Part shown: in pieces, positions 1 through 64,000 of the stretch
How positions within the stretch are numbered: the first letter of the stretch is position 1
How the letters are laid out: each line of letters opens with the position of its first letter
Notes under the pieces: model-generated
The model's database searches: none
What the model saw: only the letters and a program-made list of their open reading frames with translations
Told to the model about the DNA's origin: nothing
Origin: Geodermatophilus amargosae
GTDB lineage: Bacteria > Actinomycetota > Actinomycetes > Mycobacteriales > Geodermatophilaceae
DNA: 64,000 nucleotides
Reading direction: 5' to 3'
NCBI RefSeq assembly: GCF_900116515.1
Contig: NZ_FPBA01000022.1
Coordinates: forward strand, 1 to 64,000
Program-made: the position numbers and the translations under genes

Positions 1-273
1 ATCGGTGAGATCTCCTCGATCGTCGCCCAGATCTCCGACCGCCAGACCACCATCGCCTCCGCGGTGGAGGAGCAGACGGCGACGACGAACGAGATGTCGC
101 GGTCGGTGGCCGAGGCCGCCCAGGGCTCCGGGCAGATCGCCGACAACATCACCGGTGTCTCCTCCGCCGCGGACTCCACCACGCAGGCGCTGAGCCAGAC
201 CCGGGTCGCCGTCGACGAGCTCTCGCGCATGGCCGCCGACCTGCGCACCAGCGTCGCCCGCTTCACCTACTGA
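1..273 (+). CDS. Methyl-accepting chemotaxis protein, C-terminal fragment
   Basis: The window opens inside this gene, so only the last 90 residues are visible, in frame from base 1 to a TGA at 271-273. The sequence is the heptad-rich return arm of a chemoreceptor signalling domain: it has the typical ISDRQTTIASAVEEQTATTNEMSR-like stretch (IASAVEEQTATTNEM visible) followed by small-residue coiled coil and a short LRTSVARFTY tail. Such proteins sense ligands at the membrane and control the kinase CheA. The sensor and membrane part lies before the window. There is no CheR-docking pentapeptide at the end. Family assignment is firm; ligand unknown. Confidence 0.9.
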   Translation: MGEISSIVAQISDRQTTIASAVEEQTATTNEMSRSVAEAAQGSGQIADNITGVSSAADSTTQALSQTRVAVDELSRMAADLRTSVARFTY

Positions 274-467
274 CTGGCGCAGCGCAGGTCGCTCAGTCGG
301 GCTGTGAGATGACGTCCGGGCTGTCGGCGACGTCGGCCGGGAGGCGGTTGGGGCCGGCTTCGGCGGGTCGGGCCTTCGGATGCCAGACGGGCCCGGGGTT
401 GGTGCATCAGCTCACAGATGGGACTTTGTAGTTCCGCAACCGGGCTCTGAGCGGCAGAGTCATCGAC

Positions 468-809
468 ATGCAGGGCCCTGACGCGCACCTCCGGGACATC
501 GCGGATCACCTCGACCGGGTCGCCGACGCGCTCGCCCTTCTCGCGGACGGCCTGCCCGAGCGCCTGATCGCCGCAGTGGAACCGGAGTGGCCGTCATTGG
601 ACGAGCGCCTGCAGAGCCTCGCCGATCACTCGTTGCCAACGCCTGCCCGAGATCTCGTCCTGGGCCTTCGGTGGCTGCTGCAGCGTGCCCTTGGCGGGGG
701 CACGTATCGCTCGACCTTCGAGAGCATGAAGCCCGAGCACGTCCAGAGCTACATCCGCGACATCCTGCGCCTCCGCACCGACGCTGCCGGCTACGTCGAC
801 GTCGGCTAG
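468..809 (+). CDS. Small hypothetical protein (113 aa)
   Basis: An ATG-started reading frame with normal high-GC codon use. The protein is mostly helical and acidic, beginning MQGPDAHLRDIADHLDRVAD, with no membrane segment, signal peptide or recognised motif. It has a weak ribosome-binding region only. Its TAG stop overlaps the stop of the convergent gene on the other strand within a single CTAG (806-809), an arrangement that supports both frames being real. Function unknown; I do not recognise the family. Confidence 0.55.
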   Translation: MQGPDAHLRDIADHLDRVADALALLADGLPERLIAAVEPEWPSLDERLQSLADHSLPTPARDLVLGLRWLLQRALGGGTYRSTFESMKPEHVQSYIRDILRLRTDAAGYVDVG

Positions 810-1366
810 CTCCCCGCAGCGGACATGTCGGTACGGCGGCTCCGACTGCGCACGAGCACCACACCGACGCCCGCGGCGGCTGCGATGACGAGGGCAGCTC
901 CGGCCCCGTTGCCCTCGACGGGCATCTGGGTCGGGCTGCGACAGGCAGTGTCTGTCTTGCGGGCGGCGAGGTTGGTGTCACCCAGGTGCCACATCGGTCC
1001 GCCACCCCTGCTCACGGTCACGGAGAAGACCCCGTGCCGGATGCCCGTAGCGAATGTCGTCGGCTGCGGCTGACCGGATGACGTGGGCGTGACCTGGTTG
1101 GCCGGTCCCACAGGGACGTCGATCGAGGCGCCGGTGCGGTTGTCGTAGCCGAAGACCGCAGTCCAGGTCCCGTCGGCGTGGCTGACGATGCAATCGACCA
1201 GCGGGATGACGTCCGGCGGGCTCGAGCGGTCGACACCCGACCCACCGGGAGCCGCGCCGGCCACCCCGGGACCGAGGGAGACCGAGCTACCGATTGCCGC
1301 CGCCATCACCAGACGTGCGACGCGGGACGAACGTCTCACCGCACGGTGTCGTCCGCTGCCGTTCAT
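806..1366 (-). CDS. Secreted or membrane-anchored hypothetical protein with C-terminal membrane span
   Basis: About 186 residues from an ATG at 1366. The N-terminus is a Sec signal peptide: a basic RRSSRVAR stretch, a hydrophobic AAAIGSSVSL core and an AGAA cleavage region. The mature part starts with a segment containing DCIVSHADGTWTAVFGYDN and a VPVGPANQVTP-like continuation, a pattern I know from surface proteins of actinobacteria, probably a small beta-sandwich. A C-terminal hydrophobic span (AALVIAAAAGVGVVLV) followed by RSRSRR would anchor it outward. No LPXTG sortase signal is seen. Function unknown. The start is chosen because it places the signal peptide at the N-terminus. Confidence 0.7.
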   Translation of the reverse strand: MNGSGRHRAVRRSSRVARLVMAAAIGSSVSLGPGVAGAAPGGSGVDRSSPPDVIPLVDCIVSHADGTWTAVFGYDNRTGASIDVPVGPANQVTPTSSGQPQPTTFATGIRHGVFSVTVSRGGGPMWHLGDTNLAARKTDTACRSPTQMPVEGNGAGAALVIAAAAGVGVVLVRSRSRRTDMSAAGS

Positions 1367-1797
1367 GGGGAGTGGTGTCCTGTCTCGTCGGCGGGGTGTC
1401 TCTCCTGACACCCATGCATCGGTAGTAGTTGCGGCGTTCGACAGCCCAGACGAGCAGTCACAGCCGGCTTCAGCAGATCCGGGCGCTGACCCGGAGATCC
1501 GCCGCGGTCCGGCGACGGAGGTGGCCATCGCGAGGGCGGCACGACTCGAGGGGGCTGACACGGGGCCGGCCCTGCGCCAGCCGGGGCGCTGCACACGGGA
1601 CCGGGGCGGACGCGGCTGCCCTGTCGCTGCCGTGGATGAGCATCCCGAGGGTCCTCCCCCACCTCCGCGCCTCCGACGATCTTCGCTTCGCCGAACCGGA
1701 GAAGCCGTGATCACGAGGGCGCACACCTCCTGCACCAGGCGGCGCGGAACTCGTTGTGACGAGAAGGCGCGGCGACCGTCGACGGGTACCCATCGCT
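1367..1797. other. Non-coding gap with no clear feature
   Basis: This 431-base stretch lies between two minus-strand genes. Open frames occur in it but none has coding-like composition, a ribosome-binding site or a recognisable product. I see no long hairpin, tRNA or repeat. It presumably holds the promoter of the secreted protein downstream. Confidence 0.4.
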
Positions 1798-4245
1798 TCA
1801 CCGTGCGCTTGTCGGGCGGGTCAGCGGGTCGATGGACAGCGCTGAGCGCAGGAGCCTGTCGATCGCCTCCGCCGGCATCGGCCGGCCGAACAGGTAGCCC
1901 TGGACGGCATCGCATCCGAGACGCCGGAGCACCTCGAGCTGCTCCTCCGTCTCGACTCCCTCGGCCACCACGTCAAGCCCCAGACTGCCGCCCATCGCGA
2001 CCATGGCTCCGGCGATCGAGCCGGACTCCCCGTGCGGCTCGAGGGCGGCGATGAACGACCGGTCGATCTTCAGGCGATCGACGGGCAGGGCCCGGAGCCG
2101 TCCGAAGGACGAGTGGCCCATCCCGAAGTCGTCGATGGCGATCGAGACGCCGAGCGCCCGGACCTCCTCGAGAGCACGGGCGGCCTCGATCGCGCAGCTC
2201 GTTGTGGCGGTCTCGGTGATCTCGATCTCCAGCCGGGCGGGGTCGACACCGGCCGCTCGTGCGCTCGAGCGGACGGCCTCTGCGAGGTCCCCTCGAGCCA
2301 GGCGACGCGCGGAGATGTTGATCGCGACCTGCAGGCTCGGGAGGCCTGCGGCGTCCCAGGCGGCCAGCTGCCGGCACGCCTCCTCGAGCGCCCAGTCGTC
2401 GATGAGGTCGATCGCGCCGGTGTCCTCGGCCACGGCGATGAAGGTGTCGGGCAGCACGAGGCCACGGTGGGGGTGCTGCCACCGGGCAAGCGCCTCGACC
2501 CCGGTGACACGCCCGGAGCGCAGGTCGACCTGGGGCTGGTAGAGCAGGAAGAACTGGCCTCCAGCGGCCGCTGAACGCAGGTCCCGCACCAGTTCGCTGT
2601 GCGCGACGACCTTCTCGTGCATCGCCGGCTCGAACACCTCGAACCGGTTGCGTCCGGCGCCCTTCGCCGCGTACATCGCGATGTCGGCGTCGCGGAGGAT
2701 CTCGTCCGGATTCCGGTCGTCGGCCGGGTCGATGAGCGTGATCCCGATGCTGCAGCCGACCTCGAAGCTCTCCGGTCCCCACGGGACAGCCTCGTTCGAC
2801 GCGGCGATCAGGCGCTCGGCGACGGCGCCGATCTCCTGCCGCCCGTGCGCGGTGCCGATGAGGACGACGAACTCGTCACCACCGAGGCGCGCAACGGTGT
2901 CCTCCGGCCGCACACCCGCCTGCAGTCGGCCGGAGATGGCGGTCAGGACGGCGTCCCCGGCACCGTGGCCGAACACGTCGTTGACGGCCTTGAAGTCGTC
3001 GAGGTCCAGGAGCAGGACCGCACTGGGACCGGTGCGGCGAGCGCTCAGCACGGCCTCGAGACGAGTGCGCAGCAGTGCCCGGTTGGCCAGTCCGGTCAGT
3101 GGGTCGTGCAGGGCGAGCCTCCTCAGCTCACCCGCCTGCTCCTGGAGGCGCTGGGCACTGCTCAGCGCCTCTGCCTGGGCACGCTTCTGCTCGGTGACGT
3201 CCCGCGCGATGGCGGCGTGGCCGGTGAGCTCACCGTCCTCGCCCCGGATGGCGGAGACGGTGAGCAGCGCCTCGAAGACCGAGCCGTCCTTGCGCTGGTG
3301 CAGCCTCTCGATGTGCAGACCGGGGTTCTGCTGGAGCGCAGCCAGTGCCGGCGCGACCAGCCGCTCCATGCCCGGCGCGACCAGGATGCGGACGTGTCGT
3401 CCGAGGACCTCCTCGGCGGTGTAGCCGTACAGGCGCTGCGCTCCCGGGTTCCACGTCTCGATCAGTCCGCCGAGCGTCGCGGTGAACACGGCGTCGTCCG
3501 TGGACTGCACCACTGCCGCCAAGCGCACCAGCTGGTCACGCTGCTCGTGCAGCTGGGCGGTGCGGTCAGACGCCAGTTGCTCGACGAACTCGCGGCGGTC
3601 CTCGAAGCGACGCCAGGCGACGAAGCACGCCCACGCCTCGATGAGGATGAAGACGGCGTGCAGCAGGGACATCTGGAGGACGGAGTGGCCGTGCGGGAAC
3701 ACCGAACCGTGCAGCATCGAGCCGAGGAGGAAGTGGTGCAGGGCCACGAAGCCGACGGCCATGACGAACGGCACCGGGGTCGCGTACAGCGCAGCCAGGG
3801 GCAGCAGGGCGAAGAAGAGGAAGTGGGCCTCGGTGCGCCCGCCGGAGATGTGGACGACCACCGCAGCCGCGGTCATCAACCCGACGGCCGCGACGTTGGC
3901 CTTCTCGCCCCGGGTCAGCATCGGGAGAGCAGCGGTCAGCCCCAGGACCGCCACAGGAGCGGCAAGACCTCCAGCCCCCAGGACGCCATGACCACTGACG
4001 AGGGCGTAGACGAGGACGGCCACGGTCAATCCGGCCAGGGTCCGCAGGACGAAGCGGTGGTGCTGCTCCCACTGCTCGTCCGGGAGCTGACGTCCCGAGG
4101 GCAGCGCCCGGGCCACCCGCCGGAGGAGGCCGTGCGCCGGCGTCGAACTCCGGTCCGAGCCGATCGGGGCCTCGAGCCCGTCGCCTCTCGCGGCGCCGAC
4201 GGCCCATGATCCGGACGTGACAAGTGCGGCATTCTCGGTACTCAC
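1798..4245 (-). CDS. Membrane-bound PAS-GGDEF-EAL c-di-GMP protein
   Basis: An 815-residue protein from a GTG at 4245, with GGGAG a few bases upstream. Residues about 65-215 form roughly six membrane spans containing a histidine-rich [10 protein letters not shown]...ALHHFLLG signature seen in several actinobacterial membrane sensors. A PAS domain follows at about 240-355, then a GGDEF domain with intact GGDEF at 455-459 and an RxxD inhibitory site (RPED, 446-449) five residues before it. The EAL domain has EAL at 584-586, INIS near 642, EIEITET near 673-679, IDDFG at 704-708, LKIDRS near 725, AEGVE at 761-765 and a VQGYLFGRP segment. Both the cyclase and phosphodiesterase residue sets look intact, so it may make or degrade c-di-GMP depending on signal. 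Nucleotide direction in vivo cannot be told from sequence. Confidence 0.93.
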
Positions 4246-4569
4246 GCCGCGCTCCCGTTCATCCTGTGGGGCTGTTACACGCGATATCGGAACGGAACCG
4301 ACCAGGCTGAACGCGACTCCTCCGGAATGGGGAGCGCTTTCACCGGCGGATGCCGGAGCCGCTGACCGGACTCGCGACCCGCTGCCCTGCTACTGGAGGA
4401 CTTCCGGAGGAGTGCGCACGCGACGTGGGCCAACGACCTCGAGACTCGGAGTTCGGCCGGTGCCTACCGACCGCTGCCCATCCACGTGCCGATGAGCAAC
4501 CTGTGGACACGTCCGTCTCTACCGGCGGGCTGGCTGACTGACGTGGTGAGGGTTGGAGGAGGACGCGGT
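4246..4569. other. Intergenic region before the integrase remnant
   Basis: This 324-base stretch separates the divergent c-di-GMP gene and the decayed integrase. It should hold the promoter of the former. No convincing gene, tRNA or long hairpin is visible. Confidence 0.35.
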
Positions 4570-5519
4570 GTCCAACATCTCGCGGCGGCCCAACGGCACC
4601 TGGCGTGCGCGGGTACCGGGACCTCGCGGGCCCGATGCGCGGACGTGCTGCGGACGCACGTGCTGCCTCGCTGGGGCGACGTACCCCTCGTACGTATCGC
4701 CCACAGCGACGTCCAGGCCTGGCCGGCCGAGCTGAGCGACCGCGGCCTGGCCGGCGCCTCGGTGCGCAAGACGCAGGGGGTGCTCTCCGGTGTCCTCGGA
4801 CTCGCGGTGCGCGACCGGCGACTCGTCCTCGACCCCGCACTCGGCGTCGCGCTGCCTGCCCTCGAGCAGGGGTGCCGGCGCTACCTGACGGCCGGGCGGC
4901 TCGGGGCCCTCGCAGAGGCGGCCGGTCCCGGCAGAGTCGCCGTCCTCGTCCTCGGCTACTGCGGCCTGCGGCGGTCGGAGCTCGCCGCGCTGCGCGTGCG
5001 GCACGTCGACCTGCTCCGCCGCCGGGTGCTCATCGAGGAGGCGGTGACCGAGGTCGACGGCAAGCACCTCGTCTGGGGCACGCCGGAGAACAACAGCCGG
5101 CGCACCGTGCGCTCCCCCGCTCCCTGGTCGACGCCGTCCTCCGCAACCGCAACGCCCGGGCCGCGTGGTTCGGCGAGGCGGCCCGGGAGATCAGGGTCCC
5201 GGTGCTGACGCCCCACGAGCTGCGGCACACCGCGGCGTCCCTGGCCATCAGCGCCGGGGCCAACGTGAAGGCCGTGCAGCGGATGCTCGAGCACGCGTCG
5301 GCGGCCATGACGCTCGACCGCTACGCCGACCCCTTCGACGACGACCTGGACGAGGTGGCCGACCGGCTCGACGCCCTGCGGTACCGCTCGTGCGGACCGC
5401 GTGCGGACTCGTTGCGGACCGGAGCCTCTCCGGAGCCTTGCCGAGACGTTCCATCGAACGGGAACGACCAGGTCAGAACGGGGTCGTGCGAGTGGAGACG
5501 AGGGGAATCGAACCCCTAA
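4570..5519 (+). pseudogene. Decayed phage-type tyrosine integrase
   Basis: Three reading frames must be joined to rebuild a tyrosine recombinase. Frame 2 from GTG 4570 gives the usual N-terminal SNISRRPNGTWRARV. Frame 1 from about 4640 gives the core-binding and start of the catalytic domain, with the first catalytic arginine in GYCGLRRSELAAL. From about 5110 frame 3 gives HELRHTAAS (HxxR), then the last histidine in LEHASAAMTLDRYAD with the tyrosine nucleophile. Compared with intact relatives roughly 50 residues are also missing after the N-terminal patch. At least two frameshifts plus a deletion make it non-functional. It reads toward the 3' end of tRNA-Ala, the usual place for such integrases. 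The end given is the frame-3 stop, which runs into the tRNA; the true protein end was probably near 5395. Confidence 0.85.
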
Positions 5520-5565
5520 CCCCCGCCTTGCAAAGGCGGTGCTCTGCCAATTGAGCTACGTCCCC
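5493..5565 (-). tRNA. tRNA-Ala (anticodon TGC)
   Basis: A full cloverleaf reads on the minus strand. The acceptor stem GGGGACG pairs with CGTCTCC, with one G-T pair. The D-arm contains AGCTCAATTGGCAGAGC, the anticodon loop is CTTTGCAAG with TGC at 5530-5532, and the T-arm is AGGGGTTCGATTCCCCT. The discriminator is A at 5493 and CCA is not encoded. Its 3' end abuts the integrase remnant and is the likely former attachment site. Confidence 0.96.
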
Positions 5566-5602
5566 GAGCTGTCCCCGGGCGCTCCCGGACGGGAGCGCGG
5601 GG

Positions 5603-5752
5603 TCAGCGGGTGGTGGGGCGACTGACCGACTGCGGGCCGTTCGTGGCCTCGTGCCACAGGTCGGCCTCGCTCGTGCCGTTGCCGGACGAGCGTCGGCGGA
5701 CTGCAGCGACGGCGCCGGCCGCGACTGCGGCCAGGGCCAGCTTCTTGAGCAC
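5603..5752 (-). CDS. DLW-39-type small protein
   Basis: A 49-residue protein from a GTG at 5752, preceded by a perfect AGGAGGT six bases away, which fixes the start. It begins VLKKLALAAVAAGAVAAVRR, a short membrane span followed by basic residues, and contains the EADLWHEAT motif that names the actinobacterial DLW-39 family. Members of this family sit, as here, beside tRNA-Ile and tRNA-Ala downstream of gyrA. Role unknown; probably a membrane-attached peptide with its tail in the cytoplasm. It is short enough to be missed by many gene callers. Confidence 0.8.
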   Translation of the reverse strand: MLKKLALAAVAAGAVAAVRRRSSGNGTSEADLWHEATNGPQSVSRPTTR

Positions 5753-5823
5753 GCGGTACCTCCTGGGACGGCGGCCACGGACGGGGCCTCGCTGCCGCGG
5801 TGCCGGGGGCACCGGTACACGGG

Positions 5824-5897
5824 TGGGCCTGGGAGGACTTGAACCTCCGGCCTCATCCTTATCAGGGATGCGCTCTAACCGCCTGAGCTACAGGCCC
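5824..5897 (-). tRNA. tRNA-Ile (anticodon GAT)
   Basis: The minus strand gives the acceptor stem GGGCCTG pairing with CAGGCCC, a D-arm with AGCTCAGGCGGTTAGAGC, an anticodon loop CTGATAAG with GAT, and a T-arm with GGAGGTTCAAGTCCTCC. The discriminator is A at 5824 and CCA is not encoded. The position between the DUF3566 gene and the DLW-39 gene matches related genomes. Confidence 0.97.
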
Positions 5898-5952
5898 GTG
5901 GACCTCGACGAGCGTACCTGGACCCCGCCGGGCTCCTGCACGCGGGTACCGG

Positions 5953-6705
5953 CTAGTCGCGCTCGGCGAGCGTGACCTCGAGGCCGCCGACGAGGTCGGC
6001 GCAGAGGTTGTAGACGAACGCCGCGACGGTGCACAGAGCCGTCATCAGCACGATGTTGATGGCGCCGATGACCGCTGCCCCGCCGAAGACGACGCCCGGC
6101 GTGATGACGTTGCTGCCGCCCTCGCCGTCCGACGCCGTACCGAGCTGGCCGAACAGGTCGTTGAGGGTGTCGAAGACGCCGAGGCCGGACAGGACGCCGT
6201 AGAGGATCCCGACCGCGACCATCCAGACGAAGAACAGCGCGATCGACAGGACCAGCGAGATCTTCAGCGCCGACCAGGTGTCGATGTGCCGCAGCTGCAG
6301 CCGAGCCCGGCGCGGACCGCGGCCACCGCGGCCCTTGCCCTTCCCGGTCGCCTGCTGCTGCCCGGTGCGGGCGCCGGCGGCCGGCGGGGGCGCCACGGAG
6401 GCCGGCGGCACGACCTGGGTGCTGCCCGAGGGAGGCGGGACGGTGGCGTCGGCCGGGACCTGACCGGGGATCTGGCCGGGGGCCTGCGCAGGTGCCTGGC
6501 CGGGGAACTGGCCCGGTGCCTGACCGGGGATCTGGCCCGTGGGCGGCTTGGCCAGCGACGGGCCACCCGGGCCCTGCTGGCCGGCCGCGGACGCACCCAC
6601 CGGAGACGCACCGACCGGGGACGCAGCCGCCCCCGGCGTGCCGTCCGACCCGAGCGCGCCGTCCGGGCGGACCCCGGTGCGCACCGCCTGCGGCCGGTCG
6701 CTCAT
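5953..6705 (-). CDS. DUF3566 membrane protein
   Basis: A 250-residue protein from an ATG at 6705 with GGGAG upstream. The first 130 residues are low-complexity, with a repeated G-Q-x-P-G-Q pattern (GQIPGQAPGQFPGQ) and proline-rich spacers. A basic patch (GRGGRGPRRARLQLRHIDTW) leads into the conserved part: a first membrane span (ALKISLVLSIALFFVWMVAV), an outside loop, and a second span (AAVIGAINIVLMTALCTVAA) ending in YNLCADLVGGLEVTLAE. This is the DUF3566 signature, conserved in actinobacteria directly downstream of gyrA. It probably shares transcription with gyrA. The function is unknown. Confidence 0.9.
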   Translation of the reverse strand: MSDRPQAVRTGVRPDGALGSDGTPGAAASPVGASPVGASAAGQQGPGGPSLAKPPTGQIPGQAPGQFPGQAPAQAPGQIPGQVPADATVPPPSGSTQVVPPASVAPPPAAGARTGQQQATGKGKGRGGRGPRRARLQLRHIDTWSALKISLVLSIALFFVWMVAVGILYGVLSGLGVFDTLNDLFGQLGTASDGEGGSNVITPGVVFGGAAVIGAINIVLMTALCTVAAFVYNLCADLVGGLEVTLAERD

Positions 6706-6861
6706 GCCGTTCTCCCGTTCGCCTGCGGCCCTCGCCGCGTCGTCGCGTCCGGTCGCCCCGGCGTGGTGCCGGAGGCGCCCGAGCGCCGGTCGTTCCCGTC
6801 AGAGGGAGCCGGGGGCGAGCGGCGACCCGAGGTCGCCACTCGCCGTGCTCCCGGTCTCACA

Positions 6862-9330
6862 CTAGGCGGCGGGCTCGTCGTTGTCCGTCGTCCGGGCGAT
6901 CGCCACGATCGTCACGTCCTCGGGCAAGTTCATGAGCTTGACACCCATCGTGGCCCTGTCCTTGTTGTGGCGCACGCCGTTGACCGGTGTCCGGATGACG
7001 CCGCCGCCGGAGGTGATCGCGTACAGCTCGTCGCCGAGCCGCACCGCGAGGGCCCCGACCAGGGCGCCCTTGCGCGCCTTGGGGTCGGCGGTGAGCACGC
7101 CCTTCCCGCCGCGGCCCTGCGCCGGGTAGTTCTCGATGCCGGTCCGCTTGGCGAAGCCCCGCTCGGTGGCGACCATGACGTCGACGCCCTCCTCGACCAC
7201 CATCATCGACAGCAGCCGGTCGCCGGGGGCCAGCACGATGCCGCGCACGCCCTCGGTGGCCCGGCCCATCGGCCGCAGCGTGGCGTCGTCGGCCTTGAAC
7301 CGGATGGACATGGCCGCGCGGGTGACCAGCAGCAGGTCCTGCTCCGGGTCGATCAGCGCGGCGCCGACCAGCTCGTCGCTGTCCCGCAGGTTGATCGCGA
7401 TGACGCCGCCGCTGCGGGGGGAGTCGAAGTCCGACAGCCGGGTCTTCTTCACCTGCCCGTTCGCCGTGGCCAGGACCAGGTACGGCGCGACGCCGTAGTC
7501 CTTGATCTGCATGACCTGGGCGATCTTCTCGTCCGGCTGGAACGCCAGGATGTTGGCCACGTGCGCGCCGCGGGCGGTGCGGTTGGCCTCGGGCAGCTCG
7601 TAGGCCTTGGCGCGGTAGACCCGCCCCTTGTTGGTGAAGAAGAGGATCCAGTCGTGGGTCGAGCCCACGAAGAAGTGGTCGACGAGGTCGTCCTGTTTGA
7701 GGGCGGCCCCCATCACTCCCTTCCCGCCGCGGCGCTGGGAGCGGTAGAGGTCGCTCTTCGTCCGCTTTGCGTAGCCGGTGCGGGTGATGGTGACGACGAC
7801 CTCCTCCTCCGCGATGAGGTCCTCCATGGAGACGTCGCCGTCGTTCGCGACGAACTGCGTGCGGCGGTCGTCGCCGTACTTGTCGACGATCTCGGCCAGC
7901 TCGTCGCGGATGATCTCCCGCTGGCGCTGGGGCGAGTCGAGGATCGCCTGCAGCTCGGCGATGCGGGCCTCGATCTCGGCCAGCTCGTCGAGGATTCGCT
8001 GGCGCTCGAGGGCGGCCAGCCGGCGCAGCTGCAGGTCGAGGATCGAGATCGCCTGGATCTCGTCGACGTCGAGGAGCTCCATGAGTCCGCTGCGGGCCTC
8101 GTCGGCCGACGGGCTGCTGCGGATGAGCGCGATGACGGCGTCGAGCTGGTCGAGGGCCTTGGCCCAGCCGCGCAGGATGTGCGCGCGCTCCTCGGCCTTG
8201 CGCAGCCGGTAGCGGGTCCGCCGCTGGATGACCTCGATCTGGTGGTCGACGTAGAGGCGCACCAGCTCGTCGAGGCGCAGCGTCCGCGGGACGCCGTCGA
8301 CGATCGAGAGCATGTTGCAGCCGAACGACGTCTGCAGCTGGGTGTGCTTGTAGAGGTTGTTCAGCACGACCTTGGCCACGGCGTCGCGGCGCAGCGTGAT
8401 GACCAGCCGGCGGCCGACCCGGTCGCTCGACTCGTCGGCGATCTCGCTGATGCCCTGCAGCCGGCCGTCCTTGACGCCCTCGGCGATCGCCTCGGCGAGG
8501 TTGTCCGGGTTGACCTGGTAGGGCAGCTCGGTGACGACGAGCTGCACCCGGCCGCGGGCGTCCTCCTCGACGGTGACCACCGCGCGCATCCGGACCGAGC
8601 CGCGGCCGGTCCGGTAGGCGTCCTCGATGCCGTCGCGGCCGACGATGAGGCCGTGGGTCGGGAAGTCGGGGCCCTTGATCCGCTCCATGCACGCGGTGAG
8701 GGCCTCCTCCGCCTCGGCGTCGGGGTGCTCCAGCATCCAGAACACCGCGGAGGCGACCTCGCGGAGGTTGTGCGGCGGCATGTTGGTGGCCATGCCGACG
8801 GCGATGCCGGCCGAGCCGTTGATGAGCAGGTTGGGGATGCGCCCCGGCAGGACCAGCGGCTCCTGGTTCTTGCCGTCGTAGTTGGGCTGGAAGTCGACGG
8901 TCTCCTCGTCGATGTTGGCCAGCATCTCCATGGCCAGCGGCGTCAGCCGGGCCTCGGTGTAGCGCATGGCCGCGGCGGGGTCGTTGCCCGGCGAGCCGAA
9001 GTTCCCCTGGCCGTCGACCAGCGGGTAGCGCATCGACCACGGCTGGGCCAGCCGCACGAGGGCGTCGTAGATCGAGCTGTCGCCGTGCGGGTGGTAGTTA
9101 CCCATCACCTCACCGACGACGCGGGCGCACTTGACGTAGCCGCGGTCGGGGCGGAAGCCCTGGTCGTACATCGCGAACAACACGCGGCGGTGCACGGGCT
9201 TGAGGCCGTCCCGGACCTCCGGGAGCGCGCGGCCCACGATCACGCTCATCGCGTAGTCGATGTAGCTGCGCTGCATCTCCTGCTGGAGGTCGACCGGCTC
9301 GACGCGGTCGCGGGGTGGGGTCTCCGTCAC
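6862..9330 (-). CDS. gyrA: DNA gyrase subunit A
   Basis: An 822-residue protein from a GTG at 9330. With GyrB it introduces negative supercoils into DNA. The breakage-reunion domain is complete: [11 protein letters not shown] near 41-51, the quinolone region GDSSIYD at 83-89, and the catalytic tyrosine in AAMRYTEAR (Tyr124). The second half has the six-bladed C-terminal DNA-wrapping domain, including the GyrA box QRRGGKG that wrapping depends on. The residues matching the classical quinolone-resistance positions are Ser85 and Asp89, the sensitive type. It lies about 100 bases after gyrB on the same strand, as in most actinobacteria. Confidence 0.99.
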
Positions 9331-9433
9331 GGTTCAGTTCTCCACTGTCGAAGGAGGAAGTCGCAGGCCGGCGTGGTGAGGTCCCCGCACGCCCGCTGCG
9401 GACGTGCCGGCAGCGGGGGGCACGGGGTCCTCG

Positions 9434-11470
<2,037 letters not shown>

Positions 11471-11773
11471 GTGGGGCCCTTCTGTCGAGCGACCGGCGTG
11501 CGGCACCCCCGCGGAGGGAGGGGGTCCGAGGGCGCACAGCGCCACTGAGCCGGATGCTGGGGATTCCTGGTTCCCATGTTACCGGGTCCACCGACAAGAA
11601 CGGCGTCACGCACGCCCTGAGGGCGCTCCTGCGCCACTCACGGCCCCGGACGCACCACCTGTGTTGCCCCGGGGTCCGACACGCCCGCCCAGGGCCGCTG
11701 GCCGGGGACCGGGGAGCACGGAACCGTTCCGACCGTCCGGCGGGGGGTGCCCGCCGCTCGCAGACTGGTCGAC
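11471..11773. other. Divergent gyrB/SDR promoter region
   Basis: About 300 bases between divergently read gyrB and the SDR gene. On the gyrB strand a TAACAT hexamer (about 11575-11580) could be a -10 element, but no well-spaced -35 is evident. A CAGACT hexamer at 11761-11766 lies seven bases before the SDR start. No gene is seen here. Confidence 0.3.
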
Positions 11774-13288
11774 ATGGCACCAGCCGAGCGTGCACTCACC
11801 TGTCTGGTCACCGGCGCCACCGGCTACGTCGGCGGTCGCCTCGTCCCGGAACTGCTGGCCGCGGGACACCGGGTCCGCGTGCTCACCCGCTCGCCCCGCA
11901 AGCTCCGCGACCGGCCCTGGATCGGGCAGGTGGAGGTCGCCGAGGGCGACGCCTCCGACGAGGACGCCGTGGCCCGCGCCTGCGAGGGCGTGGACGTCCT
12001 CTACTACCTCGTCCACTCCCTGGGCAGCGGCCCGGAGTTCGAGGCGACCGAGCGGCGGACGGCGGAGGTCGTGGCCGGCGCCTCGCGCGAGGCCGGTGTC
12101 GGCCGGCTGGTCTTCCTCGGCGGGCTCGAGCCGGAGGACGAGGAGCTCTCCCCGCACCTGCGCAGCCGGACCGAGGTGGCGCGGGTGCTGCTCGACTCCG
12201 GGGTGCCCACCGTCGTGCTGCGGGCGGCGATCGTCCTCGGGTCGGGCTCGGTGTCCTTCGAGATGCTGCGCTACCTCACCGAGCGGCTGCCGGTCATGGT
12301 CACCCCGCGCTGGGTGCACAGCCGGATCCAGCCGATCGCCGTCCGCGACGTGCTGCGGTACCTGGTCGGCGTCGCCACGCTCCCGCCCGACGTCCACCGG
12401 AGCTTCGACATCGGCGGTCCCGACGTCATGGACTACGCCACGATGATGCAGCGCTACGCCGAGGTGACCGGCCTGCCGCGGCGGCGGATCCTGCCGGTAC
12501 CGATCTTCACACCGTCGCTGTCGAGCCACTGGGTCGGCGTCATCACGCCGGTCCCGGCGGCCATCGCACGCCCGCTGGTGGAGTCGCTGCGCAACACCGT
12601 CGTGTGCAAGGAGCACGACATCGCGCAGTACGTGCCGGACCCGCCCGAGGGGCTGCTCGGCTTCGACGAGGCGGTGCGCCTGGCCGTGCTGAAGGTCCGC
12701 AACAACGCCGTCGACACCCGGTGGACCGGCGCCTCGGTGCCCGGGGCGCCGTCGGACCCGCTGCCCTCCGATCCCGACTGGGCCGGCGGGAGTCTCTACC
12801 TCGACGAGCGCACCCGCGAGACCGACGCCACCCCCGACGCACTGTGGCGGGTGGTCGAGGGCATCGGCGGGGAGACCGGCTGGTACAGCTTCCCGCTGGC
12901 CTGGGAGGTCCGCGGCTGGCTGGACCGGGCCGTGGGGGGAGTCGGCCTGCGCCGCGGCCGGCGCGACCCGGCCGACCTCTACGTCGGTGACGCGCTGGAC
13001 TGGTGGCGGGTCGAGGAGCTCGACGAGGGCCGGCTGCTGCGGCTGCGCGCGGAGATGCGCCTGCCGGGCCTCGCCTGGCTCGAGTTCCACGTGGAACGAG
13101 CCGACTCCGGGCGTACCCGGCTGCGGCAGAAGGCGACGTTCCACCCGCTCGGCCTGCTCGGGCAGCTCTACTGGTGGAGCGTCTCGCCGTTCCACGGCGT
13201 CGTCTTCGGCAGCATGATCCGCAACATCACGCGCGCCGCCGAGGCGCTCGGCGAGAAGGGCACCCGGCCCCGCGACCGCGCCGCCTGA
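11774..13288 (+). CDS. SDR-type NAD(P)-binding protein with C-terminal DUF2867 domain
   Basis: About 504 residues from ATG 11774. A GTG 27 bases upstream is an alternative; I prefer the ATG because the Rossmann motif then lies at the normal distance from the start (LVTGATGYVGGRLV, about residues 9-22) and a -10-like hexamer precedes it. The first 300 residues resemble atypical SDRs of the NmrA/complex I assembly type, with a VLYYLVHSLG segment. The rest matches DUF2867 (WYSFPLAWEVRGWLDR and a GQLYWWSVSPFH segment near the end), a ligand-binding-like fold. This SDR-DUF2867 fusion is common in actinobacteria, but the substrate is not known. A parS-like palindrome lies inside the coding sequence (13084-13097). 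Confidence 0.85.
   Translation: MAPAERALTCLVTGATGYVGGRLVPELLAAGHRVRVLTRSPRKLRDRPWIGQVEVAEGDASDEDAVARACEGVDVLYYLVHSLGSGPEFEATERRTAEVVAGASREAGVGRLVFLGGLEPEDEELSPHLRSRTEVARVLLDSGVPTVVLRAAIVLGSGSVSFEMLRYLTERLPVMVTPRWVHSRIQPIAVRDVLRYLVGVATLPPDVHRSFDIGGPDVMDYATMMQRYAEVTGLPRRRILPVPIFTPSLSSHWVGVITPVPAAIARPLVESLRNTVVCKEHDIAQYVPDPPEGLLGFDEAVRLAVLKVRNNAVDTRWTGASVPGAPSDPLPSDPDWAGGSLYLDERTRETDATPDALWRVVEGIGGETGWYSFPLAWEVRGWLDRAVGGVGLRRGRRDPADLYVGDALDWWRVEELDEGRLLRLRAEMRLPGLAWLEFHVERADSGRTRLRQKATFHPLGLLGQLYWWSVSPFHGVVFGSMIRNITRAAEALGEKGTRPRDRAA
13084..13097. promoter_or_regulatory. parS-like site inside the SDR gene
   Basis: GTTCCACGTGGAAC, a perfect 14-base palindrome identical to the first site upstream of parA. 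It matches the parS consensus GTTTCACGTGAAAC at 12 of 14 positions. ParB probably binds here although the site lies in a coding region about 14 kb from parAB. Confidence 0.75.
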
Positions 13289-13322
13289 GGAAGGGCGAGC
13301 GTCCGTCCTGGCTCACCCTGAC

Positions 13323-13384
13323 GCGTCCTGGCCCACCGTCGACCGTGGGCCAGGACGCAGCACGATCAGGTCACCTGATCGTGC
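13323..13384. terminator. Twin bidirectional hairpins between convergent genes
   Basis: Two consecutive perfect inverted repeats. The first has 13-base arms at 13323-13335 and 13346-13358; the second has 11-base arms at 13360-13370 and 13374-13384 with a TCA loop. They fill the gap between the SDR gene and the convergent ABC exporter, so they probably end transcription from both sides. Confidence 0.75.
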
Positions 13385-13390
13385 GTGACC

Positions 13391-15160
13391 TCAGACGAGG
13401 AGCTGGGCGGTGGCCAGCTCGCGGTAGAGGGGGCTGGTCTCCACCAGCTCGGCGTGCGTGCCGCGGGCGACCACCCGGCCGCCGTCCAGGACGACGATCT
13501 GGTCGCTGTCGAGCACGGTGGACAACCGGTGGGCGACGACGAGCAGCGCCCGGTCGGCGGCCGCGGCGGCCAGTGTCTCGCGCAGCAGGTTCTCGTTGCG
13601 GGCGTCGAGGCTCGCGGTCGGCTCGTCGAGCAGCAGCAGCGCCGGGCGGGACAGCAGTGAGCGCGCGATGGCCAGCCGCTGGCGCTCCCCGCCGGACAGC
13701 AGCACGCCCTCGTCGCCGACGGGCACGTCCAGCCCGCGCGCCGAGCGCTGCACCACCCCGGTCAGCCCGACGTCGGCCAGCACCGCCCACAACGCGTCGT
13801 CGCCGGCGTCCGGAGCCGCCAGCAGCAGGTTCTCCCGCACCGTCCCGGCCAGGACCGGCGCCTCCTGCTCGACGTAGCCCAGCTGCGCGCGCAGCGCCGC
13901 CCGCGGCAGCTCGCGGACGTCGGTGCCGGCCCAGCGGATCGTGCCGCCGGTCAGCGGGTAGAAGCCCTCGACCAGCGCCAGCACCGTCGACTTGCCCGCG
14001 CCCGACGGCCCGACCAGCGCCACCCGGCTGCCGGCCGGGACCGACAGCGACACCCCGCTCAGCACCTGCGTGCCGTCGGGGTAGGCGAACGAGACGTCGT
14101 CGAGCTGCAGCAGCGGGACGCCGGCGGCCGGCCGGCGCGGTGCCGACAGCGACGAGACGTGCGCGCCACCCACCTCGGCGACGGCGTCGTGCTCGGGCTC
14201 GAGGACCAGCACCTCCTGGATGCGGGCCAGCGCCCCCAGCCCGGTCTGCAGCTGCGTCCACGCCGCGACCGCCTGCCCCAGCGGCATGACCAGCAGGAAC
14301 AGGTAGAGGATGAAGGCGACCAGGTCGGCGACGGCGATCGAGCCGGTGGCCACGCGGTAGCCGCCCAGCCCGAGGACGGCGAGGAACGCGCCCTGGACGG
14401 CGATCGACCCCGCCGGCGCCACGTACGCCTCCACCCGGGCCACCGAGACGCCTGCCCGGTACGCCCGCTCGGCACTGGCGCCGACCGCGTCGACCTCGCG
14501 CGCGGTGGCACCGCTGGCCCGGATGGTGCGCACCGCCGACAGCGCCCGCTCGACGGCCGCCGTCATCGCGCCGACCTCCTCCTGCGCGACGCGCGACAGC
14601 GTCCGGATCCGCCGGCTGCTCAGCACCACCACGGTCAGGCCGACCGCGACGGCGGCGACGGTCACCAGCAGCAGCCAGACGTCGACCAGCGCCATCGCCA
14701 CGAGGGCGCCGACGCCGACCACCGCCGAGCCCACGACCTCGACCACGCCGGAGGTGACCGTGGCGCGCAACAGCGTGGTGTCCGCGCCGACCCGCGACAT
14801 CAGGTCGCCGGTCCGGCGCCGGTCGTACTCCGAGACCGGGAGCCGCAGCAGCCGGTCGGCCACCGCGCGGCGGGTGGTGAGCACGACGCCCTCCCCCGTG
14901 CGCTGCAGCACGTAGGACTGCACGGCGTTCAGCACCGCCCCGGCCACCAGCACCACCAGGAGCGCGGACACGGCGGGCAGCAGCGGCCGGCCGGCGCCGA
15001 CGGCGGAGATGACCAGGCCGGTCAGCGCGGGCTGTGCCAGCGCGGCGGCCGCGCCCACGAGGGAGAGCCCGGCGGCGAGCAGCAGCGGGCGCCTGTGCGG
15101 GCGGACGAGGGGGAGCAGGTCGCGCAGGGCGGCGGAGGGCGCCTGCTCGGGAGCGGACAC
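13391..15160 (-). CDS. ABC exporter, fused permease and ATPase
   Basis: A 589-residue half-transporter from a GTG at 15160. The N-terminal half has about six membrane spans and the EYDRRRTGDLMSRVGAD segment typical of exporter-type membrane domains. The ATPase has Walker A GPSGAGKST near 383, a Q-loop in GYVEQEAPVLAGTV, signature LSGGERQR near 487, Walker B LLLLDEPTASLD near 507 and the H-loop in VVAHRLSTV. It should work as a homodimer exporting lipid, drug or peptide; the substrate cannot be told. It lies seven bases downstream of the next gene on the same strand, so the two may be co-transcribed. Confidence 0.95.
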   Translation of the reverse strand: MSAPEQAPSAALRDLLPLVRPHRRPLLLAAGLSLVGAAAALAQPALTGLVISAVGAGRPLLPAVSALLVVLVAGAVLNAVQSYVLQRTGEGVVLTTRRAVADRLLRLPVSEYDRRRTGDLMSRVGADTTLLRATVTSGVVEVVGSAVVGVGALVAMALVDVWLLLVTVAAVAVGLTVVVLSSRRIRTLSRVAQEEVGAMTAAVERALSAVRTIRASGATAREVDAVGASAERAYRAGVSVARVEAYVAPAGSIAVQGAFLAVLGLGGYRVATGSIAVADLVAFILYLFLLVMPLGQAVAAWTQLQTGLGALARIQEVLVLEPEHDAVAEVGGAHVSSLSAPRRPAAGVPLLQLDDVSFAYPDGTQVLSGVSLSVPAGSRVALVGPSGAGKSTVLALVEGFYPLTGGTIRWAGTDVRELPRAALRAQLGYVEQEAPVLAGTVRENLLLAAPDAGDDALWAVLADVGLTGVVQRSARGLDVPVGDEGVLLSGGERQRLAIARSLLSRPALLLLDEPTASLDARNENLLRETLAAAAADRALLVVAHRLSTVLDSDQIVVLDGGRVVARGTHAELVETSPLYRELATAQLLV

Positions 15161-15167
15161 GCGCAGG

Positions 15168-15953
15168 TCAGGCGGCGCCGGCCAGGGCCGCGACCATCGC
15201 GCCCAGCAGGCGGGCGTGGTGCTCGATCAGCTCGGGGCGCTGGCCGTCGGGCCGGATGGCGGCGAGGTGACCAGCGGCCGCCCAGAACTCGTCGCCGTCG
15301 TCGGAGTGCATCAGCAGACCGCGGACGGTCACGTCGCCGACCAGCCGGCGCACCGCCTCGCCGTCCTCGGCGGCCAGCAGCACCCAGCGGGCGTCGAACT
15401 GCGGCTCGCCGCTGGGCACGTGCAGCAGGCCGCCGGTGCCGTGCCGCCAGAAGCGCGCCGGCGCGAGCCGCAGGCCGGGCAGCGGCAGGAGCACCGGCGC
15501 GGCGGTGACCGCGTACTCCGGCACGGTGTGCCGCTTGTCGACGAAGACGACGTCGAAGGCGACCAGCTCCAGGCTCCCGCTGCGGCCGCGCATCACCCCG
15601 GCCGGGCGGTGGTCCCTCGTCGCCCGCACCGGGGCGGTGGCCACCAGCTCGGCGAGGACGGCGTCCTGCGGCGCGGTGCCGTCGGAGATCTCCCAGCCGT
15701 GCTGCAGCGCCCAGCCCTGCGCGCCGACGGTGTCACCCCGGTAGGCGAAGACCTGCTGCACCACGCCCGGCTCCCGCGGCGGCCGGCCGGACCCGACGGT
15801 CACCGGGGCGCTCTGCGGTGCCCGGTCGTCGTCGCCGAGGTGGATCGGCTCCTGCCGGTCGTCGCGGGGGTCGTCGTCGCGGGGGTCGTCGTCGCGGGGG
15901 TCGTCGTCGCGGGGGTCGTCGTCGCCGGGCCGGTCGTCGCGGGGGCTGCTCAT
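15168..15953 (-). CDS. Hypothetical protein with acidic DDDPR repeats
   Basis: About 261 residues from the ATG at 15953, which has a GAGGACGG patch upstream. A longer in-frame extension would overlap the dciA-type gene and is less likely. The N-terminus is a low-complexity array of DDDPR repeats encoded by a perfect 15-base tandem repeat. From about residue 60 there is an ordered part with QQVFAYRGDTVGAQGWALQHGWE and FDVVFVDKRHTVPEY. It resembles actinobacterial proteins with a DUF3137-like body, but I cannot name the family. No membrane segment. It lies between dciA and the ABC exporter on the same strand. Confidence 0.7.
   Translation of the reverse strand: MSSPRDDRPGDDDPRDDDPRDDDPRDDDPRDDRQEPIHLGDDDRAPQSAPVTVGSGRPPREPGVVQQVFAYRGDTVGAQGWALQHGWEISDGTAPQDAVLAELVATAPVRATRDHRPAGVMRGRSGSLELVAFDVVFVDKRHTVPEYAVTAAPVLLPLPGLRLAPARFWRHGTGGLLHVPSGEPQFDARWVLLAAEDGEAVRRLVGDVTVRGLLMHSDDGDEFWAAAGHLAAIRPDGQRPELIEHHARLLGAMVAALAGAA
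15866..15925. repeat. 15-base tandem repeat, four perfect copies
   Basis: GGGGGTCGTCGTCGC is repeated four times without a mismatch, with a partial copy before it. The unit length keeps the frame of the minus-strand gene and adds one DDDPR per copy, so copy number could change without breaking the protein. Confidence 0.95.
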
Positions 15954-15966
15954 CGGGGCACCGTCC

Positions 15967-16482
15967 TCATCCGTACGTGTCGCGGGGCCCCCGCCCGCGG
16001 ACCGACCGCGGGCCCTTCTTCCAGCTGGGGGCCGTCGGTCCGACAACGCGCAGCCGTGTCACGACGTCCCCGCCGACCGATGCGCGCAGCTTGGCGAGGA
16101 TGGTCGGCGCGAGCAGCCGCAGCTGGGTGGCCCAGGCCGTGGACTCGGCGACGACGAGCAGCTCGCCCTCGGTGAGCGTCTCGGGCCGGCAGTGGCTGGC
16201 GATGTCCTGGCCGACGATCGTCGACCAGCGGCCGAAGACCGCGCCCACCCGGGTCTGCTCCGACCAGTCCTGCGTGCTGACCAGCGAGTCGACCAGGCGG
16301 GCCAGCGGCTGCGGGTCGTCCTCACCGGGTCCGGGACCGGTCCACCTCCGCCGCGGGCCGGCCACCCGGCGGCGGGTGGGCGCCGGGCGGGAGGCCGATG
16401 CCGCGCGGGCGGCCTCGAGCGCGGCGCGGGCGATGTCGCTGGGCCGGGTCGGTCGATCGGGTGGTGGCCGGTCGTCAGGCAC
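15967..16482 (-). CDS. dciA: DUF721/DciA-type helicase-loading protein
   Basis: A 171-residue protein from a GTG at 16482. After a basic, disordered N-terminus it carries the DUF721 core: [20 protein letters not shown], then [16 protein letters not shown] and a [11 protein letters not shown] segment. DciA proteins load the replicative helicase DnaB in bacteria that lack DnaC or DnaI. The gene overlaps the 3' end of recF by eight bases (16475-16482), which implies translational coupling. Its place between recF and gyrB matches mycobacteria. The helicase it would load is encoded at 57.4 kb in this window. Confidence 0.88.
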
Positions 16483-17644
16483 CGGGACCCTCCTCGACGG
16501 TCGAGGCCAGCGTCGCCGTCCCCTCCCCGACCTCCACGCGGGCTCCCCTCAGCTCGTCGGGCACGTCGTCGAGCACGGCGGCGGTGATGAGCGTCTGCTC
16601 GGCGGACCGGGCGACCTCGGCCAGCGCCGCCCGCCGCCCGGCGTCCAGGGTGGCGAACACGTCGTCGAGCACCAGGATCGGCTCCTCGCCGTCGGCCCGC
16701 AGCAGGCCGAAGCAGCCGAGCTTGAGCGCCAGCGCGAGCGACCAGGACTCCCCGTGGCTGGCGAAGCCCTTGGCCGGCACGGCGCCCAGGTGCAGGACCA
16801 GGTCGTCGCGGTGCGGGCCGACCAGCGTCATCCCGCGGTCCACCTCGTCGCGGCGCCGCTCGGCGATCCGCTCGCGCAGCGCGGCCGACAGCTCGGCGGC
16901 CCGCGGCGTGGGTGCGTCCGGGACCAGCGGGGCGCCGTCGCCGGCCAGCGGCACGGTGCTGCTGTACCCGAGCCCCGCGGCCACGCCGCCGGCGCCGGCC
17001 ACGGTGGCGTAGGCGCGCGCGACGTGCGGGACCAGGTCGGCGACCAGCGCGAGGCGGGCGGCCAGCAGCTGCCCGCCGAGCTCGACGAGGTGGGCGTCCC
17101 ACACGTCGAGGGTGGCCAGCGCGTCGCCGCGGGCCATCCGCGCCGTCTTGAGCAGGGCGTTGCGCTGCTTGAGCACCCGCTCGTAGTCGCTGCGCACGCC
17201 GGCCAGCCGTGGGGTGCGGCTGACCAGCAGGTCGTCGAGGAACCGGCGGCGCTCGGCCGGGTCCCCGCGCACCAGCGCGAGGTCCTCGGGGGCGAACAGC
17301 ACGCTCTTCACCAGCCCGAGGAGCTCGCGCGGGCGCGGCAGCGCCGCCCGGTTGACCCGCACCCGGTTGGCCCGGCCCGGGTTGACCTCGACCTCGACGA
17401 GCAGCTCGCGGTCCTCCCGGCGCAGCGCCGCGCGCACCACCGCCTGCCCCGCACCGTGGCGCACCAGCGGGGCGTCGGCCGACACCCGGTGGCTGCTCAT
17501 GGTCGCGAGGTAGCCGACCGCCTCGACGAGGTTGGTCTTGCCCTCGCCGTTGCGGCCGACGAACACGGTCGGCCCGGGCTGCAGCACCAGGTCGACCTTC
17601 TCCCAGCTGCGGAAGTCCACCAGCTGCAGGTGCCGGACGTACAT
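16475..17644 (-). CDS. recF: DNA replication and repair protein RecF
   Basis: A 389-residue SMC-like ATPase from an ATG at 17644. Walker A is GRNGEGKT (30-37), the signature region is [13 protein letters not shown], and Walker B is [12 protein letters not shown]. RecF works with RecO and RecR to load RecA on gapped DNA. The length and the [14 protein letters not shown] start are typical. It lies about 30 bases after gnd and overlaps the dciA gene, so gnd-recF-dciA probably form one operon downstream of dnaN. Confidence 0.97.
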
Positions 17645-17675
17645 CAGCGCCCTGCGGGGAGGACGACGGCCGTGC

Positions 17676-18608
<933 letters not shown>

Positions 18609-18773
18609 GGTTCTCGTCCTCTCGTCGCACACCGTCGTCGTCACGCGGGCGCACGCGCCGGTGCGGGTGCCCGCGCACTGCCGTGCCCGGGCCGGCGGCC
18701 CGGGACACCTCGTGCCGGCCACCCTCCAGGTCCCGCGCCGAGCGTGCAGGCGTGGGGGAAGGGTGATCTTCGT

Positions 18774-19931
18774 TCAGCCGGGCAGTCGCACCGGCATGAT
18801 CAGGTAGCGGTAGCTGCCGGGGCGCTCCGCGGGCCGCTGCCCGTCGTCGTCGGTCGCCGGCTCCTCGACGCCGGAGAGCACCGCGGGCTTCAGCGGGCTG
18901 GTGAAGTCCATCCGCGCCCGGCCGGTGTGCACCGCGGCCAGCCCGTCGAGCAGGAACGTCGGGTTGAAGCCGATGGTCAGCGGGTCGCCGTCGAACTCGA
19001 CGTCGCAGCGCTCCTCGGCCTGGCCCTCGTCGTCGCTGCCGCCGGCGCGCAGGGTGACCTGCCCCGGGGTGAACTCGCAGCGCAGCGGCGTGCCGCGCTC
19101 GGCCACCAGCGCCACGCGCTTGGCCGCGTCGGTGAACTGCACGACCGGCAGCGTCGCGTACGCGGCGGACTCGCTCGGCATGATGGCCCGGTACTTGACG
19201 AACTCGGCGTCCAGCAGCCGGGTGGTGGTCTGCCGGTCCTTGCCCGACAGGCCGAGGATGCCCTCGCCCGAGCCGCCGGAGGACAGCGAGACGACGATCT
19301 CCGGGCCGCTGGTCAGCGTGCGGGCGGCGTCGGCGAGCGTGCGCGCCGGTACCAGCACCGCGGCCGAGGTGCCAGGGGTCTCCGGACGCCAGGCGAACTC
19401 GCGCACGGCCAATCGGTAGCGGTCGGTGGCGGCCAGGGTCACCCGGTCGTCCTCGATCTCCAGCCGGACGCCGGTGAGCATGGGCAGGGTGTCGTCCCGC
19501 CCGGCAGCGATGGCCACCTGGCCGACGGCCTCGGCGAAGACGTCGCTGTCGACCACCCCGGCCGACGAGGGCATCGACGGCAGCGACGGGTAGTCCTCCA
19601 CCGGCAGGGTCGGGAGGCTGAAGCGGGCGTTGCCGCAGGTGATCGACAGCCGCGGGCCCTCGGCGCGGACGTCGACCGGGTGCGGCGGCAGCGCGCGGGT
19701 GATCTCGGCCAGCAGCCGGCCGGGCACCAGCACCCGTCCGCTCTCACCGGCCTGCACGTCGACCTCCGCGCGGGCGGACACCTCGTAGTCGAAGCCGGAC
19801 ACCGACAGCTGGCTGCCGTCGACCTCGAGCAGGATCCCGGCGAGGACCGGCACCGACGGCCGCGGCGGGAGGCTGCGCGCCGTCCACGCGACGGCATCGG
19901 CGAGCACCTCGCGTGTCACCCGGAACTCCAT
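18774..19931 (-). CDS. dnaN: DNA polymerase III sliding clamp (beta)
   Basis: A 385-residue protein starting MEFRVTREVLADAVAW at ATG 19931; an eight-residue upstream extension is less likely. The clamp encircles DNA and tethers the polymerase. Three repeated clamp folds are recognisable, with LPMLTGVRLE in the second and the usual C-terminal YRYLIMPVRL, where partner proteins dock in the family. It lies downstream of dnaA on the same strand across the probable origin. Confidence 0.97.
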   Translation of the reverse strand: MEFRVTREVLADAVAWTARSLPPRPSVPVLAGILLEVDGSQLSVSGFDYEVSARAEVDVQAGESGRVLVPGRLLAEITRALPPHPVDVRAEGPRLSITCGNARFSLPTLPVEDYPSLPSMPSSAGVVDSDVFAEAVGQVAIAAGRDDTLPMLTGVRLEIEDDRVTLAATDRYRLAVREFAWRPETPGTSAAVLVPARTLADAARTLTSGPEIVVSLSSGGSGEGILGLSGKDRQTTTRLLDAEFVKYRAIMPSESAAYATLPVVQFTDAAKRVALVAERGTPLRCEFTPGQVTLRAGGSDDEGQAEERCDVEFDGDPLTIGFNPTFLLDGLAAVHTGRARMDFTSPLKPAVLSGVEEPATDDDGQRPAERPGSYRYLIMPVRLPG

Positions 19932-20765
19932 GACCGATCCACCCCAGCTCTGCACGGCTCACTGCTGTCTGTGCACCACTGCCGTCCGGCGTCCGTGCGG
20001 CGACCCGGAGCGGTGCTCTGTACGTCCTGCGCAGCTCATCGTGCCCGTCCGGCCACGGTGCGGGGAACCCGGGACCCGATCAGGTGTCCGTTCCGTTGCT
20101 CGTCGCTGTTGCTCGTCGCTGTTCCTGCGGCCCCGGAGCCCCTCCGGGCCGCAGCGTCCCCACCCCTACTGGGGTTCGAGAGATTCCCGGTCTACATCCC
20201 TCATCCTCGTCATCACCGGTGTGGAAGCTGGGGACGGAGCCCCTTCGTGCAGGTCAGCGCCCGAGTCGACATGTTGGCCCACTGTGGGGAACTCGTGTCC
20301 TCCTGTTGTCGACACGTGGATATCTCGACGGCCGTGCACAGTCACCCTCCGTCGTCCACGTCCTGTCCCCGCTCCGCCCCCTGCCTGTCCCCAGTCCGTG
20401 CCCAGGTCCGTCGGGCGTGCGCCGCCCGGCACCGGCGGGAGGTGGGGACGACGGCCCGCCGCAGCGGAGAAAGCGCAGGTCGGCGCGGCAGCGCCGAGCT
20501 GCGTGCACACATGGGGAACCACCTGGGGACGGAACGCGGTGCGACCGCTCCCCGGAGACACCCGGTCACTCACCGATCACGATCTCCCCAGGGTGTGCAC
20601 ATCCCTGGGGACAACTCGGCGGGATGTCGACGACACGGAGTCAGGTGACCGCCGGTCAGCCGCGCGACGACGGGCCACGACCCGGGTACGACCGGCCGCC
20701 GTCGACGTCCACGGCTGTGGACAGCGGGCGCGGCGTCCACACGCCGGCGGTGCTGCCGGTGGGCG
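19932..20765. other. Probable replication origin (oriC), dnaN-dnaA interval
   Basis: This 834-base gene-free interval is where actinobacterial origins lie. It has one near-consensus DnaA box, TGTGGACAG at 20716-20724. It also has about ten copies of the core TGGGGA(C/A) or its complement: 20156-20162, 20229-20235, 20285-20291, 20365-20371, 20387-20393, 20443-20449, 20512-20518, 20524-20530, 20584-20590 and 20606-20614 (TGGGGACAA). This core differs from the usual TGTGGACAA in one position. A perfect tandem pair of 13-base units lies at 20095-20120, and a less GC-rich patch at about 20179-20218 might be the unwinding site. The assignment rests on position and motif density. Confidence 0.8.
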
Positions 20766-22538
20766 CTACTGGCGGGCCCGGCTCTTGATGCGCGCGGTCA
20801 GCTCGGTGACCTGCGTGTAGGTGGCCCGGCGCTCGCTCATCAGGTTGGTGATCTTCTTGACCGCGTGCATGACCGTGGTGTGGTCCTTGCCGCCGAAGGA
20901 GGCGCCGATCCGCGGCAGGGACAGCTCGGTGAGCTCCCGGCACAGGTACATGGCGATCTGGCGGGCGTTGACCAGCGTGCGGCTGCGGTTGGCGCCCTGC
21001 AGCTCCTCCATCGTCACGGAGAAGTACTCCGCGGTCGCGGCCATGATGATCGCCGCGGTGATCTGCGGGCCCTGCTCGTCGCTGATCAGGTCCTTGAGCA
21101 CCAGCTCGGCCAGCGGCAGGTCGACCTGCTGCTTGTTCAGGCTGGCGAAGGCGGTCACCCGGATCAGCGCGCCCTCGAGCTCGCGGATGTTGGTCTGCAC
21201 CTTGCTCGCGATGAACTCCAGCACCGCGTCGGGCACCTGCAGCCGCTCACCGTAGGCCTTCTTCCGCAGGATCGCGATGCGGGTCTCGAGGTCCGGGGCC
21301 TGGACGTCGGTGATCAGTCCCCACTCGAACCGCGTGCGCAGCCGGTCCTCGAGGGTCGTCAGCTTCTTCGGCGCCCGGTCGGAGGTGATGACGATCTGCT
21401 TGCTGGCGTTGTGGAGCGTGTTGAAGGTGTGGAAGAACTCCTCCTGCGTCCGCTCGGCGCGCTCCAGGAACTGGATGTCGTCGATGAGCAGGAAGTCGAT
21501 GTCCCGGTAGCGGCGGCGGAAGTCCTCGGCCCGGCCGGAGTGCACCAGGTTGATGAACTCGTTGGTGAACTCCTCGGTGCTGACGTAGCGCACCCGCACG
21601 TTGGGGAACATCCGCGCCGCGTAGTGCCCGATCGCGTGCAGCAGGTGGGTCTTGCCCAGGCCGGAGTCGCCGTAGACGAACAGCGGGTTGTAGGCCCGCG
21701 CCGGTGCCTCGGCGACGGCGACCGCCGCCGCGTGGGCGAAGCGGTTGCTGTTGCCGATGACGAAGCTGTCGAAGACGTACTTGGGGTTCAGCCCCGGGTC
21801 CAGGCCGGCCGGCGGACGGCGGTCGCCGAACAGCGGCACCGCCCCACCCGCGGTCCGGCCGGTGTTCCCGCGCCGCTGGGCGGACTCCTCGGGGGCGTCG
21901 TCGCCGAGGTCGAAGGGCAGCACCTCGGCACCCTCGCCGGCCGGGACCCCGCGGCGCCGGCCGCCGCTGCGCCCGCGGTTGGCCGGGCTCCAGTCGGTCC
22001 CGGGCCACTCGCCCGCCCCGTCACCGGAGGGTGCCGGCGGCTCGGCGGCGGCCGCCGGCACCGCGTCGTGGCGCTGGGTGTCGTAGGGCGAGCGGGGACC
22101 GGACTCGAACGGTGACGGCTCGAAGGGCGCCCGCTCCAGCGGCCGGGCGTCGCTGCGCACACCGAAGGCGCTGCGTCCGTCGTCGGCCCGCTCGCGGTCC
22201 TCGTCGGTAGGGCCGGCGTCGACCGGGGCCCACGGGCGGCGGGTGGGCGCCTGGTCGGGCTCCGACGCGGCCGACGCCGGGGAGTCCTCGAGCTGGATGG
22301 CCACGCCGATGTCACGGCCCAGCTGCTCGGAGAGCGCCTCGGCGAGCACCCGGCGCATCCGGGACTCCAGCACGGTCTGGGTGAACTCGTTGGGCGCGGC
22401 CAGGACCGCGGTACCGCCGACGAGCCCCACCGGCCGGGTGAGGTTGAGCATCGCGTTCTGCTGCCGGGTCAGGCTGGTGGCCAGCCGCTCGCGGACCGAG
22501 TCCCAGACCTCCGCCAGGTCCTCCGTGGCATCGGCCAT
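20766..22538 (-). CDS. dnaA: Chromosomal replication initiator protein DnaA
   Basis: A 590-residue protein from an ATG at 22538, with GGGGAGGA upstream. Domain I is the N-terminal 90 residues; domain II is a long acidic and proline-rich linker to about residue 260. The AAA+ domain has Walker [12 protein letters not shown] near 289 and Walker [10 protein letters not shown] near 348. Domain IV has the DNA-binding signature [15 protein letters not shown] near 545-559. DnaA binds boxes in oriC and opens the duplex. A longer upstream frame exists but crosses the promoter region and is rejected. The long domain II is common in GC-rich actinobacteria. Confidence 0.98.
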
Positions 22539-23254
22539 GACCGTGTCCTCCCCTTGCAACTCGTCCCCGCTGTCGCGACCTCGGTGTCCCCGTGGCCGGC
22601 GTCCCCGTGCCGCGGTCGTCCGGGATGTGGACATCCAGGCACACGGGATCCACACGAGTGTCCACAGGCTGTGCACGACTGGCGACAGGGCGCCTTGTCG
22701 ACCCGCTGTCGCGGGACGGTCCGGCGTCCTCGCTGGTCGGGAGGGAGGTCGTGATACGGCTCGAGGCGGACGGCGGTCAGGTCGACCGGGTGGTCGGCCC
22801 CCGGGCCGGACGGACTGTCCGGACCGGAGCGACGGCGACGCTAACAGCCCCGTCCACAGCCCGGCAACGACGTCCGGGGACGTTCGGGACGTCCGGTCCG
22901 CGTGTCGTTCGGCGTGTCGTCCCCCATCCGTCGGCGTGCCGACACGGCGCGTCCGCCCGGCCGGTGCAGCCTGACGGGTCGGTATCGTGTCGTCCCGGCG
23001 TCGGCGGGAGGTGCCCGGAGGGGTGTGCCTGGAGCGGGGTGCACAGAACGGTGCCGACGGCGTCCTCGGTCCTGACGGACCTCGGTTATGCTGGTCGGAG
23101 TCTGTGGACCGGTCCGGGCAGTTCCCCCCGGTCGGGCCGCAGCGACCAGCCTCGCGGGGTCCCGCGGAGGAGCCCGCCGCCCCTCCCCGGAGCCCCGCCG
23201 CGTGCCTGCCCGCCGGCCGGCCGCACCACCGATGTCCTGCCGTAGGAGTACCCC
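22539..23254. promoter_or_regulatory. Divergent dnaA/rpmH region with DnaA boxes
   Basis: This 716-base interval separates dnaA from rpmH. DnaA-box-like sequences are TGTGGACAT (22626-22634), TGTCCACA within GTGTCCACAGG (22659-22666), and CGTCCACAGC near 22850. Several GTCCCCG copies lie at 22560-22610. This suggests DnaA autoregulation or a second origin part. A TATGCT hexamer near 23087 may be the -10 element of the rpmH promoter. No gene is seen. Confidence 0.6.
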
Positions 23255-23392
23255 GTGAGCAAGCGCACCTTCCAGCCGAACAACCGCCGCCGGTCCAAGA
23301 CCCACGGCTTCCGGCTGCGGATGCGCACCCGCGCGGGCCGAGCGATCCTCGCCGGCCGCCGCCGCAAGGGCCGCGAGAAGCTCTCCGCCTGA
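23255..23392 (+). CDS. rpmH: 50S ribosomal protein L34
   Basis: A 45-residue protein starting at GTG 23255 with GGAG seven bases upstream. The sequence [19 protein letters not shown] with a following [19 protein letters not shown] is diagnostic of L34. It is followed after one base by rnpA. It is too short for many ORF filters. Confidence 0.99.
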
Positions 23393-23393
23393 G

Positions 23394-23804
23394 GTGCTGC
23401 CCGCGCAGGCCCGCCTGCGCCGGCGTCCGGAGTTCACCGCGGTCGTCCGGTCGGGCCGGCGCGCAGGTCGGCCGACCATGGTGCTCCACTTCCTCCCCGT
23501 CCGACCCCCGGCCCGCACGGCCGGGGGTCTCGACGTACCCGCGGACGGTGCGGCGGGCGGCCCCCGGGCCGGGTTCGTGGTGGGCAGGGCGGTCGGCAAC
23601 TCCGTGGTGCGCCACCGCGTGACCCGGCGGCTGCGCGCCGTCGTCCGCGAGGAGCTCGGCCGGCTGCCCGACACCGCCGACCTGGTCGTCCGGGCCCGTC
23701 CCGAGGCGGCGACGGCGACGTCGGAGCAGCTGCGCCGCGACCTGAGCGCAGGCCTGGACCGGGTGCTCGGCGACCGGCCCCCGGCCCCGCGGACCCGCTC
23801 GTGA
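23394..23804 (+). CDS. rnpA: Ribonuclease P protein component
   Basis: A 136-residue basic protein from GTG 23394, one base after the rpmH stop. It assists the catalytic RNA of RNase P in maturing tRNA 5' ends. The family signature is [18 protein letters not shown]. The [15 protein letters not shown] start is also typical. Its stop overlaps the start of yidD by four bases, so rpmH-rnpA-yidD-yidC form a tight operon. Confidence 0.96.
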
Positions 23805-24220
23805 GCACCCGCGGGGAGCGGCGCCCCGGACCGCTGGCGCGCGCGCTGCTGGCCGGCGTCGGCTTCTACTCCCGCGCCATCAGCCCCGCGCTGCCTCCGC
23901 GCTGCCGCTTCGCGCCGACCTGCAGTGCCTATGCCGCCGAGGCGGTCGCCGTCCACGGCGCCGGCCGCGGCTCCTGGCTGGCGCTGGTCCGGCTGCTGAA
24001 GTGCGCGCCCTGGCACCCCGGCGGCCACGACCCGGTCCCGCCGCCCCGCGCGGACCGGCGACGCCCTGGAACCGGCGGCGACGGCCGCACGTCGAGGACT
24101 GCAGGACCCGCAGCGGCTCCGGCCGCCGTGGTGCCCGCCGCCGACGGCGCCCGTCGTCCCGCCACCGAGACCCCGCCGGCTCCCCGCCGGACCCCGCAGC
24201 AGGAGGCTGGCGTTGCTTGA
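23801..24220 (+). CDS. yidD: Membrane protein insertion efficiency factor YidD
   Basis: A 139-residue protein from GTG 23801. The first 80 residues hold the YidD core: [16 protein letters not shown], then [11 protein letters not shown] and [16 protein letters not shown]. The family is thought to help YidC insert membrane proteins. The last 55 residues are a disordered Ala/Pro-rich tail not found in short members. It overlaps rnpA by four bases and yidC by eight. Confidence 0.94.
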
Positions 24221-25385
24221 CTGGCTGTACACCGCGATCGCCTGGGTCATGAAGCAGTGGCACGCGGTGTTCTCGACGTTCCTGCCGCCCGCGGGCGGCA
24301 TCACCTGGGCCCTGTCGATCGTCTTCCTGGTCGTCACCGTCCGGTTGATCCTCTTCCCGCTGTTCGTCAAGCAGGTGAAGAGCCAGCGGGCGATGCAGGA
24401 GATCCAGCCGGAGATCCAGAAGCTGCGCAAGCAGTACGGCGCCGACCGTCAGGGCTTCAGCCAGGCGATGATGGCGCTGCAGAAGGAGCGCGGGGTCAAC
24501 CCGCTGGCCGGCTGCCTGCCGATCCTCCCGCAGATCCCGGTCTTCCTCTCGCTGTTCCACGTCCTGCGCCGGCTGCGGCCGGACGCCCAGGGGCTCTACA
24601 GCTGGGACGACCAGCTCACCGACCAGGCCGCTCGCGCGGAGTTGTTCGGGGCGCCGATCTCCTCGTCGTTCAACATGACGGGGCAGAAGGCCACCGACAT
24701 CCTCGCGCTGCCGGGCGTCACCGAGGGCGGCATCCGCGTGGTCGCGCTCGTGCTCATGGTGATCATGTGCGCGACGACGTTCTTCACGCAGAAGCAGATC
24801 ATGGCGCGATCCGGCCCGGTCGAGGGCCAGGCCGCGATGGTGCAGAAGTTGCTGCTCTACGGCATGCCGATCAGCCTCTTCGTCACCGGCTTCTTCTTCC
24901 CGATCGGCGTCCTCCTGTACTGGATGACCAACAACCTGTGGACGCTGGGCCAGCAGTTCTTCATCCTCCGCAAGATGCCCCCGCCCGGGTCGCCCGGTGC
25001 CACGGCGAAGGCCGCGACCGACAAGCCGGCGATCGACCCGAAGGCCCTGGCGCCCAAGCCCGGCGCCAAGCCGGTGCGCACGAAGGGCCCCCGCCCCGCG
25101 AGCGGCGGCGTGGCGCTGACCAAGGACGGCGGCACGGTGGACGGCGCGGCCGGCGGCACCGTCGACGGCGTCCCTGACGGCACCGCAGCGGCCGGTACGG
25201 CTGCCGACGGCGTCGGCGCCGACGGCACCGGTACGCCCGGCACCGGCGCGACCGCGTCCGGCGCGACCGCGTCCGGCGGGACCGCGTCCGGTCGCCCCGG
25301 CGGCGCCAGCCGCTCCTCCCGGCCGTCGAACCGCGCGCCGCACGGCCGTCCCGCCGGCACCGGCGGGAAGCGCAAGCGCCGCTAG
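24213..25385 (+). CDS. yidC: Membrane protein insertase YidC
   Basis: A 390-residue protein from TTG 24213, chosen because AGGAGG lies seven bases upstream and the protein then begins [16 protein letters not shown] like other actinobacterial YidC. It inserts and folds membrane proteins, alone or with SecYEG. The Gram-positive type lacks the large outer domain. Membrane segments include [19 protein letters not shown], whose arginine is the conserved groove residue, and a last pair around [20 protein letters not shown]. The C-terminal 120 residues are a Gly/Thr/Ala-rich low-complexity tail ending in basic residues. Confidence 0.96.
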
Positions 25386-25519
25386 ACCCGGGTCCGCACC
25401 GGCGTCCCCGCGACGCCGTCGCCCGCGGACCCGCCGGGAGGACGCCGCGCTCCCGCGCGCCCCCCGGCCCCCGACCACCGGGCCCGCCCCGGCTGCCCGC
25501 ACCGACTGGAGGTACCTCC

Positions 25520-26152
25520 GTGAGCGTCCCGAACCAGAGCCCGGCCGCCACCGCGCCGGCCGAGACCCCCGACCTGCCCGACGCCGACGACGACAGCGCC
25601 GACGCCGTGCTCGAGCCCACCGACGAGGCCCCTGCCGACGGCACCTCCGACGGCGCCGCCGGCAACGGCCGGGCGGCCGCGGCCGGCGGAACGGACCTGC
25701 TGGTCCGCGAGGGCGACGTCGCCGGGGACTACCTCGAGCGGCTGCTCGACATCCTCGACGTGGACGGCGACATCGACCTCGACGTCGAGGGCGACCGCGC
25801 GTCGGTGGCCATCGTCGGCGGTGACCTCGACGACCTGGTGGGCGCCGACGGCGCGGTGCTGGAGGCGCTGCAGGAGCTCACCCGGCTCGCCGTCGCCCAG
25901 TCCACGGGCGTCCGCAGCCGGCTGATGCTCGACGTCGGCGGCTACCGGGCCCGCCGCCGCGCGGACCTGACCGCCATGGCCGCCGAGGCCGCGCGCCGGG
26001 TGGCCGGCGGTGGGCAGGCCGAGCGGCTGGCGCCCATGAACCCCTTCGAGCGCAAGGTCGTCCACGACGTCATCGCCGGCGTCACCGGGGTCCGCAGCGA
26101 GTCGGAGGGTGAGGAGCCCCACCGGCGCGTCGTGGTCCTGCCGGAGCGGTGA
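25520..26152 (+). CDS. Jag/KhpB-type RNA-binding protein
   Basis: A 210-residue protein from GTG 25520 with GGAGGT upstream. The N-terminal 60 residues are acidic and disordered. A KH-like domain follows (DYLERLLDILDVDGDIDLD), then an R3H domain with the typical RADLTAMAAEAARRV and APMNPFERKVVHDVIAG. This domain order identifies the Jag family that follows yidC in Gram-positive bacteria and binds RNA in growth control. It overlaps rsmG by four bases. Confidence 0.93.
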   Translation: MSVPNQSPAATAPAETPDLPDADDDSADAVLEPTDEAPADGTSDGAAGNGRAAAAGGTDLLVREGDVAGDYLERLLDILDVDGDIDLDVEGDRASVAIVGGDLDDLVGADGAVLEALQELTRLAVAQSTGVRSRLMLDVGGYRARRRADLTAMAAEAARRVAGGGQAERLAPMNPFERKVVHDVIAGVTGVRSESEGEEPHRRVVVLPER

Positions 26153-26805
26153 GCGACTCTCCCGTCCCGTCCGCCCCACCCGCCCCGGAGGTCGCGGCCT
26201 CCGTCTTCGGGGAGGGGCTGCCCGGCGCCGAGCGCTACGTCGCGCGGCTCGCCTCCGACGGCGTCACCCGCGGGCTGATCGGCCCGCGGGAGGTCCCGCG
26301 GCTGTGGGAGCGGCACGTGCTCAACAGCGCCGCCGTCGCCGAGGCGGTGCCCGAGGGTGCCCGGGTGGTGGACGTCGGCAGCGGGGCCGGCCTGCCGGGG
26401 ATCCCCCTGGCGCTGGCCCGCCCCGACCTGCGGATGACGCTGGTCGAGCCCATGGCCCGGCGGGTCGAGTTCCTCGAGGAGGTCGTCGGCGAGCTCGGCG
26501 CCGCCTGGCGGGTCGTCCGCGGCCGTGCCGAGGAGCGCTCGGTCGTCACCGCGGTGGGGCCGGTCGACGTCGTCACCGCCCGGGCCGTCGCCGCGCTGCC
26601 CCGGCTGGTGGGCTGGTGCCGCGGACTGCTCCGCCCGGGTGCCCAGCTGGTGGCCCTCGTCGGTGCCCGTGCGCTGGAGGAGCTGCCGGCGCTGCTCCCG
26701 GACCTGGAGGCCGCCGGGATGCGCGACGTGCACCCTCGGGCTGTCGGCGCGGGGCTGGGGGAGGCTGCCACTACCGTGGTGGTGATGACGCGGGGCCGAT
26801 CGTGA
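26149..26805 (+). CDS. rsmG: 16S rRNA 7-methylguanosine methyltransferase RsmG (GidB)
   Basis: A 218-residue enzyme from GTG 26149, sharing GTGA with the jag stop. It methylates a guanine in the 530 loop of 16S rRNA using S-adenosylmethionine. The SAM motif is VVDVGSGAGLPGIPLALARP. Upstream lies PRLWERHVLNSAAVAE and downstream a conserved VVTARAVAALPRLV. It directly precedes the parS sites and parA, as in mycobacteria. Confidence 0.96.
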   Translation: MSDSPVPSAPPAPEVAASVFGEGLPGAERYVARLASDGVTRGLIGPREVPRLWERHVLNSAAVAEAVPEGARVVDVGSGAGLPGIPLALARPDLRMTLVEPMARRVEFLEEVVGELGAAWRVVRGRAEERSVVTAVGPVDVVTARAVAALPRLVGWCRGLLRPGAQLVALVGARALEELPALLPDLEAAGMRDVHPRAVGAGLGEAATTVVVMTRGRS

Positions 26806-26830
26806 GGCCCCGTCGCACGGCGACGACGGC

Positions 26831-26844
26831 GTTCCACGTGGAAC
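26831..26844. promoter_or_regulatory. parS site 1 upstream of parA
   Basis: GTTCCACGTGGAAC, a perfect palindrome in the rsmG-parA gap and two changes from the canonical GTTTCACGTGAAAC. It is the expected ParB nucleation site near the origin. Confidence 0.9.
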
Positions 26845-26863
26845 GCGCACAGGCACCCGCCCC

Positions 26864-26877
26864 GTTCCACGTGAAAC
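26864..26877. promoter_or_regulatory. parS site 2 upstream of parA
   Basis: GTTCCACGTGAAAC, one base from the canonical parS palindrome. It lies 33 bases after site 1 and 22 bases before the parA start, so ParB bound here could also affect parAB expression. Confidence 0.92.
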
Positions 26878-26899
26878 GGGACGGCAGGGAGGACCCGCG

Positions 26900-28042
26900 A
26901 TGACCGACCCGGGCCAGCGGCTGCGCAGCAGTCTCGCGGCCGACTCGCCGGCCGGTTCCGCCGGGGAGTTCGACAGCCCCATCGCCATGGAGGCGCTGCG
27001 GGCCACCCGGGTGCTGCACGCCGCCGACCAGGAGCCGTTCCCGCCACCCGGCCGCATCCGGGTCATCACCGTCGCCAACCAGAAGGGCGGCGTCGGGAAG
27101 ACCACCTCGACGGTCAACCTGGGCGTGGCGCTCGCGCTCTACGGCCTGCGGGCGCTGGTCATCGACCTCGACCCGCAGGGCAACACGAGCACCGCCCTCG
27201 GCGTCGAGCACACGGTGGGGACGCCGTCCATCTACGACGCCCTGGTCGGGGACAGCTCACTGGCCGACGTCGTCCACCCGACGACGGCGAGCCCGAACCT
27301 GCGCTGCGTGCCGGCGACGATCGACCTGGCCGGCGCGGAGATCGAGCTCGTCTCGGTCGTCGCGCGCGAGTACCGGCTGCGCCGGGCTATCGAGGGCCAC
27401 ATCCACGCCCTGCCCGAGGACCAGCGGCCGCACTACGTGCTCATCGACTGCCCGCCGTCGCTGGGGCTGCTCACGCTCAACGCGCTGGTGGCCGGCGACG
27501 AGGTGCTCATCCCGATCCAGTGCGAGTACTACGCGCTGGAGGGTCTGGGCCAGCTGCTCAACAACATCGAGCTGGTGCGCGCACACCTCAACCCGGGGAT
27601 CGCCGTCCGCACCATCCTGCTGACGATGTACGACGGCAGGACGAAGCTCGCCGACCAGGTCGCCGAGGAGGTCCGCAGCCACTTCGGCGACCTGGTGCTG
27701 CGGACGGTCATCCCGCGCAACGTCCGGGTGTCGGAGGCGCCGGGGTACGGCCAGTCGGTGCTCACCTACGACCCGGGGTCGCGGGGCTCGACCAGCTACG
27801 TCGAGGCCGCCCGCGAGCTCGCCGAGCGGGGCGTGCACCTGGCGCCGGAGACCGATCCACGGCCGATGGGCCCGCCACCTCCCCCGCTGCCGCCGGCGAC
27901 CGCTCCCATGCCGGCGATCCGTCCGCAGACGGGCCGGGCCACCGGCTCGCGCACGGACAGCTCCCTCGCGAGCGGGGCCTTCGCCGGTACCGACGCCGCC
28001 GTCCTGCCCGTTCCCACCCCCGTCGACGAGGAGACCCGATGA
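26900..28042 (+). CDS. parA: Chromosome partitioning ATPase ParA
   Basis: A 380-residue protein from ATG 26900 with GGGAGGA upstream. The deviant Walker A KGGVGKTT is at about 61-68, followed by [13 protein letters not shown] and [16 protein letters not shown]. ParA-ATP dimers bind DNA and, with ParB, move newly copied origins apart. The N-terminal 55 residues and C-terminal 80 residues (proline-rich) are extensions on the core. The stop overlaps the parB start by four bases. Confidence 0.97.
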
Positions 28043-29112
28043 GCAAGCGTGGCGGCCTCGGCCGGGGGCTGGCGGCGCTGATCCCCACCAGCGCCCCGCC
28101 GGTCGAGCAGCCGATGCTGCCCGAGACCGACGGCGGCGGCCCGGCACACGCCGCTGAGACGCCCGTGGCCCCTGGGACGGCCGGGACGCCGTCGGCGTCC
28201 GTGACGCTGCTCCCACCGGCCGCCCAGGCCGCCGCCACGGTCGCCGCGCAGGCCGTGTCGTCGGCCGGTGGAGCAACCGTCGGCGTCCCCGGCGCCCAGC
28301 TGCGCGAGGTCTCCGTCACCGACGTCGTCCCCAACCCCCGCCAGCCGAGGCAGGTGTTCGACGACGAGGCGCTCGAGGAGCTCACCTACTCGGTGCGCGA
28401 GTTCGGCCTGCTGCAGCCGATCGTCGTCCGCGAGCGCGGCGAGGGCGGCTACGAGCTCATCATGGGCGAGCGCCGGCTCCGGGCCGCCCGCGCCGCCGAG
28501 CTCGAGACGGTGCCGGCGATCGTCCGGGACACCGAGGACGACGCCCTCCTGCGCGACGCGCTGCTGGAGAACATCCACCGCGTCCAGCTCAACCCGCTGG
28601 AGGAGGCGGCGGCCTACCAGCAGCTGCTCGAGGAGTTCGGCGCCACCCACGAGGAGTTGGCGCAGCGGATCGGGCGCAGCCGCTCGCAGGTCACCAACAC
28701 CATCCGGCTGCTCAAGCTGCCGGTGAAGGTGCAGACGCGGGTCGCCGCCGGGGTCATCTCCGCCGGGCACGCGCGGGCGCTGCTGGGTCTCGACGACGCC
28801 GAGGCGCAGGAGGCCCTGGCCGCGCGCATCGTCGCCGAGGGGCTGTCGGTGCGAGCCACCGAGGAGGCCGTCGCGCTGGCCGCCGCCGAGCAGCCGGCCT
28901 CCCGCCGCCGCAGCCGCCGGTTCAACGCGCCCGGCGTCGAAAACCTCGCCGGCCGGCTGTCCGACGTCTTCGAGACCAAGGTGAAGATCCAGATCGGCCG
29001 GGCCAAGGGGCGCATCGTCGTCGAGTTCGGATCGGTGGACGACCTGCAGCGCATCATCGGCCAGATGGCGCCGGACATCACCGGTCGCCGGGACGAGCCG
29101 GACGACGTCTGA
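28039..29112 (+). CDS. parB: Chromosome partitioning protein ParB
   Basis: A 357-residue protein from ATG 28039, starting [17 protein letters not shown], the conserved ParA-stimulating N-terminus. The CTPase/N domain has [21 protein letters not shown], then the arginine patch [11 protein letters not shown] and a helix-turn-helix around [19 protein letters not shown] that reads parS. The C-terminal dimerisation part ends near [17 protein letters not shown]. It should bind the parS sites found in this window. Confidence 0.97.
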
Positions 29113-29114
29113 CA

Positions 29115-29159
29115 CCACAGAGCCCGGGTTCCGTCACGGACGGAACCCGGGCTCTGTGG
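29115..29159. terminator. Perfect 21-base-pair hairpin between parB and ddl
   Basis: Arms at 29115-29135 and 29139-29159 are perfectly complementary with an ACG loop. It lies three bases after parB and eight before the convergent ligase gene, so it should end both transcripts. Confidence 0.92.
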
Positions 29160-29167
29160 AGGGGACC

Positions 29168-30160
29168 TCAGGCGGTGCGGGCCCGGCGGGTGAGCAGCCG
29201 GGCGAGGACCTCACCCAGGTCGTGACCGGCGGCCTCCACGGCCATGGGGAACATCGACGTCTCGGTCAGTCCCGGGGACACGTTCACCTCGAGGAAGTGC
29301 ACCTCGCCGTCGGGCGTGACGATCGCGTCGGTGCGGGACAGGTCGGCCAGGCCCAGCACCTCGTGCACCCGCACCGCCACCTCCGCCGCACGGGCGGCGA
29401 CGTCGTCGGCCAGACGGGCCGGCGCGTGGTACTCGGTCAGGCCCGGGGTGTAGCGGGCGGTGTAGTCGAAGACCCCGGACTCCGGCTCGATCTCCACCGC
29501 CGGCAGGGCCTCGGGTCCCTCCCCCAGGTCGACCACCGACAGGGCCACCTCGACGCCGTCGACGAACCGCTCGACCAGCACCGTGTCGCCGTAGGCGAAG
29601 CAGCTGACCATCGCGGCGGGCAGGTCCTCGACCCGGGTGACCTTCTGCGCGCCGAGCGCGGAGCCGCCGGAGGCGGGCTTGACCATCAGCGGCAGCCCGA
29701 GCCGGGCGACGATGAGGTCGAGCACCGCGCCGGCGCCGAGCTCGCGGAAGGTGCTGTGCGGCAGCGCCACCCAGTCCGGCGTGGTCACACCGGCGGTGCG
29801 CACGACCGACTTGGCGGCCGGCTTGTCCCAGGCCAGCCGGCAGGCGGCGGCCGGGGAGCCGACGTAGGGGACGCCGGCCAGGTCCAGGACCGCGCGCAGG
29901 GCGCCGTCCTCACCGGTGGCGCCGTGCAGGGCGACGAAGACCGCGTCGGCCGGCGCGGCGGCCAGGCCCGGCAACAGCTCCGCGTCGGCGTCGCGCAGCT
30001 CGGCGTCCACGCCGACGCGGGCGAGCTCCTCGACCACCTGGGTGCCCGAGGAGAGGCTGACCTCGCGCTCGAAGGTCAGGCCACCGGCCAGGACGACGGC
30101 GCGCAGGGGGTTCTCCTCGGTGGGCCGGTCGGCGACCGGGGAGGGGGCGGGCTCGGTCAC
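29168..30160 (-). CDS. D-alanine--D-alanine ligase-like ATP-grasp enzyme
   Basis: A 330-residue protein from GTG 30160 with GAGGACTG upstream. Ddl enzymes join two D-alanines for the peptidoglycan stem. The family motifs are present: LHGATGEDG, a WDKPAAK segment for ATP binding, VKPASGGSALG for the glycine-rich loop, and EVNVSPGLTETS with the metal-binding Glu and Asn. Related genomes often have a second, more usual ddl elsewhere, so this could be a paralogue with another amino acid substrate. It lies five bases after the aminotransferase and is probably co-transcribed. Confidence 0.88.
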   Translation of the reverse strand: MTEPAPSPVADRPTEENPLRAVVLAGGLTFEREVSLSSGTQVVEELARVGVDAELRDADAELLPGLAAAPADAVFVALHGATGEDGALRAVLDLAGVPYVGSPAAACRLAWDKPAAKSVVRTAGVTTPDWVALPHSTFRELGAGAVLDLIVARLGLPLMVKPASGGSALGAQKVTRVEDLPAAMVSCFAYGDTVLVERFVDGVEVALSVVDLGEGPEALPAVEIEPESGVFDYTARYTPGLTEYHAPARLADDVAARAAEVAVRVHEVLGLADLSRTDAIVTPDGEVHFLEVNVSPGLTETSMFPMAVEAAGHDLGEVLARLLTRRARTA

Positions 30161-30165
30161 GGGCG

Positions 30166-31569
30166 TCAGTCCTCGATCCGGTCGCTGTTGGCGGGGCCGA
30201 CGACGGTCCCGGCAGCGGTGCCGTCGGATCGGCCGACCGCGCGGAAGGTGCCGGTGTCGACCGCGTCGAAGGTGGAGTGCAGGTCCAGCTCGGCCTCGAT
30301 GACCCGGGCGAGGCGGCGCACGCCCTCGCGGATCTGGTCGGGCTCGGGGTAGCAGTAGGACAGCCGCATGTACTCGCGGCCCGACCCGTCGGCGTAGAAG
30401 CCGATGCCCGGCACGTAGGCGACGTGCGCGCCGACCGCGCGCGGCTGCATCAGCTTGCTGTCCAGGCCGGCGGGGAGCTTCAGCCAGACGTAGAAGCCGC
30501 CGTCGGGGCGGGTCCAGGTGGTGCCCGGGGGCATGAGCGCGTCGAGGGACTCCAGGGTGGCGTCCCGCCGCTCGCGGTAGAGCTCGGTGAAGAGCTTGAT
30601 CTGCTCGCGCCAGGGCTGGGTGTCCAGGTACCGGGCGACGGCGTACTGGGTGAGCGACGGCGGGCAGAGCACCTGTGCCTCGGTGGCCAGCACGAGCTTC
30701 TCGCGCACGGCGAGCGGCGCGAGCACCCAGCCCACGCGCAGGCCCGGCGAGAAGGTCTTCGAGAACGAGCCGAGGTAGATGACCCGCTGGGCGTCCCGGG
30801 CACGCAGCGCGCGCATCGACTCGTGGTCGAAGCCGAGCAGGCCGTACGGGTTGTCCTCGATGACCAGCAGGTCGTACCGGTCGGCGATGTCGACGATCGC
30901 CTGGCGGCGCGGCTCCGACAGCGTCACGCCGGCCGGGTTGTGGAAGTTGGGCACCGTGTAGAGGAACTTCACACGGTCGCCGTTGGCCCGGCACTCCAGG
31001 AGCGCCTGCTCCAGCGCCTCGGGGACCAGGCCGTCGTCGTCCATGGCCACGTGCCGCACGCGGGCCTCGGCGGCCTGGAAGACCCCGAGCGCGCCCACGT
31101 AGGACGGTCCCTCGGCGAGGATGACGTCGCCCGGGTCGACGAAGACGCGGGTGACCAGGTCCAGGCCCTGCTGGGAGCCGACGGTCACCACGACCTCGCT
31201 GGGCGAGGCGTCGGTGATGCCCTCGAGCGCCATGACGTCGCAGATCCGCTCGCGCAGCCGGGGGTCGCCCTGACCCGAGCCGTACTGCAGCGTCTGCGCG
31301 CCCATCCCGCTGACCAGCTCGCCGATCATCGAGCCGACAGCGTCCAGCGGCAGCGCCGTGACGGCGGGCATGCCACCGGCCAGCGAGACGACCTCGGGCC
31401 GGCTGACGACGGAGAAGAGTGCCCGGATCTCCGAGGCCTTCATGCCGTGCGTGCGGGCTGCGTACCGGTCGGCCAGCGGGTCCAGCCGCGGATGGCGGGG
31501 CACCACGTGCCCGTGCTGCTGCGGCGGCGTGCGGTGCGGCTGGCCGTGCGACGGCGGGAGAGAGGCCAC
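30166..31569 (-). CDS. PLP-dependent class I/II aminotransferase
   Basis: About 467 residues from GTG 31569, chosen because a TACACT hexamer lies six bases upstream in the style of leaderless starts. The first 30 residues are disordered; the fold begins near KASEIRALFSVV. The PLP lysine is in YLGSFSKTFSPGLRVGW, the phosphate-binding and substrate region includes VGSQQGLDLVTRVF and YTVPNFHNPAGVTLS, and the C-terminus has YMRLSYCYPEPDQI. It belongs with 2-aminoadipate and kynurenine-type aminotransferases without the MocR DNA-binding domain. The substrate is uncertain. The pairing with an ATP-grasp ligase could mean the two act on the same amino acid. Confidence 0.9.
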   Translation of the reverse strand: MASLPPSHGQPHRTPPQQHGHVVPRHPRLDPLADRYAARTHGMKASEIRALFSVVSRPEVVSLAGGMPAVTALPLDAVGSMIGELVSGMGAQTLQYGSGQGDPRLRERICDVMALEGITDASPSEVVVTVGSQQGLDLVTRVFVDPGDVILAEGPSYVGALGVFQAAEARVRHVAMDDDGLVPEALEQALLECRANGDRVKFLYTVPNFHNPAGVTLSEPRRQAIVDIADRYDLLVIEDNPYGLLGFDHESMRALRARDAQRVIYLGSFSKTFSPGLRVGWVLAPLAVREKLVLATEAQVLCPPSLTQYAVARYLDTQPWREQIKLFTELYRERRDATLESLDALMPPGTTWTRPDGGFYVWLKLPAGLDSKLMQPRAVGAHVAYVPGIGFYADGSGREYMRLSYCYPEPDQIREGVRRLARVIEAELDLHSTFDAVDTGTFRAVGRSDGTAAGTVVGPANSDRIED

Positions 31570-31575
31570 GGACCG

Positions 31576-31581
31576 AGTGTA
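31576..31581 (-). promoter_or_regulatory. Probable -10 element of the aminotransferase gene
   Basis: TACACT lies six bases upstream of the GTG with no ribosome-binding site in between. That spacing predicts transcription starting at the start codon. Confidence 0.5.
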
Positions 31582-31673
31582 GGGAGACGCCGCGGCGCGC
31601 CCGCCCGACACGTCCGGTGAGACGGACCCGTCACACCTGGGGCGCCAGGCGCCCCACGCGTCACACGCTCCGG

Positions 31674-32801
31674 TCACGCCCTCTGGGGCAGCACGAAGGT
31701 GCCGGTGGGCGGGTCGGCGTCGGCGGGCAGGAACAGCCGCTGGACGGCGGCCAGGACGGCCGAGGCCACCGTGCCGCGCAGGCGGGCGTCGAGCAGCAGC
31801 AGCCGGTCGACCGGGTGGGACAGGTAGCCGACGTCCAGGCGCACCGCGGGCATCCGGGTCATCCGCAGCAGGTCCCAGGTCTTGGGGTGCCCGCCCAGGT
31901 CGAGCATGCCGGTCCGCGCCACCACCTCGCGCCGCGCGAGGTCGGCGAAGCGCTCCCCCACCGTCGACGACGTCCCGGAGCCGGTGCCGTAGTAGTAGCT
32001 GGCGACCCCGCGGGCGTGCGGGGAGTCCTGGGCGTCCACGTGCAGCGAGATGAACAGGTCGGCGCGGGCGTCGTTGGCGAACGCGGTGCGCTCGGCCGGC
32101 GTCGGGTCCTGGTGGCGGCCGCGGGTCAGGTAGACCGTCGCGCCCGCGGCGGCCAGCCGGCCCTCGATGCGGCTGGCGAGGTCGAGCACGAGGTCGGCCT
32201 CGGTGGTCTCACCGGCGGCGAAGCCGGTGTCCGCGCCGCCGTGCCCGGGGTCGACGACGATGCGCCGGCCGATGAGGTGCGGGCCGCTCTCGACGAACGA
32301 GGCGCTCTGCCGCAGCAGCTGGGGACGTCCGCCGGTGACCTTGCGGCCGAGCTGGCGCAGCGCCCGCAGCGTCGCCGGGCCGCAGGTGCCGTCGGCGGTG
32401 AGCCCGTAGTCGCGCTGGAAGGCCTGCAGGCCGGTCTCGGTCTCCCGGCCGAAGATGCCGTCGGCGCGGCCTGCGTCGTAGCCGAGCTCGAGCAGCCGCT
32501 CCTGCAGGTTGGTGACGTCGTCGCCGCGCGCGGGCCGCACCGGGTCGTGGTGCAGCAGCCGGTCGCCCAGCGACCAACGCGCCTCCGACAGCGCCCGGTA
32601 GGTCTCCTCGCCGACCCGGCCGTCCACCGACAGGCCGCGCACCTGCTGGAAGTGGCGGACCGCGAGCTCGGTGGCCCGGTCGTAGACGCCGTCGGAACCC
32701 GGCTCGAGCAGGCCCAGGCTGCGCAGCGCCGCCTGGACGTCGGCGACGGCGGCTCCGTGGCTGCCCGGACCCAGAGGCTGCATGTCGCTCTCGCTACCCA
32801 T
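31674..32801 (-). CDS. cwlM: CwlM-like amidase-fold protein with two peptidoglycan-binding domains
   Basis: A 375-residue protein from ATG 32801 with GGGAGCACG upstream. It has two PG_binding_1 repeats (about 10-75 and 90-150) and an Amidase_3 domain from about 175, with zinc-ligand segments DPGHGGADTGF, GETTEADLVL and SLHVDAQDS. There is no signal peptide, so it should stay in the cytoplasm. The position where catalytic amidases carry Glu reads VRLDVGYLSHP, an Asp. In mycobacteria the cytoplasmic CwlM activates MurA and binds MurJ rather than cutting peptidoglycan. The same neighbours (trxA, trxB, murJ) support a regulatory CwlM here. Lack of amidase activity is inferred. Confidence 0.9.
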   Translation of the reverse strand: MGSESDMQPLGPGSHGAAVADVQAALRSLGLLEPGSDGVYDRATELAVRHFQQVRGLSVDGRVGEETYRALSEARWSLGDRLLHHDPVRPARGDDVTNLQERLLELGYDAGRADGIFGRETETGLQAFQRDYGLTADGTCGPATLRALRQLGRKVTGGRPQLLRQSASFVESGPHLIGRRIVVDPGHGGADTGFAAGETTEADLVLDLASRIEGRLAAAGATVYLTRGRHQDPTPAERTAFANDARADLFISLHVDAQDSPHARGVASYYYGTGSGTSSTVGERFADLARREVVARTGMLDLGGHPKTWDLLRMTRMPAVRLDVGYLSHPVDRLLLLDARLRGTVASAVLAAVQRLFLPADADPPTGTFVLPQRA

Positions 32802-32881
32802 CGTGCTCCCGATTGTCGCCTCTGCGACCGCTGTCGGCCCAGCCGGGTGTCCCGGACCGGCCCGGGAGGTGTCCCGGAACG

Positions 32882-32921
32882 GCGAGGGCCCGCTCGTCCG
32901 GGTGGACGAGCGGGCCCTCGC
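32882..32921. terminator. Hairpin terminator after trxA
   Basis: Perfect 18-base arms at 32882-32899 and 32904-32921 with a GGGT loop lie just downstream of trxA on the minus strand and before cwlM. Confidence 0.9.
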
Positions 32922-32955
32922 TGACCGTCTGCGGCCCGTCCCGGAGGACGAGGGC

Positions 32956-33282
32956 TCAGAGGTAGTCGGACAGGTCGGAGAGGATCGCGCCCTTCGGCTT
33001 GGCGCCGATGATGCTCTTGACCGGCTTGCCGCCCTGGAAGACGGTCATCGTCGGGATCGACATGACCTGGTAGTCGCGGGCGATCTGCGGGTTCTCGTCG
33101 ATGTTGAGCTTGGCGATCGTCAGCTTCTCGCCGTGCTCCTTCGCGATCTCCTCGAGCACCGGGGCGACCATCTTGCACGGCCCGCACCACTCGGCCCAGA
33201 AGTCGACGAGGACGGGCTTGTCACTGCCCAGCACCTGGTCGGCGAAGGTCGCGTCGGTCACCGTCACGGTGTTGCCTGCCAT
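32956..33282 (-). CDS. trxA: Thioredoxin
   Basis: A 108-residue protein from ATG 33282. The redox site WCGPC has cysteines 33 and 36, with the cis-proline segment MSIPTMTVF later. It reduces protein disulfides and is recharged by TrxB, whose gene lies about 110 bases upstream on the same strand. Confidence 0.98.
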   Translation of the reverse strand: MAGNTVTVTDATFADQVLGSDKPVLVDFWAEWCGPCKMVAPVLEEIAKEHGEKLTIAKLNIDENPQIARDYQVMSIPTMTVFQGGKPVKSIIGAKPKGAILSDLSDYL

Positions 33283-33392
33283 GGTCGTTCTCCCTGTGTC
33301 GCGTTCGAGGTCTGGAAGTGGGCTTCCGGGGGTGACAACCCGCGGAGGGGGCGCGCTATGCCCGGGGCCGGTACCCCGGCCCGGTGGTCGAC

Positions 33393-34412
33393 TCAGCGCT
33401 CGTCGAAGGTCTCGGCGAGCCAGCGCTCGGCGTCGATGGCGGCGGCGGCACCGGTGCCGGCCGAGGTGATCGCCTGGCGGTAGACGTGGTCCACCACGTC
33501 GCCGCAGGCGAAGACGCCGTCGATGTTGGTGCGGGTGCTGGGGTGCTCGACCTGCACGTAGCCCTCGTCGTCGAGCTTGAGCTGCCCGGCGAACATCTCG
33601 CTGCGCGGGTCGTGGCCGATGGCGACGAACAGGCCCGAGACCGGGAGCTCCTCGGTGATGCCGGTGGCGACGTCGGTCAGCTGCACGGCGGCGACGGTCT
33701 GGTCACCGATGACGTCGGTGACCTGCTTGCCGAGCGCCCAGCGGATCTTCTCGTTGTCCTGCGCGCGCTTCTGCATGATCTTCGAGGCGCGCAGCTCCTC
33801 GCGCCGGTGCACCACGGTCACCGTCTTGGCGAAGCGGGTGAGGAAGGTGGCCTCCTCCATCGCCGAGTCGCCGCCGCCGACCACGACGATGTCCTGGTCG
33901 CGGAAGAAGAAGCCGTCGCAGGTGGCGCAGGCGGAGACGCCGCGACCGAGCAGGCGCTGCTCGTTGTCCAGGCCGAGGTACCGGTACTTCGAGCCGGTGG
34001 CGACGATGACCGCGTGCGCGAGGGTCACCTCGTCACCGACCTTGACCACCTTGGGCGTGGCCGTGAGGTCGACCTCGGTGACGTCGCGGGCGACCAGCTC
34101 GGCGCCGAAGCGCTCGGCCTGCTGGCGCATGTCCATCATCAGCTGGGGGCCCTGGATGCCCTCGGCGAAGCCGGGGAAGTTCTCCACCTCGGTGGTGGTC
34201 ATCAGGGCGCCGCCGAACTGGGAGCCCTCGAAGACCAGCGGGTGCAGGTTGGCCCGGGCGGCGTAGACGGCCGCGGTGTACCCGGCGGGACCCGATCCGA
34301 TGATGACCAGGTCACGGACGCCGTCGTGCTCCGCGGGCGGGATCACGGGCGAGTGGACCTCGGTGGTCGTCGCGGGGCCGGGGGTGGGCTGGGGATCGGT
34401 CACGCGCGGCAC
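33393..34412 (-). CDS. trxB: Thioredoxin-disulfide reductase
   Basis: About 339 residues from GTG 34412; a GTG three codons later is possible. The protein transfers electrons from NADPH through FAD to thioredoxin. The FAD site is [12 protein letters not shown] near 38, the redox pair is in [11 protein letters not shown] near 159-169, the NADPH site is [11 protein letters not shown], and the C-terminal FAD motif is [10 protein letters not shown]. No SD sequence is seen; TACGAT lies eight bases upstream, suggesting a leaderless message. Confidence 0.97.
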
Positions 34413-34420
34413 AACGACGC

Positions 34421-34426
34421 ATCGTA
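34421..34426 (-). promoter_or_regulatory. Probable -10 element of trxB
   Basis: TACGAT ends eight bases before the GTG start, in the leaderless layout seen for other genes here. Confidence 0.45.
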
Positions 34427-34469
34427 GGGCGGGATTCCCGCCGGCAGGCCGCTGACGTGCGGCTCACCC

Positions 34470-36134
34470 TCAGGTGGCAGGGGTGACGCCGACCTCGGCG
34501 AGGGTGGCGGCGAAGCCGTCCTCGGCGGGCACGAGGCCGGTGACCCACACCAGCACGTAGCGCGCGGTGACCGGCTCCTCGAAGGCGAGGTCGGTGGTCC
34601 CGTCGACGCTGCCCGAGGTGGCGACGGCGAAGGAGTCGAGGTCGCCGTCGGGGGCGCCGCCGGTGCGGACCTCGACCGCGATGCCGGGCGTGGTGGTCGT
34701 CAACGTGATGCCGCCGACCGCCTGGTCGGAGCCGAGGTCGTAGACGATCCCGACGCCGGGCTTGAGGTTGCCGAAGTCGGCCGAGCCCCGGTAGTTCAGC
34801 GTCGACCAGGTGCTGGCCGGGTCGCCGTCATAGGTCGCGGGGACCTCGTCGTCGTTCTCCGGCTCGCCGTCGCCGAAGGGGTCGAACACCGAGGCGCCGG
34901 TGATGCCGACCAGTGGGCCGGCGGCGGAGGAGGGCGCGGCGCCGTCCTCGGCGGGGGGAGCGCTGCTCGTCCCGGCGGGCGGCGCGGTGCCGGGCCGCTC
35001 GTCGACGTCGCCGGCGACCGACAGCAGGTTGGTGCCGACCCACCAGGCCAGCAGCACGACGAGGACGACCGCGGCCAGCAGCAGGCCGCCCACCATCAGC
35101 CGGCGGCGGCCGGGGCGGTCCACCTCGTCCTCGTCGTAGCCGTCGGCGGCGTCCCCGAACACGTCGTGGACGTCGGCGTCGTCGTACGCGGGCTCTGCCG
35201 ACACGGGCGGGAGCCCGCGCGCGCGGCCGGGGGGCACCGGCGGCAGCGTGTGCGGGTCGAGCCGCTGCGGGTCGTCGTCGGGGACCTCGGCGACCGCGGC
35301 GGCCTGCCTGGCGTCCCGGTCGGTCTCGCGGTCGGCCTCCCGGTCGGCCTCGCGGTGGTCGCGCAGCCGGCGCAGCCAGCCGCTGTCGCTCTCGTCGCCG
35401 CTGCGGACCGGGACGGAGCCGTGCGACCGCGGGCGCTCGGCGAGCAGGGCGGCCATCGCGGCGGCACTGGCCAGCCGCGCACCGGGCTCGGAGGAGCGGG
35501 CGCGGCGGACGAGCGCGGCCAGGTCGGGCGCCCCGATGACCGGCGGGTGGCCGGGGACGCCGTCGGGACCGGGGACACCGGCCCGCCGGCCGGTGAGGCA
35601 GTACTCGAGCAGCGCGCCCAGTGCCGCGATGTCCTCCTGGACGGTGCCCGTGGCGGCGGGGACGGCGCGCAGGCCGACCAGCCCGTTGGGCCGCAGGACG
35701 ACGGTCTCGGGGCTCAGCCCGCCGACGGCGAGGCCGACCCGGTGCGCCTCGGCGACGCCCTCGGCCAGCCGGCGCAGGACGGTGCGGGCCTCCCGCTCGC
35801 CCATCGGCCCGGAGTCCAGCCGCTCGGCGAGGGTCCGGCCCTCGATCCACTCGTTGACGACGTAGGCGACGCCGCTCTCGCCGCCGTTGCCCTCGGAGGC
35901 GTCGTAGACCATCGCCAGCGCGGGGGTCGCGAGCCCGCCGGCGGTCAGCGCGCGGGTGATCCAGCCGCGCGCCGCGGGGCCACCGGGCACGTGCACGCGG
36001 ATGGCGACGTCACGGTTGAGGATCCGGTCCTTGGCGCGCCAGCAGTGGATGACGCCGGTGTCGGTGCGTTCCTCGGGGCCGACCTCGTCCAGCGGGCGGT
36101 ACCGGTCGGGGAGGCCGGTGATCGTGGCCGTCAT
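34470..36134 (-). CDS. Single-span pseudokinase with extracellular discoidin-like domain
   Basis: A 554-residue protein from ATG 36134. Residues 1 to about 240 have a Ser/Thr kinase fold but lack the catalytic residues. The HRD loop region reads VGLAVGGLSPETVVL, no DFG is found after it (GLVGLRAVPAA), and the usual VAIK strand reads VAIRV. A charged linker leads to one membrane span (MVGGLLLAAVVLVVLLAWW, about 350-370). The outside part ends in a beta-rich F5/8 or discoidin-like domain (PATYDGDPASTWSTLNY). In mycobacteria a comparable pseudokinase is fused to MurJ; here it is a separate gene 78 bases after murJ. It is probably a scaffold controlling lipid II flipping. Confidence 0.88.
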   Translation of the reverse strand: MTATITGLPDRYRPLDEVGPEERTDTGVIHCWRAKDRILNRDVAIRVHVPGGPAARGWITRALTAGGLATPALAMVYDASEGNGGESGVAYVVNEWIEGRTLAERLDSGPMGEREARTVLRRLAEGVAEAHRVGLAVGGLSPETVVLRPNGLVGLRAVPAATGTVQEDIAALGALLEYCLTGRRAGVPGPDGVPGHPPVIGAPDLAALVRRARSSEPGARLASAAAMAALLAERPRSHGSVPVRSGDESDSGWLRRLRDHREADREADRETDRDARQAAAVAEVPDDDPQRLDPHTLPPVPPGRARGLPPVSAEPAYDDADVHDVFGDAADGYDEDEVDRPGRRRLMVGGLLLAAVVLVVLLAWWVGTNLLSVAGDVDERPGTAPPAGTSSAPPAEDGAAPSSAAGPLVGITGASVFDPFGDGEPENDDEVPATYDGDPASTWSTLNYRGSADFGNLKPGVGIVYDLGSDQAVGGITLTTTTPGIAVEVRTGGAPDGDLDSFAVATSGSVDGTTDLAFEEPVTARYVLVWVTGLVPAEDGFAATLAEVGVTPAT

Positions 36135-36212
36135 GGACGCGTCCGACCCCCTGTCCTCTCCCCCGGCGGCGCGCTGCCCCGAGGACGGCGCCCGTGCCCG
36201 CGAGCCCGCGGC

Positions 36213-38327
36213 TCACCCGCGGCCCAGCCGCGCGCGGACGGCGGCGAGGGGTCCCCGGAGCTCCGGGATGCGGGCGAGCACGAACCCGGCGAGGGCCGTG
36301 ACGCCGACGACCACGGTACCGATCAACAGGGTCCCGAGCGAGCCCGCCACGGACGATCCCAGGGCGTCGTCGGTCACGCGGACGACGACCCAGCCCAGAC
36401 CCGCGGCGACGGCGGCGGCCACCACCATGCGCAGCACCGGGCCGAGCGCGCCGCCGCCCCGCTCGCCGGTGAGGTGCCGCCGCAGGGCGAGGTGCCCGAG
36501 CACCCAGCCGGCGAGGTAGGTGAGGCTCGTGGCCAGCATGAGCCCGGCGACGACGTGGCGGGGCTCGACCAGCACCGGGACCAGCAGCAGCAGCGGGACG
36601 CGGACCACGACCATGCCGACCTGGATCAGCGTCGGCGTCCGGGCGTCCTTCATGGCGTAGAAGACCCGCAGCTGCAGGAGCGTGACCGCCATCGGCAGCA
36701 GGCCGAAGGCGCCGACGGCCAGTGCCTCGCCGATCCCCCGGGCGTCCTCGACGGAGGTGTTGCCGCGGGCGAAGGCCACGATCCCCAGTGCCGGGCCGAC
36801 GACGGTCAGCGCGGCGGCCACCGGCAGCAGCCCGAGCGCGGACAGCCGGGTCCCGAGCGCGAGGTCCTGGACCACGCCGGGGACGTCGTGCCGGGCGGCG
36901 GCGCGGCTCATCCGCGGCATCAGGGCGGTGAGCAGCGCGACACCGATGATCCCGTAGGGCATCTGGAACAGCAGGCTGCCGTAGGCGAACGCGCTCGAGC
37001 CCAGGCCGCCCTCGCGGGTGGCCGCGTTGGCCACGCGGGTGGCCACGATGACGCCGATCTGGCTGACCGCCACGTAGAGGACCACCCACAGCCCCAGCCC
37101 GCCGGCCTCGCGCAGGCCGGTCCGGCGCAGGCTCCAGCGGGGCCGCAGCGGGACGCCGGCCCGGTGCAGCAGCGGCACGAGGACCAGCGCCTGGACGGCG
37201 ATGCCGAGCAGCGTGCCGCCGCCGAGCAGCCAGACCTGACCGGGGGTGACGGCGGCCGGGACGAGGCTGCCGGGCCCGCTGGCCATCACGAACAGCACGC
37301 CGGTGGCGATGACCACGACGTTGTTGAGCACCGGCGCCCACGCCGGCGGGCCGAAGACGCCGCGGCTGTTGAGGATCGCCTGCGCCAGCGCACCGACGCC
37401 GTAGAAGACGATCTCCACCAGCAGGATCCGGGCCAGCCAGTTGGCCAGCCGCACCTGCTCGGGGTCGCCCTGGATGCCGTAGAGGGCCGTGAGCAGCGGA
37501 GCCACGGCGACGGCGACGGCGGTGACCACCACGAGCCCGGCGATGGCCACCGTGGACAGCCGCTGCGCGTAGCCGACGCCGCCGTCGCGGTCGCGCTCCT
37601 GGGCGTGCACGAGCAGCGGCACGATGACCGAGGTCAGGACGCCGCCGAGTAGCAGCTCGTAGACGATGTTGGGCAGCGTGTTCGCGGTGTTGTAGGCGTC
37701 GTTGACCAGCCCGACGCCCAGCGCCGCGGCCAGCACCATCGTGCGCAGCAGGCCGGTCACGCGGGAGACCAGCGTGGCCACCGCCATCGTCCCGGCGGCC
37801 CGCAGGATCCCGCGGCTGCCGCCCGGGGCGCCCTCGCGCTCCTGCGCCTCCTCCTCGGTCTCCCCCTCGGGCGCCTGCGGGACCGGCGGCAGCTGCAGGA
37901 TCGGGATGACCTGCGTCTCGTCGGCCGGGATGAACCGGCGCCGGGCCGGCGGGGGGACCGGCGGCAGCGGCCGGGGCGCCGGCCGCGCGGCCGCGGCCGG
38001 GGGGGTGGCCGCGGCCGGGGGGGTGGCCGCGGACACCGCTGAGGGCGCTGCCGGGGGCACTGCTGGGGTCGCCGCGGGGGTGGCGGGCGGCCGCGGCCGG
38101 GCCGGGGGCGGTACCGGCGGCATGGGACGGCGGGGCGCGGCACCCGTGAGGTCCGAGCCGGGGGGCGGCGCCACCGGGTACGGGGCCGGGGGCAGCGGCC
38201 GCGAGCGCTCGCGGGCCGGCCGCGACGGTGAGTCCCCCGACGCGACCGCCGGGGGCACCGGCGGCAGCGGGCGCTGCCCCGGCTCGCGGGCGGGGGCGTC
38301 CTCGTCGCTGCGCTGGCGGCCGGTCAC
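36213..38327 (-). CDS. murJ: Lipid II flippase MurJ (MviN)
   Basis: About 704 residues from GTG 38327, which overlaps the DUF6049 stop by four bases. The first 165 residues are a cytoplasmic proline-rich region. The rest is a MATE/MOP-type membrane protein of about 14 spans, with LVSRVTGLLRTMVLAAALG at the start, DAYNTANTLPNIVYELLLGG and ILNSRGVFGPPAWAPVLNN. It flips the peptidoglycan precursor lipid II outward. A longer in-frame extension into the next gene is rejected. Confidence 0.95.
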   Translation of the reverse strand: MTGRQRSDEDAPAREPGQRPLPPVPPAVASGDSPSRPARERSRPLPPAPYPVAPPPGSDLTGAAPRRPMPPVPPPARPRPPATPAATPAVPPAAPSAVSAATPPAAATPPAAAARPAPRPLPPVPPPARRRFIPADETQVIPILQLPPVPQAPEGETEEEAQEREGAPGGSRGILRAAGTMAVATLVSRVTGLLRTMVLAAALGVGLVNDAYNTANTLPNIVYELLLGGVLTSVIVPLLVHAQERDRDGGVGYAQRLSTVAIAGLVVVTAVAVAVAPLLTALYGIQGDPEQVRLANWLARILLVEIVFYGVGALAQAILNSRGVFGPPAWAPVLNNVVVIATGVLFVMASGPGSLVPAAVTPGQVWLLGGGTLLGIAVQALVLVPLLHRAGVPLRPRWSLRRTGLREAGGLGLWVVLYVAVSQIGVIVATRVANAATREGGLGSSAFAYGSLLFQMPYGIIGVALLTALMPRMSRAAARHDVPGVVQDLALGTRLSALGLLPVAAALTVVGPALGIVAFARGNTSVEDARGIGEALAVGAFGLLPMAVTLLQLRVFYAMKDARTPTLIQVGMVVVRVPLLLLVPVLVEPRHVVAGLMLATSLTYLAGWVLGHLALRRHLTGERGGGALGPVLRMVVAAAVAAGLGWVVVRVTDDALGSSVAGSLGTLLIGTVVVGVTALAGFVLARIPELRGPLAAVRARLGRG

Positions 38328-40594
38328 ACCGGGCTCCGGCTGGGCGGCCACGCGGCTCCGGCGCCGTCGGGGAGCTCCTCCTCGGCCCGCCCGCGGCGGC
38401 GCAGGAAGAGGACCCCGCGGCGGAGGAAGAGCAGCCCGAGCAGGACGGCCGCGCCGATGGTGATCGACAGCGAGATCGTCCCGTAGGCGGTGCTGCGGAC
38501 CTGGATGGCGACGTCGTCGCCGAGGGTCCCGCCGCCGGGGGTGGTCAGGCTGGCGGTGACGGCGAAGCGCCCCGACTGGCGGACCTGGGTGGGGACCTCC
38601 AGCGTCGTGCGCTGGCCGGGGGCCAGTTCCTGCGCGCTGAGGTCGCCGATGGTCAGCCCGACGTTGTCGCGGGTGCGCACCTGCGGCAGCACCCGGACGG
38701 CGAAGGGCAGGTCGTTCTGGACGGTGAGCACCAGCGGCGCGTCGCTGGAGGCCAGGCTGTAGGTGCCGTCGGCCGGCGCCACCAGGGTCACCCGGTGCCG
38801 CAACCCCCCGACGGTCTCCCGGACGTCCCGCGCGGCGGCCAGGAAGCCGGCCGGGTCGTCCCGCCAGGCCGCTGAGGCCACCCGGGCCAGCGCGGCGTCG
38901 ACGGAGGCCAGCGCCGTCGCCGGGTCCTCGCCGACGACGGCGCCGGCCAGGTCGTCGCGCAGGCCGGCGGCGGTGGCGAGCTCGCCGAGGCCGGAGGGGT
39001 CGGGCAGCCCGGCCCCGGCCTGGTCCAGCGGCGTACCGGCGTCGGCGACCGGGCCCGAGGCCAGGTCGGTCAGCGAGGCCGGGCGCAGGCCGGGCAGCGC
39101 CGTGTCGGCGATCATCGCGGCGACCGCCTCGGGATCGGGGTCGACGTCGCGGCCGGGGGCGACCAGGACGCTCTGGCCAGCGGGGTCGGTCCCCGCCTGC
39201 TGCGAGACCAGCACCAGCTCGGCGAGGTAGCGCTGCTCGGCGACCCGCGGCCCGCCCTCGGCGGTGTCCGCCGTGTCGACGACGGAGGACAGCCCGGCGT
39301 CGACCACCAGCGCCTCGACCGGGCCGTCGCCGGCGGGCACGGTCGCCCGCGCGGCGGCGCCGCCGTCGGGGACGCCGAGCACGGCGTCCCCGACGCTCAG
39401 CGCCGTGGAGGCGACCACCACCTGCTCGACCCCACCGGCGCGCAGCGTGGTCAGCGTGTCGGGCCGCAGGGCCCCGCCGGGCGCCCAGGCGAGGTCGGTC
39501 CGCGGCGCGACCCCGAGGACGTCGGTGAGCAGCGCGGCGCCGGCCGGTCCCGGTGAGGCGTCGGTGGCGGCGGGCCGCACGTCCGTGGCGCCGGGGTCCC
39601 CGTCGGTGCCGTCCCCGCCGGTCGGGGCGTCGGGCAGCGAGCGGGTGAGCGCGTCCGTCAGCCCGGTGGCCTGCAGCGCGTCGGCGTCGACGTCGCCGTA
39701 GGGCAGGGCGACGACGGGGTGGTCGGCGGCCGCGGCCCGCAGCCGCTCCAGCCACGCGCCGGCGGCCTCGGTGCCGGTGCCCGCGCCCTCCTCGCCGGCC
39801 ACGTCGTAGGGGCCCTCGGCCATGACCGAGAGCTCCTCGACCAGCGCCGGGTCGACGGCGAGGGTCACCGGGGCGACCGGGGTCGGCTCGGGGGCGCCGG
39901 GCGCCAGCACCGCCGGCAGCCGCTCGACCACGGCCAGCGCACGGTCGAGCCGGCCGCCCTCGGACACCGCACCGGCCAGCCCGTCGTCGGTGAAGTCGCC
40001 GGCGGCGTCGCGGTGGCTGCGCTCGGTCAGGGGCCACAGCCAGGCGACGGCCGTGGCCGTGGCCGGAGGCGCGGTCTGCTGCACCAGGTGTGTGCGGATC
40101 TCGCCCACCCGGCGCTGCCCGCCGTCGGCGCCGGTGCCGTTGAGGTTGAGCAGCAGCGGGTAGACGCCGTCGCCGCCCAGGGCCAGGTCGGCGGTGGTCG
40201 CGGTGACGGTGAACGGGAGGGTGTCCCCGGGCGCGAGCGCTCCCGGCAGCGGGGAGAAGGGCGTGCCGACCACGGTGGCGAGGTCGGCGTCGGCGTCGGT
40301 GGCGAGCAGGTCGGCCCGGGTGGTGACGACCCCGCTGCGCTGCAGGCGGATGCCGAGGTCGGTCAGCGTCTCGCTGCCGGTGTTGGTGAGGGTGCCGGCC
40401 AGGGTCACCGTGCCGCCGGGGGCGACCGTGCGCGGGTCGAAGCGGGTGAGGTCGACGGTGACCGGGCGCTCGGCGGCCGGTGCGGGCGCGGCCGGTGCCG
40501 CCGCCGCGGGGGACACGGGGGCCACGACCGACGCGAGGACGGGCGCGGCGGCCAGCGGGAGGGCCAGCAACGCCGCCGTCAGGACGCGGTTCAC
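38324..40594 (-). CDS. DUF6049 secreted/membrane protein
   Basis: About 756 residues from GTG 40594, chosen because GGGAGGACG lies just upstream and the signal peptide (VNRVLTAALLALPLAAAP) then sits at the N-terminus. The outside part has a beta-sandwich start (VTVDLTRFDPRTVAPGGTVTL), a long alpha/beta middle and a second beta domain near the end. A C-terminal span (ISLSITIGAAVLLGLLFL) and basic tail anchor it. The family is conserved next to murJ across actinobacteria (Rv3909 in M. tuberculosis) and its role is not established. The four-base overlap with murJ suggests coupling. Confidence 0.92.
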   Translation of the reverse strand: MNRVLTAALLALPLAAAPVLASVVAPVSPAAAAPAAPAPAAERPVTVDLTRFDPRTVAPGGTVTLAGTLTNTGSETLTDLGIRLQRSGVVTTRADLLATDADADLATVVGTPFSPLPGALAPGDTLPFTVTATTADLALGGDGVYPLLLNLNGTGADGGQRRVGEIRTHLVQQTAPPATATAVAWLWPLTERSHRDAAGDFTDDGLAGAVSEGGRLDRALAVVERLPAVLAPGAPEPTPVAPVTLAVDPALVEELSVMAEGPYDVAGEEGAGTGTEAAGAWLERLRAAAADHPVVALPYGDVDADALQATGLTDALTRSLPDAPTGGDGTDGDPGATDVRPAATDASPGPAGAALLTDVLGVAPRTDLAWAPGGALRPDTLTTLRAGGVEQVVVASTALSVGDAVLGVPDGGAAARATVPAGDGPVEALVVDAGLSSVVDTADTAEGGPRVAEQRYLAELVLVSQQAGTDPAGQSVLVAPGRDVDPDPEAVAAMIADTALPGLRPASLTDLASGPVADAGTPLDQAGAGLPDPSGLGELATAAGLRDDLAGAVVGEDPATALASVDAALARVASAAWRDDPAGFLAAARDVRETVGGLRHRVTLVAPADGTYSLASSDAPLVLTVQNDLPFAVRVLPQVRTRDNVGLTIGDLSAQELAPGQRTTLEVPTQVRQSGRFAVTASLTTPGGGTLGDDVAIQVRSTAYGTISLSITIGAAVLLGLLFLRRGVLFLRRRGRAEEELPDGAGAAWPPSRSPV

Positions 40595-40661
40595 CGTCCT
40601 CCCGTGCCGGCCGGCCCCGGGGTGCGGGGGACTCTGCCTGGGACGGACCTCGGGGTCCGGG

Positions 40662-41138
40662 TCACGCACTGTCGGCGAGCAGTGCGGGCGCCCGCTCGAC
40701 CAGCGCCCGCTCGTCGGCGTAGGCCAGCCGGCCGGCCAGCTCGTCGAGGGGGACCCAGGCGACCTCGGTCACCTCGACGTCGGCGTCGGACAGGGCGCCA
40801 CCGATGGCGCGCAGCAGGAAGTGGTGCACCGTCTTGTGCACGCGACGGCCCTCGGCGACGAACCAGAAGTCGATGATCCCGAGCGGGGCCAGCACCTCAC
40901 CGATGATCCCGGTCTCCTCGGCGACCTCCCGGACGGCGGTGTCCTCCGGGGTCTCGCCCTCCTCGATGTGGCCCTTGGGCAGGGACCACAGCAGCCGGCC
41001 GCGCCGGTCGGTGCGCCCGATGAGCGCGGCGCGAGGACCGGTGAGGGGGTCGTCGGCGACGACCAGGCCCCCCGCGGAGGTCTCGTCGACCCGGCGCAGA
41101 CGGCGACCGGGACGCCCTCGTCCGCCCGTCCCTGCCAT
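40662..41138 (-). CDS. NUDIX hydrolase
   Basis: A 158-residue protein from ATG 41138. The complete NUDIX box is visible as [17 protein letters not shown] followed by AEETGI, which binds the metal and cuts a nucleoside diphosphate bond. The start is [13 protein letters not shown]. Its place between the DUF6049 gene and divergent pcnA matches MutT4 (Rv3908) in mycobacteria. The substrate is unknown. Confidence 0.95.
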
Positions 41139-41144
41139 GCGAGG

Positions 41145-41172
41145 AGGGTAGCGCGAGCCGCGCCACTACCCT
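41145..41172. promoter_or_regulatory. Divergent leaderless promoters of the NUDIX gene and pcnA
   Basis: On the minus strand TACCCT at 41145-41150 lies six bases before the NUDIX ATG. On the plus strand TACCCT at 41167-41172 lies eight bases before the pcnA GTG. Neither start has an SD sequence. Confidence 0.5.
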
Positions 41173-41180
41173 GGCTCGTC

Positions 41181-42665
41181 GTGTCCGGAGAGCCGCAGAG
41201 TCGCCCGGCCGTCGGGGCAGTCCCGCCGGCGGTACAGCAGACCGTGCGGGAGCTGGTGGACGTCTCCCCGGTGCTCGTGGAGCTGGGCGGGCGCTTCGCC
41301 GCCGCCGGGTTCGAGGCGCACCTGGTGGGCGGCTCGGTGCGCGACGCGCTGCTGGCCGCGGGCACCGAGGCGGCGGCGCCGGCCGGCGACCTCGACGTCA
41401 CCACCGACGCCCGGCCGGAACAGGTGCTCGGGCTCCTGCGCGGCTGGGCGGGTTCCACGTGGAACCAGGGCATCGCCTTCGGCACCGTCGGCGCCGAGGT
41501 CCGCGGCACCCGGCTGGAGATCACCACCTTCCGCGCCGACCGCTACGACCGGGAGTCGCGCAACCCCGAGGTGGCGTGGGGCGACTCGCTCGTCGACGAC
41601 CTGGCCCGCCGGGACTTCACGGTGAACGCCATGGCGGTGTCGCTGGGTCCCGACCGCACGGTCACCGACCCGTTCGGCGGTCTCGGCGACCTGCTCGCCC
41701 GCCGGCTGCGGACGCCCGGAGCGGCCGCGGACTCCTTCGCCGACGACCCGCTGCGGATGCTGCGGGCGGTCCGCTTCGTCGCCCAGCTCGGTCTCACGCC
41801 GGCCGACGAGGTGGTCGGGGCCATGACCGCGATGTCCGGCGAGCTGGCCCGCATCACGCCGGAGCGGGTGCAGGCTGAGCTGTCGAAGACGCTGCTGCAG
41901 GACTCCCCCCGGGCGGCGCTGGAGCTGTTCGTCTCCACCGGCCTGGCCGACGTCGTCCTGCCCGAGCTGCCGGCGCTGCGCATGGAGATCGACGAGCACC
42001 ACCAGCACAAGGACGTCTACAGCCACTCGCTAACCGTGCTGGACCAGGCGATCGCGCTGGAGCGCGCCGACCCGGACGCCCCGTCGCCGGACCTGGTGCT
42101 GCGGCTGGCGGCGCTGCTGCACGACATCGGCAAGCCGGCCACCCGCCGGCACGAGCCCCGCGGCCGGGTCTCCTTCCACCACCACGAGGTGGTCGGCGCC
42201 AAGCTCGTGCGCAAGCGGCTGACGGCGCTGCGCTACCCGAAGGACGTCGTGGAGGCGGTCGCGCGACTGACCTTCCTGCACCTGCGGTTCCACGGGTACG
42301 GCCGCGGCGAGTGGACCGACTCGGCGGTGCGCCGCTACGTCACCGACGCGGGCGACCTGTTGTCCCGGCTGCACAAGCTGGTCCGCTCGGACTGCACCAC
42401 GCGCAACCGGCGGCGGGCCGCGGCGCTGTCGGCCACCTACGACTCCCTCGAGCAGCGGATCGCGGAGCTGTCGGAGGCCGAGGACCTCGCGCGGGTCCGG
42501 CCCGACCTCGACGGCAACGCGATCATGGAGATCCTCGGCCTCCCGCCCGGCCGCGAGGTCGGCGAGGCCTGGCGGTTCCTCAAGGACCTCCGGCTCGAGC
42601 GCGGCCCCCTCGACCGCGACGAGGCCGAGGCCGAGCTGCGCGCCTGGTGGGCCGCGCGCGTCTGA
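41181..42665 (+). CDS. pcnA: CCA tRNA nucleotidyltransferase / poly(A) polymerase family
   Basis: About 494 residues from GTG 41181. It adds or repairs the CCA end of tRNAs, needed since the tRNAs here lack encoded CCA. The nucleotidyltransferase site is LVGGSVRDALL near 49 with DLDVTTDA, then RRDFTVNAMAV and DPLRMLRAVRF. An HD domain follows with LLHDIGKPATR near 311. A perfect parS-like palindrome lies inside at 41452-41465. Upstream frame extensions cross the NUDIX gene and are rejected. Confidence 0.95.
   Translation: MSGEPQSRPAVGAVPPAVQQTVRELVDVSPVLVELGGRFAAAGFEAHLVGGSVRDALLAAGTEAAAPAGDLDVTTDARPEQVLGLLRGWAGSTWNQGIAFGTVGAEVRGTRLEITTFRADRYDRESRNPEVAWGDSLVDDLARRDFTVNAMAVSLGPDRTVTDPFGGLGDLLARRLRTPGAAADSFADDPLRMLRAVRFVAQLGLTPADEVVGAMTAMSGELARITPERVQAELSKTLLQDSPRAALELFVSTGLADVVLPELPALRMEIDEHHQHKDVYSHSLTVLDQAIALERADPDAPSPDLVLRLAALLHDIGKPATRRHEPRGRVSFHHHEVVGAKLVRKRLTALRYPKDVVEAVARLTFLHLRFHGYGRGEWTDSAVRRYVTDAGDLLSRLHKLVRSDCTTRNRRRAAALSATYDSLEQRIAELSEAEDLARVRPDLDGNAIMEILGLPPGREVGEAWRFLKDLRLERGPLDRDEAEAELRAWWAARV
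41452..41465. promoter_or_regulatory. parS-like site inside pcnA
   Basis: GTTCCACGTGGAAC, identical to parS site 1. It lies in coding sequence about 15 kb from parA. Confidence 0.75.
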
Positions 42666-42791
42666 CTCCCCCGCGCGCCCGGCTCACCCGCGCCCGGCTC
42701 ACCCGCGCGGGTGGCACCGCCCGCCCGGCCCCTGCCCCGGCTCCCCGTCCGCCGGTAGGACGGACGGCCGGACCACGGGACGGGGCGACGG

Positions 42792-43859
42792 GTGCACGGG
42801 GCGGGACAGCAGCAGCGCGGCGGACGGCCGCCGTGGCCGTCGGAGCTGCCGCCCGGGCAGTGGCGGCCCCCCGTGCCGCCGCCGCTCCCGCCGGCCCTCC
42901 CGGCCTCACCCACCGCTCCCGCCTCGCCCACCGGCCGGGTGCCGCGGTGGGTGCTCGACGAGGCCACCGGCCGCGCCGTGGACCCCGCGCCCCGGCGCGC
43001 GTGGGAGGGCGGTCCCCCGCAGCCGCCGCGCCTCTGGTCGCCCGCCGTCCGCGGGGTGCTGTCGGTCGCCCTGGTCCTGGTGCTCCCCCTCGGGGCGGCC
43101 GTCCTGGCCGGCCCGCGCCCGTGGCCCTGGGAGGCCGGCTCCGCGTCCACCTCCCCCGACGTTCCGGCCCCCGGGGTCGGCGCGACGGCGGACCGGCCCA
43201 CGCCCGGCCACGAGGCGGCGGACGCACCGCTGGGCACGCCGGCGGCGGCCTCCGCCACCGGGACGTACGCCTTCGTCGAGCACCAGTCCACCGACGACGC
43301 CGTCCCGGTCGCCTACGACCCCTGCCGGCCGGTCCACTGGGTCATGCGGCCCGACGGCGCGCCACCGGGCGCGACCGGCCTGGCCGAGGAGGCGTTGTCC
43401 CGGCTGTCGGCGGCCACCGGACTCCGGTTCGTCTTCGACGGCACCACCGACGAGGCGTGGTCGCAGGACCGGGCGCCGTTCCAGCCCGGCCGGTACGGCG
43501 ACCGCTGGGCGCCGGTGCTGCTCACCTGGGCGACGCCCGACGAGGTCCCGGCCCTGGAGGGCACCGTCGCCGGCGTCGGCGGGAGCCAGGCCGCAGCGGC
43601 CGGCGCGACGTGGGTCTACGTCACCGGGGCGGTCGCCGTCGACACCGGCTGGACCGACACCGTCGCGGGGTCGGCCGAGGGGCGGGCGGCGATCCGGGCG
43701 ATCCTCATGCACGAGTTCGCCCACGTGCTCGGCCTCGACCACGTCGACGACCCCGCGGAGCTGATGCACCCGGAGTACCGGGGGCAGGAGGGCTTCGGCC
43801 CCGGCGACCTCGCCGGGCTCGCGGAGCTCGGCCGCGGCGCCTGCGCGCCGGGCCTCTAG
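42792..43859 (+). CDS. Membrane-anchored metzincin-type metalloprotease
   Basis: A 355-residue protein from GTG 42792. A proline-rich cytoplasmic N-terminus leads to one span (GVLSVALVLVLPLGAAVLAG) and an outside domain. The zinc motif HEFAHVLGLDH has His307, Glu308, His311, Gly314 and His317, followed by VDDPAELMHPEY, which supplies the Met-turn. This matches the matrixin-like M10 group. An upstream AYDPCRPVHWVM segment is typical of actinobacterial members. The substrate is unknown. Its TAG stop shares CTAG with the stop of the convergent MFS gene. Confidence 0.87.
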   Translation: MHGAGQQQRGGRPPWPSELPPGQWRPPVPPPLPPALPASPTAPASPTGRVPRWVLDEATGRAVDPAPRRAWEGGPPQPPRLWSPAVRGVLSVALVLVLPLGAAVLAGPRPWPWEAGSASTSPDVPAPGVGATADRPTPGHEAADAPLGTPAAASATGTYAFVEHQSTDDAVPVAYDPCRPVHWVMRPDGAPPGATGLAEEALSRLSAATGLRFVFDGTTDEAWSQDRAPFQPGRYGDRWAPVLLTWATPDEVPALEGTVAGVGGSQAAAAGATWVYVTGAVAVDTGWTDTVAGSAEGRAAIRAILMHEFAHVLGLDHVDDPAELMHPEYRGQEGFGPGDLAGLAELGRGACAPGL

Positions 43860-45142
43860 ACCTGCGCGGGCCGCCGGCTGCCGCGGAGGAACGCGGCGGC
43901 GGTCAGCGCGTACACGGCCGCGACGGCGACCAGCACCGGCACCGAGACGCCCGAGGCCGGCAGGACCAGCGCACCGGCCACCAGCGCCGCGACGTAGGTG
44001 ACGTTGACGAGGGTGTCGTAGACGGAGAACACCCGGCCGCGGACGTCGTCGCCGAGGGACTCCTGCAGCGTGGTGTCGACGCAGACCTTCACCCCCTGCG
44101 CGACGAAGCCGAGCACGAACCCGGCCGCCACGACGCCCGGCGGCGAGAAGGTCAGCCCCAGGAGCAGTTGCAGCGCACCGCCCCCCGCCAGCAGCAGCGC
44201 CGTCCACCGCCGGCGACCCAGCCGGCGCACCGCGGCCGGGGTGACCAGCGCCGCCAGCAGCGTGCCCACCGCGCCCGCGCCGACGACCTGGCCCAGGCCG
44301 ACCAGTCCGCCGGGGAACAGCGGCCCGGACCCCTCGAGCAGGGGACCGCGGTAGAGCAGCAGCGACACCAGCGTCAGCAGGCCGTAGCAGACCCGGTGCC
44401 CGGCGATCGCCAGCAGCGCGGCCCCGGCCGGCGGGTGCGCCGCCACGGACCGCACGCCCTCGGCCATCCCGGCGACGACCTGCCGCGCCGTCAGCCCGGC
44501 CGAGCGGGTGGCGGTGTCCGGGCCCAGGTCGGTCCGGCCGAAGCCGGCGGCGGTGGCGGCTGCCGCCAGGTAGGGCAGCGCGGCGCAGAGCGCCACGGCC
44601 GCGTAGCCGGCGTCCCCGGCCGGTGCCAGCTGCACCAGCCCCACCGCGACGCCGCCGCCGCCGACGGTGGCCACCGCGCCGGACGTCGTCGACAGGGCGT
44701 TGGCGGTCACCAGCGTGCCGGCGTCGGCGGTGTGCGGCAGCCCCGCCGACAGCGCCGACAGCACGAACCGGGTCACCGAGAAGACCGCGAGCCCCGCGAC
44801 GGCCAGCGGCAGGCCGGCCGCTCCGCCGAGGACCAGGGCCGCGACGACGGCGACCAGCCCGGCGCGCAGCAGGTCGGCGTGTACGAGCACCTGCCGCCGG
44901 CTCCACCGGTCCAGCCAGACGCCGGCGAACGGGCCGAGGAGCGAGTAGGGCATCAGGAGGACGGCGAAACCGGCTGCGACGGCGAGCGGATCGGTCGCCC
45001 GCTGTGGGTTGAACAGCACGGTCCCGGCGAGGGAGGCCTGGAAGACCCCGTCCCCGACCTGCGCGGACAGCCGGGTGAGGAGCAGCCGCCGGAAGTCAGG
45101 GCGGGACAGCAGGTGCCGCACGGTCGGAGCGGCCCGCTGCAC
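43856..45142 (-). CDS. MFS transporter
   Basis: A 428-residue protein from GTG 45142 with about 12 hydrophobic spans. The first loop between spans two and three has GVWLDRWSRRQVLVHADLLR, the MFS motif A. The sequence resembles major facilitators of unknown or drug substrates. No SD sequence is seen; TAGGGT six bases upstream suggests a leaderless start. Confidence 0.92.
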   Translation of the reverse strand: MQRAAPTVRHLLSRPDFRRLLLTRLSAQVGDGVFQASLAGTVLFNPQRATDPLAVAAGFAVLLMPYSLLGPFAGVWLDRWSRRQVLVHADLLRAGLVAVVAALVLGGAAGLPLAVAGLAVFSVTRFVLSALSAGLPHTADAGTLVTANALSTTSGAVATVGGGGVAVGLVQLAPAGDAGYAAVALCAALPYLAAAATAAGFGRTDLGPDTATRSAGLTARQVVAGMAEGVRSVAAHPPAGAALLAIAGHRVCYGLLTLVSLLLYRGPLLEGSGPLFPGGLVGLGQVVGAGAVGTLLAALVTPAAVRRLGRRRWTALLLAGGGALQLLLGLTFSPPGVVAAGFVLGFVAQGVKVCVDTTLQESLGDDVRGRVFSVYDTLVNVTYVAALVAGALVLPASGVSVPVLVAVAAVYALTAAAFLRGSRRPAQV

Positions 45143-45148
45143 CGGGTC

Positions 45149-45198
45149 ACCCTACGGCGCGGGCTCGACCTCCCCCGGGCCCCGGACTGTTGCACACT
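45149..45198. promoter_or_regulatory. Divergent promoters for the MFS and YqgE genes
   Basis: TAGGGT on the minus strand (45149-45154) is six bases before the MFS GTG. CACACT on the plus strand (45193-45198) is seven bases before the YqgE ATG. Both starts lack an SD sequence. Confidence 0.4.
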
Positions 45199-45205
45199 GG
45201 ACGGG

Positions 45206-45868
45206 ATGACTCCGGTGCCCTCGTCACCCGATCCCGAGTCCGGCCCGCCGATCCGGCCGGTCGCGGGCCGACGTCGCGCGGCGGTGCCCCGGCTGTCGAC
45301 CGGCACCCTCGACGACGTCGGCCCGGGCTCGCTGCTGGTCGCGATGCCCGCGCTCACCGACCCGAACTTCGCCGGCACCGTCGTCTACGTGCTCGACCAC
45401 AACGACACCGGCACGCTCGGCGTCGTCCTCGGCCGGCCCAGCCAGGTCGAGATCCGCGACGTGCTGCCCGGCTGGTGCGACCTCGCCGTCGAGCCGGGGG
45501 TCTTCCACGTCGGCGGCCCGTGCGAGACCGACACCGCGCTGTGCCTGGCCAGCTGCCCCGGCGCCGCGGCCGAGGGCGCGGGGCTGCGGCGGGTGGCCGG
45601 CGACGTCTACCTCGTCGACCTCGACGCCGACCCCGACGCCCTGGACGGCGGCCTGGCCGGGCTGCGGGTGTTCGCCGGGTACGCGGGCTGGTCCCCCGGC
45701 CAGCTGGCCGCCGAGGTCGCCGAGGGCGCCTGGGCGTGCGTGCCGGGCACCCCGGGTGACGTGCTCAGCGACCTGTCCGGGCCGGAGCTGTGGCGGGCGG
45801 TGCTCGCCCGGCAGACCGGCCGGCTGGCCGTGCTGTCGACGGCGCCCGCGGACCCGTCCGCCAACTGA
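45206..45868 (+). CDS. YqgE/AlgH family protein (UPF0301)
   Basis: A 220-residue protein from ATG 45206. The UPF0301 core is present: GSLLVAMPALTDPNFAGTV, VYVLDHNDTGTLGVVLGRP, and later VFAGYAGWSPGQLAAEV. The family is widespread and structurally known but its role is not settled. A long in-frame extension upstream is antisense to the MFS gene and rejected. Confidence 0.94.
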   Translation: MTPVPSSPDPESGPPIRPVAGRRRAAVPRLSTGTLDDVGPGSLLVAMPALTDPNFAGTVVYVLDHNDTGTLGVVLGRPSQVEIRDVLPGWCDLAVEPGVFHVGGPCETDTALCLASCPGAAAEGAGLRRVAGDVYLVDLDADPDALDGGLAGLRVFAGYAGWSPGQLAAEVAEGAWACVPGTPGDVLSDLSGPELWRAVLARQTGRLAVLSTAPADPSAN

Positions 45869-45935
45869 GTGATCCGGACACGCCGCAGGAGGACTCCGGG
45901 CGCGCACACCGGCGCGATCTGGTAAGAAAGGGGCC

Positions 45936-45970
45936 GGAGGGGGCGGTCTGGGGAAGAGGCCGCCCCCTCC
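45936..45970. terminator. Hairpin between convergent yqgE and lipoprotein genes
   Basis: Arms GGAGGGGGCGG (45936-45946) and CCGCCCCCTCC (45960-45970) pair perfectly. It lies in the 135-base gap between the two stops and can serve both directions. Confidence 0.8.
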
Positions 45971-46003
45971 TCCCATGTCCTGGTCCCTGCATAGGGTCCT
46001 GCG

Positions 46004-46762
46004 TCAGACCCCGACGGCCGCCGACACCTCCGGGTGCGCCGCCGCGTCCACCGTCTGCCCGTCCTCCGGCAGCGCGATCGTCCGCGGGCCGTGGTCGGAC
46101 AGGGTCACGGTGACGTCGGCGTCCTGGCCGGGCAGCGGGGTCACGTACTGCAGCAGCAGGTCGCTGGTGTCGTCCACGGCCACCGACCAGCCCGCCTCGC
46201 CGGCGTACACCGTGGCCAGCCGCCGGTCGATCGAGCGCTGGCCCTCCCAGGTGTGCTCCCCGCCGCGGAAGGCGGCGGCGTCGTCGGCCTCCGCGGCGCC
46301 GAGGTTGAGCAGCACGGTCACGAGCACGTCGGTCAGCGGCACCGCGTCCGGGCCGGTCGCCACCGGGCGGCGGACGAAGGGGGCGTCGGGCAGGCCCGCG
46401 GCGGCCAGGGCGTCGGACAGGCCCGGCACGTCGCCGAACCAGATCTGCTCGCGCGTGAAGAACAGCGTCCGGACGTCGTCGGGACGCTCGTCGCCGTAGT
46501 CGGTCACCGCCTGGGCGCGGCCGGCGGAGCCGGCGAAGTCGACCTCGCCGGTGAGCGTCAGCAGCCCGCCCTCGCCGAAGGGCGCGGTGACGACGACGTC
46601 CGCGCCGCCCTCCTCGGTGTCCCGGGCCAGCAGTCCGGCGAGCACGTCCGCCTCCTCGGCGGTCACCGGGTCACCCGGCTGCCGGTCGGCCTCGGGGTCG
46701 GAGCAGCCCGCGAGCAGCACGCCGAGCGTGACCAGCGCGGACGCGAGCAGGCGGCGCGGCAT
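46004..46762 (-). CDS. Lipoprotein, possibly LppX/LprG-like
   Basis: A 252-residue protein from ATG 46762. The signal MPRRLLASALVTLGVLLAGC has the lipobox LAGC with Cys20 as the lipid anchor. The mature part is beta-rich with GLLTLTGEVDFAG, TLFFTREQIWFGDVPG and DLLLQYVTPLPG. This pattern is like the LolA-fold LppX/LprG lipid carriers, but I am not certain. No SD is seen; TACGCT lies seven bases before the ATG. It lies downstream of ino1 after a terminator. Confidence 0.85.
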   Translation of the reverse strand: MPRRLLASALVTLGVLLAGCSDPEADRQPGDPVTAEEADVLAGLLARDTEEGGADVVVTAPFGEGGLLTLTGEVDFAGSAGRAQAVTDYGDERPDDVRTLFFTREQIWFGDVPGLSDALAAAGLPDAPFVRRPVATGPDAVPLTDVLVTVLLNLGAAEADDAAAFRGGEHTWEGQRSIDRRLATVYAGEAGWSVAVDDTSDLLLQYVTPLPGQDADVTVTLSDHGPRTIALPEDGQTVDAAAHPEVSAAVGV

Positions 46763-46769
46763 GGCGGTC

Positions 46770-46775
46770 AGCGTA
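46770..46775 (-). promoter_or_regulatory. Probable -10 element of the lipoprotein gene
   Basis: TACGCT ends seven bases before the ATG with no SD between, the leaderless layout. Confidence 0.45.
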
Positions 46776-46816
46776 GGCAGCCCCTCGGCGTCGGCGGCGT
46801 CCCGACAGGCCCGGGA

Positions 46817-46860
46817 CGCGACAGGGCCCGCCCTCCCGGAGGAGGACGGGCCCTGTCGCG
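46817..46860. terminator. Hairpin terminator after ino1
   Basis: Perfect 14-base arms at 46817-46830 and 46847-46860, with further pairing possible in the loop, lie 15 bases after the ino1 stop on the minus strand. Confidence 0.88.
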
Positions 46861-46875
46861 GAGGGGGTCCTGGCG

Positions 46876-47955
46876 TCAGCGCTCGACGTCGCCGCGGATG
46901 AAGGCCTCGACGGCGTCGCGGGCCTCGCTGTCGCTGTACTGCACCGGCGGGGACTTCATGAAGTACGACGACGCCGACAGGATCGGGCCGCCGATCCCGC
47001 GGTCCATGGCGATCTTCGCCGCGCGGACGGCGTCGATGATGATGCCGGCCGAGTTCGGGGAGTCCCAGACCTCGAGCTTGTACTCCAGGTTCAGCGGGAC
47101 GTCGCCGAACGCGCGGCCCTCGAGGCGGACGTAGGCCCACTTGCGGTCCGACAGCCACGGCACGTGGTCCGACGGGCCGATGTGCACGTTGTCGGTGCCC
47201 ATGTCGCGGTCGACCTGGCTGGTGACGGCCTGGGTCTTGGAGATCTTCTTGGACTCCAGGCGCTCGCGCTCGAGCATGTTCTTGAAGTCCATGTTGCCGC
47301 CGACGTTGAGCTGCATCGTGCGGTCGAGCTGCACGCCGCGGTCCTCGAACAGCTTGGCCAGCACCCGGTGGGTGATGGTCGCGCCGACCTGGCTCTTGAT
47401 GTCGTCGCCGATGATCGGGACGCCGGCGGCGGTGAACTTGTCCGCCCACTCCTCGGTCCCGGCGATGAACACCGGCAGGGCGTTGACGAAGGCGACACCG
47501 GCGTCGAGGGCGGCCTGCGCGTAGAACTCGGCGGCCTGCTGCGAGCCGACCGGCAGGTAGCAGACGAGGACGTCGGCACCGGACTCGCGCAGGGCGGTGA
47601 CGACGTCGACCGGCTCCTCGTCGGACTCCTCGATCGTGGCCCGGTAGTACTTGCCCAGGCCGTCGAGGGTGGTGCCGCGCTGCACCGTCACGCCGAGCGG
47701 CGGCACGTCAGTGATCTTGATGGTGTTGTTCTCGCTGGCGACGATGGCCTCGGAGAGGTCGCGGCCGACCTTCTTGGCGTCGACGTCGAACGCCGCGACG
47801 AACTGCACGTCGGAGACGTGGTAGTCGCCGAAGCGGACGTGCATGAGCCCGGGCACCGAGGTGTTCTCGTCGGCGTCGCGGTAGTAGTGCACACCCTGGA
47901 CGAGCGAGGCGGCGCAGTTACCGACGCCGACGATGGCGACCTTGACAGCTCCCAT
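46876..47955 (-). CDS. ino1: Inositol-3-phosphate synthase
   Basis: A 359-residue enzyme from ATG 47955 with an AGGGAAAG patch upstream. It converts glucose 6-phosphate to inositol 3-phosphate, the first step to phosphatidylinositol, mycothiol and related glycolipids. The NAD site is [16 protein letters not shown]; other family segments are [13 protein letters not shown] and [18 protein letters not shown]. It follows the padR gene by 135 bases on the same strand, the same pair as Rv0047c and ino1 (Rv0046c) in M. tuberculosis. Confidence 0.97.
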
Positions 47956-48090
47956 TGCTTTCCCTTCTCCCTGGACCGGGTGGTCCGTGTCGCGGGACCG
48001 TTCCGGTCCTGGCGGTGGCTGCCGGCGGGCTCGACAGCCGTCGTGCCTGTGGTGCGGTGCTGCTCGGGGTGGTGCCGCGGAGGTGCGGCG

Positions 48091-48687
48091 TCACCCGTCG
48101 CCGGTCGGCGGGCGCTCGTCCCCCGGGCCCGGCTCGGGCCGGCGCCGCTCGCTGTCGATGAGCTCCGACAGCCAGCGCACCTCCCGGTCGACCGAGTCCA
48201 GGCCGTGGCGCTGCAGTTCCAGCGTGTAGCGGTCGAGCCGTTCGCGGGTCCGCGCCAGTGAGGACCGCAGGCCGTCCCGCTGCCGTTCGACCGTGCGGCG
48301 GCGCCCCTCGAGGATGCGCAGCCGCACGTCGGCGGCGGTGTGCCGGAAGAAGGCGAGGTGGACGCCGAAGAGCCTGCCGTCGTCGTACGCCTCGGGGCCG
48401 GCCTGGCTGACCAGCTCCGCGAAGCGTTCCTTGCCCTCCGCGGTGATCGTGTAGACCACCTTCCCGCGCCGGCCGGTGAGCGGCGGTGCGTCGGCCGGCA
48501 GCGGTGAGTGCCGGTCGGGCTCGTCGGTGGTGACGAGCCCGGCGGCGTACAACCGCTTGAGCGCGGGGTACAACGACCCGTAGGAGATGCTGCGCAGGCC
48601 CCCGAGCACCTCTGCGAGCTGTTTGCGCAGCTCGTAGCCGTGCATGGGGGACTGCTGCAGCAGTCCGAGGATGGCGAACTCGAGCAT
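48091..48687 (-). CDS. PadR family transcriptional regulator
   Basis: A 198-residue protein from ATG 48687 with GGGAGGCGAG directly upstream. The N-terminal winged helix is MLEFAILGLLQQSPMHGYEL with ISYGSLYPALKRLYAAGLV. The C-terminal half is a long helical Vir_act_alpha_C-type dimerisation region (LRILEGRRRTVERQRDGLR). A 10-base-arm palindrome just upstream of the gene looks like its own operator. It probably controls itself and ino1 downstream. Confidence 0.93.
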   Translation of the reverse strand: MLEFAILGLLQQSPMHGYELRKQLAEVLGGLRSISYGSLYPALKRLYAAGLVTTDEPDRHSPLPADAPPLTGRRGKVVYTITAEGKERFAELVSQAGPEAYDDGRLFGVHLAFFRHTAADVRLRILEGRRRTVERQRDGLRSSLARTRERLDRYTLELQRHGLDSVDREVRWLSELIDSERRRPEPGPGDERPPTGDG

Positions 48688-48713
48688 CTCGCCTCCCGCC
48701 GGATCCTGCCGTT

Positions 48714-48736
48714 CGATGTATCGAGACGATACATCG
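48714..48736. promoter_or_regulatory. PadR-type operator palindrome
   Basis: CGATGTATCG and CGATACATCG flank AGA as perfect complementary arms. The core ATGTATCN5GATACAT type is what PadR regulators bind. It lies 27 bases upstream of the padR start, and 95-130 bases before the divergent DUF5318 start. Confidence 0.8.
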
Positions 48737-48830
48737 GCAGGTGAACGGGCCGACAACTCGGCGTCCGTCGCCCGATCGGGGCCCGCCCGCACCCGTCCTC
48801 GCGCGCGGGGACGGGGGACGCGGGACTGCG

Positions 48831-48836
48831 TACATT
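48831..48836 (+). promoter_or_regulatory. Probable -10 element of the DUF5318 gene
   Basis: TACATT lies seven bases before the GTG with no SD between. This decides the start at 48844 over a TTG nine bases upstream, which would lie within the hexamer. Confidence 0.55.
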
Positions 48837-48843
48837 GGCGGCC

Positions 48844-49254
48844 GTGCCCGGACGTCGCTCCGTCGTCGACTACTCGCTGCAGCGGCGGGCCGTCCTGGCC
48901 GACGTCAGGTCCGGCCGCACCGGCCTGTTCGAGGTCTGCGACGCCAGCCCGTACCTGACCCGCGCGGCCCGCTACCACGGCCGGCAGACCGACGTGCCGT
49001 GCCCGGTCTGCCGCCGTGAACGGCTCACCCTGGTCGACTACGTCTACGGTGAGGGGCTGGGCCACGTGTCCGGGCAGGCGAAGACCGAGGCGGAGCTCGC
49101 CCGGATGGACGCCGCGCAGGAGGAGTTCTCCGTGTACACCGTCGAGGTGTGCCGCGGGTGCGGGTGGAACCACCTGGACTCCTCCTACGTCCTGGGAGTC
49201 GAGCCCGAGCCGGGGCGGCAGCCGCGCCGGCGCCGCCGCACCGCCACGGACTAG
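48844..49254 (+). CDS. DUF5318 family zinc-ribbon-like protein
   Basis: A 136-residue protein from GTG 48844. It begins VPGRRSVVDYSLQRRAVLAD and has two cysteine pairs, CPVCRRE and CRGCGWNHLD, which can bind one zinc. The family is conserved between the padR-ino1 pair and ponA (Rv0049 in M. tuberculosis). The role is unknown. The last 20 residues are basic. Confidence 0.9.
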   Translation: MPGRRSVVDYSLQRRAVLADVRSGRTGLFEVCDASPYLTRAARYHGRQTDVPCPVCRRERLTLVDYVYGEGLGHVSGQAKTEAELARMDAAQEEFSVYTVEVCRGCGWNHLDSSYVLGVEPEPGRQPRRRRRTATD

Positions 49255-49425
49255 CGCCTCCACGGGCCGGACCGCGCCGGTCGGCGGAGCACACCGGCGG
49301 ACCCGTCCGTCACACCCGTCCCGGGGGGACGGCGCGCCCGCGCGTCCTCCCCGGGCGCCACAGGTAACGACGCCACGCTGGGCCGGACCCGATCCGCCCA
49401 CCGACACCCGAGGAGGGGCTCCCTG

Positions 49426-51885
49426 GTGCCTCCCCACGACGAGACCACGCCGGTCGGGCCGTCCGGCGGCCCGCCGCGGCGCCCACCGGCAGGCCGCGCG
49501 CCCGCTGCCGGCGGGGCCGGCGGCCGCGCCCGCACGAGCGCGTCGCGGTCCGGGGGCTCCGCCGGCTCCCGCCCCGGCGGTTCGCGCCCCACGGGCTCGC
49601 GTCCCGCGGGGGGCAAGCCCGGCGGCAAGAAGGCGCGCACCACGAAGCAGCGGCGCCGTCGCCGGCTGAAGGTCGCGCTGGGCACCCTGCTCGGCCTGTT
49701 CCTCCTGCTCGGCGTCTTCGTCGGCGTCGTCTACGCCACGACCGAGGTGCCCGACCCCGGCTCGGTGCAGAACTCGCAGACCACGGTCGTCTACTACGCC
49801 GACGGCACCACCGAGATGGCCCGCCTCGGCGACACCAACCGCACCAACGTCGGCCTGGACCAGGTGTCCGAGGCCGCGCGCGACGCGGTGCTCGCCGCGG
49901 AGAACCGGAACTTCTACTCCGACCCCGGCATCTCCTTCACCGGCATCGTCCGTGCGGCCTGGAACAACCTGACCGGCGGCTCGACGCAGGGTGGCTCGAC
50001 GATCACCCAGCAGTACGTGAAGAACGCCTTCCTGACGGCGGACCAGACGTTCAGCCGCAAGTTCCAGGAGCTCTTCCTGGCGGTCAAGCTCGACAACGAG
50101 TACTCGAAGGACGAGATCCTCGAGAACTACCTCAACACCATCTACTTCGGCCGCGGCGCCTACGGCATCGAGGCGGCGGCCGACACCTTCTTCGGCGTCC
50201 CGGCCGCCCAGCTGACCCCGCAGCAGGGTGCGGTGCTCGCCGTCCAGATCCGCAGCCCCAGCTCCTACGACCCGGAGTCCAACCCGGAGGGCGCGCAGGA
50301 CCGCTGGGGGCTGGTCCTCGACGCGATGGTCGAGGAGGGCTGGATGACCCAGGCCGACCGCGACGCGTCGGTCTACCCGCCGGTGTCGCCGCGGCCGGAG
50401 TCCTCCGCGCTGGGCATCCCGACCGGCTCCGAGGGCCTGGTCGTGTCGCAGGCGATCGACGAGCTCGAGGCCCGCGGTTACTCCGACGAGCAGATCCGGG
50501 CCGGTGGCCTGCGGATCACCACGACCGTCGACAAGCCCACCCAGGACGCCGCGCTCGCCACGGTCGCCGAGGTGATGGACGGCCAGCCGGACAACCTGCG
50601 GCAGGCGCTGGTCGCGGTCGACCCGCGCACCGGCGGGGTCCGCGCCTACTACGGCGGCGACATCGGCGCCGGTGACGGCGCGGTGGACTACGCGCAGAGC
50701 CGGCGTCAGCCGGGCTCGTCGATGAAGCCCTACGTGCTGGCCACCGCACTGGACCAGGGCATCAGCGTGACCTCGCGCCGGTACGGCAGCTCGCCGCAGA
50801 CCTTCCCCGACCGCGACGCCCCGGTGCGCAACTCCGGCGGCGCCTCCTGCGGGGCCTGCACCCTGGTCGAGGCGATGACCCGCTCGCTGAACACCACGTT
50901 CTACGGGCTGGCCTACGAGGTGGGCCCGGAGAACGTCCGCGAGACGGCGCTGGCCGCCACCGGCATGCCCGACACCTGGCCGGCCAACGGCGGGCTGCTC
51001 GACGACAAGCCGACCCTGGCCGCCCCCGACTCCGGGGTCACCGGGTCCTCGATCGGCATCGGCGAGTACGAGATGCGCCCGATCGACCAGGCCGTCGGCT
51101 TCGCCACCTTCGCCAGCGGCGGCGTGCGGCACGACGCACACTTCGTCAGCCGCGTCACCGACACCGTCGGCACCGTCCTGCTGGACAACGGCGCCCCGGC
51201 CGGCGAGCAGGTGATGCGCGAGGAGGTCGCCAGCGACGTCACCTACGCGCTGGAGGGCGTGGCGCAGTACTCGCGCCGCGCACTCGACGACGGCCGCGAG
51301 GTGGCCGCGAAGACCGGTACGCAGGGCATCGACGCCGACGACAACTCCGACGCCTGGATGGTCGGCTACACGCCGTCGCTGTCGACCGCGGTCTGGATGG
51401 GGACCGACGGCTACCAGCCGATCCGCAACGCCGACGGCGCGATCGTCTACGGCGCGGGCCTGCCGGGCGCCATCTGGCAGCAGTTCATGGACACGGTGCT
51501 CGACGGGACGCCGGAGGAGGACCTGCCGGACCGGCCGGTCATCCGCGGTGACACGGGCGAGGGCGTGCCGGAGCCGGTGACCGAGCCGGCGACGCCGACG
51601 ACCCGGTCGGCGCCCCCGACCCAGTCGGCGCCTCCGACCCAGTCGGCGCCGTCCACCCCGGCCACCCCGACCGAGACCGTGCCGCCGGACGACGGGACGG
51701 ACGAGGAGCCGCCGAACGACCCGGTGGTGCCGTCGCCGCCCACGGACCCGACCCCGCCGCCCCCCGCGGGCACCACCGCCCCGGAGCCGCCCGTCCCGGG
51801 TGGCGGGAACGGCAACGGCAACGGTCAGACCCAGCCCGGCCAGCCGGCACCCACCACGCAGCAGCAGCCGCAGCTGACCGGCTGA
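49426..51885 (+). CDS. ponA: Bifunctional penicillin-binding protein PonA
   Basis: An 819-residue class A PBP from GTG 49426. An 80-residue basic, glycine-rich cytoplasmic part precedes one span (VALGTLLGLFLLLGVFVGVVY). The glycosyltransferase (GT51) domain has AAENRNFYSDPGISF (Glu near 159) and GGSTITQQYVKN. The transpeptidase has SSMK (serine near 430), SLN near 486 and KTG near 629. It polymerises and cross-links peptidoglycan outside the membrane. The C-terminal 125 residues are a Pro/Thr-rich tail with APPTQS repeats and a GNGNGN run, probably wall-spanning. Confidence 0.97.
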   Translation: MPPHDETTPVGPSGGPPRRPPAGRAPAAGGAGGRARTSASRSGGSAGSRPGGSRPTGSRPAGGKPGGKKARTTKQRRRRRLKVALGTLLGLFLLLGVFVGVVYATTEVPDPGSVQNSQTTVVYYADGTTEMARLGDTNRTNVGLDQVSEAARDAVLAAENRNFYSDPGISFTGIVRAAWNNLTGGSTQGGSTITQQYVKNAFLTADQTFSRKFQELFLAVKLDNEYSKDEILENYLNTIYFGRGAYGIEAAADTFFGVPAAQLTPQQGAVLAVQIRSPSSYDPESNPEGAQDRWGLVLDAMVEEGWMTQADRDASVYPPVSPRPESSALGIPTGSEGLVVSQAIDELEARGYSDEQIRAGGLRITTTVDKPTQDAALATVAEVMDGQPDNLRQALVAVDPRTGGVRAYYGGDIGAGDGAVDYAQSRRQPGSSMKPYVLATALDQGISVTSRRYGSSPQTFPDRDAPVRNSGGASCGACTLVEAMTRSLNTTFYGLAYEVGPENVRETALAATGMPDTWPANGGLLDDKPTLAAPDSGVTGSSIGIGEYEMRPIDQAVGFATFASGGVRHDAHFVSRVTDTVGTVLLDNGAPAGEQVMREEVASDVTYALEGVAQYSRRALDDGREVAAKTGTQGIDADDNSDAWMVGYTPSLSTAVWMGTDGYQPIRNADGAIVYGAGLPGAIWQQFMDTVLDGTPEEDLPDRPVIRGDTGEGVPEPVTEPATPTTRSAPPTQSAPPTQSAPSTPATPTETVPPDDGTDEEPPNDPVVPSPPTDPTPPPPAGTTAPEPPVPGGGNGNGNGQTQPGQPAPTTQQQPQLTG

Positions 51886-51906
51886 CCGGCCCGGCACACT
51901 GATCGG

Positions 51907-53418
51907 GTGAGCTCCTCCCCCACGGGCCCGTCCGCCCCGGCGCAACCCCCGGCGGACGGGCCCGCGGCGTTCCCGGCCCCGGTACCGGTGCCCGCGGGCC
52001 GGCCGGACCGCGTGGTGCCGACCTGGTCCGACCCGGTCGCGGCACAGGCCAGCGAGGCGGTCGGTGGGCCGTGGGGACGGCACGCGGTGACCGGCCGGGC
52101 GCTGTTCTGGACGCCGCTGCGGGTCTGCCTGCTCTACGCCACCGTCGTCCTGGCCGCGGCCTGGCTGAAGCAGGCACCCTGCTCGGACGGGAACTGGGCG
52201 GGCTCGGTGCAGTACACGCACCTCTGCTACTCCGACACCGTCCCGCTGTTCACCCTGCACGGCCTGGACGCCGGATCGGTCCCCTACCTCGACTCGCGGG
52301 TCGAGTACCCGGTCCTCACCGGCGCCTTCATGGCGCTGGCCGCGGTCCTCGGCCGCGTCTACGGCGACCTCGCGACGGCGTCCGGCCTGCTGCCGCAGGT
52401 CCCGCCCGTGCAGGCCTACTACGTGGCCACCTGCCTGCTGCTGAGCGTCTGCGCGTTCCTCGTCGTCCGCGGGGTGCTCGCGCTGGCCGGGCACCGGCCC
52501 TGGGACGCGGCGATGATCGGTCTGTCCCCGCTGCTGCTGGTGCACGCGTTCACCAACTGGGACCTCTTCGCCGTCGCGCTGGCCACCGGCGGGATGTGGG
52601 CCTGGGCGCGCCACCGGCCGGTGCTGGCCGGGGTGCTGATCGGCCTCGGCATCGCCGCGAAGTTCTACCCGCTGCTGCTGCTCGGCGCGCTGTTCCTGCT
52701 GTGCCTGCGGGCCGGCCGACTGCGCGAGTGGCTGCGCGCCGCCGTCGCCGCCGCGGCGGCCTGGCTGGCCGTCGACGTGCCGGTCGCGGTCCTGGCGCCG
52801 CAGAACTGGTCGCTGTTCTTCCGCCTCAACACCGCCCGCCCGGCCGACCCCGACAGCCTGTGGAACGTCCTGATCACCGCCTCCGACGGCCGGTTCCTCG
52901 ACGGCCCGCTGCCCGAGGGCACGCCGCCGGTGCTGCTCAACACGGTCGTGGCGGTCTGCGTGCTGCTCGTCGTCGCCGGGCTCGGCTGGCTGGTGCTGCG
53001 GGCACCGGTGCGGCCGCGGGTGCCGCAGGTGGCCTTCCTCCTGGTCGCGGCGTTCCTGCTGGTGACCAAGGTCTGGAGCCCGCAGTACTCGCTGTGGCTG
53101 CTGCCGCTGGCGGTGCTCGCCCGGCCACGCTGGCGGGCGCTGCTGCTGTGGCAGGCCGGCGAGGTCGTGCTGTGGGTGCTGCGGATGCTCTGGTACCTCG
53201 GCACCGAGGACCGCGGCGTCGGCATCGAGTGGTTCTTCCTCGCCGTGGTCGCGCGCGACCTCGCCGTCGTCGTGCTCATGGGCCTGGTCGTGCGCGACGT
53301 CCTGCACCCCGACGAGGACGCCGTCCGCACCAGCTGGCCCGGCGTCGACGACCCCGCCGGCGGCCCGCTGGACGGCGCTCGAGACCGGGTGACGCTGCGA
53401 CGCTCCGTCGAGGCATAG
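51907..53418 (+). CDS. GT87-type polytopic mannosyltransferase-like protein
   Basis: A 503-residue membrane protein from GTG 51907, 22 bases after ponA. About ten spans follow a proline-rich N-terminus. The DSRVEYPVLTG segment, the FTNWDLFAVAL segment and the GIAAKFYPLLLLGALF segment are typical of GT87 polyprenyl-phosphate mannosyltransferases. Its neighbour ponA and the order match Rv0050-Rv0051. It probably adds a sugar from a polyprenol donor to a cell envelope glycolipid. CACACT six bases upstream could be a -10 element, so it may have its own start. Confidence 0.9.
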   Translation: MSSSPTGPSAPAQPPADGPAAFPAPVPVPAGRPDRVVPTWSDPVAAQASEAVGGPWGRHAVTGRALFWTPLRVCLLYATVVLAAAWLKQAPCSDGNWAGSVQYTHLCYSDTVPLFTLHGLDAGSVPYLDSRVEYPVLTGAFMALAAVLGRVYGDLATASGLLPQVPPVQAYYVATCLLLSVCAFLVVRGVLALAGHRPWDAAMIGLSPLLLVHAFTNWDLFAVALATGGMWAWARHRPVLAGVLIGLGIAAKFYPLLLLGALFLLCLRAGRLREWLRAAVAAAAAWLAVDVPVAVLAPQNWSLFFRLNTARPADPDSLWNVLITASDGRFLDGPLPEGTPPVLLNTVVAVCVLLVVAGLGWLVLRAPVRPRVPQVAFLLVAAFLLVTKVWSPQYSLWLLPLAVLARPRWRALLLWQAGEVVLWVLRMLWYLGTEDRGVGIEWFFLAVVARDLAVVVLMGLVVRDVLHPDEDAVRTSWPGVDDPAGGPLDGARDRVTLRRSVEA

Positions 53419-53427
53419 GAGGCTCTC

Positions 53428-53454
53428 CGCACGTCCTGGCGCCGGGGACGTGCG
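53428..53454. terminator. Hairpin between the GT87 and nfo genes
   Basis: Arms CGCACGTCC (53428-53436) and GGACGTGCG (53446-53454) lie between the two convergent stops. Confidence 0.7.
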
Positions 53455-53463
53455 TACCGCTTC

Positions 53464-54282
53464 CTACGCCGCGCGCAGCGCCTCGCGGACGAGCTGGACC
53501 TCCTCGGCGTGCGACGCGGCGTCGCCGGGGGTCTCCAGCACCACGGGGCAGTCGGCGGCCCGCGCCACCTCGAGCAGCAGCTCCAGCGGGATCTCACCGC
53601 CGGTGAGGGGCGCGTGCCGGTCGCGGCCGGAGCCGTGCGGGTCGCGGCTGTTGTTCAGGTGCACGAGGTCGACGCGGCCGGTGAGCGCGCGGACGTCGTC
53701 GAGGGCGGTGGCGAGGTCCCAGCCGGCGGCCCAGGCGTGGCAGGTGTCGAGCACGAAGCCCGCGCCGAACTCCCCGACGGCGTCCCACAGGCGCGCCACC
53801 GCACCGAGCTCGCGGGCCATCGCGTTGTCGCCGCCGGCGGTGTTCTCGATGAGCACCGGCAGCGGGAAGCCGCCGTCCTCGGCCTGCCGGGCGAAGGTCT
53901 TGCGCCAGTTGTCGAAGCCGGCGGCCGGGTCGTCCTTGGCCAGCACGTGGCCGCCGTGCACGATCATCCCGCGGGCGCCGATCGCCGCCGAGGCCCGCGC
54001 GTGCACCGCGAGGTTCTTGCGGCTGGGGATGCGGATCCGGTTGTTGGTCGAGGCCACGTTGAGCACGTAGGGCGCGTGCACGAACACCGCGACGTCGGAG
54101 GCCAGCAGGTCCTCGGCGTCGGGGCGCGGCAGTGGCGCCTTCCAGCCCTGCGGGTCGCCGAGGAAGACCTGCACGCCGTCGGCGTCCATCTCCGCCGCGC
54201 GCGCCAGCGGACCGCCGGCGTCGAGCTCGTTGTCCGCCGTCAGGCCGGGGCCGACGTGTACGCCGATCGGGTGCTCTGCCAC
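53464..54282 (-). CDS. nfo: Endonuclease IV-type AP endonuclease
   Basis: A 272-residue protein from GTG 54282. It cuts DNA at abasic sites in base excision repair. The TIM-barrel metal ligands lie in FVHAPYVLN, MIVHGGHVL, LIENTAGG, LDTCHAWAAG and VHLNNSRDPHGSGRDRH. TACTGT lies seven bases upstream of the start with no SD, so the message is probably leaderless. Confidence 0.95.
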   Translation of the reverse strand: MAEHPIGVHVGPGLTADNELDAGGPLARAAEMDADGVQVFLGDPQGWKAPLPRPDAEDLLASDVAVFVHAPYVLNVASTNNRIRIPSRKNLAVHARASAAIGARGMIVHGGHVLAKDDPAAGFDNWRKTFARQAEDGGFPLPVLIENTAGGDNAMARELGAVARLWDAVGEFGAGFVLDTCHAWAAGWDLATALDDVRALTGRVDLVHLNNSRDPHGSGRDRHAPLTGGEIPLELLLEVARAADCPVVLETPGDAASHAEEVQLVREALRAA

Positions 54283-54289
54283 CCCGGCG

Positions 54290-54295
54290 ACAGTA
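54290..54295 (-). promoter_or_regulatory. Probable -10 element of nfo
   Basis: TACTGT ends seven bases before the GTG start and no SD lies between. Confidence 0.45.
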
Positions 54296-54357
54296 GTTCC
54301 GCCCGTGGCGGGGACCCACCCGTGTCGCCTGGGTCACGTCCTCGTCGAGACCCGTGA

Positions 54358-55179
54358 CACCACGACCGGCCGGCAGCGACGCCGGCCACCGACGTCACGC
54401 TCGGGTTGCCCTCGGGCGGCACGTCGCTGGCCGAGGACGCGAGCGTGACCGAGCGGTTCGACGGCACCTGCCTCACCTGCACGATCACCTACACCCACCG
54501 GGTGGTCGTCCCGGGCACCTCGATCACCGGCAGCGTCCTCAGCACCGTCACCACCCGGGCGCTGAGCACGCTGCCGCAGGACCAGCCGGTCACCTACGAC
54601 GGCCGGCAGACGACGGTGCAGATCGGCGTCCCGACGCCGTTCCTCGTCGACACGCCCGTGCCGCTGCCGAACCTGCCGTCGGTGGACCTGCCGTCGCTGT
54701 CCCCGGTCGACCTCCCGCTGCCCTCGCTGCCGGCGCCGGTCCCCACGCCGCCGGCGACGCCCGTCCCGCCCGTCCCGGACCAGGCGCCCGCGGCGCCCCA
54801 GGTCTCCGGCGTCGACGGGACGGGCTACGCCTACGACCTCGACGGCGGTGCCGCCGAGATGGCCCCGTCCGGTGACGGGGCCGCGGCCTTCGACCCGTCC
54901 GTGCTCCTGCCGGGTGCGGCCGCCGGCACGGGTACCGGTGCCGGTTCCGGTCCGGGCCCCGGCGGGGTCGCGGGTGGCCACGACGGCGCGGCCGTGCCGG
55001 TCTCCGGCGCGCTCGAGGCCCTCGGCGGCACCGCGCTGGACGAGGAGAGCAGCACGGTGAGCGCCGACGGCGCCGCGACCGGCCCGGGGCTGCCGCTGCC
55101 CGCGCTGCTCGCCGTCGTCGCCCTGGCCGGCGCCACCGCCGCGCTGGTCCGCAGGCTCCGGGCGGTCCGCGCCCGCTGA
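54358..55179 (+). CDS. Hypothetical surface protein, probably truncated at its 5' end
   Basis: The frame is open from 54358 (stop at 54355) to the TGA ending at 55179. The first usable start is TTG 54406, which would give 257 residues. Coding-like sequence ([13 protein letters not shown]) already precedes it, and there is no signal peptide although the rest looks extracellular. [11 protein letters not shown] segment leads into a Pro-rich linker ([20 protein letters not shown]), a Gly-rich stretch and a C-terminal span ([20 protein letters not shown]) with a basic end. I think the N-terminus was lost when it came to lie next to nfo. A pseudogene is possible. Confidence 0.5.
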
Positions 55180-55222
55180 CCCCGCGGCCGTCCTCCCTGG
55201 ATGGGCACGGTGGCCGTGCTGG

Positions 55223-55310
55223 TACCCTCGACCTGCGCGCTCCGTGTGCCGTCCCGGCGCACAGGGCGCGCGACGCGTGTTCGACCCTCCTGCTGCAGAC
55301 GTCCTGCAGC
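55223..55310 (+). promoter_or_regulatory. rpsF leader with promoter-like hexamer and hairpin
   Basis: TACCCT at 55223-55228 could be the -10 element. A GCTGCAG / CTGCAGC hairpin with an ACGTC loop (55292-55310) follows and is next to CCGCC. Other bacteria control rpsF by S6-S18 binding a hairpin with a CCG element in the leader. This may be such a site, but I cannot confirm the fold. Confidence 0.35.
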
Positions 55311-55340
55311 CGCCACAGACCAGAGGAGGTGGGGTTCTCC

Positions 55341-55628
55341 GTGCGTCGCTACGAACTGATGGTCATCCTCGACCCCGACCTGGAGGAGCGCACCATCGCT
55401 CCCTCCCTCGACCGGTTCCTGACCGTCGTCACCAACTCCGGTGGCACCGTCAAGACCGAGATCTGGGGCCGGCGTCGCCTGGCCTACGAGATCAAGAAGC
55501 ACGTCGAGGGCATCTACGCCATCGTCGACATCCAGGCCGAGCCCGCTGCGGTCGCCGAGCTGGACCGCCAGCTCAACCTCAACGAGTCGGTCCTGCGCAC
55601 CAAGCTGATGCGCCCCGAGGTCCACTGA
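55341..55628 (+). CDS. rpsF: 30S ribosomal protein S6
   Basis: A 95-residue protein from GTG 55341, so that it begins [18 protein letters not shown] as in relatives; a GTG four codons upstream sits on the AGGAGG itself. The rest, with [23 protein letters not shown], is typical S6. It pairs with S18 in the small subunit. It heads the rpsF-ssb-rpsR-rplI operon. Confidence 0.97.
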
Positions 55629-55630
55629 CC

Positions 55631-56125
55631 ATGGCCGGCGAGACCGTCATCACCGTCATCGGCAACCTGACCTCCGACCCGGAGCTGCGCTTCACTCCGT
55701 CGGGGGCCGCGGTCGCCAACTTCACCGTCGCCTCGACGCCGCGCACCTTCGACCGGCAGTCGCAGGAGTGGAAGGACGGCGAGGCGCTCTTCCTGCGCTG
55801 CAACGTCTGGCGGCAGGCGGCGGAGAACGTCGCCGAGTCGCTCACCCGCGGCTCGCGGGTCATCGTCTCGGGGCGCCTCAAGCAGCGCTCGTTCGAGACG
55901 AAGGAAGGCGAGAAGCGCACCGTCATCGAGCTGGAGGTCGACGAGATCGGCCCCTCGCTGCGCTACGCCACCGCCAAGGTCACCCGGGCCTCCCGTGGTG
56001 AGGGCGGCGGCGGTGGCGGCGGCGGCTTCGGCGGCGGCGGCGGTGGTGGTTTCGGCGGCGGTGGCGGCGGAGCGAGCGACCCCTGGTCGACGCCGGCCGG
56101 CCCGTCCGACGAGCCGCCGTTCTGA
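55631..56125 (+). CDS. ssb: Single-stranded DNA-binding protein
   Basis: A 164-residue protein from ATG 55631, two bases after rpsF. The OB fold has [21 protein letters not shown] and [19 protein letters not shown] glycine-only linker (two GGGFGGGGG-like blocks) leads to the acidic tip DEPPF, the docking site for replication and repair partners. It protects single-stranded DNA at the fork. Confidence 0.98.
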
Positions 56126-56163
56126 TCCCTCTTTCCCAGCTCTAGTCGTACCTGGAGAACCCA

Positions 56164-56400
56164 GTGCCCAAGCCCCCCGTGCGCAAGCCCAAGAAGAAGG
56201 TCTGCCAGTTCTGCAAGGACAAGGCGACCTACATCGACTACAAGGACACGACCCTGCTGCGGAAGTTCATCTCCGACCGCGGCAAGATCCGTGCCCGCCG
56301 CGTGAGCGGCAACTGCAGCCAGCACCAGCGGGACGTCGCCACGGCCGTCAAGAACAGCCGTGAGATGGCCCTGCTGCCCTACACCTCGACGGCGCGCTGA
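56164..56400 (+). CDS. rpsR: 30S ribosomal protein S18
   Basis: A 78-residue basic protein from GTG 56164 with GGAG upstream. The CQFCKDK pair, with a later cysteine and histidine in GNCSQHQRD, marks the zinc-binding form. [18 protein letters not shown] is the family core. It pairs with S6. Confidence 0.97.
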
Positions 56401-56402
56401 CC

Positions 56403-56858
56403 ATGAGCACCACGAAGCTGATCCTGACGGCGGAGGTCACCGGTCTCGGGTCCTCCGGTGACACGGTGGAGGTCAAGGGCGGGTACGCCCGCAACTACCT
56501 CCTGCCCCGCGGCCTGGCCATCGTGGCCACCCGCGGTGCCGAGAAGCAGGTCACCTCGCTGCGGCGCGCGCGTGCCGCGCGTGAGGTGCGGTCGCTCGAG
56601 GAGGCGCAGGGCCTGGCCGGTCGTCTCTCCGGCCTGACCGTGCGCGTCCCCGCCCGCGCCGGCGACGGCGGCCGGCTGTTCGGCCGCGTCACCACCGCCG
56701 ACGTGGCCGCGGCCGTCACCGCCGCCGGCGGCCCGGAGCTCGACCGCCGCCGCATCGAGCTGCCGAGCAGCATCAAGACCACCGGCCAGCACCAGGTCAC
56801 CGTGCGGGTGCACCCGGAGGTCACGGCGACCCTGCCCATCGAGGTCGTCGCGGGCTGA
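56403..56858 (+). CDS. rplI: 50S ribosomal protein L9
   Basis: A 151-residue protein from ATG 56403, two bases after rpsR. The N-terminal globular part has VKGGYARNYLLPRGLA, the L9 signature. A long helix links it to the C-terminal domain. It is last in the operon before a strong terminator. Confidence 0.98.
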   Translation: MSTTKLILTAEVTGLGSSGDTVEVKGGYARNYLLPRGLAIVATRGAEKQVTSLRRARAAREVRSLEEAQGLAGRLSGLTVRVPARAGDGGRLFGRVTTADVAAAVTAAGGPELDRRRIELPSSIKTTGQHQVTVRVHPEVTATLPIEVVAG

Positions 56859-56879
56859 GCCCGAGCACTGCAGGACCGC

Positions 56880-56919
56880 CCGAGAGGGGCGCCGGACACC
56901 CGTCCGGCGCCCCTCTCGG
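56880..56919 (+). terminator. Terminator of the rpsF-ssb-rpsR-rplI operon
   Basis: Perfect 17-base arms at 56880-56896 and 56903-56919 with a six-base loop lie 22 bases after the rplI stop. Confidence 0.93.
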
Positions 56920-57166
56920 CGTCTCTGGCCCCCGTACGGCGTCCCGCGGCTCTGAGGGCCCCGGCGCCGCCGTCACCTGCCGTCGGCGGGCGGTGTGACG
57001 GCTGTTCAGGGCGGGGCGACGCGACACGCCCGGCGTCTGCGCCACGCCGACTTTCTGCTGTCCACAGCCGGTGGGCGGCCGCCGCGCAGGTGACACCCGC
57101 AGGACCGCGGGATGGCCGGTCGGTGTCCCGCCCGTCTCCACATGTCGACTCGGTCTGTCCACCGAC

Positions 57167-57176
57167 TTGTCCACAA
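57167..57176 (+). promoter_or_regulatory. Consensus DnaA box upstream of dnaB
   Basis: TTGTCCACAA contains the full actinobacterial consensus TTGTCCACA. It is a better match than any box I find in the dnaN-dnaA interval. It may link dnaB expression to DnaA, or be a remnant. Confidence 0.7.
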
Positions 57177-57288
57177 GTTGTGCAGAACGCGGCCCACACG
57201 GGTGTTGGACGGGTCCGTCCCCGCTTCCTAACGTCGTCCCCGGCGCCGGGGCGCCGAGAAGTGTCGGTGGCTCCCGGTAGCAATGTCC

Positions 57289-57304
57289 TCGAACGCGTGT
57301 TCGA
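57289..57304. promoter_or_regulatory. LexA/SOS box upstream of dnaB
   Basis: TCGAACGCGTGTTCGA matches the actinobacterial LexA operator TCGAACN4GTTCGA at every defined position. It ends 96 bases before the dnaB start. It suggests that dnaB rises in the DNA damage response. Confidence 0.7.
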
Positions 57305-57400
57305 GTGGCACGTGAGGTGTCCTGGTGCTTCCCCCACCGGGCCCCGGCCGGGCGGCCGGGGTCTACACGCGCGTGCCGACGAGGAGAGGGAGGTACCCAG

Positions 57401-59980
57401 GTGGCGGTGGCCGACGACTTCAGCCGGCCCCAGGCGGCGGCGCCGGCGTACGACCGGCAGCCCCCGCAGGACGTCGCGGCGGAGCAGTCTGTGCTCGGCG
57501 GCATGCTGCTGAGCAAGGACGCGGTCGCCGACGTCGTCGAGGTGCTGCACGGCGCCGACTTCTACCGGCCGGCGCACCAGGTGATCTTCGACTGCATCCT
57601 CGACCTGTACGGCCGGGGTGAGCCGGCCGACGCGATCACCGTCGCCGCGGAGCTCAACCGCACCGACCAGCTGTCGAAGATGGGCGGCGCAGTTTACCTG
57701 CACACCCTGATCGCCTCGACACCGACGGCGGCCAACGCCGGCTACTACGCCGCCATCGTGGCCGAGCAGGCGGTGCTGCGGCGGCTGGTCGAGGCCGGCA
57801 CCCGCGTGGTCCAGCTGGGCTACGGCGCGGCCGGCGGCAAGGGCGACGTCGACGACATCGTCGACCGCGCCCAGCAGGAGATCTACGACGTCACCGAGAA
57901 GCGCATGAGCGAGGACTACTCGCGCCTCGAGGACGTCCTGCAGCCGACGATGGACGAGCTCGACGCCATCGCCTCCCGGGGCGGTACCGCCCGCGGCGTG
58001 CCCACCGGGATCCGTGACCTCGACGAGCTGACCAACGGCCTGCAGGCCGGTCAGATGGTCGTCATCGCCGCCCGACCCGGTGTGGGCAAGGCCCTGGCGC
58101 TGGACACCCCGATCGCCACGCCCGCGGGCTGGACGACGATGGGTGAGATCCGGGTCGGTGACCGTGTCCTGGGCGTCGACGGACGCCCCACGACGGTCGT
58201 CGCCGCCACCGACGTGATGACCGACCGGCCCTGCTACGAGGTGCACTTCTCGGACGGCACGGTGATCGTGGCCGACGCGCAGCACCAGTGGGTCACCACC
58301 GACCGTGCCGCCCGCCGGCTCGGCGAGCGGGGTGAGGCCCGGGTCCGGACCACCGAGGAGCTGGCCCGCACGGTCCGCTGCGCCACGGCCGACCAGCGGC
58401 TCAACCACGCCGTGGCCAACGCAGCTCCGTTGGACCTGCCGGCCGCCGACCTCCCCGTCCCGCCGTACGCGCTGGGTGTGTGGCTGGGTGACGGGACGTC
58501 GGCCGCAGCCCAGTACACGAGCGCCGACCCCGAGATCGCGGCCTACATCGAGGGCGAGGGCCTGGTCGTCCTCCCGACGGGCGTTGACCGGCGCTACTCG
58601 CTGCGGCTGCCTGCCCGTCCCGCGCCGGCCGAGCGGCCGTGCCCGATGTGCGGCGAGCCGTTCGTCCCGCGGACCTCGCAGGTCCAGACGTGCGGCAAGA
58701 CGTGCGGCGGCCGGCTGCGCGCCGGCGGCGGCGTGGGCCTGCAGGCCTCCTGCCCCGACTGCAGCGGCCCGTCGAGCGGCATGGCGCAGTGCCAGGCGTG
58801 CCGGGACGAACACGGCACCGTGAAGGGCCTCCTGCGCACCCTGGGCGTGCTCGACGACAAGCACATCCCGACGTCGTACCTCCGCGCGTCGGTGGCGCAG
58901 CGGCGGGCGCTGCTGGCCGGCCTGCTCGACACCGACGGCACCGTCACGCCGAGCGGGGCCGTCCAGTTCGCCGTCACCAACCGCCGGCTGGCCGAGGACG
59001 CCCGCGAGCTGATCGCCGGCCTGGGTCACCGGGTGAAGCTGAGCACCGAACGGGTGCGCGGCCGGTCCGAGGCGTCGTCCACCTGCTACACGCTGACGTT
59101 CAGCACCGACGACGAGGTCTTCCGCCTCGAGCGCAAGAAGCTGGTGCACAAGGAGCGGGGTGCCCGTACGTACACGGCCCGCGGCGTCCGATTCGTCACC
59201 GACGTGCGCCCGGTGGCCGGCGTCCCCGTGCGCTGCATCCAGGTCGACGCCGCCGACTCGCTGTTCCTCGCCGGCCGGAGCTTCGTCCCCACGCACAACT
59301 CCACGCTGGGGCTCGACATCGCGCGGTCGGCCACGGTGAAGCACAACATGCCGGCGGTCATCTTCTCGCTCGAGATGAGCAAGCACGAGATCACGATGCG
59401 TCTGCTCTCGGCCGAGGCGAAGGTGCCGCTGCACCACATGCGCGCCGGCACGCTGTCGGACGAGGACTGGTCGAAGCTGGCCCGCCGGATGGGCGAGGTC
59501 GCCGACGCGCCGCTCTACATCGACGACTCACCGAACATGACGATGATGGAGATCCGGGCCAAGGCGCGCCGGCTCAAGCAGCGTAACGACCTCAAGCTCG
59601 TGGTCATCGACTACCTCCAGCTGATGACCTCGGGCAAGCGCGTCGAGAGCCGCCAGCAGGAGGTCTCGGAGTTCTCCCGTGCGCTCAAGCTGCTGGCCAA
59701 GGAGCTCGAGGTCCCGGTCATCGCGATGTCGCAGCTCAACCGAGGATCCGAGCAGCGTCAGGACAAGAAGCCGATGCTGTCCGACCTCCGTGAGTCCGGC
59801 TCGATCGAGCAGGACGCCGACATGGTCATGATGATCCACCGCGAGGACATGTACGAGAAGGAGTCCCCGCGGGCCGGCGAGGCCGACATCATGCTGGTCA
59901 AGCACCGCAACGGCCCGACGGCCAACGTCACCGTCGCCTTCCAGGGCCACTACAGCCGCTTCGTCGACATGGCGAACTAG
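57401..59980 (+). CDS. dnaB: Replicative DNA helicase DnaB, interrupted by an intein
   Basis: An 859-residue precursor from GTG 57401 (GGGAGGT upstream), starting VAVADDFSRPQ. Removing the 403-residue intein leaves a 456-residue helicase, the normal size. The N-terminal domain has QPPQDVAAEQSVLGGMLLS. The P-loop ARPGVGK is cut after Lys230 and resumes with STLGLDIARS, so no ATPase can form before splicing. The remainder has VIFSLEMSK, VVIDYLQLMTS and QLNRGSEQR. DnaB unwinds DNA at the fork and would be loaded by DciA. Mycobacterial DnaB proteins also carry P-loop inteins. Confidence 0.98.
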   Translation: MAVADDFSRPQAAAPAYDRQPPQDVAAEQSVLGGMLLSKDAVADVVEVLHGADFYRPAHQVIFDCILDLYGRGEPADAITVAAELNRTDQLSKMGGAVYLHTLIASTPTAANAGYYAAIVAEQAVLRRLVEAGTRVVQLGYGAAGGKGDVDDIVDRAQQEIYDVTEKRMSEDYSRLEDVLQPTMDELDAIASRGGTARGVPTGIRDLDELTNGLQAGQMVVIAARPGVGKALALDTPIATPAGWTTMGEIRVGDRVLGVDGRPTTVVAATDVMTDRPCYEVHFSDGTVIVADAQHQWVTTDRAARRLGERGEARVRTTEELARTVRCATADQRLNHAVANAAPLDLPAADLPVPPYALGVWLGDGTSAAAQYTSADPEIAAYIEGEGLVVLPTGVDRRYSLRLPARPAPAERPCPMCGEPFVPRTSQVQTCGKTCGGRLRAGGGVGLQASCPDCSGPSSGMAQCQACRDEHGTVKGLLRTLGVLDDKHIPTSYLRASVAQRRALLAGLLDTDGTVTPSGAVQFAVTNRRLAEDARELIAGLGHRVKLSTERVRGRSEASSTCYTLTFSTDDEVFRLERKKLVHKERGARTYTARGVRFVTDVRPVAGVPVRCIQVDAADSLFLAGRSFVPTHNSTLGLDIARSATVKHNMPAVIFSLEMSKHEITMRLLSAEAKVPLHHMRAGTLSDEDWSKLARRMGEVADAPLYIDDSPNMTMMEIRAKARRLKQRNDLKLVVIDYLQLMTSGKRVESRQQEVSEFSRALKLLAKELEVPVIAMSQLNRGSEQRQDKKPMLSDLRESGSIEQDADMVMMIHREDMYEKESPRAGEADIMLVKHRNGPTANVTVAFQGHYSRFVDMAN
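58091..59299 (+). mobile_element. DnaB P-loop intein, class 3, with LAGLIDADG endonuclease
   Basis: The 403-residue insert runs from Ala1 (GCC 58091) to Asn403 (AAC 59297-59299), followed by Ser+1. It lacks the N-terminal Cys or Ser of ordinary inteins. Instead it has the class 3 set: Trp67 in DAQHQWVTTDR (with His65), Cys382 in PVRCIQVDAADS, and Thr401 in VPTHN. The homing endonuclease has two LAGLIDADG motifs, LGVWLGDGT at 128-136 and LLAGLLDTDG at 274-283, with acidic residues intact. Between them lies a cysteine-rich insert from Cys184 with CPMC, CGKTC, CPDC and CQAC. The element should be able to splice and perhaps still home. Confidence 0.92.
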
Positions 59981-60000
59981 GTCGGCACCCCGCAGGACGG

Positions 60001-60038
60001 ACGAGGGGTCCGGGACCGTGCTGGTCCGGACCCCTCGT
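60001..60038. terminator. Hairpin between dnaB and the DUF3237 gene
   Basis: Perfect 13-base arms at 60001-60013 and 60026-60038 lie between the two convergent stops, with more pairing possible in the loop. Confidence 0.85.
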
Positions 60039-60053
60039 GCGTCGCGACGGTGG

Positions 60054-60515
60054 TCAGGCCACCGCCACCCGGGCCAGGCTCTCCGCCCGCGCGCGGATCT
60101 GACCGCGGGCCATGTTGACCGCGCCGGTCATCCCGTAGACGGTGCGGTTGAGAGCGGCCAGCGAGGGGTCGGCGGTGCGCATCGTCGCCGCGCCGTGGAC
60201 GGGCACGTCGACGTCCGGCCACTCGGTGTCCGGTGTGATCTGGTCCAGGGGCGGTAGCGGGAACGGCGGGTGCAGGTACCCCGTCACCGCCAGCGACACC
60301 GTGGCGCCGGCGGGCAGGCGCACCACCTCCCGCACGTCGAGCACCCCGATCCCGTCGGGCCGGACCAGTAGGTAGTCGGTGCCGGTGACCTGGCCGCCGG
60401 CCATGGGGCCCTCGGTGATGGTCCCCTCTACGCCGACGTCCATCCGCAGGCCCTCGGGCACGACCCCGATCGGCACCATGCCGCTGATCGTCGCCTCCAG
60501 GACGTATCCGTCCAT
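60054..60515 (-). CDS. DUF3237 family protein
   Basis: A 153-residue protein from ATG 60515, chosen because GGAGGAGGGG lies just upstream; an ATG 36 bases further up lacks one. It begins MDGYVLEATISGMVPIG and has TGTDYLLVRPDGIGVLDVREVV, typical of DUF3237 beta-barrel proteins. No signal peptide or membrane span. The role is unknown. It is divergent from the hydrolase gene that follows. Confidence 0.82.
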   Translation of the reverse strand: MDGYVLEATISGMVPIGVVPEGLRMDVGVEGTITEGPMAGGQVTGTDYLLVRPDGIGVLDVREVVRLPAGATVSLAVTGYLHPPFPLPPLDQITPDTEWPDVDVPVHGAATMRTADPSLAALNRTVYGMTGAVNMARGQIRARAESLARVAVA

Positions 60516-60648
60516 GGTCCCCTCCTCCGGTCGACAGAACGGTGCGTCCATGGCAGCGCCGGCGGTGGCCGGGCAGAAGAGGTGCTGGTCCTGAGTGGTG
60601 AAGAGCCGTCGCGCCGCTCACTGAGCGCTCGGACGGCAGCACACCGTG

Positions 60649-60662
60649 TTCCACGTGGATCC
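60649..60662. promoter_or_regulatory. Degenerate parS-like site
   Basis: GTTCCACGTGGATC matches 12 of 14 positions of the palindrome GTTCCACGTGGAAC found upstream of parA. It lies between divergent genes 34 kb from parA. Weaker than the other four. Confidence 0.4.
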
Positions 60663-60717
60663 GCAGCGGCCGGGCGCCGCGGTCCGTCCCGCGCGGCGGT
60701 CTGCGGCACCGGCGATG

Positions 60718-60733
60718 TGTGATGCGCCTCACC
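60718..60733. promoter_or_regulatory. Crp/GlxR-like site upstream of the hydrolase gene
   Basis: TGTGATGCGCCTCACC matches TGTGAN6TCACA at nine of ten defined positions. It lies 45-60 bases before the start codon, a usual place for a cAMP-receptor-type regulator. Confidence 0.5.
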
Positions 60734-60741
60734 GGCGGCTA

Positions 60742-60759
60742 GGAAGGACCGGTCCTTCC
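60742..60759. promoter_or_regulatory. 18-base perfect palindrome upstream of the hydrolase gene
   Basis: GGAAGGACCGGTCCTTCC is a perfect palindrome lying between the Crp-like site and the ribosome-binding site. It could be an operator or a short leader hairpin. Its regulator is unknown. Confidence 0.5.
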
Positions 60760-60777
60760 CTTCCATCTGGAGATGCC

Positions 60778-62703
60778 TTGCAGCAACGACGCTGGCACCG
60801 CGCGACCTCCTCGCTCGTCGGTGCACTGGCCCTCACGGCCACCGTGGGGATCACCGCCACCCCGGCGGCCGCCACCCCACACAAGGCCGAGCCCCTCTCG
60901 GTCTTCCCGTCCGACACCCTCACCGTGCACGACCCCGCCCAGATCACCGGGCGGCGCGTCAACCTGCCGCTGGAGGGCTGCGGTCAGCCCATCGCCTGCG
61001 GCCTCGTCGCCGAGCTCAACGAGCTCGACGGCTTCGACCTCGACCCGCGCATCGCCGTCCGCTTCAGTGGGCCGGTCGACCCGGCTCAGGTCGCCGCCCG
61101 GATCACGGTGCAGGAGGCCCACGGCGGGTGGCGCACGGGCGTCGACCGCGTCGTGTGGGACCCGGCGACGAACACGCTCTACGCCCACCCGGCCGAGCAG
61201 CTCCGCCCGTCGACCACGTACAAGCTGCGCGTGCAGGGCGGGCCGGCGAACAAGGCCGTGCATGACACCTTCACGACGCTGAGCGCCACCGACGGCCTGC
61301 TCGACATCCGCGAGCAGATCGACACCGGCGCGGCGTTCGGCAGCACCGGCATCACCCCCGGCCTGCGGGTGGAGGGCGCCTTCCCCGTGGCCGGCACGAC
61401 CGTCGCCTACCGGGCGGACAACGCCAACCCGCCGACTCCTCCGGCGACCAACCCCGCCCCCGTGCCCACGCAACAGTTGCCACCGGACAGCACGCTGGTG
61501 TTCGGCTCCTACCTGGCCCCGTCGTGGCTGCAGTCCGACGTCACCATCGCCCAGACCCCGACCGGCGACGACGGCCCGGCACCCGTCGGTGCCGTGCGTC
61601 TGCCGTTCGTCGCCGTCCTCCCGCCCGGCCCGGCGCCCGAGGGTGGCTGGCCGACGGCGATCTACGGCCACGGCTTCACCCAGTCGACGACCAACGTCTT
61701 CCTCGCCGCGACGACCAACGCCCGCGCCGGCCTCGCCACGATCGGCACGAACGTGGTCGGGCACGGGTTCGGACCCGGCAGCACCTACGTGGTGACCCGG
61801 GACGGCGTGACGACGGAGCTGGGCGCCTACGGGCGCGGGGTCGACCAGACCGACGCCGACAGCACCATCGGCAGCACCGAGGGCTCCTCGGCCACGGGTG
61901 CCGCCTCGGCGCAGTCCTCGCGGGACGCGCTGCGGCAGACCGCCGCGGACGTCATGACGCTGGCCCGCTCCCTCGGCGCCACGACCGCCGACAGCGTCGG
62001 CACGGCGGCGTTCTCGGGGGAGGACGTCACCTACTTCGGGCAGAGCTTCGGCGGCATCTACGGGACCCTGGTCACCGGTGCCGACGACGACATCACCCGG
62101 TCGGTGCTCAACGTGCCGGGGAGCCCGATCACCGAGATCGCCCGCCTGTCGCCGTCCTTCCGCCTGCTGACGACGCAGTCACTGCAGGCGGCCGGGCTGC
62201 TCAACCGCCCCGACCTGGCGCCGTACTACTTCCAGGAGCAGCTGCCGCTGCGCGGGGAGGGCCCGGTGACCCTGACGGTGCCGGGGGCGTCGGCCATCCA
62301 GGAGTTCCTGGCCCGGTCCACCTGGCTGTCCCGGCCGGGCAGCCCGGAGACCTTCTCGCCGCTCATCGAGCCGGAGCGGGTCGTCGTGCAGGTCGCCTTC
62401 GGTGACCAGACGGTGCCCAACCCGACGTCGTACACCCTCGTCGACGCGGGTGACCTGTGGTCGCGGACCAGCCTCTTCCGCAACGACATCTCGCCGACGC
62501 CGCTGCAGAACCCGCACTCCTTCCTGCTCACGCTCACCGACGAGTCGGCGTTGCAGGGGCAGGCGCAGGTGGCGGCGTTCCTGGGTGCGGGACAGGTCGT
62601 CGACCCGGACGGGCCGGCGCCGGTCTGGGAGGTGCCGATCGTGGACCCATCGGTGCTGCTGCCGCTGAACTACCCGTTCCCCGCGGTGGACGACCAGTTC
62701 TGA
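60778..62703 (+). CDS. Secreted alpha/beta hydrolase with Ig-like domain
   Basis: About 641 residues from TTG 60778, chosen because CTGGAG lies five bases upstream and the signal peptide (RRWHRATSSLVGALALTATV) then sits at the N-terminus with AAATP after it. An ATG five bases earlier is out of frame. The first domain, to about residue 150, looks like a bacterial Ig-like fold (DPRIAVRFSGPVDPAQVAARI). The hydrolase has TAIYGHGFTQST for the oxyanion region and the nucleophile in YFGQSFGGIYG. It resembles secreted lipase or esterase proteins with a virulence-type N-terminal domain. Substrate unknown. Confidence 0.85.
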   Translation: MQQRRWHRATSSLVGALALTATVGITATPAAATPHKAEPLSVFPSDTLTVHDPAQITGRRVNLPLEGCGQPIACGLVAELNELDGFDLDPRIAVRFSGPVDPAQVAARITVQEAHGGWRTGVDRVVWDPATNTLYAHPAEQLRPSTTYKLRVQGGPANKAVHDTFTTLSATDGLLDIREQIDTGAAFGSTGITPGLRVEGAFPVAGTTVAYRADNANPPTPPATNPAPVPTQQLPPDSTLVFGSYLAPSWLQSDVTIAQTPTGDDGPAPVGAVRLPFVAVLPPGPAPEGGWPTAIYGHGFTQSTTNVFLAATTNARAGLATIGTNVVGHGFGPGSTYVVTRDGVTTELGAYGRGVDQTDADSTIGSTEGSSATGAASAQSSRDALRQTAADVMTLARSLGATTADSVGTAAFSGEDVTYFGQSFGGIYGTLVTGADDDITRSVLNVPGSPITEIARLSPSFRLLTTQSLQAAGLLNRPDLAPYYFQEQLPLRGEGPVTLTVPGASAIQEFLARSTWLSRPGSPETFSPLIEPERVVVQVAFGDQTVPNPTSYTLVDAGDLWSRTSLFRNDISPTPLQNPHSFLLTLTDESALQGQAQVAAFLGAGQVVDPDGPAPVWEVPIVDPSVLLPLNYPFPAVDDQF

Positions 62704-62719
62704 CCGGTCGCTGAACGGC

Positions 62720-62756
62720 GAGGGGCCCGGGACGCGATCAGCGTCCCGGGCCCCTC
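62720..62756. terminator. Hairpin between the hydrolase and desaturase genes
   Basis: Perfect 16-base arms at 62720-62735 and 62741-62756 with a GATCA loop lie between convergent stops. Confidence 0.92.
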
Positions 62757-62771
62757 TGCGTGCGCGGTGCT

Positions 62772-63983
62772 TTATGCGGCGGCGGCCATGGCGGCCTGCT
62801 CGCGGATCAGCGCGCGGCGGACCCTCGGCGCACCGGTGGTCATCTTCCACAGCTTGGCCACCTGCGAGGGCAGGTTGCGCCGGGTCGTGTTCTGCAGCCA
62901 GCCGTTGGGCAGCGACAGCCGGATGATCTTGTGCCAGGCCGAGCCGACCTGCTGCGGCAGCGGCGCCGTGTGGTAGTTCAGGCCGTAGCGGTCGAACAGG
63001 TCGCGGATCTTCGGCGCGATCTCGGCGTACCGGTTGCTCGGCAGGTCCGGGAACAGGTGGTGCTCGATCTGGTGGGACAGGTTCCCGGTCAGGATGTGCA
63101 TCGCCTTCGAGCCGGAGATGTTGGCCGAGCCGAGCATCTGGCGCAGGTACCAGTCCCCGCGGGTCTCGCCCTCGATGGACTTCTTCTCGAAGGTCTCGAC
63201 GCCCTCGGGGAAGTGCCCGCAGAGGATGACCGAGTTCGACCACAGGTTGCGCACGAGGTTGGCGGTGAAGTTCGCCGCCACGGTGGCGAGGAAGTTCGGG
63301 CCCGACAGCAGCGGGTGGATGACGTAGTCCTTGCGCACCTGCCGGCCGATCTTCACCAGCACGGCCTTGGCGCGCGCCCGGAACTCGGGGTCGCCGGTCT
63401 GCTTCTTGGCGACGACGGCGGCCAGCTCGAGGTCGTACGCGGCGATCCCGTACTCGAAGAAGCAGGCGTTGATGAAGCTCCACAGCGGCTGACCGAGGTG
63501 GAAGGGCGACCAGGGCTGGTCCTCGTCGACGCGCATGATGCCGTAGCCGAGGTCGTTGTCCTTGCCGACGACGTTCGTGTACGTGTGGTGCATCTCGTTG
63601 TGCGAGTGCTTCCACTGGTCGGCCGGGCTGGCCATGTCCCACTCCCACGTCGTGGAGTGGATCTTCGGGTCACGCATCCAGTCCCACTGACCGTGCAGGA
63701 TGTTGTGCCCGATCTCCATGTTCTCGAGGATCTTGGCGATCGAGAGGCCGACCGTCCCGGCGATCCAGGCCGGCGGGAAGCCCGAGGCCAGCAGGACGGC
63801 GCGGCTGCCCAGCTCGATCTTGCGGTGGACGTCGATGACCTTGCGGATGTAGCGCGCGTCGGACTCGCCGCGGCTGTCGATCACGCCCTGGCGGATCTCG
63901 TCGAGCTCCTTGCCGATGAGCTCGATGTCCTCGGGGGTGAGGTGCTCGATGGGGTTGACGCTCTTCTTCTGCAGGACGGTCAT
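62772..63983 (-). CDS. Fatty acid (acyl-CoA delta-9-type) desaturase, DesA3-like
   Basis: A 403-residue membrane enzyme from ATG 63983 with AGGAG upstream. It inserts a double bond into fatty acyl chains using a di-iron centre and electrons from a reductase. The three histidine boxes are HNILH at 93-97, HSHNEMHH at 126-133 and HQIEHH at about 304-309. Hydrophobic stretches lie near 65-85 and about 160-230. The start MTVLQKKSVNPIEHL and overall length match the mycobacterial DesA3 stearoyl desaturase group. No partner oxidoreductase is visible before the window ends. Confidence 0.94.
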   Translation of the reverse strand: MTVLQKKSVNPIEHLTPEDIELIGKELDEIRQGVIDSRGESDARYIRKVIDVHRKIELGSRAVLLASGFPPAWIAGTVGLSIAKILENMEIGHNILHGQWDWMRDPKIHSTTWEWDMASPADQWKHSHNEMHHTYTNVVGKDNDLGYGIMRVDEDQPWSPFHLGQPLWSFINACFFEYGIAAYDLELAAVVAKKQTGDPEFRARAKAVLVKIGRQVRKDYVIHPLLSGPNFLATVAANFTANLVRNLWSNSVILCGHFPEGVETFEKKSIEGETRGDWYLRQMLGSANISGSKAMHILTGNLSHQIEHHLFPDLPSNRYAEIAPKIRDLFDRYGLNYHTAPLPQQVGSAWHKIIRLSLPNGWLQNTTRRNLPSQVAKLWKMTTGAPRVRRALIREQAAMAAAA

Positions 63984-64000
63984 GCGATGCGGCTCCTGGG

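Follow-up and report, generated by a model that had tools for sequence, protein, structure and literature searches.

A full-length class 3 intein, probably still mobile, at site b of DnaB in Geodermatophilus amargosae

In class 3 inteins residue 1 is neither Cys nor Ser, and the Cys of block F opens splicing, which passes through a branched intermediate. The class is defined by a WCT triplet in blocks B, F and G (PMC7664689, PMC5050341). Members at site b of the replicative helicase DnaB are already known, and those with solved structures are mini-inteins. PMC5050341 describes the mycobacterial DnaB-b inteins as being without endonucleases, and PMC6195587 discusses M. smegmatis (Msm) DnaBi1 as an endonuclease-free intein that is perhaps kept for host service. 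According to the latter source, the catalytic Cys118 of DnaBi1 forms a disulfide bond with Cys48 under peroxide (H2O2), and the replacements of Cys48 that were tried abolished splicing; Cys48 is there called non-conserved, the alignment in the main figure consisting of four mycobacterial DnaB and PhoH inteins. N-cleavage of the M. chimaera (Mch) intein is reported as inhibited by H2O2 in PMC7664689. Zinc inhibits Msm DnaBi1, the ligands given in PMC7360933 being Cys118, the backbone of Val119 and the hydroxyl of Tyr128.

The dnaB gene and its insert

The window is a stretch of 64,000 nucleotides (contig NZ_FPBA01000022.1, positions 1 to 64,000) and holds a dnaB gene whose reading frame is uninterrupted across an insert. 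The features of the gene are listed below.

57401..59980, + strand: dnaB, replicative helicase (GTG start chosen by us; 859 codons including the insert, plus stop; TIGR00665 E 1.7e-161)
57401..58090, + strand: N-extein, ending in ARPGVGK, the Walker A motif through Lys
58091..59299, + strand: class 3 intein of 403 aa at DnaB site b (from alignment, empty alleles and invariant residues)
58091..58315, + strand: N-terminal splicing half, residues 1-75, with A1, C48, D62, H65 and W67
58232..58234, + strand: Cys48, counterpart of the disulfide partner in Msm DnaBi1
58289..58291, + strand: Trp67, member of the WCT triplet
58469..58495, + strand: LAGLIDADG motif 1, ALGVWLGDG, with acidic D134 (from sequence and family alignment)
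58640..58801, + strand: zinc-ribbon-like insert with eight Cys (C184, C187, C201, C205, C221, C224, C234, C237)
58910..58939, + strand: LAGLIDADG motif 2, LLAGLLDTDG, with acidic D282 (PF14528 E 1.8e-7)
59234..59236, + strand: Cys382, block F nucleophile by homology and member of the WCT triplet
59264..59266, + strand: Phe392, at the place of the zinc ligand Tyr128 of Msm DnaBi1
59291..59299, + strand: Thr401, His402 and Asn403, block G
59300..59980, + strand: C-extein, opening with Ser+1 and Thr of Walker A and including the stop
59300..59302, + strand: codon TCC of Ser+1
59801..59803, + strand: codon TCG of Ser in the vacant second intein site, LRESG^S

The gene is preceded by what we take to be rpsF, ssb and rplI, recognised from their translations, and it therefore looks like the chromosomal replicative helicase. 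A search of the whole Geodermatophilus assembly returned one dnaB match and one intein of the P-loop type. The intein (ALALDT...PTHN) lies between ARPGVGK and STLGLD, at the junction ARPGVGK^STLG. Its boundaries are fixed by eight dnaB genes of the same genus, which read ARPGVGKSTLGLD with no insert, and by an alignment with the M. chimaera and M. smegmatis inteins that starts at residue 1. An insert at exactly these coordinates, opening with Ala and parting Lys from Ser in the P-loop, had been proposed in a preliminary description; the empty alleles bear out both its extent and the point of the split, and together with the alignment they make Ala1 its first residue. The LAGLIDADG motifs, the eight Cys between them, Cys48 and the vacant LRESG^S site were absent from that description.

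Comparison with the PDB by phmmer matched the DnaB inteins of M. chimaera (6rix, E 7.5e-38; 6riy, E 4.3e-37) and M. smegmatis (6bs8/6own, E 5.5e-36), in alignments that begin at residue 1 and reach the last residue (for 6riy the last but one). A1, C48, D62, H65, W67, C382, T401, H402 and N403 are invariant in the 42 copies from Geodermatophilaceae, all of which have Ala, neither Cys nor Ser, as residue 1. W67, C382 and T401 line up with the WCT residues of the Mch and Msm class 3 chains, and the insert splits Lys from Ser in the P-loop, as at DnaB site b. Chance resemblance is excluded by PDB E-values of 7.5e-38 to 5.5e-36 and by nine invariant residues in 42 family copies. The insert is confirmed, on sequence grounds, as a class 3 intein at DnaB site b, of the kind known from the solved M. 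smegmatis and M. chimaera structures. The preliminary description had named Trp67, Cys382, Thr401 and a His-Asn-Ser junction as its grounds for class 3; all were found in place, and the class is backed by sequence, alignment and the predicted model alike. It had also proposed aligning the insert with known class 3 DnaB inteins, which gave the match to the Mch and Msm chains from residue 1, and looking for intein-free DnaB in near relatives, which turned up the empty site in 8 of the 26 genus genomes.

The LAGLIDADG layout and the overall fold are common to PI-SceI, which is a class 1 intein. A class 1 or class 2 intein is nevertheless scarcely credible here, given that Ala1 occurs together with a complete WCT triplet and that the top matches of the splicing domain are solved class 3 inteins; an insert that does not splice is just as hard to credit, as the sole dnaB found could hardly function unspliced. 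As the assembly yielded a single dnaB, it is a sound inference that helicase function would depend on splicing. For the class 3 intein the course of splicing can be proposed from solved relatives: primed by His65 and Thr401, Cys382 would attack the Lys-Ala1 bond, the N-extein would pass to Ser+1 and Asn403 would then cyclise. The Lys-Ser bond of the P-loop would thereby be rebuilt and DnaB be able to bind ATP.

Homing endonuclease, distribution and flanking codons

The two LAGLIDADG motifs of homing endonucleases are both present with their acidic residues (D134 and D282), and PF14528 passes the Pfam cut-off for the second endonuclease half. The eight Cys between them form two sets of four that are conserved in the family, and Pfam zinc families match them only far below cut-off. 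By these motifs, the middle of the intein is an intact LAGLIDADG homing endonuclease with a putative zinc-ribbon-like insert. An AlphaFold2 model based on 124 rows reached a pLDDT of 94.2 and a pTM of 0.92; the pLDDT was 52.5 when 25 close relatives were used, the 124-row input being more diverse. PI-SceI (1ef0) held the top rank in a Foldseek search with this model (E 2.5e-17, TM 0.63), and class 3 mini-inteins appeared from rank 16 downward (6riy, E 2.4e-10; 6bs8, E 2.5e-10).

Among the 94 dnaB inteins compared (42 from the family and 52 from elsewhere in the order), 74 retain both endonuclease Asp. These Asp were kept in 65 of the 72 inteins with seven or eight cluster Cys versus 9 of the 22 with fewer (Fisher 6e-6), and seven cluster-bearing inteins are without an Asp. 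The cluster is, by this count, tied to the intact endonuclease, yet not strictly required. Mean dN/dS over 15 close pairs selected by us was 0.15 in the endonuclease, 0.21 in the Cys insert, 0.14 in the splicing parts and 0.06 in the extein; the endonuclease remnant of three short, decayed copies from the genus gave 0.33-0.64. Decay is real in the family: four of the 42 copies (G018, G020, G022 and G057; 293-303 aa) are without the Cys cluster and both motif Asp, and G086 lacks D134 and one of the cluster Cys. The window copy could likewise be a decaying relic in which splicing persists while the endonuclease is already dead, but this is quite improbable for a copy that retains D134, D282 and all eight Cys and belongs to a group whose endonuclease dN/dS lies near that of the splicing part. 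The preferred reading is considered very likely: the intein at site b is a full-length member of class 3 that probably can still move. By analogy with the LAGLIDADG family, the intein, once freed, would cleave dnaB genes without an insert at their P-loop codons, and repair would copy it into the cut gene, at times with a few flanking bases. Indirect signs of such homing are the purifying selection on the endonuclease, the empty alleles and the codon footprint.

The genus was represented by 26 genomes, 18 with a P-loop intein (15 copies of 403-415 aa and 3 of 299-303 aa) and 8 with the exact empty site. A search of 112 family genomes gave matches in 106; dnaB was taken from 85 and parsed in 83 (G066 and G069 were unparsed), and G098, which is occupied and cut by a contig end, lies outside the family counts with the other unfetched genomes. 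The P-loop site is occupied in 42 of the 83 parsed genes and empty in 41. Of the 83 genes, 22 carry another intein at LRESG^S, which we take as site a of PMC6195587; the genus copies of it start with Cys, and the window gene has none there.

On a dnaB tree of 81 rows (G021 and G094 excluded as incomplete), the presence of the P-loop intein requires at least 21 changes, 11 of them forced by strong branches; shuffled presence gave a mean of 27 changes, and 3 of 500 shuffles were as low as 21. The nearest dnaB to that of the window at 4-fold sites, among the 80 others in the set, is an empty one (G007). The intein tree is ordered mostly by genus, with 9 label changes where 6 is the minimum possible. 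This combination of tree changes, an empty nearest dnaB and an intein tree that follows genus points to repeated gain and loss within groups, with little sign of recent long-range transfer. Divergence at 4-fold sites in the intein equals or exceeds that in the extein in 765 of 780 pairs, so most copies would not be recent transfers; part of the excess may come from a stronger codon bias of the extein. Recent transfer as a general claim, judged by these distances, was rejected, the intein being closer in 15 of the 780 pairs only. Co-conversion tracts were not evident in pairwise windows of 33 codons. In its pattern of occurrence the intein is distributed as a mobile parasite, and given a homing endonuclease this patchiness can be explained without benefit to the host.

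All 42 occupied alleles of the family have a TCN Ser codon at +1 of the P-loop site, whereas 23 of the 41 empty alleles have AGY. Over 81 rows this codon is associated with presence (Fisher p 3e-9), the sole one of 26 conserved Ser columns below 0.05. At site a the direction is reversed, with AGY in 13 of 21 occupied versus 3 of 60 empty alleles (p 2e-7). For both inteins the +1 codon is the most differentiated of 457 codon columns (0.18 and 0.21; median 0.008), and differentiation around it fades within about five codons; for the P-loop intein, columns near site a are almost as differentiated (0.176 at +172 and 0.174 at +163). Within-genus permutations gave values as large in 0 of 20,000 for either intein (p 5e-5), and tests paired on the tree were weaker (median p 0.06 and 0.22). 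Of three other families, f16 has AGC in 7 of 7 occupied and AGY in 3 of 20 empty alleles (p 1.4e-4), f8 has AGY in 0 of 19 occupied versus 4 of 20 empty (p 0.11), and f15 shows no variation; AGC occurs at +1 in 7 of the 52 order-level alleles with the intein. Most simply, the flank codon would travel with the intein when it homes, and it is conceivable that AGY sites bar homing in Geodermatophilaceae.

Vacant sites were also compared for A/T at third positions, for which the background in Geodermatophilaceae is about 0.02. At the vacant P-loop, nine alleles with the other intein only have a value of 0.29 and 32 alleles without either intein have 0.095 (p 9e-5 on the excess over gene background, relatedness ignored); at vacant site a, the 28 alleles with the P-loop intein only have 0.22, versus 0.07 (p 8e-4, relatedness ignored). 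Site a of the window itself is not recoded. A comparison outside the family was set beforehand, the rows with the P-loop intein being viewed before the control rows were obtained. The site-a excess in rows with the P-loop intein, compared with rows lacking it, was 0.058 (19 rows) versus 0.065 (20) in f8 (p 0.60), 0.064 (12) versus 0.040 (20) in f15 (p 0.68) and 0.306 (5) versus 0.158 (20) in f16 (p 0.025, a weak result); the effect was unreplicated in two of these three families, f8 and f15. It is unlikely, though conceivable, that the two dnaB inteins compete through their own silent flank codons and through recoded rival sites resistant to the endonuclease, immunity spreading with the resident. 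Under such competition silent codon change would be the main resistance for the host gene, since the protein sequence of the P-loop cannot change.

Cys48, redox and metal

Both Cys48 and the block F Cys of the redox-responsive DnaBi1 type are present in the window intein (C48 and C382). Cys48 was found in all 42 family inteins, all 52 other dnaB inteins, all four remaining order-level inteins and 69 of 75 viral inteins, the viral set being biased in that it was fetched with patterns of the Cys48 subgroup and includes near-copies. It is invariant in all 94 dnaB inteins of family and order, with or without endonuclease. The order set comprises 58 regions picked from matches and not at random, with 52 dnaB P-loop inteins; the regions also hold two inteins in a dcd-like gene, two in an FtsK-like ATPase and one partial intein. 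For the viral set 75 of 80 loci were kept (591 relatives found), rows of unusual length or end being dropped.

Another class 3 subgroup has Val at 48 and Cys instead of Asp at 62 (PhoH 5/5, AAA_24-like 1/1; the labels are ours), and a viral scan with a PhoH intein found no relative. In an alignment of 144 rows, all with equivalents of Trp67 and Cys382, 101 rows have Cys48, 24 have Cys62, 19 have neither and none has both; by eye, several of the 19 carry Cys at 61. Cys48 is not universal in class 3, being absent from the PhoH and AAA_24-like inteins and from 43 of the 144 wider rows. Because Cys48 varies across class 3 subgroups, it is, as far as the alignments go, the mark of one class 3 lineage, which includes endonuclease-bearing members.

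Cys48 would allow a reversible Cys48-Cys382 disulfide that pauses splicing under oxidants. Since replacement of Cys48 abolishes splicing in Msm, its conservation needs no regulatory role, and conservation alone would not separate redox control from a need for Cys48 in splicing. The position of Tyr128 is Phe in 42 of 42 inteins of Geodermatophilaceae and Tyr in 52 of 52 dnaB inteins of other families in the order. The window intein, with Phe392, thus differs from the zinc-inhibited DnaBi1 type, and with the zinc-ligand Tyr replaced its zinc sensitivity is doubtful.

The preliminary description had suggested that in a desiccation-tolerant lineage splicing could link replication to oxidative or metal stress, a suggestion that is weak. 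Its oxidative part stands in so far as the disulfide is chemically possible, but with Cys48 in 94 of 94 dnaB inteins the pair is not special to such a lineage and would not be a stress adaptation of Geodermatophilus. Its metal part suffers from the change to Phe, although the other two zinc ligands, the Cys sulfur and backbone atoms, are still available. The intein could further be a domesticated redox or metal switch that the host keeps since stalled splicing halts replication under stress. The family-wide invariance of a Cys pair equivalent to the peroxide disulfide pair of Msm (PMC6195587), the inhibition of M. chimaera N-cleavage by H2O2 (PMC7664689) and that of Msm DnaBi1 by zinc (PMC7360933) speak for such a switch. 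It is nonetheless improbable: the same pair recurs in every dnaB intein and most viral inteins compared, most of the dnaB inteins keep both endonuclease Asp, Cys48 is needed for splicing in Msm (PMC6195587), eight genomes of the genus do without the intein, and the zinc-ligand Tyr is Phe. The data are read as making the capacity for a Cys48-Cys382 disulfide a built-in property of the intein subgroup and not a host adaptation.

Significance and comparison with known systems

No paper on an endonuclease-bearing DnaB-b form with an eight-Cys cluster was found in a search of mostly open-access literature. As an intact endonuclease form has the same Cys pair, the sequences suggest that the pair of Cys48 and block F Cys is older than endonuclease loss, and that the supposed redox switch of the relatives came with the parasite and was not a host invention. 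As an intein the present one is ordinary; its value lies in the altered reading of the redox story. Adaptation versus inherited chemistry of the Cys pair becomes directly testable, and one genus with empty, active-looking and decayed states makes the homing cycle measurable in an essential bacterial gene.

M. smegmatis DnaBi1 and M. chimaera DnaB1 share with the window intein the insertion point, Ala1, the WCT triplet, His65, Asp62, Cys48 and the PTHN or PTH end. The solved Msm and Mch chains have 139-146 aa and no endonuclease, whereas the window intein has 403 aa with an endonuclease and the eight-Cys insert, and Tyr128 of Msm corresponds to Phe392.

Mycobacteriophage terminase inteins are likewise class 3 and LAGLIDADG, according to PMC5050341. 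The phage inteins lie in a different host gene and reach a top identity of 45.7% among the 40 phage matches listed. Like that of the window, the intein interrupts Lys^Ser/Thr of Walker A in many viral contigs read, and Cys48 is present in most viral rows. The viral inteins differ in that the eight-Cys cluster is found in 0 of 75 rows (no row has Cys in more than 4 of the 8 columns, and 17 have 3), and the viral rows inspected have a different Cys/His pattern at the place of the cluster.

With enzymes of the PI-SceI (VMA intein) and I-DmoI type the predicted model is alike in overall fold (TM 0.63 to 1ef0). The region of motif 2 is matched by sequence, and the fold matches share 16-18% identity.

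Haloferacales MCM-a and MCM-d, as described in PMC10643990, likewise provide a replicative helicase with two inteins in which a flanking codon can travel. In MCM-d the co-converted change alters an amino acid, Pro to Ser, whereas the change in the dnaB genes compared here is silent, between Ser codon boxes.

Serine codons at the two dnaB intein sites

Across the window and the dnaB loci of the family Geodermatophilaceae, presence of an intein goes with the silent codon class (TCN or AGY) of the +1 Ser, the first C-extein residue, which follows the P-loop intein at 59300-59302 of the window. The association runs in opposite directions at the P-loop site and at the second site, site a (LRESG^S). 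In the family dnaB loci, rare A/T-ending codons are often abundant around whichever of the two sites is vacant when the other intein occupies the allele; of three further families examined for this vacant-site enrichment, two did not reproduce it.

Variants of the dnaB intein and other features

Some copies of the P-loop intein are short and others are longer:

Short copies without the Cys cluster: L017, L018, L019 and L076 (genomes G018, G020, G022 and G057)
Longer class 3 copies of 500-509 aa: L300-L306

The three short copies of the genus cluster in the intein tree, whereas their dnaB exteins do not, in a dnaB tree that is partly weak. Family f16 holds five of the seven longer copies. The N-extein of dnaB in genome G024 (L011/L050) contains an in-frame TAG (VDRA*QEIYD) at a position that is Gln in a congener; this stop codon may be either a sequencing error or real. 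An Rfam scan of the window gave no gathering-level matches beyond two tRNA genes:

5493-5565, (-) strand, tRNA gene
5824-5897, (-) strand, tRNA gene

Related inteins in other genes of Geodermatophilus and in phages

Related class 3 inteins are inserted at RLEGK^SSLGR in a gene that we take to encode dCTP deaminase (L032-L036; genomes G003, G002, G009, G023 and G018), and show 48-53% identity over the best parts. The GK^S context resembles that of the dnaB P-loop, and the consensus target DNAs agree at 16 of the 24 positions surrounding the insertion point. Further class 3-like inteins of the genus (L037, L038, L039, L040, L042, L043 and L044) reside in genes presumably encoding a TraG/VirB4-like ATPase, an AAA_24-like protein and PhoH. 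The PhoH and AAA_24-like copies contain Cys62 and lack Cys48, the disulfide-partner equivalent. Phage class 3 inteins (L156, L165, L168, L182 and other viral loci) carry a differing Cys/His pattern, C-x-RGH ... CxxC, where the intein of the window has the eight-Cys insert.
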